Source of the DNA: Owenia fusiformis
Lineage: Eukaryota > Annelida > Polychaeta > Sabellida > Oweniidae
DNA length: 64,000 nucleotides
Direction: 5' to 3'
NCBI GenBank assembly: GCA_903813345.2
Contig: CAIIXF020000007.1
Span: 19,207,564 to 19,271,563, forward strand
Shown: positions 1 to 64,000 of the stretch, one piece after another
How positions within the stretch are numbered: the stretch's first letter is position 1
Layout of the letters: the number at the start of each line of letters is the position of its first letter
Program-made: the position numbers and the translations under genes
Notes under the pieces: model-generated
What the model saw: only the letters and a program-made list of their open reading frames with translations
The model's database searches: none
Told to the model about the DNA's origin: nothing

Positions 1-1920
1 GTCCTGAATATAGTCACTCATCAACCACGAAAGTTGATTTCTGGTTTCTTAATCAATCATTCTAGCGTTCTCATTTATAAAACAATCGATAATTAAAACT
101 GAAATATATTATAATGCATTCAATGTTTACTTTCTTACAACATTGCATGGTTAATTTATCGTGGGAGCACAGCATTGTGACACTATGATATATGCGACGC
201 ATTTGACTGCGCCTTCTTTATTCCTCGATGCAAATCATCTAGTTTAAAAATGTAAACATTCCAATACCAAAATGACATTAATTATTTAAATGATACATCC
301 TTTATATTTTTATTTGATTACGTTTTGAATATCATTAACAATAATCCGTTGTTTGACCCTTGAATACGAAAGAAATATTTCCGTGAATATATTGTTTCTA
401 TAAGTACAAAACTAATATGTTACTAATTATAGATTTTCTGAATATTTCGCATAATTTGGTCACATCTGCTCTGTCTTATTTTTTTCTAAATAATAAAACG
501 TTGAAAAGTACCCTAGTGCAATGCACTAATTGAAAAATGACATTTACGTTAAAATGGTATTATATTTCTATGTAATCCAAATCTTTTAAATTATATATAA
601 GTTTCGATTTACAATTTGAGTCTCATAAAATGCACTAAAATGCGCATGAAAAGTTTCACGTTTTTGACCTCTTGTGATGACAGACATTATGCGACCCGAG
701 AGCCTTAATATTGTTTACCAAATGGCATTTTAAAAGCATAAGGACATATGCCCCTCCCTAAATATCGGTTCAAATGTCGTTATGCAGATATGGTGCCACG
801 GATTTGTAATATCTATGAGCCACACCATGGACTATTTCCCTTTTTATGGTAATATTTCAAAAACACTGGTGATCTACTCGATTACGCTGGTTACCGAAAC
901 GGTTCGTTTTCTATTTTCTATCATTCCAAAGCCAAAAATTGACGACTGAAAGCTGTATTCTTATTCCATACACAAGAAAATTGCGTATCTTGTCAATGAA
1001 ATGGTAAATAAAAAAAATCTGATTCGATTTGTGTATTTCCTGGGAAAAAATCAAAAGATTTACGTGCTAACCCCCACATTACAAAAATCTAGATGAATGA
1101 CTGTCATTTTGTAAGAATTGTGTGTTCCTCAATGAACTGGGAATCTGATGAGCCTGTTTCTAGATCAGGAAACACTGTAAAACGATCACAGGCTACAGTG
1201 TAAAATCACACCTACCTCTCTCTAAGAGTTTAGCATGATTACTAGACAATATTGAAAGTTTTATGATTGATAAAGGACCATGCACCTTTTTCTGTACAGA
1301 AGGTATAGTTATACGCTAGGTTAATTGAAATATAAATGTATTTCAAATATGTTTCATGTTTCAGCTCTATCTATTATTGTTCTATTGAGAAAGTTAAGCT
1401 GGACATCGACATTGAAACAATAAATATTTAATTCTATTTTCGGTGAAAACCTGTTGCACGTTCAGAAGATGATATTTCACTCGCCCTTCCGACTTCATGG
1501 AATACCACGATGCACAGGTATATATTCACCTCATAAGAATTAAATATTTATATAGTATTCATCATTAATTTCGTACTATGTTCTTGCAACTTTTAAAACA
1601 GTTCTTTACCATTCTTCTTTTCTTCTTGACTCTTAGATGTCATGCCCTAACATATTAGTCATTACAACATAAATACATTGTTCTACACTACACTACACTA
1701 CACTAAGTCTAACCTATTATATACAGTCAATTTATACAAAAGAACTACTTATAACATGTTACAATATACTTTGCGTGTGATGCACCCAAAATGCTATTCT
1801 CCAGGCAAGCTTTAAGTTTTTGAATGATTTTGCAATAAAACTTCCAACTTGCTTCTGAACATATTTATCTTTTGAAGAAATTAACATAATGAATGCATGT
1901 TCATGATGTTGTTTTATGTT
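1..1920. other. AT-rich non-coding stretch
   Basis: I see no coding region, RNA gene or long repeat here. The only local feature is a short CTACA microsatellite at about 1683-1705, a little over four units. Confidence 0.6.
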
Positions 1921-1948
1921 ACGCGGTAAACGCGATACAAAAATATGT

Positions 1949-2482
1949 CATATTCCGCAACGAATATGGCATATTCACTTGCGGTGTATGACAGATTCAC
2001 CTGCGGTATATGGCATACACACTAACCAATGAGAACGTGATACGGAAGTACGCAATTCACAATTGCATCGATTGAACGAACAAGTACAAAACGTTATAAA
2101 TTATTTAAATGATTACTGAATCAAACATTATCGAATATATTAACTTAGCAGAAGTATCACTCGTGTAATAAACTTACTCAATCAATCCAGGATTCATATT
2201 AGTACTCGGCGCACTAACTATAGTGGTAATCCAGCGTAGTTTTACATTTAGAGTCGATTCTCGCAACCAATCAAATCAAGGCTTTCTGTATCACGTTTTC
2301 ACCTGCGGTATATGTCATATTCACCTGCGGTATATGGCATATTCCGCAAGTGAGTATGACATATTCCGTAGGTGAGTATCGGTTATTCACTGAAATCAAT
2401 ATATTGCATATTCACTGCGGAATATCGCATACTCACCTGCGGAATATGCCATATACCGCAGGTGAGTATGGCATATTCACCC
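1949..2482. repeat. Two-cluster array of a palindromic ~23-bp motif
   Basis: A motif of the form CACCTGCGGTATATGGCATA recurs in both orientations in two clusters (about 1949-2022 and 2300-2482). Neighbouring copies often face each other, giving local palindromes such as GGCATATTCCGCAGGTG. The middle (about 2023-2299) is different sequence, but inverted pieces (GAACGTGATAC at about 2034, GTATCACGTT at about 2288) frame it. This layout suggests a foldback-like or MITE-like element with subterminal repeats. No protein is encoded. Confidence 0.7.
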
Positions 2483-2539
2483 GTTAGTGATAATGGAATT
2501 TCTCAGATAAGCCTTAATTAAGCTGTTTCCTCCTGTTCA

Positions 2540-4080
2540 TCCTCCAATCGTTTTGATGAGTTTAAATGATAAAACATATATTCCTGCATACGTTTTCACT
2601 TGTTGAGCACTTGTCAACATTACCATTTACTTATTATTGAGGGGTTTAACAGGGGTCCACAAAAAATAAAAAATATTAGATTTTGATATTTTTGAAGTTT
2701 ACAACAGATTATCTACTTATGAATTGGTTTTTGGGAAGGTTATTAGCATGACATATTGATTTTATCTGTTTAATTGAAAATAAGATCACCTGTCTGACTA
2801 TATTTTGCATTTAAAATGATTAAAATTAATTGTTCTATTTAGTTCACTTTCTTTTAACATCATCTTGTTTTTTGTTGATCCGCCAATTGTTTTAATATGT
2901 TTAAATGATAAAACACATATTCCTACATACGTTTTCACATGTTGAGCACTTGTCAACATTACCATTCACTTATTATTGAGGGGTTTGACAGAGGTCGACA
3001 AAAAATAAAAATATTAGATTTTGGTATTTTTGAAGTTTACAAAGGATTATCTACTCATGAATCGGTTTTTGAGAAGGTTATTAGCATGACCTATTGATTT
3101 TATCTGTTTAATTGAAAATAAGATCGTCTGTCTGATTATATTTTGCATTCAAAATGATTAGAAATAATTGTTCCATTTTGTTCACTTTCTTTTAACATCA
3201 TCTTGTTTTTGTTGATCCGCCAATTGTTAAATGATATGTGTAAATGATAAAACATATATTTTCACATACATTTTCACCTGTTGAGGACTTTACCGTTTAC
3301 TTATTATTGAGGGGTTTAACAGGGAGGGGTCAACAAAAATGTTAGATTTTGATAGTTTTGAAGTTTGCAACAGATTATCTAGCTAGTCATTAATAGGCTT
3401 TTGGAAAGTTTACTAGCATAACATATTGATTTTATCTCGATGTACATTAGATGTTCAAGAGACCAATAAACTTATTCATTAATTACTGAGGGGTTTAACA
3501 TGAGTTCACAAAAAAATATAAAAAATATTAAGTTTTTTGGAAAGGTTATTAATATTAGTATGCCATATTGATTTTATCTGTTTAATTGAAACTAAGATCG
3601 TCTGTTTGACTATATTTTGCATTCAAAATGATAAAAAATAATGGTTCCATTTAGTTCACTTTCTTTTAACATCATCTTGTTTTTCGTTGATCTGCCAATT
3701 GTTAATGATATGTTTAAATGATAAAACATATATTCCTACATACGTTTTCACCCGTTGAGGACCTGTCAACATTACCGTTTACTTATCATTGAGGGGTTTA
3801 ACAGAGGTCCATGATAATGAAAAATATTAGATATTTTCCACTTATGAATCGGCTTTTGGAAATGTCATTAGCATGATATATTGATTTTATCTGTTTAATT
3901 GAAAATAATATCTTCTGTCTGACTATATTTTGCATTCAACATGATTAAAAATAATGGTTCCATTTAGATCACTTTCTTTGAACACAATCTTGTTTTCGTT
4001 GATCTGCAAATTGTTTCTGCCTATATTCCTACATACGTTTTCACCTGTTGAGCACTGAAACTGAGCACTGTTTACATTTT
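2540..4080 (+). repeat. Tandem array of ~330-bp units
   Basis: The phrase GAGGGGTTTAACAG and its flanks recur near 2640, 2983, 3310, 3490 and 3790. Each is preceded by AAATGATAAAACATATATTC and followed by a TTGATTTTATCTGTTTAATT block. Spacing is about 340, 330, 180 and 300 bp, so there are four to five units, one of them shortened. Units differ by substitutions and small indels, indicating an old satellite-like array. No open frame is conserved between units. Confidence 0.75.
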
Positions 4081-4667
4081 TAAACCTTGGAAAAAGCATT
4101 TGATCGCATATAATATTGCATTTAAATCACAATCTAAGATGAGTTAGGAATTTATTCCCACTATTTATAAAAATGAATTTTAACATCAATAAAGCATATG
4201 ATATGATGTGGGGTGAAAGGATATATGATTTTTGCGATACGGGCTCTACAAGCAAATAACTTTAGTAATAGAAAAGCGTTTACCCTGATTATTTTATTCA
4301 GTAGAAAATAGACTGTCCCATGAGGCAATGCTAGAACCCAAACTTTCTATTGAAATTAATTAATACCGTCTCGCCCAATATTTTTTTCTCGAATAGGTAT
4401 TCTGCCATATCCAGTTCCTGATCATCTAGTATTTGTTTATATTGCCCGCAGAAATGACGTTATTAGAAGTATTACATACCTAGCGAAGCATTTGTATGGA
4501 AGTCAATGGGAAAGTTAGCGAGCTATATCCACCGATATTGCCCGATTACCCCGATATAGCCCGCTTACCTCGTTTTGATATTAGATTTCTTTAATAACCA
4601 TGATAATATCATGACGTCACGTCATTGATACAAATTAACCATGGGAACAAAGGCATGTAATACATCA

Positions 4668-4779
4668 GTTATGTCACTATGACGTGAAATATGCCTTCGT
4701 TCTTGCCCAAATATAGAGCCTCCCAAGGTCGGCCTATATTGGGAGAACTCAGGCATATTTCACGTCATAGTGACATAAC
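4668..4779. repeat. Inverted repeat with 29-bp near-perfect arms
   Basis: The left arm (about 4668-4696, beginning GTTATGTCACTATGACGTGA) is matched in reverse complement at about 4751-4779. The inner part is also partly self-complementary (CCCAAATATAG facing CTATATTGGG), so the whole 112 bp can fold into one hairpin. The arms contain TGACGT/ACGTCA-like half sites, but I see no gene next to it. It is probably a small non-autonomous element. Confidence 0.7.
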
Positions 4780-4869
4780 CTCTAATTATTGCTCAGGTCG
4801 ATATAGTAACATAAATGCCACATAAACTAGCACTAATACCCCTAAAACATGCCCTGCAAGGTGGTAATA

Positions 4870-5580
4870 ATAGTAATTGATCCGAGAACTATCCACAAAA
4901 ATATTCATCTTTTTGAATTAATCTTGAATTAAATCTTCGATAAATGAAAATCTGAACCACTTTAAGATATTCAAAAAATTCAGTGTGCCTTGTTTATAGT
5001 ATTCACATACCAGAGATGATCAAAATCGCTCCACAACTTTTCGAGTTATAGTAAAATACGTTAAAATGGCGGCTATGTTTAAAATGGCCGCCTTCTACCA
5101 AAAGTGTCATTAGACAGTGTACCATGCTCATAGTATTCACATACCAAATATGAACAAAATCACTACACTACTTTTCGAGTTACAGCAAAAATCGTAAAAT
5201 AACAAGTAAATGCCACCATTTTTCAAGATAGCTGCCATGTGCTTCTTTAATATCTACATTTCTAGCTTTATTAATGTCCTATATAATTTTTTTTTCATTT
5301 AAAAGATATTGCTATTACAGTTTTACATATTGCACCTAAATTACTGTAAGATCGGCACTAAAATGGTCGCTATTTTTAAATGAGCGGCCATTTTGAAAAT
5401 CAGCTTTCGAGCAGAACTTCTACCTCCATAGGGTATATGTGTACAAAATATGAACAAAATCCGGCAAACAGTATTTGAGTTATTGCCTGAACGGACGTAC
5501 AGATGAACAGACGGACGGACAGATGGATGGACAGAGGCCCGTTCCCTATATCCCTCCGAAGTTCGTTCAATGGGATAACT
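4870..5580 (+). repeat. Diverged dispersed repeat with GGAC/ACAG-rich end
   Basis: The segment around ATTCACATACCA..TTTTCGAGTTA occurs twice (about 5003-5050 and 5130-5170). A related third piece (about 5440-5485) ends in a degenerate (ACGG/ACAG)n tract at about 5490-5536. The internal duplication and the simple-sequence end suggest a dispersed repeat. No coding frame survives. Confidence 0.5.
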
Positions 5581-5929
5581 ATTTAAAATTAAATTGTTAG
5601 GACATGATACTAAGCTTATAAAGTAAAAGTTTGATTAGTTACACCAATCATTGTGATTTTAGAGCCCATTGTTATCTCATTTTACAGTTTAAATTGTATA
5701 AATATTCTTGCTGTCAACGTATTTATAATAGTCTACACTTATTTAATGCCTGTTTATAATGATACCGACATTACTGTAATATTGAAATCATATAAGTAAT
5801 AAAGATCCCCAAGTGTAGGTCAATGTCTCCTCCCCCCATTTGTGACATGGCGTTATACGAGTTAGGTTGAACACATCAAGATGAAACCTGTTTTCATGAT
5901 TTATACACCTCAATGATGTAATTTAATCG

Positions 5930-6420
5930 TAACAATGTACTAGCTTTTCATCTAAGAACTATCCGGAAAAATATTTAATATTTGTAAAATAGACCCCTGC
6001 TGAAATCGTTCATAAATGAAGTTCTGTAACTTTATATGGTGCTCAAAAATTCACAAATGGTCAATGCTATAATCCTAACTAAAAAAAGCAAATTAAAAAC
6101 ATTAGGCTGTAACAATAAGCTTTAAAAAAATTATCAAATGTTTGATGAGTTATACCCCCCACTGTGAACATGGATTCCATTTTGATCTAATTTTTCAGCT
6201 GAAATTTTACATTATGCTCTTGATATATAATAATTCATGCTTTTTGTACTTATTTATTATCTATTCACAAGAAATCTTTTAAAACGATTATTTCTTTAAA
6301 AAATGGACCCCTGCTTAAATCTCAAATAAATGATAAACGGTAATTTTGTGTGATCCTCAACAAGCAATACCATATTCAGTGATATTAAATCTATCAATAT
6401 AATCTATAAAAATGATTGGA
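5930..6420 (+). repeat. Two diverged copies of a dispersed block
   Basis: The text GACCCCTGCT..AAATC..TAAATGA is present at about 5993-6020 and again at about 6305-6335, in similar AT-rich surroundings. A weaker relative, with GAACTATCC, lies at about 4886. Copies are strongly diverged. I see no gene. Confidence 0.4.
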
Positions 6421-6665
6421 ACTTGAACAGGAGGTAATTTTCAAATATTTGCCAATTCCTTTATCACTACGTATCACAAATACCGCGCAACCATGAATGT
6501 ATGCCATATACCGCGTAACAGTCTTTGCAAATCGATGCCCGGGGATAACATGAAATAAGCGAAAAACTGTCGAGATTGAAATTCAAAACTACATAAAATT
6601 TAGTAATTTGTTCATATTTGTCGTTAGGGCATGGCCTACATTGCCTAACAACCTTGGGGTATATA

Positions 6666-7631
6666 CAGGGTGGGCCAAAAAAATGTGCAACCTTTTTAGA
6701 AGGCAAAAAAGTATCGTAACATTAAGGTATTGACATGAATTTTTTTTACAGAAACTTAAGGATAGGCATATTTTATCATTCAAATACTTCAGCTAATTCT
6801 GACTACACATTTTTTTGTCAGATGTTTGAATATTAATAGTAAATTGTTCATGTGTCCGAGATTTACCGATTTTCCTAGAAAATGTGATTTTCTATAATTT
6901 TATGTGGTCATCGATAGAACATTTATTATGTTCACTAAAGCTGATGCAATCTTTGTTAAGTGGTGTATTGGGGGGCTATTCACCAGGACTAATGAATCAA
7001 GGGGTATTTTGCCCAGATATTCCATAGTGACTTTTGGCCTATGGCCAGGAGCGCTATCCTGCTGGACTATACAATCACTTGGGGCTGAAAGAGCCCCATT
7101 CTTGAAAGATGTCCCTTTTGAAGAAGATTAGTCCTGAGTCGAATGGCCACCCAATACAACAGATGCCATCACACATGGGGGCACCTGGAGCAATGTATTG
7201 TAGTTATACCCCACAAATTATTGATCAACTATAAGAAGTTCTGCAGGATAAGTGGAGACGACTACCACAAGAACTGCTGGATCTCGCCATTGACCAGTTC
7301 AGTTCTCGTCTCCATGTGATTGTGAAGGTGAAAGGCAGATGCATTTGTTTAATAAATAATTAATACAGTGTAACAATATTACCATAGTGATTAGATACTG
7401 ATATAAACCTGTACTAGACATTGGTTAAACAGTTATCAAAGATTGTAGCAGATTTAGTAAACATAATGAATGTGTTATTGTTGATCACATAAAATCATAG
7501 AAAGTCAGACTTTCTAGGAAAATGGTAAATCTCGGACAAATAAACAATTTACCATTAATATTCAAACATCTGACAAAAATGATACTTTTTTTGCCTTCTA
7601 AAAAGGTTGCAAAATGTTTTGGCCCACTTTG
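6666..7631. mobile_element. Tc1/mariner-type DNA transposon relic, long TIRs
   Basis: The element starts CAGGGTGGGCC at 6666 and ends GGCCCACTTTG at 7631. TA dinucleotides lie on both sides (6664-6665 and 7632-7633), as expected for Tc1/mariner insertion. Inverted terminal repeats extend about 240 bp (6666-6900 against 7500-7631) with moderate divergence. The interior has a broken transposase 3' part on the + strand. Length is 966 bp, shorter than a complete autonomous element (usually 1.2-2 kb). Confidence 0.8.
7140..7363 (+). pseudogene. Broken Tc1/mariner-like transposase C-terminus
   Basis: Two fragments in one TIR element resemble the end of Tc1/mariner transposases. The first (about 7140-7195) reads TWGHLEQ, like the WGHLE motif after the catalytic acid. 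The second (7241-7363) reads DKWRRLPQELLDLAIDQF followed by SRLHVIVKVKG and a stop, matching the family's end pattern (LP.E....AI..F..RL...I...G). A frame change and missing sequence separate the two, and the N-terminal DNA-binding domain is not visible, so this copy is inactive. The family call is by motif only. Confidence 0.6.
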
Positions 7632-7639
7632 TATATGTA

Positions 7640-8550
7640 ACCTACATACGATCATTCAAAGCCAATTGAGCATTGGAAATCACCTAATATGTTCTACTCA
7701 AGCCATAATAATGTATTTTGAATTTGCGGTAACGTAAACAATAGATGGACGGTTACGCGAACCTCATTCAAATGTGAAACCCTGATTCATTGTTATTAAT
7801 TTTGTCATCTTCATCAGTACTTGATGCTAAATCTTCTTTTGCCTCTTCATTGCTATCTTTTTCACTTTCATTGGTTTCATAAATAAAGGAAGCCACGTTT
7901 TTTTCCTTGCCCTATAGAGGCTGATACAAGAGCGTCTCTTGCGAGTCCTGAAAGCAAATATAGGAAATTCAATATTCCATTCCTTAACCATTATAACAAT
8001 AACATGGAAAGTGGCTATCATATCTAGCAACCTTGACTTGGCAGCTGTACATGCACGTAACCGCCCGCTAAATATCTAATGTTCAACTAATACAATACGT
8101 TACCGTCCATGGAATTCATATTTAGTCGTCTAACGGCATTGCTTTTGAAACCTTATTATTTACAATATACACCACGTTCCTGTTCTGGATTTGTCATCGT
8201 ATGGCTTGTTTATACACAGTTTACTTACAGATAATATTTTGGGTGGGTCTGGGGCACATGTAGGGCTGAGAAAACACGAGAATGGACTAACAATTATGAA
8301 CTTGGATATCTCAGTCAGTAGGTTTACAGCTTATATTCTGCTTCATGTAGACCTAGACCACCTTGCAGATTGACCCAGTCTTTATAACCATCCATATATA
8401 CGTCACCGAATGGAACTAGTTTAAAAGGAAATCTTATCTGTGAATCTAGCCTACAGGCGAGAAAGAGGACATGCTGCCTTTCCCACCCGCCATTTTTTGT
8501 TATCCGTTGTCGCAAAATTTTGCAAATCGCCCTGACGTAACCGTTGTAAA
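7640..8550. other. Non-coding stretch
   Basis: No coding region is supported. Short open frames here lack codon bias, domain signatures and splice context. Confidence 0.5.
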
Positions 8551-8700
8551 AGAAATTATGGTCCTCTGGGGATTTTGGTCCCCTTTCCTTCCGGCCCTTA
8601 CTGGCCCTGACTGTGTATAAATAATAAGGAAAATAATTGTAATTAGGCCACCATATAAATCAATAGAGAGTGGGACCAAAATTTGATAGGACCACCTACC
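8551..8700 (+). repeat. Dispersed repeat, inverted partner at 16.5 kb
   Basis: About 150 bp (containing TTTTGGTCCCCTTTCC and GGCCCTTACTGGCCCTGA) reappears as reverse complement at 16508-16659 with modest divergence. Both copies keep the same order of blocks. No coding content. Confidence 0.75.
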
Positions 8701-9404
8701 CTTTTACACCGTCATGCTCTTTAACACCGTTTTCATATCAAACATTTTAATTATAGTTTTACAGTGGTATCACATGTTATTGCTTTAATAAATGCAACAC
8801 GTTTACAAAATTTTAGATTGGACTTTCTACACGATGATGAAATATTTTGGTGATATTCTTTAATTGCTACTAATTAGTATAAACTATTGATTAAGTTGCG
8901 GAAATCTGCTGCATGATAATTGCTAATGAAAAATCTCGAATCCTGGTAATTGACTTTGGACAGCTAAATAAAATCTAACATTAAATGAAATTATAAAAAT
9001 ATGTTTCTTTTATTTTTTTGTTGACAATGAACTCAAAAAATTGATGTTTGAATAAAAAATTCAATTTCGCAAAAATTCATATTCCTTAGCTAGACAAAAT
9101 CTACTTTGTTTACTCAATGGATAATAATTGGAAGGACTGGATGGATAAGTGGCAGACAGTTCTTAATTCCTAATGAAAGCAAACAGATAACCACTTGGAT
9201 CAATAATCACTTGACTAGATAATCAGTTGGACTTTTTTTGCCATTGGGTACACATTAATAAGAATTGATTAATAAGTCTCGATAATCAGCGATAACCAGC
9301 AATAATAGTCTCGATAATGGGTTTTAACCATATAATAATCACTTATTCGCTGATTATTTGTGATTAAAATTGTTTATATTTAGTCACTTCGCCCATCTCA
9401 GAAT

Positions 9405-9575
9405 GGTCATGATTGCTTAGTCATACGTGACAGTTACATAATGATCTAGGTACCGTTTGATGGAGGACAAATAAGGCTTTTTGCTGTAGCCTTTTGATTT
9501 CAAAAAGATTGCTCAGGATTCTAGTAATTTGGTTTTGAAGTTGGGTGTACTTTTTTGTGGACGCCCTGTATAAAT
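9405..9575 (-). mobile_element. One-ended mariner-like TIR fragment
   Basis: Read on the - strand from about 9570, the sequence starts TACAGGGCGTCCACAAAAAA, the style of a Tc1/mariner terminal repeat after a TA site. I could not find a matching opposite end nearby, so this is taken as a solo end or truncated copy. Confidence 0.4.
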
Positions 9576-9659
9576 CACAAACATGCCACAAATCTTTTGA
9601 ACACCATTGCGATAACTGAACAAAAGACACGTTATTTCAATAATAAAATGTCATATCTA

Positions 9660-12090
9660 ATGTGCCACTTATATGTTTTGCATATTAAAAGAATGTTCCA
9701 CCCTAAATGTCATGATTGTGATATCACTTAGGGTGCAAAAGAGTTTTCTATGTCAATCTTTTCAAACCATGTTAAGCTTTCAAAGTAGATTGTCCAACTA
9801 GGTTAAAAAGAAGAATATACCATTCATTTGGTTTCTATGAGAACTAGGCTTAAGATTTTAAAATCCACTTCTCTGGACCATTTTCAATACATGAATGAAT
9901 TCATTTCTCGCTTATTTATCAACCAATGTTCTTAATTTTTTCGACAGAAGCACGTGAGGATGTTGCTATGCATTGGTGTGAACCATCGCTAATTAAAGAT
10001 ACGTGTGACCCCATTGGACTATTTATGTTTGAATTTTCATTTACTGACCTTGCAATGAATAAAAGAAAATGTAGATTGACTTAATTCCCTATTTCTTAAA
10101 TTACAATAAGTTGGAAATTGATGCTTTTTGATAAATTTTTGAAAATCGTTATACCCATGTAAACTAACGCAAAATGGTGGGTTCGGGGCAAATCAGTATT
10201 CAGACTATTCAGTAAGATTCACCAAAAACATTTTTATATAGATGGTTGAATTCATTAGTTTAGAGTTATATCTGAAAATCACTTTTCGCCTCCTGTGTTC
10301 CGCCTATTTCTATGGGGGAGGTTCCTTGCGGCAAACCTTCCATTTCCTATTTGTTCAATGTATACGGGAATGTCGATTTTCAAAATTTCAGCAGATATGT
10401 CATTTCCAACCTATTGTAATTTTTGAAAATTGAAAAAAATTCGAGGTATTTAATTAAAATTCAAAACCAAATTCAAACGCTTTAACACATGATCGGATAG
10501 GGGGTTAGAATTGGCAAACTCTTGGAGGGGTGTGTAGATCGGATGATTGGTGTTTGCATGTTATTCTCGTAGATATTTCTTGCAATTCTGACAGTGTGTC
10601 TCTGTTTCTGCTTTTAATTTAAAGAGATGTTAATGAGACTTCTCCGTGGCATTTTTTCTTCATTCCTTTTTGTTTTGAATTTTTTACACCATAACTTTAA
10701 ATAACTACTCATTATGCAACTTTTCACCACGTAGAATTTTAAAATATTAAGTTTGAAATTCCTTTTTATAATGGAGCTCAATGGGAAAAACGACATAATT
10801 TGAATTATCTTCAAACGTAGCGGCGCAATTTTCTTGAAATTGACAGATATAAATTATAATAATAAATATTGGTAGGACGAAATGTTTGAAGAAAAATGAA
10901 GAAAATTCACCGTCCTGGTTACGCAAAATATAGAAAAATGTGAAATAATCATAAAAACCTGTAAAAATAGATTGAAGGGGGTGATATCATTTTTAATGTG
11001 CCTTTCACTATTACAGGGTATCCAAAGTTTCGGTAATGGTTTACTAATTTTAAAATTATATCTTCCAGCATGTGTATCAAGCACAAGTAATACAATAAGT
11101 GAGTTATCATTAATTGGAATGGTATTATTGTATTCCTTAGCAATGATGACAAAAAATAAAATCGATCATATCACATACTAGTTCTTACCATCAAATCGAT
11201 CTATTATAATGCATATTAAACAATAGCAGTAGATCTTTAAATTCAAGAATTGAGTTAAATTGGAAGATAATAAATAAATTGCTAATCCCTTATAACTGTA
11301 TAATCCCCTTCTATCTCCGAATCATACTAATTAAAATATTTCGGTATGATTATTTTAGCTGCTGTAGTTTAGGTCACTTGATGAGATATTCAGTAACATG
11401 CTGTCACTAGAAACAAAACTTGACACTAAAGAATCACTCGAAATAAACAATGTGAATTCTACATATTTTCTTCTTTGGTAATACATCCATTCTTGAAAAT
11501 TAGCATTCAAAACTTTTCAATGCAATCATGAATTTAGTGATCTGACCCTTAAAATACTTTTCAGGGGGAATAGTTTGTCCACCTGTAGCCCTTAGGTGTT
11601 GCATCTTTTTCTAGACATATTTTCCTAGGCCTGCTGGAATACCTATTTCAGTGTGCAAGTTTAGCATTGTTTTCCCATTGATCATTTGAGTTCTCACGTC
11701 AATAACATATGGAAATAAAAATGATAAGATGTCAAAAAGAGTGGTTTCTTTTATTTAAAAAAATCAAAAATCAAACAAGGTTTAGTCAGGAAGGGAAGGG
11801 GTGAAATCCTTGGGATATATGAATTAATTACTTATAAGAAACATATTCATGTTTCTACAATTTTGGGTAACCCTGTGTATTATTCTACTGGGCATGGTTA
11901 TACCGGTGCAAAATATTTCAAAAATATTATTTACTTATTATCATAATTCAATGTGACAATATCAGTATTATCTTCAATAGTTTGCTTGTAAGGTTGGACA
12001 AGCCGTCTATTAGGTTGATAGTATAAAAGATGTTGATTTTGCAAAGCTCTTGTGGGTTAATTCTACAATATGTACAGTAACATATATGTA
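9660..12090. other. AT-rich non-coding stretch
   Basis: No gene, RNA or clear repeat is visible. Short open frames around 10242-10433 and 10614-11181 overlap on both strands and show no recognisable motifs. Confidence 0.5.
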
Positions 12091-12095
12091 AGGGT

Positions 12096-12303
12096 GTCAG
12101 AATGTACTCCAGTATATAGTAAACAAATGAGTATTTTGGTCAATACTCAATACATCTCATAAACACTACATGAAGTGTTTTCTATGCAATGATTATATAC
12201 AGGCACTTATTCATTGTTACTGCCAATTTCAAAAGCCTCCAAATTGTGTGGAATAGAGCATGTGATGTTTTTCAGTTTCAAGCAGGTTTTAGTACATTCT
12301 GAC
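12096..12303. repeat. Short inverted-repeat element (208 bp)
   Basis: GTCAGAATGTACT at 12096-12108 is exactly matched in reverse complement at 12291-12303. The size and 13-bp ends fit a small MITE. It abuts the next element, which starts at 12309. Confidence 0.55.
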
Positions 12304-12308
12304 CAATT

Positions 12309-12740
12309 ACCCAAATGCGAGTAGGTAGTTACCAGTTTCACCACCAGGTGGCTGATTCGGGTCAATTAACATGGCAGGTATATAAGAAAGTTCCCTTAAA
12401 CTTGAATATTATCAATTTTAGTGGCTCAATTTTCATATAACCCTTATGCGTCTGATACTTATACTAATGAAAATATGTCCAGTAAAGCAAAATATTATCT
12501 GTCCACTAAAAGAAAAGATATTTCATTTTTTGTGATTTTATAGCATGGGGTCCATGGGGAATCTCCCCGAGCTAGAAGTCACATTTTCAAAGAAAATTAA
12601 TTTTTCAAAGTTGATAAACACTTTTTAAAACCACATTTCTAGATGTAATTTTACATGTAGATTTCAAATATGATATTACTTTGACTGAATTTTTAATTTT
12701 TAATGACGTAAATCAAGATTATTTCTACTCGCATCTGGGT
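12309..12740 (+). mobile_element. MITE-like repeat, copy 1 of 3
   Basis: The repeat begins ACCCAAATGCGAGTAG and ends CTACTCGCATCTGGGT, a 16-bp near-perfect terminal inverted repeat. The first 60 bp carry the landmark TTTCACCACCAGGTGGCT. Two further copies lie in the introns of gene B: about 55600-55983 (reverse) and 58617-58990 (forward, worn ends). It encodes nothing, so it is presumably mobilised by a partner elsewhere. Confidence 0.75.
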
Positions 12741-13549
12741 TATTGTATTTTCAGACTTATTCATTTCATGATTATGTAATACTGACCCACATATTTAATC
12801 TCAGAACATCGTCAATCTTGGCATCATATAAAACGATGGAACTCGTACTATTGTAATTTGTATTTTAAGATTCTCCTAATCTTGGGGACATTTTTGTCTC
12901 TGTAGCACAATTTTAATTCTGTGTCTGTTGAGGCTTATATATTAGCAATTTAAGCTATTGGAAATGTTCGTCTTTATGCTTCCTTCACATAACAACTAAT
13001 GAAATAGTTAAACATTTATTTTTTAAACCATAGGTTTATTTCATTAATTTATTTTTCATTGCATAATACACAATCATGTGGCAAATCGATTTTCGGCATT
13101 TTTCACTCCCCTCCATAAGTTTGGCAACCTAAGCTCCCCCATTGAACTACTTACCTTGTGGTGACAAACCCTGGATTTTCGCTATTTATAGTTTATCAAC
13201 ACCTGGACGCATGCGCATTTTATAGTTTATCGGGCACTTTAACTATTTTTTGAAGTGTGGTCTTTGTCTCCTTCATAACTGGTTATACTAGTATGTTATC
13301 GGATTTGCTTAGAATTGTAGAAGCTTACCGATGGTCATTGGACCAAGGACCTGTGCTAGAGATTTTCATATCCGATAGATACTTTTTTGAAAGTTAGATA
13401 TTTCCCCTCATCATTTCCTAGGGTTTCCACTCGTCTTTTCAGGGCACTATAAAAAAATTGTTTTTCAGGCTCTTTTTCTGGATTTAACCCAAAAGTTCTA
13501 GCTATTGAGTAAAAAAGGGAGACCGGTGTAAAAGGGTACACTCTTAAAA

Positions 13550-13860
13550 ATTATTACTTGGATTTCCTTATATTGAGAAATTGTACTACTCATTTTAAGT
13601 CAAAAATTACTTAAATAATCTTGAACTACTGAATAATTTTTAAGTAATTCATTTATGGTGAATTTACTAATGCAAGGAGAAAAATTGAAATACTTACTGT
13701 AGTAATTGTAATACTCATTTACATAATTAAGCAATTAAAAAACTCAAAATGACAATATAAGTTAAACCTAAGTAAAATGAAGTAAAACTAAGTATTTAAC
13801 TTTAAGTAATTTTTATACTTGGGAAATACTTGGGAAATACTCAAGTAATTCATTTTTAAT
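13550..13860. repeat. Low-complexity AAGTAATT/AATTACTT-rich tract
   Basis: About 300 bp are dominated by variants of AAGTAATT and its complement (for example TTTTAAGTAATTCATTT at about 13637 and TAAGTAATTTTTATACT at about 13804). It lies directly before the truncated 5' end of the LINE. Confidence 0.5.
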
Positions 13861-13861
13861 T

Positions 13862-16233
13862 GAATCTCATGAACCCACACATGATTTTCTGAACCAGTTT
13901 TATTCATTCAACCATGTCCCACTAATATATAGGCCGACAAGAATTACTGACAAGACTGCAACTCTTATAGATAATATTTTTACTAATGTCCCTAATATTG
14001 ATGGATGTGGTATCATCATGGAGGACATTTCTGATCACTTTCCAATCTATTCCATTTCACACTATGATACTACCAAATCTAAAAAAACATTAAGCAGTTA
14101 TCGTAATTTCAATGACTCTAATAAGCAATTATTTCTTGAGAAACTCTCAAATGTCGACTGGACCCCTTGCTATAAAAGTCAAGATGTTAACATAGCATTT
14201 AATATCTTCATTAACTTGTTAATGGAACAATATGATTCTTCATTTCCACTCAAATCCAAATTTATCAAGGTTAATCATGATCCTAATAGACCCTGGTTGA
14301 CTTCTGGCATCTTAACTTCTGCCAAAACTAAAAATAAGCTATATACCAAATATTTGAAAAATCCCTGTTGCAAAACAGGAAAAGCTTACAAGTCCTTCAA
14401 CCATAAACTTAAGCACATAATTAAATACTCAAAACGTACACATTATCAAAATAAGTTTGCCGAAGTAAGTGGTAACATTAAAAAGTCTTGGTCTATCATT
14501 AATGAACTACTTGGAAAAAACAAAAAAGCTGCATTGCCATCTAAATTCACTATAAATGGAAAGGAAACAACAGATCATGAAATCATTTCCAATGGATTTA
14601 ATAATTTTTTTACCAATATTGGTAAAAATCTAGCCAAGGAGATTCCAAAATCCAAAAAATGCTTTAATGAATACCTAGCAAGAGCTCAAAAAGTTCAATC
14701 ATCTATTTATCTCAAAAAGACCTCAAAAACTGAGCTTGAATTAGAAATGTGTCTTCTAAAATCTTCCTCGCCTGGACCTGATGGGATTCTACCATCACTT
14801 ATTAAGTCTGCAAGACAGTTTTTAATTGATCCACTCTTGTATATATTTAACTTATCTTTTAAATCTGGTATTTTCCCAGACGCCCTCAAATTGGCCAAAG
14901 TAACACCTGTATTTAAAAAAGGTGTCACTACAAATCCTTCGAACTATAGACCAATTTCAGTTTTATCTGTATTTTCTAAATTGTTAGAAAAGCCCATGCA
15001 CGCCAAACTCACTGGTTTTTTAGAACGTTTTGAAATTATTTTTACTTATCAATTTGGATTTCAGAAATTCAACTCTACCTACATGGCCATTTTATATTTC
15101 ATTGAACAAATTCGAAAATCAACTGATTTGGGGAAAACGAGCATTGGCATAACATTAGATTTTTCCAAGGCCTTTGACACAATTAATCATGACATTTTGA
15201 TACAAAAACTTGAATATTATGGCATCAGAGGAATAGCTAAGTCCTGGTTTGAAAGTTATTTAAAAGACCGCAAACAATATGTCACCATTAACAATTATGA
15301 ATCTAAACAATCATCATTAAATTGTGGTGTTCCGCAGGGCTCGGTACTTGGACCACTATTATTTATTCTTTACATAAATGATCTGCCTTTTGTTGCCCCT
15401 AATCTAAAATTTATTATGTTTGCTGATGACACCAATCTTCTTGATAGTGATTATGATTTAAATGAACTTATGACTAGAACTAATGCAAACTTGAATTCAA
15501 TAGATGACTGGATAAAAGCAAACAAACTTTCACTTAATATTGGCAAAACCAATGCTATTCTATTTGGACCCCAAAAAATCAAACAAATCTGAATCTTAAA
15601 ATACGCAATGAGAACATAAATTTCCGGGAAAAAATTGACTTTCTTGGAATTATTATTGATAAAAACTTGAAATTTAAAGAGCACATAAAATCTGTTGAAA
15701 CAAAGATTTCTCGCGTCATTGGTTCTCTTTATCACATTAAACATCTACTTCAAATAGACAGTTTCAAAACAATTTACTACTCATTGATACACTCTCAATT
15801 AAATTATTGCAACATAATCTGGGGTAACACATTTAAATCATTTTATGATCGTCTACATAAACTGCAGAAACAATTCTTAAGGCTAGCTTTAAATAAGGAT
15901 AGACTTTCTCACTCCGCTCCCCTATTTAAAGATCTTAGACTATTAAGTATTTTTGATGTCAACAGATATTGTACTGGTCAGTTCATGTACAAAATCTTTA
16001 ATAAGCACCCCAGTCTTCCAAAAAATCTATTTCAAGACTTGTTTGATATCAACATTAATATTCATCATCATTACACAAGACAATTGCATTATTTTCATAT
16101 CCCTAAATGCTCTAAACTTTCCCTTCGCTATCTGGGTCCTTATCTTTGGAATGCTCTACCACATGATATTAAAAAATGCTCCACTCTAAATATTTTCAAA
16201 TCTTCATATAAAAAACTACTCATCTATCGATAA
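13862..16233 (+). pseudogene. LINE polyprotein: endonuclease end + reverse transcriptase, frameshifted
   Basis: This is the retrotransposon protein that nicks target DNA and copies its RNA into it. The frame is open from about 13862. The end of an apurinic-type endonuclease is visible, including the SDHFPI motif right after the ATG at 14018. Reverse transcriptase motifs follow, counted from that ATG: SNYRPISVLSVFSKLLEK near residue 305, LDFSKAFDTINHD with the first catalytic Asp near 381, GVPQGSVLGPLLF, then FADD near 468-471. A stop at 15590-15592 ends the first frame. A 1-nt shift in an A6 run just before it restores homology in another frame through YLHKLQ-type C-terminal sequence to the stop at 16233. 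Catalytic residues are intact but the frame is broken and the N-terminus missing, so the copy is dead unless the shift is a sequencing error. Confidence 0.85.
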
Positions 16234-16505
16234 TGTATAATACCAATATCATACTATACTGTTGATTTTATACTGGTACCCGATTTTTGTAACATTTTTA
16301 CATTGTACATCCTTTGATTAATTGTTAATACCATTTTTATATACCTACATGTAACATAATATAAGTGTTTTCTTTTATATGTAGTCTAGTTGTCATTTTA
16401 ATGATTTCTGTTAAACCGCAACATATACCCACTAGGGTGTCTAGCGGCTTGTTTTTATAGTGTATATTATATAAGAATTATGAAATAAATAATATAAATA
16501 ATTGA
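13862..16505 (+). mobile_element. 5'-truncated non-LTR retrotransposon (LINE copy 1)
   Basis: The insertion starts within the endonuclease region of the polyprotein and runs through reverse transcriptase to a 3' untranslated region of about 270 bp that ends in an A/T-rich tail containing AAATAAATAATATAAATAAT. The 5' truncation and the A-rich 3' end are typical of target-primed reverse transcription. The reverse transcriptase and C-terminal region resemble the Jockey/CR1/L2 superfamily. I see no target-site duplication with certainty. Confidence 0.85.
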
Positions 16506-16507
16506 GT

Positions 16508-16659
16508 GTAGGAGGTCCTATCAAATTATGGTCCCACTCTCCATTGATTTATATGGTGACCTAAATACAACTCTTTCCCTCATTATCTTATACACAATCA
16601 GGGCCAGTAAGGGCCGTTAAGAAAGGGGACCAAAACCCCTGGGGGACCATCATTTCTTT
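16508..16659 (-). repeat. Dispersed repeat, inverted partner of 8551-8700
   Basis: This is the reverse complement of the 8.6-kb copy, with the same block order (GGTCCTATCAAATTATGGTC, then GGGCCAGTAAGGGCC, then GGGGACCAAAACCCC). It starts only a few bases after the 3' tail of LINE copy 1. Confidence 0.75.
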
Positions 16660-16735
16660 CACACCGGATAAGGCTCTTGGCAGTAGCATTGTATACAAAT
16701 ATCGCAAAATATGCCATGTATTTTTTCTCGAACTC

Positions 16736-17330
16736 CAATGCAGTGTCTCGGTATAGACACTGCGGCGGGCAGATGAAGCAAATCCCCAAAAGTTGGGGAA
16801 AATAGTTCCCCTTTTCATCGCATATGTAGTCAATTTTCACACAACTTATAAAATATGTATTCATGAATGTTCCCCAAACATTATTTTGTCAAAATATTTC
16901 AAAATTATTGAAATATGAGAAGAAATCACCGCGGAAGGAATTCTGAGTAAAAGTTTTGTTGATAATAGTTTACCGCACGTGTTGTTTATTAGTTAATACG
17001 CGCAATTCAACCAATGAAATTGTCTAAATTTTACAATCACGCGACCTGAGCATGGGACTTGAACCAATCACGTCAGTTGTTTATTACGAAGTTACCATGC
17101 TTACGGTGAGATACCTGCCCGCCGCAGTGATATATCACTGCACGGGAGTTCGATTTTTTCTGACAAACTTTAATATAATTTTTATTTTTCATTGCCCCTT
17201 CGATTCGATATGCCTCTTGTATGTTTCTTTCAACCCATTGAATATGAAGGGGACTCCCCAACCTTTGGATATTGAAGCATTTTTAATGTTTCTGCAGACA
17301 TATTCACTTTATTAAAAACACAAGATCTGG
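16736..17330. repeat. Palindrome-ended repeat, possible tRNA-like core
   Basis: CACTGCGGCGGGCAG, part of a small palindrome at about 16738-16772, is matched in reverse complement (CTGCCCGCCGCAGTG) at about 17115-17129, next to another CAGTG..CACTG palindrome. Each is bordered by a GAGTTCGA block in opposite orientation. Between them, on the - strand near 17065-17052, lies GGTTCAAGTCCC, which resembles a tRNA B box, so a tRNA-derived SINE is possible. I could not fold a full tRNA. Confidence 0.5.
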
Positions 17331-17473
17331 TACCGTGAGAATACTTTGGGGCAGACGGCGGGGCACGGCATACTCCATGTGCAAGACATTCAAATCACTC
17401 CAAATACAAAAATTCGGAAGTTACGACTATGTACGAAAAACGCAATTTTTGCCAGTCGTAGTAAAAGTACAAT

Positions 17474-17491
17474 GACTTACGACCGGTCGTA
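17474..17491. repeat. Perfect 18-bp palindrome
   Basis: CTTACGACCGGTCGTAAG reads the same on both strands. TTACGAC also occurs nearby at 17423 and 17494, so it is part of a small cluster of the same word. Confidence 0.6.
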
Positions 17492-17699
17492 AGTTACGAC
17501 CGTTTCCAAGAACGGTCCCCTGTGACCTTTGAAATTTAGTTTTAAATAATTAATTCACGATTCTTTGAACAAAAGTCCTTCAAAAATACTTTTTGAAATC
17601 AAAATAAAAAGTTTCACGTATTCATCTTGACAGACTATAATATAAACCGATGTGGTCTAAACTTTATATGGGGACTTTAGATAACTTAAATAACATAAA

Positions 17700-18180
17700 A
17701 AATAGAACCCCTGGTCACCAAATCCTGGCTACGCCAGTGTAGTCATCCTCAACAACTTGTTCAATTTCCAAGTGCTTTGGAGATTACAATCTTTTAAAAT
17801 GTTCTGAACGACCCAGCTCTCCATAAACTGTGTTGAAGTTGATGTTTTCACATAAAGAGTGCTTTTTAAAAAGGACAGGTGAATAGTGACGTGATATGTT
17901 TTTTACTTGACATCATTTCTGAACCATACATCAAAATTGGTTGGACAAGTGAATCAAATAAATGTAAAGCAAATTGAAATATTGAAATATCTTGTGATAT
18001 TGTTGCTTTATTTTGAATAAAGCTCTTCTAGATTGTTCTTTAAGATAGCATATTTGTTTTTCAAAATTATTTTTCCTATTGAAAATACACCCTAGATATG
18101 TGTAGTCTTCAACACATGCAATCACTTCATTATTGAATTTAAAAGTTTCATCTGATTTAGACGATAGTTACGACAAAAAT
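17700..18180 (-). pseudogene. LINE reverse transcriptase C-terminal fragment
   Basis: Read on the - strand from about 18125, the frame gives VEDYTYLGCIFNRKNNFEKQ then LKEQSRRALFKIKQ, the YLG element that follows the catalytic core in LINE reverse transcriptases. After a frame change near 17990 it continues with SLVQPILMYGSEMM and MESWVVQNILKDC. Both motif and order match RTE/L2-like polyproteins. The fragment has at least two frameshifts and no catalytic core, so it is an old relic. It differs from both + strand LINEs in this window. Confidence 0.65.
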
Positions 18181-18593
18181 TAAAGAGGGAGTCTAGCATA
18201 GACTTTATTATAATTTAAGTATAACATTAGATTAAACACTGATATTTATCCTAGTTAATTATAATTAAATTAATTATAATTAACATTAGTTTAAACACAT
18301 GATAATTGTTAGTATTATCAACTTTATCATCTCGATATTTCACGTCCTGTAGTACCTGAGTACACGCTATAATAAATCCGTATAGTTTTTGTTTATCAAA
18401 ATTTGTTTATAAAGAAGTATATGTAGTATAACTTACTTTTTAAAACGTTTAAAATCGTATTTCATATATCTTCCACATCTAGTTACAATTTAACGTAAAT
18501 CCGTGACGAGAACTCTTGCCCTTTGGATACTTCTTATATCTAATTATTCAACTGAAAGTTCATTCATTGCTATTAACCAGGTCTATATTAATG

Positions 18594-19255
18594 CAGTAGA
18601 ACCTGCTAAGTGGAACACCTCCGTAAGTGAAACACCTCGCAAGTGGAACAATTTTTCAAAGTCCCGTTTTAAAAACCCATTGACTTAATGTTAATTGAAC
18701 CTCTGTAAGTGGAACACCTCCAAACTTGAACAGTGAACTGAAAAATTAACCTGCTAAGTGGAACAGTCAATTTCCATAAATTTCTATATTAACACATGTT
18801 ACCTCCTACAGTGATATCTGGTTATGAAAACAGATAATAATGTGATAATGGCAAATTAGTATTTTAACGGATTACCATTCAGAGAATTAACCTCCTGTAG
18901 AGGTCAACATGTGATGCAAACACTAATTAATTTGATAATCAGCAAATTAGGATTTCATAAGATTATCATTCAGAAAATTGGATTAACCTCCTGTAGAGAT
19001 GGACACTAATTAATAGCCCTTGCTGTATGTTTTAAACTTATAAGTAGGATTAGGAATGTCAGTGAAAAACAATTGTATTATTAGCAGTGGGAACAAGTCT
19101 TAAAAACTTACTTAAAAAATCGTTGTACCTGAGACTGGCAGAATGAGTAGGATTAAGAATGTCAGAAAACATTTTTGGCAGAATGAGTAGAATTATGAAT
19201 GTCAGATACTTATTTGAGTAAAACGGAGGGTGTTCCACTTACACAGGTTCTACTG
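18594..19255. mobile_element. MITE with pogo/Tigger-style ends
   Basis: The left end CAGTAGAACCTGCTAAGTGG (18594) and the right end, which in reverse complement reads CAGTAGAACCTGTGTAAGTG (19255), form an inverted repeat of about 30 bp including GGAACACC. The CAGTAGAACC start is like pogo/Tigger elements, which insert at TA. TA is seen on the right side only. Inside are extra AAGTGGAACA words and two diverged ~100-bp direct repeats (about 18830-18930 and 18931-19010). There is no transposase. Confidence 0.65.
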
Positions 19256-19589
19256 TACTCCGAAAGTAATAGCCTACGCTTTTGTGACCAGTATGGTATT
19301 AAATGTTTTTGCCGTGTAAATAATTCCCAAAGTTGAGAGAGTTCAAACTTTAAGTGTGCTTGCACCCTATTCGATTTTCCATTACTATTTATAAATACAC
19401 ACAACCATATCGCACCATGTGGGCATGTAATAACTACAATAAGTGAAATCAACTTTGTAACTATAGAGTAACACGTAATGCTTTATTAATATATAATATA
19501 AATTATATTAATAAATATATATATACGTATAATAAAATAATCCGAAATAAAAAACAGAGAAATTATTCCTACATGTTTTTTTTATTACA

Positions 19590-21480
19590 GAACTCCTAGA
19601 CAATTATAGGGGTATCACAATAAATTCAAATGTATATAAACTTTTTACATCTCTTATAGAGAAGAATATTCTGCACTTTTTTTGAAGATAATGATATTCT
19701 TGGCGACCTTCAAGGTGCATTTCGTGAAAACCTGAGATTAGAAAATCACATTTTTGCTCTTAAGGGTTTATGTAGTATGAGAAAGGACAAGAACCTTAAA
19801 ACATATTTAGCATTTCTTGACATATCTAAAGCGTTTGACGTTGTAAACAGAGATAAATTGTTCATCAAGTTATGGGAAAAAGGTGTGCAAGGCAAAGTTT
19901 GGCGTCTTTTACGTGCGCTTTATGATAGGGTATTGAATAAGATAATCTTTGGTCTGAATTCCAGTGAATGGTTCGAGTGCAGCCCAACTAACTCTTTAAA
20001 GCAGGGATGCTGTCTCTCTCCAACTTTAACTGATTGCCTGAAGGAAGAAAGACTTGGCATCCCTTTTGCAGATAAAAATGTCCCAGCCCTTTTGTTTGCT
20101 GACGATATAGTCTTAATCGCTGAATCCGAAACCCAGTTAAATAGAATGTTAAAAGTAGCAGACAATTTTGCATTAAAATGGGGCTTTAACTTTAGTTCGA
20201 AAAAGTCCAAGGTTATGGTCATTGGCAAAAGGATAGATAGGCATAAAGTATGGATCCTTGGTAATTTGGAACTTTCAGAAGTACAAAACTACAAATATCT
20301 AGGTATTTATTTTGATAGAACACTTAAAAATTCTTACCATGTGAATAGTATTCTGGCAACAAAAGCTAAGAAAATGAACGGTATGTGTGTTGCAACCTTA
20401 ACAAAGCATTGCGACATCAAAAGAGTACATTTTGGTACCACAATGTATAATTCAATGTATTTACCTGCTTTATTAAATGGCTGCCCTATATTTTTACTTA
20501 ATGCCTCTATGCAAGATAAGTTCAAATCCATGCAATATAATATGGCAAGATCTGTACTACAATTGACCTGCCGTCCTGCTAGGGAAGCTATTCTAGGTGA
20601 CTTAGGTTGGAGAAACATAACCGAAGTTATTGAAAAACGTCAAATTGACTATTTTATTTATCTGAAAAGTAGGTTAAAGCCAGGTTCTCTACATCAACGT
20701 ATTTTTAACACAATGTATGAGAAGTTTTCCATTTCACATAATGACAAACGTTCATTGCCTTATTTTTCAAATATCAATAACATTTTGATCAAACATGGGT
20801 TAGACAGAGCCATTCATGTTGATGACACGGACTGGTATCAGGGATATCTTAAAATATCGAATGAAAGAAGCAAAAGCAGTTTTCTAGACACCATTGCAGA
20901 CAAATCCTCTCTTGTTCTGTACAGCTCCTTAAAAACAAATTGTTTTCAAGAAAACTACCTTAAGACTGATTTTGACTTTTATGGTCAGAAACTGAAATTC
21001 AAGGCAAGATCAGGGTGTTTTGGTCTGAATACTGACAAGGAGCGATGGGGCCAAGGTAATGGGTTATGCAATTTATGTGATACGAATGTCAAGGACTCTA
21101 TCCAGCACCGTATGTTTGTATGTCCTCATTTTAACAATGAAAGAACTAACTTCTTTCTGAACGTGATAAACTCCTGTAATGAACAACTGTCATCTAGCCT
21201 TATTTCTGCTAATATTCCAATTAAAATATGCTTGACCATGGGTGATAAAGCTTTCATTGACTGGGGAAATGAACAAGGTCATATTTTAGATCAATGTGTA
21301 AAGAAATATCTGAAAGCAATTTATATTCCCTATAATAAGGATTGATGTATTTTAGTGACATTATGTATTTTAATTTTAACTGTAATTGTATGCATGTTTG
21401 TATGTGGATGCACCACATTTTCAATGTGTGTGCCACTGTTTTAAAAGTGATTCCAATAAATAAATAAAATAAAAAATACA
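19590..21480 (+). mobile_element. 5'-truncated non-LTR retrotransposon (LINE copy 2)
   Basis: Coding sequence starts abruptly in the reverse transcriptase fingers (LLDNYRGITINSNVYKLF from about 19593). After the stop at 21345, a short 3' region of about 130 bp ends in AATAAATAAAATAAAAAATA, a LINE-like tail. The protein type differs from LINE copy 1. Confidence 0.8.
19593..21345 (+). pseudogene. LINE reverse transcriptase with internal deletion and frameshift
   Basis: Reverse transcriptase and C-terminal domain of a non-LTR element. The first part (19593 to about 19680) is in one frame; a T-run at about 19674-19683 carries a 1-nt shift into the main open frame, which has its first ATG at 19777 (522 codons). 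From that ATG: FLDISKAFD with catalytic Asp near residue 15, QGCCLSPTL near 77, FADD near 107-110, a YLG motif, then a long C-terminal part with C-x2-C-x9-H-x4-C near 430-450, seen in some LINE proteins. Between CLSPTL and TDCLKEERLGI the usual FxxFINDL-like block is absent, which looks like an in-frame deletion of about nine residues in the palm. Such a protein would probably be inactive. Clade not assigned. Confidence 0.8.
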
Positions 21481-21629
21481 TAATTAATCTGCTAAGTGGA
21501 ACAGTCAATTTCCATAAATTTCTATATTAACACATGTTACCTCCTACAGTGATATCTGGGTATGAAAACAGATAATAATGTGATAATGGCAAATTAGTAT
21601 TTTAACGGATTACCATTCAGAGAATTAAC
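21481..21629 (+). repeat. Near-identical copy of the MITE interior (18748-18896)
   Basis: About 145 bp, from CTGCTAAGTGGAACAGTC to CATTCAGAGAATTAAC, match the interior of the element at 18594-19255 with about one visible difference. The copy begins directly after the LINE tail and ends at the AATT microsatellite. Confidence 0.8.
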
Positions 21630-21634
21630 AGTTG

Positions 21635-21667
21635 AATTAATTAATTAATTAATTAATTAATTAATTA
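21635..21667. repeat. (AATT)n microsatellite
   Basis: About eight uninterrupted AATT units, followed by a short TA-rich stretch. Confidence 0.9.
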
Positions 21668-21747
21668 TATATACGTATATAAATATTTTAGTGTCACCAT
21701 TAGTGTCACCATTTCCAGACCACGGTGGTTTAAAAGCCCATAGTTTC

Positions 21748-21938
21748 CAATATTGTCTAGATACATATCTCATAAGCAAGCGTGCACAACCTGGGTTGTC
21801 AATGACCCGACTGCATTCCTCAGAAGGTATGGCCTGAATGACACGGATGATCTCCCTTTTGAGGTCTGCAACTGTCCTGAAATCATTCTTGTACGCTCTA
21901 TCTTTGGTATATCCCCACTCACGGGTAGAAGCCAGGTT
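21748..21938 (-). pseudogene. Mariner-type transposase C-terminal fragment
   Basis: Read on the - strand from 21938, the frame gives STREWGYTKDRAYKNDFRTV then ADLKREIIRVIQAIP and SEECSRVIDN. This matches the end of mariner transposases, where (F)WGYLKDRVY follows the third catalytic Asp and is followed by LK..I...V..IP. The catalytic Asp itself is not recognisable, and the N-terminal two thirds and terminal repeats are missing. An old broken copy. Confidence 0.65.
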
Positions 21939-21999
21939 AGAGGTTTACCTACATTGCAATAGTTGTTACTCTGTACTGGAGCATGTTGTTTAAAGTGCT

Positions 22000-22940
22000 G
22001 TAACATTAATATTATGAGTTGATGGTCATGAAATATGGCAGGCTGGTACTAAATTGAATGATGTACAGATGTGCCAAAATCCAGGTAGTAATTCCCTAAA
22101 ATGACAAAGATATGAGAGAAATAGCGGCAGGGTAACCGATTTTTTTACCAAGCTGTATGTAAGCTGTATCTATCTTTATCTCCACATACGTGCAGATTTA
22201 ATTACCTAAGTGACCTGAAGATTGAAATCCAGGTTTAGATGATGTTGAATGTTGCCCGCGAGCTTAATAAAGTTTGAATAGGCTAAGAATTTTGAATGAA
22301 AACAAAAGAAAAAAGGAGTACATACACTAAGTGTCTGCACACCCTACCTCGATCGCGCATGTGCGAGATTTTTGACTTTCGTCCAGGGAGCTTTTGAGTA
22401 AATCGACTGCAACTTCGAAAGCTTAGAATGTTTCGAGTAAGGAATTAGTATTGTTATTCACTCAATTCCAATTGTAAATTAGTGAAGTACATCATGTTCA
22501 AAACTATATTTCTGTACAAAGAAACATATAAAAAATATCATTTTAGATTTTCAAATCGATGTTGATATGTCTAAATACAGGGCGCATGATTTGAAAATGT
22601 TGATCTATACAGGGTACAATGAATGTAAATTGTCCAATAGTACAGGACGCGAGAAAGTAAGCTGATATACGATTTGCTGGTTTTATACCTAAACCAATTC
22701 TCCTGAGATAGTCATGCAGTAATTGTTGATCTTGGCTCATGAGAGGATTTGTATGATCGTTTGCTAATAGGTACCAGGGTTAGTGATCAGCATAATCGGC
22801 TAACAAACTGAAAAGAAGAAGTCGAATCTGTGTTGCTGAATTGAGTTTCATACCCAAACTGATCATGAATATACGCCTCTGTAGCACCTGGGATTTATCT
22901 ATATTCACCGATAAGTCTTTACAATAGCTCTGGTTTATGG
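22000..22940. other. Non-coding stretch
   Basis: No coding region or clear repeat. A 65-codon open frame on the - strand (22543-22740) has no recognisable motif. Confidence 0.4.
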
Positions 22941-22944
22941 TTTT

Positions 22945-23142
22945 ATTACCCTTGTTCAATAGAAGACTTATCAGCGATGATAGAGCATTGGGTGCAAATG
23001 TGCTATCATAAACAATAAACTTATAAAACAGTAGTAAAGGAAAAATTGAATATTAGTGCCTCAACAACATCGTTAAATAGATACCCTTGTTCAATAGGAG
23101 ACTTATCAGCTAGCAACGATAGAGCATTCGGAGCAAATCGCT
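22945..23142 (+). repeat. Tandem duplication of a ~60-bp block
   Basis: CCCTTGTTCAATAGAAGACTTATCAGC..GATAGAGCATT..GAGCAAAT occurs at about 22949-23005 and again at about 23081-23140 with few differences, 132 bp apart. Confidence 0.75.
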
Positions 23143-23904
23143 GTTCAAGAGCCAAAGTGTTCTATTTCAAAAAACATGACTTTTGGGAAATCAAGTTTTA
23201 AAGTTTGATTTTTTTTGTATGAAACCCAGCTTTTTGATGTTTCTACAACTGATTTATATTAATATGATCTCTGATATTGCAAAAAATGGGAATTATTTGA
23301 TTAGTTAAAGTATGCTTTTTTAAAAACATGACAAGTGGAGATAGAACAATTTGAGTCATTTTTTTTAGAAAAGCTGACTTAGGACAAATGTGAATTGAGA
23401 TAGAACAATTACACAATTTGAACAGTTTGGTTTTTATATATGGCACCATAATTTGGTTCAGACAATGTAAAATTACAATCTAAAATACAAAATAAAATAT
23501 ATCATTTTATATATAAAATATCATTATCTGGGACATCATCAATTACATCAGCAACTTGTCATTTTTATTGCTCATTCTCTGTTACTCCCTCGTTTGCTGC
23601 AAAGTTCCTTGGAAGCAATTGTCCATCCCAAGCTGTCTGCTCATTTTCCTTTCATTTGTGCTTGAGTTTTCATTGTTTTTCTTGTAACTTTTTCCTACTT
23701 TTACATTATCAATAATTTCGTTCACACAGTTACGTTAAATTACAATCTAAAATACAAAATAAACAGTACTCTGAGAAAAAACACGCATAGATACATGTTG
23801 AAAAATAAAAGATATCATTAATTAGAAGACTAAGATATCATTATCAATATCTGAGACTTCGTCAACTACTCAGCTATCTGTCATTTTTATGTCTTACAAG
23901 TAAA

Positions 23905-23992
23905 GTTTTTTTTAAATTAAGTAAATTACAAGTAATTTTTTGTTGTTGTTTTCACTTTATGTCCTAAGTTAAAGATCTCTTTTGGTACGTTA
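23905..23992 (+). repeat. Direct repeat, left of (CCGT)n element
   Basis: AAATTAAGTAAATTACAAGT..GATCTCTTTTGGTACGTT matches about 25048-25128 in the same orientation, with roughly 20 percent visible differences. The pair brackets the element at 24050-25020. Confidence 0.55.
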
Positions 23993-24049
23993 CGTATTTG
24001 GTAAGTTATATCACACTTAATTAGCATTATGTCGTACAAGTAATTTTTG

Positions 24050-25020
24050 GCTCACACAGTGAGCCTATGGGATCGACCAAGCGTCCGTCCGTTGGTCCGT
24101 CCGTCCGTCCGTCTGTTGGTCCGTCCGTCCGTCAACATTGGCCGCACAAATTAAAACTGCTATTCGGATTGAGTCATAACCACATTCATTTTATGCATAT
24201 CCATGATGCCTATTTGACCTATCATCGCCATTTCCCAAGTTCGCCCGGTTTCCGAGAAATTGCTGATTTGACGTCAAAAAGTCAAATTTTTGTAAATACT
24301 AGACACTTTGTTGAAGAAGAACTTTCAAATAACTTGTAGTATTTGCTTTATATGCTGCTTATGTCCTCTGAAGATTTCAAAGCTCTTGGAATTACAATTT
24401 TTGGTGTTTACTCTATAAAATTTGACAAAAAGTAGGACTTAGTCATTTTCAGGAAACTTTCTCATGTATAAAGTCAATGGCAGGTTTTGTGATTGACAAG
24501 TTTCTCAAAGTTTGCCTTATACTTGATCATTTCTTGCAATGAATTACATTATTACTAGATTTAAGCATTCCCTACATATTGCTCAATATATGTCAGCATC
24601 AAATTTTTACCGTTTTTGAGATATTTGACGTCAAAAAACAGTAAAAATAAGTTATTTTTCAACTTGCTTCAATTTGACCAAATTTTTTTTTGAAAATCAT
24701 CTACAAGTTGCCAGGTGTTCAAATCTGACATTAGTTTTAGGATTTGACCTTTACTTGACCTTCAGTGACCTTCGAAAGGTCAAAAAAGATGATTTTTCAA
24801 ATTGATTTTTGGATGTAAATTTTGGTCCGCTTAATCACAAAAGACCTTACTGAGCTCTGACTAAGTAAAATTTTCAAGGTCAAAGGTCATCAAACTAGGG
24901 TCACACAACTGTGCTATCTAAGTTTCTCAAAGTTCGAGACTACAAATCCAAATCAATATTTTGGTTTGAAAGTCAGGATATACATTCCTCTGAAGGTTCC
25001 AAACTGTGTGAGCATAGGAC
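24050..25020 (+). repeat. Repeat element with (CCGT)n tract and short inverted ends
   Basis: GGCTCACACAGT (24050) is partly matched in reverse complement by ACTGTGTGAGC (25008-25018). The left end carries a (CCGT)n microsatellite at about 24083-24132. The rest has repeated TTTGACGTCAAAAA and AAGGTCAAA words but no coding frame. This fits a non-autonomous dispersed repeat of about 970 bp. Confidence 0.55.
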
Positions 25021-25129
25021 CGTGGGTCCTTTCATTATAAAAAAAAATTAAGTAAATTAAAAGTTAATTCTTCTTGTAGATGTCATTCTATGTTTTAAGA
25101 TCAAAATCTCTGTGTGGTACGTTCAGTTC

Positions 25130-26360
25130 TGTTAAATCACTCATCTTTCTACACTCTATTTTTTAATTTTGTTTGTTTTCTCTGCTACTCCCCCTTTTGC
25201 TGGATGAGATAGAACAAATCAAATTTTACAGTTTTCTGAGATCTTGACATAGGATAATTTAATTCATTTGGGATAACTGTTTTTCCAGACATAGAACAAT
25301 TGAATACTGAAAATCACATGTTTACAGCTATATTTCACACTTGAGACCATGCTAGATGGAAAGAGCATCGTCAAATTAGGGGGAATCCACATTTATCTCA
25401 TTTTGGCCAAAAAGTGACATAGAACACTTTGGCTCTTGAACAGCGAAATGCTTAAAATTGTCTGCTAGTTGGCCAGAGACCAAAATTCCAGCAGAATTTG
25501 AGAACAGAATCGATTTTTTCGTTCTGCGTAGGGCATTAAAATCACTTTCAACCCTTCTGTGTGCATAAGAATGGTCATAAGAGGCCCGTTGAGGGTCATA
25601 AATGAAAGAAAGCACTCTGAAATTCCGTCGAATTGCAGGTTATTTCTTCATTTTTTTGCTAAAGTTACATGATTTTGAGGGCCCATATCTCACTGAAATT
25701 GCTACAATGTAGCGATTTTTCATTTTTGCAGGCTGGATACATTACCGTTTTTATTTTGACATGTTATCCTATGAATATCATGCTAACTATGGAATAATAG
25801 AAGGAATGATACGTTTCGTTTCGTTGAATTACATTGATGAATGAATGCTTACAGGGGGACGTCATTAGAATATTTCAAATGCTATGTGGACTGGAAATGC
25901 TTGCCAAAAACAGTGAAATAACTATATATATATATGTGGGTATGGGCAGTGTGCCTTTCAACAACTGACCCATACCATGGGCTTTCAAGAGAATTTAAAT
26001 AAAGAAAAGGCACAGTTCTGGCACTTTTTATTCATCTTAAATTTTTATAAAAACAATTAATTAACAAACAAAAAAACAGTTGAATAGCAAACTAGAAAAC
26101 GAACACAATGACACGCAGTATCTAAATAACAGTTAACTGGGGGTTTTGTTGTATATTAATGTCAAAAGAAGTAACATATTCAAAGTGCGGTGCAACTTAC
26201 ATGGTCACACGTTTCCAACAAAAACAAAAAAATGACCTTTTGAAGGAAAAATCACTCTTTTCACGTCATTATTGTCACTCTGTTGCTAATATATTTATTA
26301 TCAAAAGATTATTATTTACATTATTTTAAGACTTTTTATTAATTGATCTTCTTGGTGTAT
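25130..26360. other. Non-coding stretch with (TA)n
   Basis: No gene is visible. A short (TA)n tract lies at about 25923-25934, and AT-rich sequence follows. Confidence 0.45.
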
Positions 26361-26362
26361 TA

Positions 26363-26720
26363 CATCACGGTGAGATAGCACAAAGGGCAACATTCGGAAA
26401 ACACATAAAATATATCAAGTCAAAAACGCATATCAAACTATGCATTTCTTTGAGATCAATCGTCGACAAACAGTTTGCAAAAATGTGGCAGAAAAGAAAA
26501 TTGAGTTTATCTATTTACATCACAATGAAAAAGAACAAGGGGCAACATTGAAAACACATACAGTAATTAACAAGTCAAAAATGCATCTTCAGATCAATTG
26601 CTCCCATACAGATTGCATTAAAGTGGCAATGAAATACTGAATTTATTATTTTACATGACAGTGAGGAAGCAAAGGGGGGGGGGGGGCATTTTAAAACACA
26701 TTAAATATCGCAATTTCTAA
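26363..26720 (+). repeat. Three diverged tandem units (~155/135 bp)
   Basis: Related units start near 26363, 26518 and 26653, each beginning ACATnACnnTGA..AGCA/GAACAA..GGGCAACAT and running to AACACAT..AAGTC/ATCGC. The third contains a G12-14 homopolymer at about 26676-26688. Confidence 0.65.
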
Positions 26721-27142
26721 AAGGTTACTCTTGACTTTTCACAACGGTTGTACTTTAATCTATAATAAGCACTATCATTCTAGGGTAAGTTCCTGCTGAA
26801 AACGCTTCCAATAAAAGGAAAAGAGGGTTTATCTTTTGTTCACTAAATTAAATGCTGTACAAAGCTTTTTCATATAAGTTTTCTTGAGAAAATGAACTGT
26901 TGGAAAAAATACGTTGTTCGTAAAATTAACCACAATTTACGCGTCACCTCCAGATCGTTCGTGACCAGTGAGTATAAACGAACTTTTAACATGAAAGTTT
27001 ACCAATTAAACCTTATTAATTCAAATGCTTTACTATACGGGCATTTAGGAAGTATGAGCACTATTACTATTCATTTTAGTTTCATTTATAAGTTACGATC
27101 GTACCAAAAATAAACAATTAAACAATTCCGTATGGGAGCAAT

Positions 27143-27148
27143 TTTATT
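27143..27148 (-). promoter_or_regulatory. Candidate polyadenylation signal of gene A
   Basis: AATAAA on the - strand, 130 nt downstream of the gene A stop codon. Position and word fit a polyadenylation signal, and no competing signal is closer. Confidence 0.5.
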
Positions 27149-27277
27149 CGTTCAATGCATATAATAGAATATTGTGCCTATGGCTACGTGTGAATACCAG
27201 ACCAAGCACTGAAGGATGTGTTTCATCCAGTATGCTTTTTGGTTTCCTTTTCTTACTGAATGAATGCAACAATCGGG

Positions 27278-27639
27278 TCACTTATAGTAATAGCAAATGT
27301 ACAGATCCACATTTACGCCAGATGTAGACAAATATGGTGTATTACCACCTGTATCAACCAGTGAATTTGCCGCAATCAAATAGTCCTCACAATCAAAATG
27401 AAAAAGTTCCAGTATTGATGTCATTCCCATTACAGCTTGACACGCACCTGTTGTCTTTGGGAACATGTAGAAGGGTTGATCAGTGGGGAGGTGTATAGGG
27501 GTACTGACAGAGTCATCATCACGACAGCAGAAATGGATCTTGGTGTTATGGTCGTATATCCCGTATGGCAGTTCACCACTAAACGAGTTGGAGTTGAAAA
27601 TATTTTCATCGTCCCACTTGAGCCAACCGTCTTCAAAAC
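27278..27639 (-). CDS. Gene A last exon: ApeC domain, second half
   Basis: Acceptor CTTGTAG, phase 1 entry, 120 codons to TGA at 27280-27278. Visible ApeC hallmarks: [19 protein letters not shown], then [41 protein letters not shown] and a final [10 protein letters not shown]. The FCCR and CQ.V.GM signatures and the closing C.YY are typical of the family, and the domain reaches its normal end, so the C-terminus is complete. Confidence 0.85.
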
Positions 27640-30600
27640 CTACAAGTAGCTTAGCTAGATGAGATTAAAATTGTTACGCGTATCCAAAATTTTAGCAACA
27701 AGTGGATCACGGATTATAAAGCTTGGCGATTTAACAAATGGGGAAAACGTTTCAAACATAAGTAGGAATGGAGATTACGATTACAAAACATTTGCAAGAT
27801 TACTTTTGTCGATAAGAAAGTTTACCAATAAACCAATAAATTTTACAAATAAAATGAATAAGCGCATTGTACCATACGGTAAAATCTGTTGGGTGCTCTA
27901 CGCTTTGTTGAAATGATATGCTTCTAAGATACGATATCTATTTGAAAAGGACATACATTGTGTGACAAAAATTCGGTAACCATTTATTGAAATGCAAAGA
28001 AATGCATTTTTTCCTTAATTACTGAATTAACAAAATAACTTGTAAATTGTATTTTTGTCGAATAAAATGATAGTTTTCCTCTTTACCTGTTGGACACGCC
28101 TGTCCCGATGCTCTATATAGGCAGTAGCTACCAGTAGGCCACGTATTAGGAACACAGATCGCGGCATAGTCTGTAGTTTTCATACAGAAATGAAGACGAA
28201 TGTCGTCCTTTCCGTAAGTCAAAGGAAAATGAATCCCGGTTGTCCAAGAGTTTGAAGAAAAGGTATTTTCGGTATCAAAGTACCGGTCCCCTGTTGACCA
28301 AACGAAACCTTCACTTCCGATTGTTGGACAACCGTCCAGTGGTATGGATTCATTCAGAGGGCCAACACGAGGAAGACCATAGAAGCCAGACGGCCAAAAT
28401 GCTGAAAGAATCAAGGGAGTTTACAGGCACATCTTCACACGCTCGCTCTTCACTGCAACCGACAGGAGCCGAGAGAACGAATATGTGATAGACATTGGTA
28501 CGAATTTGATCAAGAAAATGACTAAATTAACTTAATCAATAAGGTTCAGCATACCAGACTCCATGCAAAAGTATGCCCTGGTTCAATTACCGACCCATAA
28601 GGTCGAGCCATCTAATCTAGCACACACCATGGGCTTACATACACAAATCGGGCAGAGTTCAAAGAAAAACTATATATAGGACAATGAACCTCTAGGAGAG
28701 TCTTATATAGGCCTAGAGAGTCTAATTCACGCATTAAGGTTAAACTGTTTCTTTTATTAAAACTATTCCTGAGTACTGAGATTCGGAATGTTCGAACATG
28801 AAATGGTTCTTACGTAAGCAGCATGTCAAACCATCAGCATGGAGATACTTCTCCGGTGGACAACTACAGACGTACGAGCCAAAACTGTTGGTACAAGTAT
28901 CACTGCACCCTCCGTTGCTTGTAAGGCATTCATCAATGTCTGTTTACGCAGTGAAATCATAAAAGTACAAACTGGTACATTTTTATACTAAGCTTATCAT
29001 TCATTATGTCGTAAGCTTATAAGGACACTGCCCTCTTCAAATCTTTGAAGTAACCCTAAACACATTGGTTGAATATAAAATTACTCGAGTGTACAAAATG
29101 AAGAAAAATAAACACTGTTCCACAACTAGTAACTTTGATGGCTCAACTTCCGAAGTTCGATTTCGGTAAGATTTTTTGTTTTGTCGATTTAAACCTACTT
29201 ATAAGTCAATTCGCAGTTTATAATTTGGCTCAACGTTAGGCGATATATCTAGGCTTTGAAAAATGCCTTCGGGTTTGAATTTATCCTTTAAACGAAGCAG
29301 TCATTCATTTAGCCACTCGCCTTTGTTACATTGACGTAAGACCATGATATTACCAATGTTACTTTGACGTAGACACTTGGTTACTTTGACGGAAAATAAA
29401 TTAAGGTAGATTGATCTGTGCAATGCTGATACCGACCGGTTAATAAACAATAGTATCAAAAGTTGTAAACATTTTCCAGTCATTTAAGACTTCCAAAACG
29501 AAATTGCACAACTAGTAGTTAAACCATTTTAACAATGTCTGGCCAACTATTAATATGTCGTTTCTAGCTCCACACCTTGGCAAGACATATATATGAGAAT
29601 AACAAAATCATCTTTGAGTCTATGATACTGAACAACATATTTTAGTTGTATTTGTGATACTTTGATTACATATATATAATAATAAAAAGTTTTTTGGATG
29701 CCTCTTTTTTGCAGATGATACAGCATCATCTGGTTTGTCGGACGATAAAGAGATATTTTTCATTATTGCAATATATAAGAGACAGAGCTGGATTTTTCCT
29801 AATAGTCATACTCCGTCGTGATAACGAATTATTTGTTGGCAATGCCATTAAGAATTAACTGTTTAATTTTAAACGATGTGAGTGTTGAAAAACCAAAACC
29901 AAAAATGATTGTACAAAATCGCTTTGATGCCCGGGATGGGCATCAAAGTTTCTCTACTCAGTTGAATGTTCATAATAAGTAAGCATCACTTTAGTGGGCC
30001 CAGAAATTTTTTAGGGCCCCAAAATTTTCAATTTCACAATAGGGCATCTGTACCACTGAACCATTTTGATATTTCGTTAGTCTAAGTGCCATTTTGATAC
30101 GAATACATTCAAAAACATCACAAAATGCATTTCATTCATGAACCACGGAGTCGTGCGTTTCATGCACCACTAACACATGACGTTAACATGAATAAATGTT
30201 TCTAATGTAATTCATTAATAAATTATATTGGCTCATTATATCAGCTCATTGGTGTTTTTGTATAATTGATAATAAACAGTGTTGTTGTTTTTCAATCAAA
30301 AGCTAGGAATTCAAACCGTGAGTTTCTCGCTTCTTGGTGATGCTAAATGTATTCTAAGAAATCATTTTAAATTTCAAGACATAGGGTCACTGGTTGCCAA
30401 GACTTCCTAGAATACGCAATGGCGTATGTGAATACAATTGCCATGAACATTCGTCAATGTAACACATGTAAAACTGATACGTGAAAGTAACATAAGCTAA
30501 AAATAATGAAATCGTCGAAGTAACATTGGTCTTACGTCAATGTAACAAAAGCCAGTGATTAAATGTATGCATTCGTTTAAACGGTAAACGTTAAACTTAA

Positions 30601-33600
30601 AGCCAAAATACATCGTCTAACGTTGTGACAAACTTATGAATTGGTTTAAATCGAGAAAACAAAAATTGTGAACACCGGAAGTTGAGCCATCTTGTTACTT
30701 TAACGTTCCGTCAAAGTAACTAGTTGTGGAACAGTTAATAGAGGCACATACATTTATTTACATACGTGTAGTTACAATGTTACATAAAATTAAGTCTTTT
30801 GAAAGACCATGATACATTTAATATTCATTTAAAACTAGCATATCATAATTGCACTATACCAGCTTCGCAAAGAGTTCCCGTAAATCCGGTACAATTACAG
30901 GAAAAGCCATTGACCAAATCCACACACGCTTGCCCATTCATACACGGTATGCTTGAACACTCGTTGATGTCTGTTTCGCAGTCACTTCCTGTGTAACCGG
31001 GCTGACAGTCACATTCATACTGGTTGTTCAAGTCATTACATGTCCCCCCGTTAAGACAAGGAGAAGAAGCACACTCATCAATATCTAAAATGGTAGCATT
31101 AACATTATAAAGCACAATCATCCAAGGAGAAAATTCCAAAATGTATCAAAATACAAACAGAAGCAATGACAGCAAAAGCACAACCCCCGGGGCACAACCA
31201 AAGCATGAATACATGTGGAGGTGACACGAAATTTATCCATCGTTCATAGATTGAATTAAGTCCTAAGGGATTGAATTTTTTAAACCGTTGTCTACAGTAT
31301 ACAGTATTTGTTAACGTTTGAATGTAAAATGCTTTTCAAACGCGTCTTCGGTATTTCAGTTCACTGTGAGTGTGATAAATCCCATATTGGACCAGACCTT
31401 GGTTTGAAAATCTTCATTACTGAGTAATAATGCTAAATAAGTGCAAATTAATAAAGAAACAATAACTATTAATTTATGTATAAAGCTAGCTACTGTATTT
31501 AATCCAAATTGTCGTCTCTGTTATCACCCTCTTATAATAGCACTGACCCAAAAAATCAAAATAACGCCTTATTCAAACTTTTTCGATCCTGTGAAGAACC
31601 CCTATTCTTACTATCGAAAATGGTATTCTGTTGCTAAGTCAATAGTCAATGGATTTGTGTACATCCCCACGTAAGTCAATGCACATTTGCTGAAATACTC
31701 GTTTTCTCAGAAGAACTCAAGTTCATCGAGTCTCAACAAATTGACAAAACAGATTCATGTTGGATAGTATTGCGAGAATCCATTTTCAATAGTAGTAAAT
31801 TAAAAGTGGTCCTTAACAGGACATAGGGCTTGCTTTTTAGAACTTTTTGTTGGCTCTATTATAAGTGACTTACTCTGTTCGCAGGTCGCCCCAGTGAAGC
31901 CAGGTACACACGAACAGGTGAAGTCTGTTGCAGAAACACCTGTTATACAGTCTCCACCGTTGTGACACGGGGCGCTTGTACAGGGGCCTACAAAGAGAGA
32001 CGTATTACTAAAAACCCATGAATTCAAAGTTTTGTTCTGCTGAGGTCATTTATTTAACAAATACACCACATGCATATGTCCAATGTTTTCTTCGGGAATT
32101 CTTTTTACCTTTTGAAATTTTGACTCACAAAGTATAGACCCATTTAACGTGTCAGGTTTCATATAAGCCTAATTATATGATTTTGTTCCGAATGGCGCCT
32201 GAGTTTTGTATAACTTCGTCGTATCATTCATGTCATTATGCCGTTTTTTTGGCATAATTCTGCTCTCACATACGAAAATAGCGATGTAGGTTAAACAGTT
32301 CCCACACATGGGCATCCTTCAGTGGGTTACTATCTCGTTTTCAAATAAAATGGATATAGAATTACTTCCCACATACACCTTTCTAATAAACGTGAAATTC
32401 AATGGCAAACATATCGAATTATTTGATAAAATAATAAACCCAGAATACGTGTAAAGTTAGGCACGTCCGTACCCTTTGCATTCGTTTGACTTCACTTCTT
32501 AAAAGAGAGCTTCGTCTTTAGTTTAACTAGACTCTGCACGCAGGGTAGCACGTCCGAGTAGCCCTGAATACTTCTTGGCTTCCACAAATTATGTGCTCAG
32601 TTAAATATCGATATGCTGCGTCCTGAGACACAGTTAACGTTTTTTAAAAAGAAAATGCATTACTTCGGGTTTTTTAAGATATCAATGCATTAAAGGGACC
32701 AAACACCTTACAAAACTTCTTAACGGAGAGGAATAAGGGAAAATGCTTGCCGGATTCTGAATCTGTGTATTTTTTAATGATTTTTCACCGTCTTAGAATT
32801 TCAATTTTTTTTCCTTTGAAAAAATGAGATTTGCATTGTTTTCCAATTAGAAAAATGAGTAAACATGAATAGCCCGAAATATAACGGTGAGATTTTGTTT
32901 TAAAAAATCATGGATATCAAGGCTAAATATAGCTATAGTAAACATAAAAAGCAATGCTTGGACTCTTCATATTCACACAAAAAATTAATTAGTAAATGAG
33001 GTTTGATATTTGTGAGAATAAGTTGTACGAGGTGCAATGCTCTACAAACACCACACTACAGGGTGGATTAGGATCAATGACACACATAAAAATTAATTTA
33101 AAAATATTTCATGATAATTATCTCAAACAAAAGCAGTTGGCGAAGGATACGTTTCATTACACTCAATAAATAGGTATCACTTTTGACTATATATAAATAT
33201 CTCATGGGAATGTATTTCCATCTGCTCAAGATATTATATTTTAGCTTCGAAAATCACAATCGTTGGATAATACATTTGTCTCAGAATGATAGGCCGCCCT
33301 GTAGCAATGTAGCTTTCACTTGAAGTGTACCCTTGAGAATAATGAACTTACTTTCAAATTGGTCTTGCTTTTGTGGTGTATGTGGCTTTTTAGCAAATCT
33401 TCCACGCTCATTTCTTTCCAGAACCATCATCTTGTTCAAATGTATCACTATACGCGCATGTATAGACAGATGACATAGATATACATATAAATTATATATT
33501 GCACCTGTATTTACTTACATATATTCCATTTGGAAAAATGCAAATGCATGAACATATATTTTCATCTTATATATGACTTCAAGCTAACATATTATTTCAT

Positions 33601-36600
33601 ATTTATATTTTCATAGTTAGTTTAACATGAATAATAGATCCATGAGAACAATATTCTTTTTTTTTAAATTGATGGGTTTACTGTGAATTCAATAAATTAC
33701 AATTTGCAAGGGGTAAGTATACTGTATTAGCTAGCTAGTTTTATGTTAGGCCAGGGTAATTAAATTAGTTGTTTCTCTTTCTTCTATTTTTCAAAATTGA
33801 TACGGGAATGACGGTTTTTATTTATTTTACCTTTTTTGTTTATCTAAAATGCTGATGAGGGACGGGATGATTTTTTTCTTTAAAATAACTGTAAAAACAA
33901 ATAACTAATTTAGAAGGAAATAAACTGAGTTTATGTTGAATGTATATGTTGAATTTAGCCTACTTTACTGGTATATTTGATCATATATCAGTACCACGAT
34001 ATTGTCAATTATCCTGATCCATAAAAAGTTAAGAAAAAGTGTTTCACACGCCATGGATGCACGCGAGGTACGGTGTTTTTTTCTCAGAAATGGCAGAAAA
34101 AGGGTGGAGGGGGATTGGGCCACACGCGGGCAAGAATGAGAAACAACTAATTTAATTACCCTAACCTTAGTTCATCCAGTAGTACGTTTTTACTGCAAAG
34201 TAGTGTTTTTATATGCAGCTTAATAGCATAAAATATGTTGAATGAAGCATATGGTGTGGATTAGTCGTGTGACACACAAACTGACCAATACATGAGGGTA
34301 TTAGCTACTTTTCACATAAACCAAAGGAGGACAGTGTTTTTATTTCAACTTGGAGCTTACCTCCACACGACTGATCATGTGACCATGGTGGTGGTCCCCT
34401 TTAAGGGTGATCAAAATTAAGCTGAAAACAATGGATCGCAAGAGTTTTCCCTGTGGGAAAATAGCATGGGAAATATTGTTTTCCACTTTATCCCAAAGGA
34501 ATGCTTTTTTTCTTTCCAGAGATGTGTAAAGGGCTGAAAACCAGGACAACATTTCAGAAAAAATGTTGATGGGCTGTTTGAACCTTCCCTGTCTCAAAGT
34601 CAAAATTTTTTCATCATTTCCTTGAGTGCTTGTCCTGGAGTGTAATGCATTGCCCTAACATATGCACCTGTTTAAGTTCTCAGAAAATAGCCGAAATCCA
34701 ACATTTGACTGTTTGAAATATGTTGCGATACTTTCCGTGCTCCTTCCAGAACATAAACTCCTCAAAATTTTTACAAAAACTCTCCCATCGTTTCGCTGTG
34801 CCATCAGTTTCGTGTCTCTTGAGAGGACGATATTTTCGTTTAATCAATTATTTGGAAGAATATACAAGAACTTATACCTACCACATACTGGAGCAGAGCC
34901 TATTGGAATCTGAAACCAAAATAAACAAGGGTCGCTTTATGTGCTCATTATAAAATTTTGCGAATGACATTTTATGTCACCACCAAAAGTGGTGACATCA
35001 TATTCTTATGGTCTTCGTTCTCTATGACGGCGTTTGGCGTCTGTAATTATGGTTGGCCTATTAGTATAAAGAAAACATGCGTTGTTTACGGGTGTGTAGG
35101 CGTTAATTACGCTCGTGTAGATGTAAAATTACGCCCGTGCTGACGAAAAATTACGCCTGTGTAGGCGTAAATTACGCCCGTGAAGAAGTAAATTCTACGG
35201 GCGTTCAGAATACATTTACAGGCGTGAACTTACGGCGTTAAAATTATTAATTACGGGCGTTAGACTGTTATTTTACACGCGCTGAGAAACATCTTCACGC
35301 CCGTGGAGTTTATTTTTAGCGCCGTAAATTATGAACCAATCAGAACCTTACTTACATGATGATTTAATGCATCCTTGCTAAAAGAGCAACTCCGAGATAC
35401 TTGCGCTAGTATATAGTAAACAACAATCAGAAGCCTGCTTACATTTTAGTGTGTTGCATTGAGGCCCTTAAATATTCGTTCAAGATTGAACTAGATTTAA
35501 CCAAAGAAGTATTCATTTTTTAGAGCAAATTATATTAAAAGGCAAATTGAAGAGACATGTACTGTGTTGGCAGTTATCAACACTCATTGTAGAAACGACA
35601 AAATTGCAGAGTATTTTGAAAAGGTATACATGTTTGGTTTCTAAATACGATGATTTTTGTATAATTCTCCAATCTAGGCGTCGGCTTCAGAGGTAGGCTA
35701 GGTAGGGACTTATTAAGCTCACACGCATTGCAGCTTACAGTCTCCATTATACAGTCAGATCGCTAATGTATCTCTCTAAAGGATGTGTCCAGATACTAGA
35801 ATTATATTATCTGATCAACTGCAAATTGACTCTAGACTAAAGCTATATCCTGCAGATCTGGCATTTTTTGAAAATGTACTGAAAATGTCAAATGAGCCTA
35901 TATACCTAGTATACCTAGCCAACATATGTTCAAATTTGGTGTTAGGGAGATGTGTACTTTTTGGAATCTTTATGCAGCCGTCTTTATATGTCACATGTTA
36001 TTTCCAGGAATACATAACTCATTTAATATACGATGTAAATCTTTCACATTTGCACAAATAGTGCACCGAGATACCCAGAAAAGAAATAATATTTCATATG
36101 CCTCCAATTACAACAGTTGTTCCTGGCACAATCATGAGTATGTTATTAACTTGCACAAGGATCTTGGAGTTGTACTTTTAGCTATAATGCATCGTATCAT
36201 CATGTAAGCAAGATGCTGATTGGTTCATAATTCACGGCGCTAAAATGAACTCGACGGGCGTGAAGATGTTTCTCAGCGCGTGTAAAATAACAGTCTTAAC
36301 GCCCGTAATTAATAATCTTAACGCCGTAAGTTCACGCCTGTAAATGTATTCTGAACGCCCGTAGAATTTACTTCTTCACGGGCGTAATTTACGCCTACAC
36401 AGGCGTAATTTTTCGTCAGCACGGGCGTAATTTTACATCTACACGAGCGTAATTAACGCCTACACACCCGTAAACAACGCATGCATTCTTTATACTAATA
36501 GGCCAACCATATGTAATGGCCATTGACGTCTGTAAAAAATTCTTACAACTTCTAATAACTTAACAAATACTGTTTAGACTGACTTCAAATCTTTCAAACC

Positions 36601-38199
36601 TATCTACAAGTTCTCAGAAGTTCGAATCTAACTTTATGTTTGAGATTTGACCTTCATTAACCTTCTCAAGGTCAAAAAAGTATTTTTTCAACATTTTCTC
36701 GAAATCAAGTTTTCGAATCTGATTTTTTAGAATTAAGACTTGAACTCATAATATTGTAAGCAACTAGTTGGTGACATTTTGTCATGTTAATGCCTTGTTG
36801 TAATACCAGATATATTCGTTTTCATTATTGAGAACATGCATTGACATTTTTTACAAACTGGGACCATAACATCAAGGGACATTTCATTCACAATGAAGTC
36901 ATTACAATACATGTCGAAGAAAAATGACATAATAATAATAAATAGGTATAAAGGACGTTATTATCACAATACTATTGACATTGCTCACTTCTTAAAGTTA
37001 GTTTCCATGCCTTATACAAAAAATAATCGAAAAAAATTAATATTGGATGGAGGGGGGGGGTGGATGGAGGGGGGGGGGTGGATGGAGGGGGGATTTATAT
37101 GTCTTTACGATGGAACAAATTCATAAGAACTCGTGTATTTGAAAAAACTAAATTCAGTACCCCAGTAAGAAACTGGATATTATATCTCTGGAGATTGAAA
37201 AATGGGAAAATTTGGAGTCATAAGAATAAATTCAAGTAGCATGTCTTACAGTCTTATCATGTCTTACATACACGTGATCCCCCTCCATCCAATCCCCCCC
37301 TCCATCCAATATTAATTTATTTCGATTATTTTTTGTATAATTCATGGAAACTAATTTAAAAAAGTGAGCAATGTCATTAGTATTGTGATAATAACGTCCC
37401 TTATACCTATTTATTACAGGTCGTGTAGACCATTGTTGCCCGATTTATAGCAAAAACATTGACTTTTGCACGTTGGTGATGATGCGCCTTTTTTAATAGA
37501 TCTCATATCTTTGAAGGGTATCAGTTCAAAAAAATACTAGATGGCCTAACATATCTTGCCATGCACTGCGCCTATTCATTTGGCAATTCAATTGTAAATT
37601 TTCTCTTGAAAAAATAAATCTTCCAAATTTGTTGAGTTTTCTTGCAGAAATTGCCTAATCCCCCCCTCCATCCATTTTGTACGATCACCGGGCGTGATAA
37701 TCGTATATTTCGATTCCTTAAGTCTATAAACGTGAAATTTTTAAACATATTACCAACTATAAATATGTTTTTCAAAAAATTAGCACTCAAATACTTCTAG
37801 TTTTCAGAATCAATTCTCAAATATAAAAAACATCAGAACTTTACTCCCGGGACTTGCCTTTTAAAATATGGAAAGAAGTAAAAACGATACCTTTCCAAAG
37901 TAGGAAAAACCTGTGTTCGTAACCAAATTTGGGTCGTTGCTGTCCGTAGAACACATGATAATGTCACACTGCCCAATAGATGGCGCACCAACTTCATAGT
38001 TGATGGAATGACACGCTTCGTTTGCACTACACAATATGCTGCATTTTGCTAAACTTTCTACCCATACGCTCTGCAACGTATATCCGTTTAAACTCTGACC
38101 CGAGACAATTTTTTGAAGAAGCAGTCCAGTCGAAAAATGTGATGATGGTGCAGCCTGGCCAACCCATGCCAACAAATAAAATCCAATTTGAACGAGCAT
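27278..38199 (-). CDS. Gene A: PAN/EGF/ApeC-domain secreted protein (six exons seen)
   Basis: Exons in order of transcription: 38199-37891, 31987-31874, 31084-30860, 28939-28814, 28401-28087, 27639-27278. The product has a signal peptide, a PAN/apple domain, four EGF-like domains and a C-terminal ApeC domain. ApeC was named after apextrin and is known from invertebrate extracellular proteins; some amphioxus members bind bacterial cell-wall components. A role in recognition or adhesion is therefore inferred, not shown. All junctions from the first EGF exon to the end are phase 1 with GT..AG borders. The first exon ends in phase 0 while the first EGF exon starts in phase 1, so at least one exon between 31.99 and 37.89 kb is missing from this model. 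Introns are full of inverted-repeat elements. Domain calls are from visible motifs. Confidence 0.8.
28087..28401 (-). CDS. Gene A exon: ApeC domain, first half
   Basis: Acceptor TTCTTTCAG, donor GTAAAG, phase 1 at both ends, 105 codons. It reads [15 protein letters not shown], then [32 protein letters not shown] and [20 protein letters not shown]. WPSGxYGLP and WPxGxYCxYR..CP.G are core ApeC motifs. The downstream exon continues directly in phase with GFEDG. Confidence 0.88.
28814..28939 (-). CDS. Gene A exon: calcium-binding EGF-like domain
   Basis: Acceptor TAAACAG, donor GTAAGA, phase 1-1, 42 codons. Starts [16 protein letters not shown] and continues [20 protein letters not shown]. It has six cysteines plus an extra C before the donor. 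DxDEC with a later aromatic residue fits the calcium-binding type, of the complement C1r-like spacing (C.SNGGCS..C). Confidence 0.85.
29114..30735. mobile_element. 1.6-kb inverted-repeat element in gene A intron
   Basis: CTGTTCCACAACTAGTAACT at the left end (29115) is matched in reverse complement at the right end (AGTAACTAGTTGTGGAACAG to 30734). Complementarity continues, with gaps, for about 300 bp on each side (GGCTCAACTTCCG, TCGATTTAAACC, TTTGTTACATTGACGTAAGA). The arms contain repeated TTACTTTGACG / TTACATTGACG words. The interior has no transposase frame, so this is a non-autonomous or foldback-like element. Confidence 0.75.
30860..31084 (-). CDS. Gene A exon: two calcium-binding EGF-like domains
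   Basis: Acceptor CATTTTAG, donor GTATAG, phase 1-1, 75 codons. The first domain reads [32 protein letters not shown] and the second [32 protein letters not shown]. Each has six cysteines. The second is one residue short before GFTG compared with the usual CPPGFTG. Confidence 0.9.
31874..31987 (-). CDS. Gene A exon: EGF-like domain
   Basis: Acceptor TCTTTGTAG, donor GTAAGT, phase 1-1, 38 codons. Reads [33 protein letters not shown] with six cysteines and no calcium-binding DxxEC start. First EGF after the unassigned gap following the PAN exon. Confidence 0.88.
31990..33740. other. Intronic AT-rich stretch of gene A
   Basis: I looked for the missing gene A exon here and found no EGF, PAN or other cysteine-rich reading with splice sites. 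No clear repeat was noted. Confidence 0.4.
33746..34166. mobile_element. ~420-bp inverted-repeat element (MITE-like)
   Basis: AGGGTAATTAAATTAGTTGT then TTCTC near 33753-33777 is repeated in reverse complement at 34138-34164 (GAGAAACAACTAATTTAATT then ACCCTAA). Arms are about 30 bp, and the interior has no coding capacity. Confidence 0.65.
34200..35040. other. Intronic stretch of gene A
   Basis: No exon recognised. A short palindrome, TGTCACCACC..GTGGTGACA, lies at about 34976-35000, probably the edge of a dispersed repeat (TTGGTGACATTTTGTCA at about 36768 may be its other edge) into which the next element inserted. Confidence 0.4.
35048..36511. mobile_element. Foldback-like element with ACGGGCGT-motif arms
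   Basis: Left arm (35048 to about 35420) and right arm (about 36140-36511) are long inverted repeats: about 330 bp of very high identity from TATGGTTGGCCTATTAGTAT inward, then about 40 bp of weaker match. TGTAAT flanks both ends (35042-35047 and 36512-36517), a plausible 6-bp target duplication. Each arm holds five exact ACGCCCGT/ACGGGCGT words plus about five variants, in both orientations every 20-35 bp, set in AT-rich spacers. The 720-bp centre contains short open frames (35783-36061, 35926-36207) with no recognisable domain. The layout is that of a Foldback-type element, with unknown family and no transposase seen. Confidence 0.85.
36936..37416. mobile_element. Inverted-repeat element with G-rich minisatellite core
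   Basis: The left arm (36936-37062, beginning TAATAAATAGGTATAAAGGA) is matched in reverse complement at 37294-37416 with few mismatches. The left arm ends in a G-rich minisatellite and the right arm starts with the C-rich complement (CCCCCCCTCCATCC). The centre is AT-rich. Confidence 0.8.
37049..37092 (+). repeat. GGATGGAGGGGGGG minisatellite
   Basis: Three units of GGATGGA followed by 6-10 G. The CCCCCCTCCATCC complement reappears at 37279-37290, 37294-37307 and 37661-37674. Long G runs could form a G-quadruplex; this is inference from composition. Confidence 0.85.
37891..38199 (-). CDS. Gene A first exon: signal peptide and PAN/apple domain
   Basis: I place the start at the ATG at 38199-38197, giving [18 protein letters not shown], a good signal peptide. 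The frame is open further upstream but without another ATG. The mature part reads [19 protein letters not shown] then [24 protein letters not shown] and NTGFSYFGK. The spacing C..LC..N..CHSINY....C matches PAN/apple domains, which bind proteins or carbohydrates. The donor GTATCG leaves phase 0, unlike the phase-1 EGF exons, so the next exon is not in the model. Confidence 0.78.
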
Positions 38200-39031
38200 C
38201 GCAAAAACAGAAATTGATTTGATAAAATCCAAATATTTCCTTCAAAATTTTAATCAAAATCTATTCAGCTGTCATATATCAGAGGTGGTTAAGCGTACCT
38301 ATCAAATTGCATTGTCACCATCATGACAATGCCCTTGTATGACTTGGGATAATGATTTATTGATGAGGTCTATCATTTGTGTACGGTATATGACCCTTCA
38401 TCCCGGCCTTCATCCTAGGTATTGAACAAATGTACTTCATAATATGGATCATAGATTGTCTCCGTAACCCATACTAGGTTCATTGTTCAAATATCTAAAT
38501 GTCATCCTGATAATTCTTCGTTTTTCCGTTGTTCAAAAGAATTATGTATCGATATCGGATATCAGGGAGGCTTTGTAGGAAAAGGACCTTGCACGTGATA
38601 GTAATAGCACGTGAAGATAAGCCACCTTGATTCATAAGGTTTTAAGCTAGGTGATATAACCATATTGGAAGTAGAAGAAGATGAGTGATAATCATGTAAT
38701 ATGTGGCCTCCTCGTAGGTTCCTCCTCCTCGTGAGTCCAAACAACACTTGTGGGCATTTTAGATGTCCAAGCCCGCCCCTTGTTAAAAAAGGGGGATAAT
38801 GTGACCCCCACGTCTCTTCCGATACCTTTTCATAGCGAGACCCAAACAACATTGCATATACATTCAAGTTACCCCAAAAGGTAGGTTTCGATTTCTGTTG
38901 ACTTTTTATAATCACCACCCACGGGCCTACCACCGCCCATTTACACTTAATAATTTTAAGATTTCGTGTCCGTTATAGATTCAGACATGAAATACAGATA
39001 ACTTATCCCCCATGGTTCAAAGGAATTTTTC

Positions 39032-39114
39032 CACAGATGGCAGAATTTTTCTTAGGAAATACATCCTAATATTTATTAAGGATGTATTTCCTAAGAAAAA
39101 TTCTGCCATCTGTG
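39032..39114. repeat. Perfect 36-bp hairpin, 11-nt loop
   Basis: CACAGATGGCAGAATTTTTC..ACATCCT (39032-39067) is exactly matched in reverse complement at 39079-39114, separated by the loop AATATTTATTA. No mismatch was found. It lies 200 bp downstream of the stop of the FSGRPNP gene. Confidence 0.95.
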
Positions 39115-39217
39115 ATTTTTTTGCCGCTTCCGATACCACTCAAATACGATCCACCACTGCCTACCTGCGCCATATAGTACCTGTGACAACAAGCTGTGTT
39201 TGGAATGTTCTTGACAA

Positions 39218-39223
39218 TTTATT
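39218..39223 (-). promoter_or_regulatory. Candidate polyadenylation signal
   Basis: AATAAA on the - strand, 93 nt after the stop codon at 39316. If correct, the 3' UTR would be short and end before or near the perfect hairpin. Confidence 0.45.
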
Positions 39224-39315
39224 TAGTATTGTTTTGTCAATGTAACCCGGTTGAGAATTGACAAAAATATGTTTTCTCCATTTCTTTTCAAATTACATAT
39301 TCGATTAGAGATTAT

Positions 39316-39640
39316 TCATTGATTGTCAATGGCGTTCGATACATAGCGACGCAGTTCATTGTCTACTTCGCTCTCTGGTGCACTTCCCAGCACTATGTGT
39401 TGTATTTGTTTACTCTCTTTTCCAACAATGTAGAATCCTTTGCTCTCATTGACGTCACCAGCAGTAACAATGAGGAATCCGTTATACCCTAACAAAGGTC
39501 GTATGTCGACCTCTTTCGGCGATCGGATGATTGCATCGCAGACATCTGGCTTTTCATGACAATTGACAAGCCATCTTGGATTTGGGCGACCGGAAAATAT
39601 CATCAAGGTGACGTCAAAGTTATGGACTTCTCTTAGGCAC
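39316..39640 (-). CDS. Last exon of an uncharacterised FSGRPNP-motif gene
   Basis: Open from an acceptor (TTCTGTAG) at 39641 to TGA at 39318-39316, entry phase 2, about 107 codons. The protein reads HNFDVTLMIFSGRPNPRWLV, then CHEKPDVCDAIIRSP, RPLLGYNGFLIV and GKESKQIQHIVLGSAPESE. The combination VTL.IFSGRPNP.W with a later LGY.GF resembles small secreted proteins of unknown function from marine invertebrates. This is recalled from family patterns and not verified. The three cysteines could form a disulfide in the secretory pathway. Upstream exons, and the start, were not found between here and gene C. It could also belong to a longer gene. Confidence 0.6.
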
Positions 39641-39659
39641 CTACAGAACGTGCATATGT

Positions 39660-41560
39660 CTTACTTAGGTCCAAAGCCTTCTCTATATTCCGGCTTCGAG
39701 TGATTGTTTACAGCCGCCGTGATATTCAATATTTGTAAAGCATGGTGACACACGCACAGTTGTTATGGCATAATTACATGAAACCGGGAATGAAACATAC
39801 CTTTATGCATATATTTACAGAATATCAGCTCATATCCCCGTCCTAATCAATTATATATTATATATTTGAAATAACTAAGTGGAATTTCATTTCAAATTGC
39901 CCCCCATTTTTCTGCTGAGTGAGCTGTATAAATGGCGGATCTGTTGAGTTTGAGGTTCTTTCCGAAAATAAATTTTGAAATATCTCAATCCAGACGAGCA
40001 ACACTTCAACTTAAATAGGAGTTCTCGGTGCGTGTGACACTTTTTCTAGATTGCATACGAAATCAATGAAGTTACATCTAGCTGTAAGCTGGGGACTTTT
40101 GGCTGTCTTCTTTAGTACATTGTAATGCAAGTCAGCCAAAGGAGTAGCCGCCAAATGTTCAAAACAGTAAATTTACCAAAATTAGTAACGCCAAATTAAT
40201 GGAGGTACAGTAAAGAATCCAGCCCATTGAATTTTACACCATCTATTGACAGGTACATATAAACTATAAACGCCATTTACTTCAACAAACACTGCACAGT
40301 AACAATAAATATTGTGCCATCTATCATATCAAACAGTTACAATGTTACACAAACGCGCTCTCATGTTTTTAACTCATTGCTGAATGCTGGCCTAAGCTAT
40401 TTTTGAGGTTTTCTGCTGGTGACTGGCGATTTTGATGTACTACATGGTACTAAAATTATCGGCTACTAGGGGCTACTTAATTTGGCATTACAGGAATTTG
40501 AGACACCAGTCCATAAAAATACTTAAATGTTTTTTGCTGGGAAAAGCAAGGTTGTAGCTTATTAACTTGGAGCAAAGGAGTTTTAGAATTTCTGTCTTTC
40601 AATATTAATCATAAAATTAAAAGCTAAAAGGCTCTGAACTTCCTCTACAATTCCAACACATAAAGTACATATTGTAGTATAAAGAATTGTATTTCTTCTA
40701 AACTGTACAATATTTACATTATCTTACAGCTCTACAAATATTTACAAGAATAAAGTTAATAAATTATAAGAAGTAAAACTTCCATTTCAATTATTTTCAA
40801 AAAATGTGCTCCATAACTATATAATCCTCTTGAGAAGCCCTTTCTGAGCTTTTCCTTTAGTATTTCTAAAAAGACATTGTTTCTTTATTCCATGCTATTT
40901 TACTCTTTCACATTATTTTGGCTCTCAAAACAGGACTATTATAGCTAGTACCTTGACATATTTGTCATATACAGTACCTTTATCATCCAATTTTATGAAT
41001 ATGTAGTTAATTACCTTCAGATCAATCAAGATAGACCCCAATGAGCACAATAAAAATGACAGTGTTGTATTTACAAAATTGTTTATGTACACATCTTTTA
41101 CATATTTTCATAGAAAATGTCATTAATGTACGATGTCAATATATCTTGAATATTATGCACCAGCCAATGGCTTACAAAGCTGAAATAATCACTTTTACAT
41201 TATTCATAACTCAAGTTACTAATTTGCTTTCATTTGCTCATGAGAAAAATACCATGATAATCATGTTAGGTTCATGCAATAACATGCCTGTTTACTTTAT
41301 TCCTTGCTGATTACACTTGATTTTGCATGATAACGATGACATGGTTTAAAATCTGATATAAATTTATCACCATATATGTCATACAAAACTATGGTCTCAA
41401 TATACCATATTCAAGTTGTCAAATGGCAACAGCCAGCATATATGTTATGTATCAATGGAAAGAAGTTTCATTTCTGGACATAAGCCATTAATAATCTAGA
41501 TCATGTATTTCTCTGATATTTTACATATGTTTAAGATGATGTAATGACAGTAGGTAAATA
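39660..41560. other. Non-coding stretch
   Basis: AT-rich sequence with no exon or strong repeat. GTAGCC/GGCTAC and CCAAATT words occur in opposite orientation around 40140-40200 and 40450-40490, too weak to call an element. Confidence 0.4.
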
Positions 41561-41569
41561 CTGATCTAT

Positions 41570-42340
41570 CTATAATATCACATATGTACTATAAAATCTG
41601 TACTATCACATATCTATACAGTTTTATCCCACGATTAATGTGTTACCTGAACAATAACAGCTATTGATATTTCTGATATTATTGAAATCCGTGTGATATT
41701 TTCCAGTAAATCGTTTATTAAACGCATATGCTAATTATGCTAAATATGCTCGAAGGCTGCTAACTAACGATTAAAAAATGGTATTTATGACAAACTATAT
41801 CATGTTATTTACTTTTAATTGTTAAAAAAAAGTGTTTCAAATATTCAATTGATATTCTAATTTCTAGTTTATATTGTCTGCCAATGTCCTGGAAATTGGA
41901 TCAGAACATCACAAGGTGATTGTAATCATGGGATAAACCCAAATCACATAATTTCTCGTGATATCATTTTATCGCCCCGTAGATATCAAATATCAACACT
42001 CATTCACTTCGCTCACTCGGCGATAAAAATGATATCACTCAAAATGATGTGATATATATATCACATGTCTGTGCTATCACATATTTATAGTATCTCACAT
42101 TTGTAATATCACATATCTCAAATCTGTATTATCACATGTCTGTACTATCACATATCTATAGTATCACAAAGGTTTTAGTGTTTTACATAATTTCATATTG
42201 AACATCCTATGATTTTCTAAGAATATCATTTAAATCAACTCAGTGATATTGATATATGCACTCATTTGCTTTGCTCTCTCGTGCAGATATCAATATCACC
42301 TCGTACATAAAAATGAAATTCCTCAAAATAATAAAATATC
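41570..42340. repeat. Degenerate TATCACATAT-type short tandem repeats
   Basis: Words like CTGTACTATCACATATCTAT recur at about 41585-41620 and 42060-42180, roughly every 20-25 bp. Between and after are palindromic GATATCA/TGATATC stretches (about 41960-42060 and 42240-42300), including two similar ACTCATT..GCT..CTC blocks. Confidence 0.65.
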
Positions 42341-42939
42341 CTATAAATATTGTATGATTATCTAATATCATATCTTTGTTTCATAGAGTATTTTCCTAAT
42401 AATGTTTCTTGAGATGCAAAAAATTAAACAATATCATATTACATAATAACAAGAAATTAACATGACAAAAATGCTATTAACAAATAGAATGGCTGAAACG
42501 ATACATTACTACTTTGATGGCGACAAAAAACAGAATTCATAAAACTGTCAAAACCAAGTACAAAGTAATGATTGATTAATTTGATTTTTCTAATCAGTAT
42601 TTTACAATATAATGGAAGTCACAAAATCAATGTCTGTAACAAGATGCCATCTGTGAAAAATAACTAAATACTGAAATCACATCAATTTATCACTTCTCAA
42701 ACTGAGCAGGTTAAACACAAATATATGTTGCACATGAGATATTGCATCTAAATGGACGGATCGTGTCTCACCCATCTTCCATAAATATAGATATTTTTGG
42801 TTTTATAAATAGATGTCACTGCTAATTGTGTCACTTTTGGTGCTTATTTTCCTCATTCTCAGAGTTGAATGTATGTGTCATCATACGGAGCTGCATGTGA
42901 ACCAATCAGATTACCCATATCCATATTTCCTTTTAGAAT

Positions 42940-43139
42940 TTAGGGAGAATGGTATCCATTTGTGTGACATATCTTGTTTACAGGACAGTACGCTTCATCT
43001 GAATTATCATCGCAGTCTTGGACGCAGTCGCATGTTCTCTGGAAGTTGATACACTTGAGATCGGACTCACAGACAAATTGACCCCACTTGCATAGCGGGT
43101 TAAACGTCGTCGTCAGGATCGTGGTGGTTGTCAGGTGAA
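42940..43139 (-). CDS. Gene C exon: LDL-receptor class A domain
   Basis: Acceptor TATTTGTAG, entry phase 1, 65 codons to TAA. After a Thr-rich lead (HLTTTTILTTT), the module reads CKWGQFVCESDLKCINFQRT then CDCVQDCDDNSDEAYC. The closing DCDDNSDE..C is the calcium-binding acidic motif of LDLa repeats. One extra cysteine (CDC) makes seven instead of six. Confidence 0.8.
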
Positions 43140-45771
43140 CTACAAATACAAAGAGATGAAATGTCAGTGTGTGACATAAGGGGTACCACTACAAAATTGA
43201 ATGATAAATATGACCATTGATATAAAATATAACAATGTATAAGAGGAGTGGTAGGCTCAAATAATTACAAGGGGTGGACCAAAAGTAAAATGACTCATGC
43301 TCTTTTGCAATTTCTTTTAATTTCACAGTTTGTAATTGATTAATGACTTCAAATATACCCTCAAAATAAGGCAATAAAATTATAAAAGTGCATTTTAAAT
43401 GAAAACATATTTCAAAGTTTGGTATTACTTGATTCAAAGTTTGTACAAAGCTTTACCTATCAAATATCAAAACATACATGTCATAAAGTTTTTTTAATTA
43501 CATTTTATATTATCATTATTATATTATTATGTAACATTATTTTCCATTGTATGTAAATATTAAAGCAATAAAGTTCACACAAGTTTGTCTTTGTGACATC
43601 TAAACAGGTGTTTAGTAAGGGTAAAGCTTGTATATGGGAACACATCTATGAACTGAACAAAGGGAACAACAGTCTCAGCCTTAATTGGATCACTTCATGT
43701 GAAAACAATGAACCCAAATTTAGTTATGCTGATATTTTATCTTATTACTGTAAAACATACTTCGTTCTCTTGTCTAGTTCAATTCGTATCATTTATCTAT
43801 ACATGTATCTATATCATTTTCCTGTTCCAAATAATTATCTGCTCAGGATAATGCACATTCTTAAGTATTTAAAAGCTGAGAATTATGAGCTCTCTAATTT
43901 CTGATATTTTATTTGTTGTTCACTTACCAACAAATTGTTACCTTTTCCTCTTTTCATTCTATCATACTGATTTCTATGCTTAATTTTTATAAGGACCAAA
44001 CAATCTTTCATTTCTAGCAATTTATTGTGTTAACCCTGTGATTCATTGTGGGACCCACATACTATCTATCCCTCTCAAACAATGAATAAAGAGGGATGAA
44101 TCAGAGTGACTGTGATTTATTTACTCCATTTTCCTGATTTGCCCTCTTGTACTGTATATCCCTCAAGACATGACCCAAGGGAGCTTTATTTCTGACTGCT
44201 TGTTATTGTTTCCTGCTGCTGCTAGCAGTCCCAGACAGATGAATCAATAACCAAAACCCCAGCAAGAAAAATATCACATTTTTCATTTTTAAAACACAAA
44301 ATAACACAAATAAAATAACACAAATGAAACAACACGGAATAAAAAAAACAAAAAACAGGCATAATCAAATACTATATGCTATATGATACATATATCTTTC
44401 ACTCTTTTTTAAAAAGCCTATAAAAGGTGAGATCACAATGACTAAGTCTACCATTTTTAGAAAGGTTTGCATGGAAAGTATAAATTAAATTAATTAGCAT
44501 GCAACTTTCTGTACACAGCTAATCACACTGTTGCATGTTAAAATCAATTCTGAAGTGACTTGGGCACAAAATAGACATATTGGATATTTCCCATAACCAA
44601 GTTTATTGATCTTAAGAGAGAAAATTCATGAAATATGACATACATGTACATTGTACATGTATATTGATCACTTCTTCTATCCAGATACACAAATGATTTG
44701 AACCTGCCACCAGCGTCAGTTCATCAATTATTGGAAGGCGGCTATTTCTGATATTGAAAAATTTAGATTAATGGAAAGTACCCACACAACAAAAAATCAA
44801 TGAATGTGTGATACAAGGAACAATGTTAATTTACATTTTCAAAAGCCTGAACTAAACTAGAAATTACAAAGATTTTTGTTAAACCAGAAATCAAGACAGG
44901 GAACTCTACAAATGTAATATTCAGGATGAAGCTTGTCGTTGATGTAAAATAAAACAAATATTTCTTTTTTTATGATCAATACCTTCAGCACTTTCACAAG
45001 TCGGGATCGGGACTTCGTAGCATATCAGTTAATTGTAAAAAATGCTGAGGCATTCACCTCAACAGAATAAAGTATTTGTATAATATCCCCAAGAATGTAT
45101 CTAAGGGAAACATAACATCAATGCATTGTCCTTATATCAATGGTTTATCATATTGTAAATGTTATGAGATGCCTTGAGCTCCATGCATAGGATTCATATC
45201 AGGTATGCAAAATTAACATGTTTGTTCAGTCAATTTAACTCCTGCAAAAGCATACCTTGCGTGCAGAGTCTAGTTATAAACTACCAATGAAACTCTCTTT
45301 TAGGAAGCAAAGTTGAAAAATTCAGAGTAGCAAAAACACCAAATCAAATGGACGCCAATAGTTCTGATTTGAAACAAAGTTCAATTTGTCCCAATTTAAT
45401 AACAAATACCGAAAGTGAAAATCAAGCAAGTGATCATACATGTACATAGATGCCCTAATGGTTATACCTGCATCCCCTTTCTCTTCTTTTTCAATAGGAT
45501 TCAATGGATCAGATGTACTTGGTGTATCAACTGGCACAACCTTTTTAACATTTGCCTTTGTTGTTAATGTATCAGATATTGCAGTACTAGACAGTGTAGT
45601 TCTCGGAAGTCCTACAGTACTTAATGGTTCTGTTGAATTAGGGAAAACTGAAGTATTTGCTGGTGACATCACAATGTCTGATACAGTTGTTGTATCTTGA
45701 CCAGATGTTTCAAGAACAATTGTAGCGATATAGCAGACTGTCCACATTATCCATACAAGCCTGTGAGCCAT
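42940..45771 (-). CDS. Gene C: signal peptide, Ser/Thr-rich, LDLa protein
   Basis: Two exons in transcription order: 45771-45468 and 43139-42940. The product has a signal peptide, a Thr/Ser-rich linker and one LDL-receptor class A module, so it is secreted or at the cell surface. The junction is phase 1 on both sides and gives V before HLTTTT. The second exon reads through into TAA at 42942-42940; a donor-like GTAAAC after EAYCP could instead splice to an unseen exon. Alternatively, these two exons are the 3' end of gene B, whose last exon also ends in phase 1 and encodes similar Ser/Thr-rich sequence. The strong start region favours a separate gene. Confidence 0.55.
43145..45460. other. Intron of gene C
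   Basis: AT-rich; no further exon recognised. It includes a palindrome around TACATGTACATTGTACATGT at 44640-44659. Open frames here (for example 43593-43904, +) lack motifs and I do not accept them as genes. Confidence 0.45.
45468..45771 (-). CDS. Gene C first exon: signal peptide and Ser/Thr-rich region
   Basis: ATG at 45771 in the context AAAATGG, followed by MAHRLVWIMWTVCYIATIVL, a hydrophobic signal peptide with likely cleavage near ETSGQ. The rest is rich in T, S and P (TTTVSD, STEPLSTVG, TTLSSTAISD) with N-glycosylation sites NTS and NST, ending EKEEKGDA before donor GTATAA, phase 1. An internal acceptor-like CAAG at 45696 would let it act as an internal exon of gene B, but it lacks a pyrimidine tract. 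Confidence 0.65.
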
Positions 45772-45779
45772 TTTTGAGT

Positions 45780-46970
45780 CTTTTCCGATACCTGATCCAG
45801 ATACAATATTTTTGTTATGCTATTTTATTTTTGTATCCTTTACTTGTACTGTGTGTGTGATGATCTTTTGCTCATGGAGGTACATGTATGTATTGTCACA
45901 ATCTCAATTTTTGTGCCAGTTATAAAATGATCTTCAAATCAGATCTTCATTAATGATGTACAATAATATCACATCTTAAAGTATATATATGATAATTGAT
46001 GAGGACCTTAAATGATGTCCTGCATATATAGCTCCAGATCCGGTCCACCTAGTCCTTCCTTAAATATTTCACTCACGACCAGAAGACTGGGAATGTCAAA
46101 CTCCTCAACCTTAGTATTATTCACAAAGTAAAGCTTAAATGTGTTATTTATGATACAGAAATTTATTATAGCTAACCAAGCAGGTCTCAAATTAACATCT
46201 GATCAATTATTTAGCACCTCATCCAGACTACTATAAGCCTGTACTACTAGTCCAGATATCCTTAATCCTAATCAAATCCATTTAATGTTCCTTTTTAAAA
46301 AAGAAGATTTTAAATGTATCTGTTAAAAATGTTGATAACTGGAACTTTTCAACTCGTGTTAATATCTGATTATTCAGTGTATTGTTTATAATGTAACTAA
46401 GGGTTGCTAAGCATTGATCAATATATGAGTTATTTTATAAGCTGCTAGATATCACTTTCATATGCCAATCAATTAAATACAGTTGTTTTTTGAGGTACTT
46501 AAGTCTGTCATTAAGATCTATTGTTCATCTTACTGGCCCTTTGTACAGCAAAACACATTGAACAATGAATGAATTGTTTGAATAAGACATTAAGAGCAAT
46601 TGGTTTTGTTTATTGAAGATCAATGACATCATGTTGTATATTATATTGTTTTATAACATAAATGTTATTTCGATGGAATAATTGTTTGCCACATATCTTT
46701 CAAATGGTTATAAATAGTCAAACATAATATGCATGAAAATTATGTCATATAAGATCTAAAACTAATTATGTGCAGCAATGAAGGTCTATGAAAGTAAGAA
46801 ATGCCCAGTATTTAGATGGTGTATAGATTTTGAAAAAGATCAAATATGATATGTATATTCAAATATGATCAGCATGCATATTACCATAGTGTGACTAAAA
46901 AAACAGTTAACATTTCAATATAAATATGTTCCATAAAACTTCTATTTCGAAAATATTGAAAGTTTTCCCA
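45780..46970. other. Spacer or intron between gene B and gene C
   Basis: AT-rich; no exon, RNA or repeat recognised. Confidence 0.4.
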
Positions 46971-46980
46971 TGCAGCTTAC

Positions 46981-47250
46981 GATCAATACTCGACGTTTCA
47001 GTTGTGCTTGAGTATTCAACCAATGCAGTTGGCATTTCAGCTGTAGCGTTACTTTGAGTTTGTGCAGCTGTAGTACTAGCTGTAGTACTTGTATTTGAAA
47101 TAGTATGCGTAACTGACAAATCATCTGTATTTGATACTAAGGTTGTGCTTGGCAAATCACTTGTAGCAGCACTTGACATTTTAGTGGAAGTCAAAGTTGT
47201 AGATGTTTGTACGGTCGACTTTGGAGTTGTTGAAGGTGTAGTTTTTTGGT
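46981..47250 (-). CDS. Gene B exon: mucin-like Thr/Ser-rich stalk
   Basis: Acceptor GAAAATAG, donor GTAAGC, phase 1-1, 90 codons. Composition is dominated by T and S ([32 protein letters not shown]), expected to carry O-glycans, plus N-glycosylation sites NTS and NAT. It follows the last EGF in phase. Confidence 0.75.
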
Positions 47251-50200
47251 CTATTTTCGATGAATCAAAAAATTAAGATGTAAATGCATATTTTCCTAGT
47301 TTTAATTATTATGTATGATATAATTGTATTCTTAAATTAGGTCAAACTAGTAACTGTTCCCCAAACATGCTTTTCTGAGATTCTAATGATCATTAATCTA
47401 AAAACTTTAAGAACCATATATTAGAGGCCCCCACATGTGCTTCCTATCAGATCCTATCTAAAAAAAATCAAATTTTCACACCAAAACAGACTTTGTTTTT
47501 TTACTCAATCAAGAAAACAATTAGTTTTGATATGTTCTTCACTTTTTGAATACAAAAATGAGGGAAAAGCATTCATCATTTTACACCAGTAGTAGTTTGC
47601 TTGAACCTTTCATTGTATTAATGGATATTGATGTCATGTCTACATGTAGCTAATTTCTTTAATTAACATTTCTATAAGATGAACACCATCTCATTTTTGT
47701 ATCAATAGCTTCCATTTTAATATTAACTTCATAAAAAAGTAGAGTAAAATATTACTTTCGCAGTTTAGTCCCTGATAATACTCTAAGCACTGGCACTCGT
47801 AGCTGTTAATGTAATCAACGCACGTCCCATTGTTGAAGCATGGCTCTGAGTAACATTCATTGATTTCTGGAAAAATAAGAAACATTTAGTAGTAGTTTTA
47901 GGTTTAAAATGTATCAAAATATTCTTGTCTAAATATATTTTTAAAATATGTAGCTATACTTTACAGGTTAATTTCTAAAATTCAGTTTATTGTTGAACTT
48001 TCACCATCAAATGTATCTAATCCTCTAATAGATAATATTGATTAATTTAAAGACACAAGATATACATGCAGCCTCAACAGTACTTATGGGCGGGGTCAAA
48101 ATATCGATGTTCATATGGAGACGAAAGTAATTTCGTTTGGACAACAACCCCCCCACCCCCCCTCTAGACGAAAGCTTAGGTCACTTCAAAAAAACATTGA
48201 TTTATGAGAGGCATAATCGTATCCTATTTGCCGGGTTATTATTACGGTGAATTAACACACGTTCGCAATTTAACTGCATTGAACTCTTCAAAAGGAGGAG
48301 GGAAAAGTACGGAATTTATTTGAAAAATGATCGAATTATCGTCTTTATCTACCAATATTTTGGACCTATCACACAAAAAAGCTCACAAACTATTGAAAAC
48401 AAGCCTTTTTATCAGAACATAGAGCCAGAAAAAGTGGGTAAGTCCAATTATTTTTTGTATATCAGATCCGAATTATCGATGTTTTTTTGGTCAACGAAAG
48501 TGCCCAAAAACCCCCTCCCCCCCTCGCGAAAGTACTTTCGTCTCCATATGAACATTGATATTTTGACCCCGCCCCTTATATATATTTTTTCCACTGTTAA
48601 AATCTATGACATCATGATCATTAAGACATCATGACAAACCATCTCCCTCCCTCTTTTGAGGTGACACCTTGCTCAATGACAGACAGAAATAGCCTATACT
48701 ATGCTAGAATGCCAATGTTTATGAGCTAGTGTAAAATCATCTCACCCCACAACAGCAAAAGATAAAAATTGGTGACATTATTGAGAGTTTTCACCTACCA
48801 GTTTCACAGAGTGTTCCAACAAATCCTAGAGGGCACTTGCACTTAAAGCTGTTCACCTGATCCTGGCACTCAGCACCATTCTTACAGGGGTTAGAGGTAC
48901 ACTCATTGGTTTCTGGAAACAATTTCAATTACATGGGTTTATATAGGAAGAAAACTGTATGGAACAATGTGAATAATGTTTTAGTTGTACAGATGAAATA
49001 ATATGTTTTATAATTGAAAGAGGAATATTTGACAATCTAATATTTCTGTATATTTTTGACAAAAACGACCCATGGGTGCATATAAAAAATATAAACATTA
49101 CGACTCATGAAACTCAACTGCATCAGCATAAGCATGAAAGACCGTGATTTGTGAAATTGTAACAATAGCATTTGAGAAACTACATCCTGGTTGTTTCTTA
49201 CCTTCGTCACAATTGAGCCCCTCATATCCAGGTTCACAGGTGCATCTATACCTGTTCAGGTAATCTGTACAGTTGCCATTAATGCAGGGATTAGACCAAC
49301 ACTCATTGACATCAGTCTCACAGTACGTCCCTGTATATCCAGTCCCACAATTGCAGCTGTATGAGTTGACAAGGTCGTTACAAAGTGCTCCATTCTGACA
49401 GGGGAATGATGCACACTCATTCACATCTGCAAGAAATGATACAAGTAGAGTACAGGGAGGTGTATGAGTCTGCGATACTACAGCATGGAGTACAGTAAGA
49501 TGGGGACTCAAAAGCAAAACATGAAAGTGATGCACACTCATTAAGGGATTGATGCAAGGACTTGAAGCAAGAGCTTTGTAACTTATTAATAATACAAATA
49601 GTTCACATACAGAAATACCTTATGATGTACAATGTGAGAAAATCAGGAAGTTCATTTCTGTCGATTTAGAGAGGAAATGAGGAAACAGTCATGATAACTC
49701 AGTGGCTACATGTACTTTACTCTGCAAATACCAAGTTTTCTGAATATATTGTCCTGCTCCTACTTTTACTATTTTGTGAGTTTGTGCATTTGTTTATCCT
49801 CTGTAAGCCTTGCCCAATGTAATGTATTTATCTTGAATTATAATAAATCATAAATCTCCTACCTTCTCCACAGGTAGGTCCAGCATATCCAGGTGGGCAT
49901 TCACATGTAAAGCTGTCCACATCATCAATACATGTTCCTCCATTGGCACACGCTCCTTCAACACAATCCTCTGAGTCTAAAACAAAGAAACATTGATTTG
50001 TTCATTTATTTTCATCAATAAATTCTGTATAAGCTATTAGGACTCATAATAATATAAATAGGGCAATCCTTGACTAACATAACATATCTACACATATATG
50101 TGTATGTACGAAAGCTTTGTCCTTTCAAGGTTTCCTTGATCAATAAATGAGTCATGCCAAAGGGGTCTTATCACAGATTTTTTCAACATTTTTCATTTTT

Positions 50201-53200
50201 CTTAACAGCAGTTTTCCTATGGCAAGGCTCAAATGTCAATTACACTTTGTCCATAGACAAAGAAATATTTCAATGTTTTCACTTCATTTTACAATAATAT
50301 TATTCCACCACTACACTAACTACACTTACTACGTATACTACGCTACTACGCTGGGGTGGGGGTCAGGCTAGGAGCATACTACACTTACTACACTTACTAC
50401 ATACGAGGGTATATCATAAAGTTCTCATAATATCTCTCTCATTTTTTATTTTTCAATATATTCTATTGAAATTTTCAGGAAATCTGCAGTATAGAACACT
50501 GTATTAATCTATCAAAAAATATTTGATATAACAGAAAAATTAAATAAGTAATGGTTGCCATAGTAACCGGAAATCAAGGCACCCGGGGCAAATAAAAATA
50601 ATTGAGAAAATGAGCTTAAATTAACCATGTTTACATACATAAGAAACTCTCATAAATTATCAAACACATCAAAATGTTATGTTAAATATGTTGTTAAATG
50701 GTTTTACTATAAAATAAATTGATCATGTGAATTATGTGATGTCTTAGGGGATGCTTACATGCTTCATTAGATGTGATACCAGACTCTGGGAATCAAAGCT
50801 TAATGATCAGAAATGACAGAGTAAGATAATGCATAGATGCAGAGATCATCAGAAAAATAAAATTCATACTGACAAAAAGTTTGGTTAATTTCGAAAAGTC
50901 CTTTGATCATACTAAAGATGATCTAAAACAAATATATTGCAAAGTTATCAACAAAATTACCCCCCTATTTGTGGTCTAAACATATTTAAGATAAACTAAA
51001 GGGGGAAAATCGACTTTCCTTGGAATATTTGACAAAACAGTTGTAGTGCCTAACAACACTTCTAATGATGCATTACAATCATCCATTATGAGATCACACA
51101 GTTCACATGACCATTATAATTGTTCAAAACAGTCAAGAACACATGGCATTTAACAATTTGATGTGTTTCATAGCTTATTTAATAGCTTATTATTCATTTA
51201 AACATGGTTAGTTGGGGCTATTCTTGCACAATTTTTTATTTGCCCCGGGTGCCTTGATTTCGGGTTACTATGGCAACCATTTCTTAAATAATATTTCTGC
51301 TGTGCCAAATATTTTTTGATAGATTAATACAGCATTCTTTACTACACATTCTGTGAAAAATTCATCAGAATATATTGAAAAATAAAAAAATTAGAGAGAT
51401 ATTATGAGAACTTTATGATATACCCTCGTATTCCATTCTATTGTGATTGATGTATTACCTCTAGATCAAAATATTTCTTTATTTATAATGATCATGCAAT
51501 ATTTAAAGGTAAAACTAAATGTTTAAATTGATAAATTCTTCAAATCATCATGCAGACAAAAGATTATGGAGGAATTTGTAGTGTGATCATCTGGAATGAA
51601 AGCCAGGATGTCCAGTTTTCTCGATGATAATGAAAAAAACTTTACAAACTCAAATTCCTTTCACAATTTTATAGAAGCAATACCATCCAAGATTCAATAT
51701 ATTAAACAGATGTCTAGAAAATGGATATATGTCTACAAAAATTTAAAAAAATCAAAAACAATCAAAATTCTTAATGAATATCAGATTGATGCATCTCTAT
51801 GTGGCAAACAAAATACACCTTTAATTCAAAAGTTGCTTCTATTTGTATAAGCAAATGCATAACTTTTGTAAATAGCACCAAGAAAACGGGAAACGGCTCC
51901 CATTTTTTGTTAATAAACTCCTTCCATTTTTTCATCTACTCATGTAAATAATCATCAGTTCAACATGCAAACTTCAAAAGAGAAATCCACTTTCTATACA
52001 ATGTATCATATCAGAGTAAACAATTGTTTTTTGGAACTGATCATGTGATAAAAAATTATCTACCAAATATTGTGTATTCAAGTTTATACAAAAAGTGCAT
52101 ATATGTATATCTTGCTGCAAAAACTCATCTAGAAAACAATAACAATCCCTCTGAGCATTGAGCTCTGACTTACTGATAGCACAATTGGTTCCTTCATACC
52201 CTGAGTCACAACTACATGTGAAGCTATTGAGAGCTCTAAGGTTATCAATACATGTTCCATGGAAAGAACATGTGTCCTCAAAGCAGTCAACAGTGCCTGG
52301 TGAAGCATGGTTTAAGTAATACATTGTATTAATTTAATAAACAGAGTCACAACTACATGTTAAGCTATTGAGAGCTCTAAGGTTATCAATGCATGTTCCA
52401 TGAAAAGAACATGTGTCCTCAAAGCATGGTTTTAGTAATACATTGTATCAATTTAATAAACAGAGTCACAACTACATGTGAAGCTATTGAGAGCTCTAAG
52501 GTTATCAATACATGCTCCATGGAAAGAACACGTGTTGTATGTGAATAAATTTTAATTAAAAAAAAACAAAAAAAACATGTGAAGCTATTGAGAGCTCTAA
52601 GGTTATCAATACATGCTCCATGGAAAGAACACGTGTCCTCAAAGCAGTCAACAGTGCCTGGTGAAGCATGGTTTAAGTAATACATTGTATCAATTTAATA
52701 AACAGAGTCACAACTACATGTTAAGCTATTGGGAGCTCTAAGGTTATCAATGCATGTTCCATGAAAAGAACACGTGTCCTCAAAGCAGTCAACAGTGCCT
52801 GGTGAAGCATGGTTTTAGTAATACATTGTATCAATTTAATAAACAGAGTCACAACTACATGTTAAGCTATTGGGAGCTCTAAGGTTATCAATGCATGTTC
52901 CATGAAAAGAACACGTGTCCTCAAAGCAGTCAACAGTGCCTGGTGAAGCATGGTTTTAGTAATACATTGTATCAATTTAATATCAAAATTGTATTTGTAG
53001 AATGTATACTGAGTTATGAAATGAAATGTTGTGTTTATAATAAAAATAGATCATCATGCATGAAGAAGTGTTTTACAATTTTTTCCAAAGTGATGGATTA
53101 TTCATTCATTAGATGTGAATAGAGACTTATTGTGATTAACCTGTACACATAGAAAGTGAGACGATTGTGACAGTAATTATTAATAACTTATAAACATAAG

Positions 53201-56200
53201 GTATTTCATTGATAATAATTTGCTATTTTTTTCCAAAGCGATCGTTTTTTCATTCATCAGTTGTGAATACTCAATAGTAATTCCATTTATAAGTTGTGAT
53301 TCACATGTGCTTATGGTGGTGACATAATAACTAATGAGCAGTTACTTCTTTGCAATTTTCAGATAAAAGAAATCAATTAACATGCATGTCTGTTTTGATC
53401 TTACAATTTTGCTGATACGAAAATAAATCAGGCATGAAAAATAAAAGTGATCTTTTATAAGAGAAATATACCTGAGCTTACGTTTAGAAATAACCTAAAA
53501 TATTGTATAGCATTTCAACATCGTCAACATCAAAATATATTATTATTATACAAGTATCTTATTTTACTTTTTTTTATACTGGGAAAACATAGGATTTGAT
53601 CCTATGTTTTCAGATTAACTAAATGTAAATTCATTAAGAATATTTAGATTTGGAAAGTTAAAAATAAAACAATTTTAATTGATTTCTTTTTTATTCTGGT
53701 AGGCAGAGTGGGTTGACCTTCAGCCTGTCTGCAAGTTTATATGTAAAACATAGTTTACATTATTAATTAGTACTTGAACCACCTTAAGATTGATCAAATA
53801 CTTTGATTGCTTTGGTTTTTTGGTTCTGTCATTATGATCACAGGTTCTCAATTATTCAGGCCATATAAAATAATATAGGGTAACAAAAAACTTTTTTTAT
53901 GATATCACATTGGAAGTAACTTACTTGTTTCACAGTTAATGCCTATGTAGCCTAGAGGGCACTCACAGACATACTTGTTGGTTCTGTCAGAACAGGTGGC
54001 ACCATTGTCACAGGGGTTGGACGAACACTCATTAATATCTGGAACATCAGAAAATATATAGTTATACTGGGATTTTAAGTGAGCCTATATCTTCTAAAGC
54101 ACACATGGTCTTGGGTTCTCATCCCTGGCTGTGGTTATATTTGCTTTCTTAGAGACTATACAAAGTATGAAATATAGTTTATAGATAGCATAATTTAATT
54201 CATAACTATATTTGAAAGAAATTTATATGAAATTATCCAAATCCATGCGTACATAGCACACAGCTGATGTATAATAAGCAAATTACACACTGCATTGGCA
54301 GTTATCATAATTATTAATCACCTACCTGTCTCACAGGTGGCACCTTCAAATCCTGGTACACAGTCACACTTGTAACCAAATGTGGTGGGGACACACGTAG
54401 CAAGATTCTTACAGGGGTTAGGGTTGCAATTGTCAACAGCTGAAAGAGAAAATATATAACGTAAATAATAGAGAATGTACCATCTGTCTTCATAGTGACA
54501 AAATAATTGGAAACTCTTATAAAGCAAATCATTTTTTCTTAACGTGATGAATCAGATTACAAAATAATAACATAAACAGGTGAGTGATTACCTAAAAGAG
54601 AAAAATAAATTATTTTGCTGTTTCCCCTGAACATTTATAAAAAATCAACAAATTATGTTCAAATTATATTCAATAATTACTGTAATTGTGAGCTACTGTA
54701 ATCACTGACATGAGTGACATCTATTTAGTGAAAGTGATATTACAATTACAATCTGCAGTAGAATGGTTCAGATGCTTTATATAACTCTTTCCAAGTATAG
54801 ATGGGACAAGAGTTATTATAATATTATTGAAAGAAAATTCTCCGGCAATTTACAAATCAACAGAAATATGATTCAGCTGTTTTATATTATTATATTATAT
54901 TATTTATATTATATACATGACAGTGCTCTAACCAGGATTTTTTGTGTGGAGTAGTTTCATATTTTGATTTTTAAAAGAACATTTTCAAATTTTGTAATTT
55001 TTGTGTAACATTTAACAATTTTTATGTGTTTATGGAGTATTTTAGTTTGCAAATGGAAATGGGGAGAGCCCTGACATATGCAAATAGAGATCGGCAAAAA
55101 GTTCTCTCCTAAAGAATCTTTTTTTTATCAAAAATGAAAAATTCTGATTTTGTGAAATCTTTGTACAATTTCAATTATCAATACAAATGTCTGCCTGTTA
55201 TTCATTGCAGTCTCGTCTATCACTTTATATATTGAATTCACTGATTTTCAATTATAATGTATTTCCAATAACATCACTATGACATACTTATAATGGAAAA
55301 GCATTGATTTCATCTGAATAAGTATACATTGATTTGGTTGAATTTATACAAAACAATGAGTTATTATGAAAAATAATTGTGTATTATTCAGAATATTGAT
55401 TTATCCATGACATTAGAAGCAATTTATTAATGTACTCAATCTTGATACTTGATATATTTGTTGATCAAATTAATGTTTTCATATTTGGTTGGGGAATTAA
55501 TTTACTTCTAATGAGTTATTACAGACTTGCATAGAAATATAATAGTATAGGAGACAATATCCTAGATCCTAATCTTGAATTACGTCATTAAAAATTCACA
55601 TTTCAGTCAAACTGATGTCATATTTGGAATCTACATGTAAAATTACATCTAGTAATGTGGTTTTGCAGAGTTTATCAACTATGAAAATTTATTTTTCTTT
55701 GAAAATGTGACGGTCGGGGAGATTCCCCATAGACCCCATGTTGCAAAACCACAAAAAGTGAAATATCTTTTCTTGTGTTGGGCAGATAATATTTTCTCTT
55801 ACTGGACATATTTTAATTTGTATAACTATCACATACATAAGGGTAATATGAAAAGTGAACCAGTAAAACTGATGAATAATCAAGTTTAAAAGAATTTTGT
55901 TATACCCTGCCATGTTATTTCCCCCGAATCAGCCACCTGGTGGCGAAACTGGTAACTACCTACTCGCATCTGTGTAATTGGCATTTATATTAAAGATTAC
56001 TATTTAGAAATTGCATTCAGAAACTACACATTTAGAAAATGTTTGTTTAGATGCTCTCGTAAAATAGATGCTTAGAAAATGCACAAAGAAAATGGGGATC
56101 ATGTCAATGTGACTGTCATGCTTTTTCTAATGGTGGTCATGAGACAATTATGAATGATGCAAATACCTAAGAAGTCAAAAGCTCTGTGTTTGAAGTATGT

Positions 56201-59200
56201 GGAGTCTTCATAATGGTTGGGATCTTTCGTGACAGAACATTTCAGGGGTCCCCCGCTAGATTGTGTACCTGCCCTGACATCTATTGACATATCTATCCGG
56301 TCACCAGAAATTGTGTAGCGCTGCAATCGGAAGACAATAATGAAATATGAAATATTTGTCAAAGTTCATATTATGACATTAGGGTTAAAATATTCTAAGC
56401 AGTTCAAAATACAATCACCCTAAGTTTAGACAACTTACATTTACATTTAGAATCTATTACTGGTTCTTATCCTGACATCATGTTTTTTTCATGGGAAATA
56501 TTTTTATGCCCATATAATGAGCAATCAGAATAAGATGCGATTCCATTGGAACACTGTTTTTATTTCTTATATCCATTGAATCTATTTTAACAAGAAAACA
56601 CATATTAATATTACTGAATTAGACTTGAAGGCAGAATAAGATCTAGCAAGTTCTCATCATCATTTTTATCATGATCTTGACTGATAACATATCATGAATC
56701 TTTATGGAGATATTATATTTGAGCTTGTAAAGAATACATTGGTAGATCAATTGTACATATTACTTGCAATTTTGTCACCCCTATAGCTCAGATTCCTTTT
56801 TAAATAAACTGAGTTTATTAATGCTTTTTGAATCAAATATACTCACAGCACAATAAAGATATTCCAATGTGTCCTCCTTATAAACAATTGCCATGTAATC
56901 TCCTTGGCCCCTATTCAAGTCATTGTCCCACTGCATTAAACAATACAGGGTTGTGTTGTATGGTGTGACTGAAAGTTAAAAATATATTTAAAGTTCTGGA
57001 CAAATATATATATTAATTCAAGTTCTAATATTCATTTTAATGTCTCAGTGCATCAGACAATACATGTACAATAGTATACAGTGTGACTTCAAAAATGTAT
57101 TATTAATAAATTTACAAAGGCTCTGAACAAATGGTCTTGAGCTCAAGTCTTTATTCAAGTAATTGTTTCACTGCATTAAACAACACAGAATCATGTTTTG
57201 TCCAATGTGACTGCAAGAAAATCATATCATCCTGAAGGAGCATATATTAGATATCAAAAATCTGTATATCAATTCTATCAGTGCTTTACACACCTGATCA
57301 TGGGATAAAAGTAGTATTTACCAGGAGGGATTTGATATGGGGAATGTCACAAGGATGGTAATATTTCCAGAGGGAACCTAGAGACAGAGGGCCTCTACTG
57401 ATACATTGCTACTTTTACTTTTACTTACAGCTTGTGGTAGGACCACCGTAACAAGTTTTCATTTCAATACGGTCCGATCTGACAGAGCTGACAGAGGTTG
57501 TTGAGCCAAGGCATTGGTTCTTTATGGAGTCACTCACTGTGTATGACACATAATAGTTTCCCTGGGGGAGTGGGGAACAGCTGAAATCTGGCCAGCTTTC
57601 TGAAAATATAAATTTAAGATGATGAATTTCAAACTTCATCAAAAAAAATGTTTTCAAATGTAATCAAATTTTCATAGACAGTAAGTCACAGACCCCTCCT
57701 TTTACTTATACGTATACCTACGTATACAGGGTGTCCCGAAAGTATGGGGCCCCCCCTAGGCAGACATATTCCAGCGTCCTCATAGTATGTGTCATATATC
57801 ATTTTAAAGCTTATCCAAAGTTACATTGATTTGCCAAGTATCATGGTTTAACTCCCAAATGGGAAAAAGTTACAGTCATTTTAAAAGTTAGTGTTTTGTC
57901 AAAATAAAGTTCAATTTTACGCCACATTACTAGTCAATGTGTCCCCCCTTGGCCTTGTTAACAGCAGCAATTATTTTCAGATATGACCTTAAAAGCCCTT
58001 AAAATAGGGGTGTGGAATTTTATAACCCTCTTAAAACCTGTTAAGGGACTTTAGAAGAGTTTCCTTAGAGTTTCTACCCTCACCATCCTCTTTTTCCAAC
58101 TCAATATCCATCCGACCCGAAAAGAATTGCTGCTGTTAAGATGGCCTGGGAGGACACATTGACTAGTGATTTGGTGTAAAATTGAACTTAATTTTGACCA
58201 AACACTAAATTTTGAAATGCCTGTAACTTTTTCCCATTTGGGAGTTAAACCATGATACTTGGCAAATCAATGTAACTTTGGATAAGCTTTAAAATGATAT
58301 ATGACACATACTATGAGGAGACTGGAATATGTCTGCCTAGGGGGGGCCCCATACTTTCGGGACACCCTGTATATAGGTAAAATGAGAGGGAGAACATCAA
58401 TTAAGTGAAGTGTCAAGTCTTACCTTTATGATAGAGTGTGAGTTCAACTGCAGTCCCATTGGGTCCTACATAGTTTGTACATGTCTTGGCAGATGCTATA
58501 GGGTTAACTGAAACACATAATATTATTAATTATATTAACATGCATACAAGGGGTGTTTTATATATAAACAGAGGCTCTAAAGTTACTATAACGGCCAAAT
58601 CTTTCAAATTTTGTCAAATGTAGGTGGTTACCAGTTTCACCACCAGGTGGCTAATTCGGGTCAAATAACATTGCAGATATAGGAAAAAGTTTCTCTAAAC
58701 TTCAATATTTGTGAGATCTATTGGGTCAATTTTCAAATCTTAAAAACAAATATAGTAACCTTTTTTGGTTTGATATTATACAACCGAAAATATGTCCAGT
58801 AAAAGAAAATATCTGTCAAATACAAGAATGTGGCCTCTATGGGGAATCTGCCCTGGCAACTTTTGAAATCATAACTCTACATGTGATTTTTTAAGTAGAT
58901 TTCAAATATGATGGCACTTCAAATAAATTTGGAATTACAACTGATGAAAATCAAGATGATTTCTACATGTACTTGCATCTCATCTATTGAGTAAATGTAA
59001 TGGGTTTATGTAAAAATGATGAAAGGACGATTCTCGGTTTGGAGAACAGTCTCCTGAGCTAATAATTTTTTCATGAAAAATATAGAAATATTACCCAAAT
59101 TAAACTAGGAATATTCAAAAGAGGACATTTAAATCTACAAGATGTAAAAATAACAAATTGGTCTGAAGCAGGGATAACGCTCAATAAGACCGATCCAATA

Positions 59201-61693
59201 AAATACAAGTCTTGATTTGGGGAAAGAAGTTCATCAGTGTACTGCGCTAATATTTTTTTTGCGAAAAATCTAGAAATATTACCCAAATTAAAGTATGACT
59301 ATTCAAAAGAAGACATTCAAATCTATATTATGTAAAAAAATCAAATTTGTCTGAAGCAGGGATAATGCTCATTTAGATTGATGAACTTCGTTCTCCAAAC
59401 CGAGAATCGTCCTTTCATTTATAAATTGTAACATTCAATGGGAGAATATCATGGTATGAAATGGCATAACACAAAAATTGGATACAATATTACAAACCTA
59501 AAAAGGACTCAGTACTCACCACCTGTCCCATAGACCATCTCCTGAAGGACGTCCCTATAGCGATAATACATGACACAATAGTGGAATGACCCCCCAATCT
59601 CATAATAGAAGAACCAATCACCATCACTGTACTCATCCTGGCAATCACGCTCCACTGAAACATCAACCAATGAAAATATGGTATTGGCAAATGAACCAAA
59701 TTGCATTGTGTATGTGAATTAACTAGATGTCCATACTGAATAAATTCATTAGTCTTTGTTATACATACAAATGGATGTCTTTATGGAATATTATTATAGA
59801 TATCTATGATTTTATTTGGATATAACTTTTATGAACAACCGCTGTGAACTGAATAATGAAATTTTAATTGATGAAGCTGTCAACAATGGTAGCTGCAAAA
59901 ACATTCAACATGAAACATATGTACCATTGCATCAACATATATCTTAAAACAACTATCATTACAGCATACCCTCTGTAAAGAAAAAAGGTGCACAGGCCAT
60001 TTATCAATCATAACATTTTCAATTAACAAACTCTCAGATATGGTGTAAACATTGTGAATAAGATGAACATTTTGGGTATTGGTCAAAGTATACATACATT
60101 ATACATCTGAATGTTTGCTTTGATAACAAGGAAAAATAAAAAAAATATATGATTTCTAAACAACCATGTACCTTTATTCATTTACTATAGCAAAGGTATC
60201 TCTACGACAGTATAGCATGCACCATTGCAGCATATGTATGCACCATTAAAACCTTTATTAAGACAACATGCACCACTGCAGCAATTGCCATAGCAACATG
60301 CATCTTTGTAACATCATTTGTTATGTTTGCCATTGAATCAATGACGAATTTACTAAATATTATCTTAATGAAGCTACACTGAGCAAATAATCAAGCCAGG
60401 TTCACCTTCATAAATATAATTATGTTAGAACAGCATAAAATGAGGAAGAACTTTTATATTACAAAAGCTTCTGAAAGGCCTTTCATTAATCAACCATGCA
60501 TACTTTATTTCTTTGCTAAATGTAATATGCGATTTATAAAACATTCTTCAACTTAAGGTGATGAAGTGTTAGGTTAATATAACATACCATTTCAGAAGCT
60601 TTAAGTAGTTACATGATAATACAGGTTAAGTATTTTAAGAACAAAACATCATCATTGGGGAGGGCATAGTGGGCCTGGGACCGACAGCCAGTACTATCCA
60701 TTGGAATAGACCTCTCACAAGCTTTAGGGAGACTCTGATGAATCAGAATAGGGAAGGGGTCTTACAAGATGAAGTATATGGGCCAAAAAATTCTCTCCAA
60801 ACAAGGAAAATAAATTTTTTTTAAAATTAAAAAGTAAACATTGTCTTCTATCAAGCTCCGATGTTCTCCAAATTCTCAATCAAACACAAGACTGGTTCAA
60901 GAGTTCCATTTGAAAAGTTTTTGTATTCATTTTTTTGCTGAATGGGTTAGACAAAAATGTTTTCATATTGCATAGCATAGACTTCAAAATATATGTGTAA
61001 GGAAGAGAATACTGTTATAAAAGCATGCTAAGAAGTTATCAACCCTTGATGAGCAATATATGGCCATGCTTGACACCAAAAGCACCATTTAATATCTTAT
61101 TTTCATTGTTTACCAAGAATCTCAGCCTGCTTATTATCTAAAGGAAACAAATATTTTTGAGAGTATACAGTAGTAGTATATGTTATCATACAATGAGACA
61201 GGATCAGTTACCACATTTATATTGATTACTAATGACCAATGGTTCCATTTACCACTCCCATTCAAATCAATAATACAGTTTCATTTGACAAATCAGAAAA
61301 ACCAAAATATAAAATATACTAAAGGCATTATTTAAGTTGTTTAAGGTTATGTACAGAGTAATATCAAATGCAAAATAGAATACTTATATTAATTTTTTTA
61401 TATCATGAACCATCTATGATGAAGAATGGATCAATTGCAAATAATAATTAATGAGAGAAATGATACTGTGCAATTCTCTAAAAATAACAGAGTGATTTAA
61501 TACAGGGTGAAACAGAAATATACTGAATAATTCTGAAATGCTGTATACTTACAAATAGTTGCACCTCCCCAACGTTTTTTAGTCACCTTACTTCCAGAAA
61601 ATTCTAGGTAGGAATTTTGGCCATTGGAATATTTTGTGAAAAGCCACTTTGTGTTCAACCACCCATTGGGATAACCTGTGCAGACTCCAGATA
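46981..61693 (-). CDS. Gene B: Cys-rich ectodomain with eight EGF domains and mucin-like tail
   Basis: Fourteen exons in transcription order: 61693-61553, 59654-59520, 58507-58424, 57599-57429, 56968-56847, 56320-56167, 54439-54326, 54038-53925, 52296-52174, 49976-49863, 49426-49202, 48912-48799, 47866-47756, 47250-46981. They total 1,992 nt, about 664 codons, with GT..AG borders and matching phases throughout: all phase 1 except one phase-0 junction between 56847 and 56320. The N-terminal six exons form a Cys-rich region. Eight EGF-like domains and a Thr/Ser-rich stalk follow. The protein is extracellular; whether it is membrane-anchored is unknown, as no TM segment is seen. The start is missing (probably beyond 64 kb or unrecognised) and the 3' end is open: the last exon ends with a phase-1 donor. 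Confidence 0.82.
47756..47866 (-). CDS. Gene B exon: EGF-like domain 8
   Basis: Acceptor TTTTTCCAG, donor GTAATA, phase 1-1, 37 codons. Reads [18 protein letters not shown] then [15 protein letters not shown]. Six cysteines, calcium-binding type; the usual PG before Y is replaced by LEY. Confidence 0.85.
48088..48575. mobile_element. ~490-bp inverted-repeat element (MITE-like)
   Basis: GGGCGGGGTCAAAATATCGA..CATATGGAGACGAAAGTA at the left is matched in reverse complement at the right (TACTTTCGTCTCCATATGAA..TTTTGACCCCGCCCC). TTAT flanks both sides (48084-48087 and 48576-48579), a plausible target duplication. C-rich runs sit just inside each arm. No transposase frame. Confidence 0.8.
48799..48912 (-). 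CDS. Gene B exon: EGF-like domain 7
   Basis: Acceptor GTTTCCAG, donor GTAGGT, phase 1-1, 38 codons. Reads [18 protein letters not shown] then [17 protein letters not shown], six cysteines. Confidence 0.9.
49202..49426 (-). CDS. Gene B exon: EGF-like domains 5 and 6
   Basis: Acceptor TTTCTTGCAG, donor GTAAGA, phase 1-1, 75 codons. Domain 5 reads [32 protein letters not shown] and domain 6 [32 protein letters not shown]. Both are calcium-binding type with six cysteines. It has the same two-domain exon length (225 bp) as the double-EGF exon of gene A. Confidence 0.92.
49863..49976 (-). CDS. Gene B exon: EGF-like domain 4
   Basis: Acceptor TGTTTTAG, donor GTAGGA, phase 1-1, 38 codons. Reads [19 protein letters not shown] then [17 protein letters not shown], six cysteines. 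Confidence 0.9.
50280..50400 (+). repeat. (CTACACTTA)-type microsatellite
   Basis: Repeats of CTACACTTACTACA, partly degenerate and interrupted by a GC-richer GGGGTGGGGGTCAGG piece, directly left of the next element. Confidence 0.7.
50404..51428. mobile_element. 1.0-kb TIR element at a TA site
   Basis: The left arm CGAGGGTATATCATAAAGTT (50404) and its reverse complement at the right end (AACTTTATGATATACCCTCG to 51428) are near-perfect. The inverted repeat runs about 235 bp per side, including GCACCCGGGGCAAATAAAAA and GCCATAGTAACC. TA flanks both ends (50402-50403 and 51429-51430). The interior of about 550 bp has no transposase, so this is a non-autonomous Tc1/mariner-like element. Confidence 0.85.
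52174..52296 (-). CDS. Gene B exon: EGF-like domain 3
   Basis: Acceptor GCTTCACCAG, donor GTAAGT, phase 1-1, 41 codons. Reads [19 protein letters not shown] then [17 protein letters not shown], six cysteines with a slightly long middle loop. This exon is the source or sibling of the degenerate tandem copies directly upstream of it in transcription order. Confidence 0.88.
52340..52985 (-). pseudogene. Five degenerate tandem copies of the EGF-3 exon
   Basis: Blocks matching the acceptor-side part of the EGF-3 exon (CACAACTACATG to the CAGTGCCTGG acceptor and beyond) recur starting near 52344, 52463, 52575, 52705 and 52846, with spacing of about 112-141 bp. Most keep the acceptor and the frame [10 protein letters not shown], but all lack the last EGF cysteine, GYEGTNC and the donor. 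Copies 1, 4 and 5 read CSCDSVY and then stop. The copy near 52344 has lost the acceptor in a ~22-bp deletion. The copies near 52463 and 52575 are disrupted by other sequence. Confidence 0.8.
52990..53915. other. Intron of gene B with small hairpin
   Basis: AT-rich, no exon. A perfect 12-bp hairpin (AAAACATAGGAT, loop TTG) lies at 53584-53610. Confidence 0.5.
53925..54038 (-). CDS. Gene B exon: EGF-like domain 2
   Basis: Acceptor GATGTTCCAG, donor GTAAGT, phase 1-1, 38 codons. Reads [18 protein letters not shown] then [16 protein letters not shown]. Calcium-binding type, six cysteines. Confidence 0.92.
54326..54439 (-). CDS. Gene B exon: EGF-like domain 1
   Basis: Acceptor TCTCTTTCAG, donor GTAGGT, phase 1-1, 38 codons. 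Reads [17 protein letters not shown] then [17 protein letters not shown], six cysteines. It joins in phase to the last ectodomain exon at 56167. Confidence 0.9.
54450..55590. other. Intron of gene B
   Basis: AT-rich, no exon and no clear repeat beyond short TATTATATTA runs near 54885-54915. Confidence 0.5.
55600..55983 (-). mobile_element. MITE-like repeat, copy 2 of 3
   Basis: Reverse-oriented relative of the 12309-12740 element. AGCCACCTGGTGGCGAAACT and CCTACTCGCATCTGTG lie at 55931-55976, and GGGGAGATTCCCCATAGACC and the TTACTGGACATATTTT block lie further in. The far end (about 55600) is worn. Confidence 0.7.
56167..56320 (-). CDS. Gene B exon: Cys-rich ectodomain, part 6
   Basis: Acceptor CGATTGCAG, donor GTATTT, enters in phase 0 and leaves in phase 1. 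Reads [20 protein letters not shown] then [18 protein letters not shown] and FKHRAFDFL. It carries the last cysteine of the domain and links directly to EGF 1. Confidence 0.78.
56847..56968 (-). CDS. Gene B exon: Cys-rich ectodomain, part 5
   Basis: Acceptor AACTTTCAG, donor GTGAGT, enters in phase 1 and leaves in phase 0. Reads [19 protein letters not shown] then [20 protein letters not shown]. Has an N-glycosylation site NTT. The Y.C..W....Y.....E...C layout is compared with DUF7042-type modules in the findings. Confidence 0.78.
57429..57599 (-). CDS. Gene B exon: Cys-rich ectodomain, part 4
   Basis: Acceptor TATTTTCAG, donor GTAAGT, phase 1-1, 57 codons. Reads [20 protein letters not shown] then [13 protein letters not shown] and [11 protein letters not shown]. 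Its F.C...P.G.Y..SY....C....S.V......R.E...C pattern is a compact two-disulfide module. Confidence 0.8.
57727..58369. mobile_element. 643-bp Tc1/mariner-type MITE, ~250-bp TIRs
   Basis: Begins CAGGGTGTCCCGAAAGTATG and ends in its reverse complement, with TA on both sides (57725-57726 and 58370-58371). The arms match for about 250 bp each (GCAGACATATTCCAG, GGTTTAACTCCCAAATGGGA, CAATGTGTCCCCCCTTGGCC), leaving about 130 bp in the middle. No transposase frame. It lies in a gene B intron. Confidence 0.92.
58424..58507 (-). CDS. Gene B exon: Cys-rich ectodomain, part 3
   Basis: Acceptor GTGTTTCAG, donor GTAAGA, phase 1-1, 28 codons. Reads [20 protein letters not shown] then ELTLYHK. Small exon with one cysteine and an N-glycosylation site NGT. 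Supported by phase and splice sites more than by content. Confidence 0.72.
58617..58990 (+). mobile_element. MITE-like repeat, copy 3 of 3
   Basis: Same order of blocks as copy 1: TTACCAGTTTCACCACCAGG, AAAATATGTCCAGTAAA, TATGGGGAATCTGCCC, TAGATTTCAAATATGATG and ATCAAGATGATTTCTAC. Terminal repeats are eroded. Confidence 0.75.
59019..59418. mobile_element. 400-bp TIR element with internal duplication
   Basis: ATGAAAGGACGATTCTCGGT (59019) through TTGGAGAAC is matched in reverse complement by GTTCTCCAAACCGAGAATCG to 59418, an almost perfect 30-bp inverted repeat. Inside, a block of about 110 bp (AATATTACCCAAATTAAA to TCTGAAGCAGGGATAA) occurs twice, about 190 bp apart. No coding frame. Confidence 0.85.
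59520..59654 (-). CDS. Gene B exon: Cys-rich ectodomain, part 2
   Basis: Acceptor GATGTTTCAG, donor GTGAGT, phase 1-1, 45 codons. Reads [20 protein letters not shown] then [20 protein letters not shown]. The YxC......xxVLQ..V pattern is the most recognisable part of the ectodomain. Confidence 0.8.
59700..61540. other. Intron of gene B with short degenerate repeats
   Basis: AT-rich, no exon. Degenerate ATGCACCAnTGCAGCA words recur at about 60215-60300. Confidence 0.5.
61553..61693 (-). CDS. Gene B exon: Cys-rich ectodomain, part 1 (first exon seen)
   Basis: Acceptor CTTATTTGCAG, donor GTAAGT, phase 1-1, 47 codons. Reads [18 protein letters not shown] then [20 protein letters not shown] and WGGATI. 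Entry in phase 1 shows that at least one upstream exon, with the start codon and signal peptide, exists. I did not find it before 64000. Confidence 0.78.
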
Positions 61694-61874
61694 CTGCAAA
61701 TAAGAATAATATATTATTTTGCTGTTGTAAAAATGTAAAACCATTGCAATAAATGATGCATCTAGAAGGCATTAATATGACAAATGTTACTACCTAATAA
61801 TTGAAATTACTAGAATTGTAACAATTTGTTACAGATCTTGCATACCACTGAGATTGACACCAATACAGATGCCA

Positions 61875-62220
61875 AGAACCCCCGGGGGGATACTCCCATA
61901 TATTGGCTATATGGGGATGTGCAGCTAAAGTGGGTCACTTTTTCGCCGAAAAATCCCTAGATGTGGGTCCCATTTTGAAGAAAAAATCCTAGACATGGTT
62001 CCCATTTTGATGAAAAAATCTCTAGAAGTAGGTCTACTTTTTGAAAAATCCTAAAACTGGGTACTGTTTTTGAAAAAAATCGCTGGAAGTGGGTCTTGTT
62101 TTTTAAAATTTACCTTGAAGTGGGTCTATTTTTTAAAGAAAAACCCTAGATGTGGGTCCATTTTTAGAGAAAAAATCCCTAGATGTGGGTAGATATTTTG
62201 AGTCTCAGCGGCACCCCCCT
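61875..62220 (+). repeat. Repeat with GGGGGGATACTCCCATATAT start and ~35-bp tandem core
   Basis: After GGGGGGATACTCCCATATAT, seven to eight degenerate units of about 33-37 bp follow (CCCTAGATGTGGGTCCCATTTTnnAGAAAAAAT), and the block closes at about 62218 with GGCACCCCCCTG. This looks like a dispersed repeat with an internal minisatellite. Confidence 0.75.
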
Positions 62221-62229
62221 GTACAAACA

Positions 62230-63035
62230 TTTGACCAGTGCAATGCATTCAAATAGTTTAAGAGAGAAGATAGAGGCCCGAGTAGAGATTCTCGACATTT
62301 AGGCACAGGTAATTCTACATGTCACTTTAAATTGCTGCCTCTGCCCTCCAGATTACTGCCATTCTAATGATCCCTTTCCACACCTGAACAATATTTTGGT
62401 TACCAAAACCTCATCGATCTTGTACCTTTGCTAACTAATTTGTGGAATTGGAAATGTACAAATCTGTTGACTCAATTGATCAAATCCTCTTTATTGGTTG
62501 CTATTTGTGCCAAATACCTAACCACACCATGACAATCAATATTTTCCTATTATTCTGCAATTCAATATCAACACAGGGACAGCAATAAGATGAAGTGATG
62601 CATGGCATAAAACAGCAAACAATGTAGCGCAATGAACATAGAGAATTTCTGATTTTTTGGATTGATTATTAATTTTTTGTGAAGCTCTTTATTGCTCCAT
62701 TATAATATCACCAGACCTCATTTGGTTAGATGTATTAGAGGCCATCAATAAAACTGAATAATTCATGAAATCATTTGTTCTGTGAATGTACACATAGAGA
62801 AGAAACAGCTGAATAATTGAGACATATAAGAATTATTTCAAAACAAAATTTGATTTTTTTCATCATAATTTAGAATCTATTGAACATTTTATTGTTTCAA
62901 TTGATAACAATTTCTGGCCCAGCAACCAATTGTTAATTCCTTATTAATAATCCTATGAAATACACAACTAATATGTACCATGAGATCATGTATGTTTGTT
63001 TGTCAATGATTAATATTGTAGACCTTCTCCTTCTA
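62230..63035. other. Non-coding stretch upstream of first visible gene B exon
   Basis: No exon with splice consensus, and no signal peptide frame, on the - strand. Confidence 0.45.
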
Positions 63036-63039
63036 CATT

Positions 63040-63240
63040 TCTAGTTGGTTTGGGGCACAGGCCTATCTAAGTTGATCTTCCCCATTAATTGCTAGTTGAT
63101 TTAGGGCACACTGCACAGGTCTAAGTAGACCTTCCCCTTATTGCTAGTTGGTTTGGGGCAGGACCTTCACTATAAACCCTTTACTGTTGGTTAGTTGATG
63201 ACACAGGCCTTTACAATAGACCTTCACTGCCCACCCCCAC
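63040..63240 (+). repeat. Degenerate tandem repeat, ~60-75-bp units
   Basis: TTnCTAGTTGGTTTGGGGCACAGG..CTAAGTAGACCTTCCCC recurs three to four times with indels between about 63040 and 63235. Confidence 0.65.
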
Positions 63241-63244
63241 GGAA

Positions 63245-64000
63245 ATGGTTAGGACATAAGTCTATCTTGGCAAACCAATTCACTTTCTCCTCTGCAACCT
63301 ATCAGCACTTAATGTACTAACCCCTCCAGTAAATGGATTAAAACAATGTCTGATCAATTGGAGACTAGATCAGAGTCAGAAAAGGACAATAAACACATCC
63401 TTAGGAAACACTATTGATAGTGAAGTAATGGTACACTAGCTTATCGATCAACACGACAAAAAACAAAGAGTCATAATTGATTTAATGTTTGCAAATATTT
63501 AAGGTATTTGCATAACCATCTAGGGGGCATGATGTTATTATGATACACCACATATGATATGCTTGATTTCCTGGTATAAAATAAAAATATAATCATAGCC
63601 TTTTATAGTTGTTATTCCATTGTTATGCCTCGCAGTCACATTTGTTACTGCAACCAAAAGTAATTCTACAACTGGCATGGAAAATCTACTGTCAGATATT
63701 TTAGCAGTCACATTTGCAATGGCAGCAGAACAACATATTTTGATTTTGTTAAGACATGGTCACCATAGGACATCCATTAACTGTTATTTTTGGCATTCAT
63801 TTTTTCGGCATTCATTTTTTGGCGTGAACTGAAACATTTTTGCTTGACAATGACTTGATGACATATTCCGTCACGCAAAAACAGGTCAATTTCTTCAGCA
63901 AATGTGTGACAAATACGCAAATTAGGGGATACATGTAGTTGGACAGCCTGCAATGAATAATAAAATCAGTATGCAAGTTTCTGAAAATATTCATTGATGA
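63245..64000. other. Non-coding end of window
   Basis: AT-rich, no exon found on either strand. A short motif, TTTTTGGCATTCATTTTTTGG, is locally duplicated near 63787-63824. Confidence 0.45.

Follow-up and report, generated by a model that had tools for sequence, protein, structure and literature searches.

IS3EU families of DNA transposons always have TA..TA ends and usually make 6-bp target-site duplications (TSDs) (PMC10045372), and fungal IS3EU elements combine TAYGG..CCRTA ends with 6-bp TSDs (PMC12730594). Long, repetitive terminal inverted repeats (TIRs) are described from other superfamilies, among them Tm1, with TSDs of 8–10 bp, mostly 9 bp (PMC3169594), and Galileo, with TSDs of 7, rarely 8 bp (PMC4168063), whose TIRs hold several binding sites for the THAP domain of its transposase (PMC3688188). 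We analyzed a window of 64,000 nucleotides on contig C7 of the Owenia fusiformis genome and searched the whole genome (498 Mb, about twelve chromosome-size contigs) for relatives of a foldback-like element that lies within it. We consider it probable that this element is a young, non-autonomous cut-and-paste DNA transposon of the IS3EU type that arose from a clan of two-ended elements by terminal conversion and was then amplified.

Structure, copies, and insertion of the element

The whole element, a non-autonomous IS3EU-type candidate, spans 1464 bp (35048-36511), and its unique, non-coding centre of 706 bp (35425-36130) sets its orientation, which is forward in the window; the ORFs of the centre (68–103 aa) gave no significant Pfam match. 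The same six letters, TGTAAT, flank it at 35042-35047 and 36512-36517, and two inverted arms of ~370 bp occupy 35048-35411 on the forward strand and 36149-36511 on the reverse strand, all as originally predicted. The prediction that the outer 330 bp of the arms are near-identical holds as far as arm position 257, with 4 mismatches, and fails beyond it: mismatches number 17 over the outer 330 bp and 24 over 364 bp, and identity past position 257 is about 75–80%. GC content is 41% in the arms vs 33% in the rest of the window, and the observed/expected CpG ratio is 1.78 vs 0.58.

Genome searches placed one arm at 40 loci or more and the centre at no fewer than 40, and the 24-bp terminus of the element, here called type A, occurs 98 times at up to 3 mismatches, 89 of them exact, while the reversed 24-bp pattern, used as a control, has no genomic occurrence. 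Pairing of termini yielded 39 A/A elements, mostly 1.28–1.47 kb long. The sequence is therefore multi-copy rather than single-copy, and dozens of copies share the same boundaries and 6-bp TSDs, which bears out the original reading of a mobile, foldback-like element.

When ends and flanks were aligned, the 6-bp duplication was exact in 21 of 42 distinct insertions, against 0.01 expected by chance. The remaining insertions had 7-bp (2), 5-bp (2), or once-mismatched 6-bp duplications (5), or no clear TSD (12, many of them nested or damaged copies). The TSD consensus is weak (G-A/T-rich-C). Five insertions lie inside another copy of the family (L012, L019, L060, L063, and L076, with TSDs CGGAGT, GTAAAC, TGTGTA, GTTAAT, and GAATTC, respectively) and served for the empty-site check in place of alleles: joining their flanks minus one TSD restored uninterrupted alignment to other copies over 62–75 bp at 95–100% identity in all five. 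L076 consists of three nested levels, each with its own 6-bp TSD. Thus, the element inserts as a unit and makes 6-bp TSDs. Among about 50 copies, five self-insertions were verified; as the clan makes up, by our estimate, well under 0.1% of the genome, this suggests that sister copies attract insertions. One copy, L008, lacks a direct TSD and has instead a perfect 12-bp inverted flank (ACCCCTGTTTTA / TAAAACAGGGGT, at 1489-1500 and 2956-2967); it adjoins another, solo terminus ~400 bp away.

The family is young, because 16 full copies diverge from their majority sequence by 0.2–0.7% (about 0.5%) and mutation at CpG sites (0.66%) is hardly faster than elsewhere (0.50%), so that CpG decay as a signal of age or methylation is absent from these copies. 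The low divergence also agrees with the recent insertion that had been proposed. Three copies with unlike flanks share one insert, which has CACTCCC ends and a TA duplication and occupies an identical site in the centre, and copies carrying this passenger therefore kept transposing. There are also short derivatives that consist of arm sequence only, of 144 bp (L067, 531-674), 400 bp (L066, 530-929), and 248 bp (L074, 750-997), the last with a TSD containing one mismatch.

Elsewhere in the window, remnants of non-LTR-type reverse transcriptases lie at 13781-16233, where a first frame runs on in a second, overlapping one, and at 19660-21345 (RVT_1, E 7.5e-32 and 1.8e-22). On the reverse strand, two exons at 27278-28420 jointly cover an apextrin C-terminal (ApeC) domain (E 2.2e-31 and 2.8e-19), and EGF-domain exons at 49098-49619 and 51974-52333 are probably part of a larger gene.

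Two-ended relatives, mosaic arms, and the word array

In the flanks of some copies we found other arms with the same internal array and different tips. These define three further terminus types, B (TATGGTTTGCCAACCTACCCTATG..., 44 occurrences in the genome), C (TATGGTGAGCCAACC..., 10), and D (TATGGTTGGCTTACCCGCCC..., 38), and the ends TATGG..CCATA are found in type A and in most B, C, and D termini. Types A and D are similar, as are C and B, so that the two ends of the clan fall into the classes A/D and B/C. Termini pair as AA (39), BD (14), AC (3), CD (2), DD (2), BB (1), and AB (1), so that 39 symmetric A/A elements stand against about 20 hetero-ended ones, and non-A members of the clan typically have a class A/D terminus at one end and a class B/C terminus at the other. 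Hetero-ended elements have themselves inserted with target-site duplications, namely GATAAC (C/D), CGGAGT (C/A, with a known empty site), and CATCG (A/C). The longest B/D elements measure 5.1 kb (C3:5208622-5213757), 4.4 kb (C11:30378604-30382990), and 7.2 kb (C8:29844001-29851159). Three sister elements with the same termini (L063, 672-3474; L064, 609-3172; L073, 1356-4520) have interiors of 2–2.5 kb that are strongly strand-asymmetric (G/T vs A/C), full of GGTTGTG-like words, and devoid of a transposase ORF.

The left arm of the window copy, of end class A/D, is ~99% identical between copies and begins with an exact type-A terminus (35048-35071, forward). The right arm is a mosaic, in which left-arm sequence runs from the tip to about position 258 and is followed by ancestral right-arm sequence of the B/C class; its type-A terminus (36488-36511, reverse) was transferred from the left end, and in relatives without the conversion this place is taken by type C or B. 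The same holds for type-A right arms generally, whose tips match the left arm and whose inner parts match the C-type right arm. At 72 diagnostic sites, all 29 right arms compared were single-switch mosaics, isolated single-site departures aside, with the switch at arm position 36-66 in 8 copies and at 251-259 in 21. In the latter, long-tract copies, 53 diagnostic sites in a row carry the left-arm state and those further in the right-arm state. The window copy belongs to this group, with a conversion tract at 36254-36511 on the reverse strand, and the switch interval 251-259 is itself a ACGCCCGT word.

Such words form an array in each arm. At no more than one mismatch, ACGGGCGT/ACGCCCGT words occur 9 times per arm, 5 of them exact, compared with 0.4 and 0.02 expected from dinucleotide shuffles, and the other 62.5 kb of the window contain no exact word. 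The words noted originally are therefore real and far beyond chance, and their spacing is tighter than the 20–35 bp first given. From arm position 41 inwards the spacings are 21, 22, 22, 21, 23, 21, 35, and 44 bp: a phased array at 35088-35225 on the forward strand (starts at 35088, 35109, 35131, 35153, 35174, 35197, and 35218; spacing 21–23 bp) is followed by two further words at 35253 and 35297 (35253-35304), and a word scan located the mirror-image array of the right arm at 36334-36471 on the reverse strand. The layout is kept in the arms of other subfamilies, with 3 to 7 successive ACGCCCGT-oriented units, the number differing by whole units of 21–22 bp; clan members share TATGG ends together with a subterminal ACGCCCGT/ACGGGCGT array on a 21–22 bp pitch. 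As a DNA strand, the left array folds better than shuffled sequences (z -4.9), as expected from inverted words, and we draw no function from this.

Competing explanations for the arms, words, and superfamily

The original prediction offered ongoing conversion between the arms as one source of their identity, and conversion did happen earlier in the history of the family, leaving tracts of two lengths. If conversion or foldback pairing still acted inside each copy, partner arms should resemble each other most; however, the nearest relatives of left arms are other left arms and those of right arms other right arms, never the partner in the same copy. We saw no private switch point in the 29 right arms and no two arms of one copy sharing private mutations, and we regard maintenance within copies as very unlikely. 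The outer part of the right arm consists of left-arm sequence that ends at one of two inherited switch points, and both forms were then amplified. Because the switch points are shared and no arm is closest to its own partner, we attribute arm identity to inheritance from two ancestral overwritings that began at the tip; by these sequence comparisons, a two-ended transposon became symmetric through two ancestral terminal conversions before it was amplified. Gene conversion or template switching would have replaced the right end, for instance while the gap left by excision was being repaired, and the repeated words may have offered the homology at which copying switched back. The words themselves had been suggested to bind a transposase or a host factor. 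Since the pitch equals two helical turns, the words lie on one face of the DNA; they form a helically phased (21–22 bp) array, most simply read as one of probable transposase-binding sites, for which the THAP-binding sites in the long, repetitive TIRs of Galileo (PMC3688188) are a precedent. A run of such sites on one helix face would account for the pitch, for words diverging more slowly, and for unit numbers that change in whole steps, and perhaps also for how often sister arms receive insertions. It is possible, though in our judgment the lesser prospect, that the words instead bind host factors, as in a silencer or enhancer array, or are a neutral tandem repeat that slippage has spread, as whole-unit changes in number and the high CpG content of the arms would also allow. 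Against this, elements of four terminus types have the arrays in their arms, and divergence in the words is about half of that in the spacers: 7–10% vs 17–23% in five of six comparisons of diverged arms and 28% vs 37% in the sixth (L064 left arm). These values come from repeats that can exchange units and from words chosen for their match to the consensus.

The superfamily can be weighed in the same way. Elements of the hAT superfamily usually end in YARNG, and subterminal repeat arrays are common among them. A non-autonomous hAT6 element would agree with the arrays and with the 6-bp TSD found here, and hAT families with 6-bp TSDs exist (PMC12730594), but all four terminus types have a T in TATGG where YARNG expects R, and we consider this origin quite unlikely. 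We also find it unlikely that the element is a true Foldback/Mutator-type (MULE-F, NOF, or Tm1-like) or P-superfamily (Galileo-like) element. Long TIRs made of short internal repeats in variable number are what such elements have and what we observe, and the several THAP-domain binding sites in the long TIRs of Galileo (PMC3688188) offer a parallel to the words; however, the TSD here is 6 bp, compared with 8–10 bp, mostly 9 bp, in Tm1, about 9 bp for Foldback/Mutator elements (FB, NOF, Tm1) overall, and 7–8 bp in Galileo, where 7 bp is the rule, and TATGG..CCATA fits IS3EU. The IS3EU assignment, which we base on ends and TSD alone, is therefore the one we favor: the ends conform to TA..TA (TAYGG..CCRTA), 6-bp TSDs are exact in 21 of 42 insertions, five with known empty sites, and the ~370-bp arms exceed the 30 bp reported for TIRs of fungal families. 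The family, for which the original prediction had no name, can accordingly be named, provisionally, as IS3EU type.

An element of this type would be moved in trans by a DDE transposase. Longer copies carrying a transposase had been anticipated; none was found, and the two 8-kb copies (L061, 8.4 kb; L062, 8.1 kb) carry inserts without a detected transposase. Neither these copies nor the 2.6–3.2-kb sister elements L063, L064, and L073 revealed one, as judged by ORF size and reading, with Pfam scans covering part of the ORFs. The rve_3 and IS481-transposase models match many integrase-like frames across the genome, and among the best-scored candidates listed, whose positions were compared by hand, no match lies between two of the A–D termini. 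About ten near-equal frames of 349–367 aa match positions 77-277 of the IS481-transposase model (E ~1e-20), including those at C1:18454727, C1:13247754, C5:32970305, C7:37510727, and C9:8136028. They are unlike the retroelement frames of 1300+ aa and are candidate IS3EU/Ginger-type transposases; an A/A copy (C7:37498413-37500730) is located ~10 kb from one of them.

Significance and comparison with known systems

Foldback-like arms recur in unrelated transposon superfamilies, and the instructive part of this family is the visible route from a two-ended to a symmetric element. The intermediates coexist in one genome, namely two-ended relatives without conversion and forms with a short or a long tract, and the direction, tract length, and switch points of conversion can be read directly from them. 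IS3EU, a thinly described superfamily, also gains a candidate end-recognition array. More speculatively, and with some doubt on our part, the phased array may serve both as a transposase platform and as the junction at which one end is copied onto the other. Symmetric elements would then arise stepwise from asymmetric ones and outcompete them; if true, Foldback architecture would have a general route of origin across unrelated superfamilies.

Among described systems, the element is like IS3EU in its TA..TA ends (TAYGG..CCRTA), 6-bp TSD, and TIRs over 30 bp, and differs in its ~370-bp arms with a 21-bp phased word array, its lack of a transposase gene, and the two different ends of its relatives; the IS3EU literature searched did not describe arms of this kind. 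It shares with Galileo (P superfamily, Drosophila) long, foldback-like TIRs with internal repeats, which in Galileo bind the THAP domain at several sites. Galileo belongs to a different superfamily with a 7-bp TSD, however, and the few sites known from it are widely separated (~70, ~570, and ~710 bp), with no array on a 21-bp pitch. Like the Tm1 Mutator/Foldback family of Meloidogyne, which includes MITE-like forms, the element has composite TIRs in which the short internal repeats vary in number and the terminal motifs are asymmetric, whereas Tm1 has a 9-bp TSD, a repeat unit of ~14 bp, and its own Mutator-type transposase. Finally, it resembles MITEs in being short, gene-less, and bounded by TIRs and TSDs, with forms of 144–400 bp in the clan, but its arms are much longer than those of MITEs and are structured.
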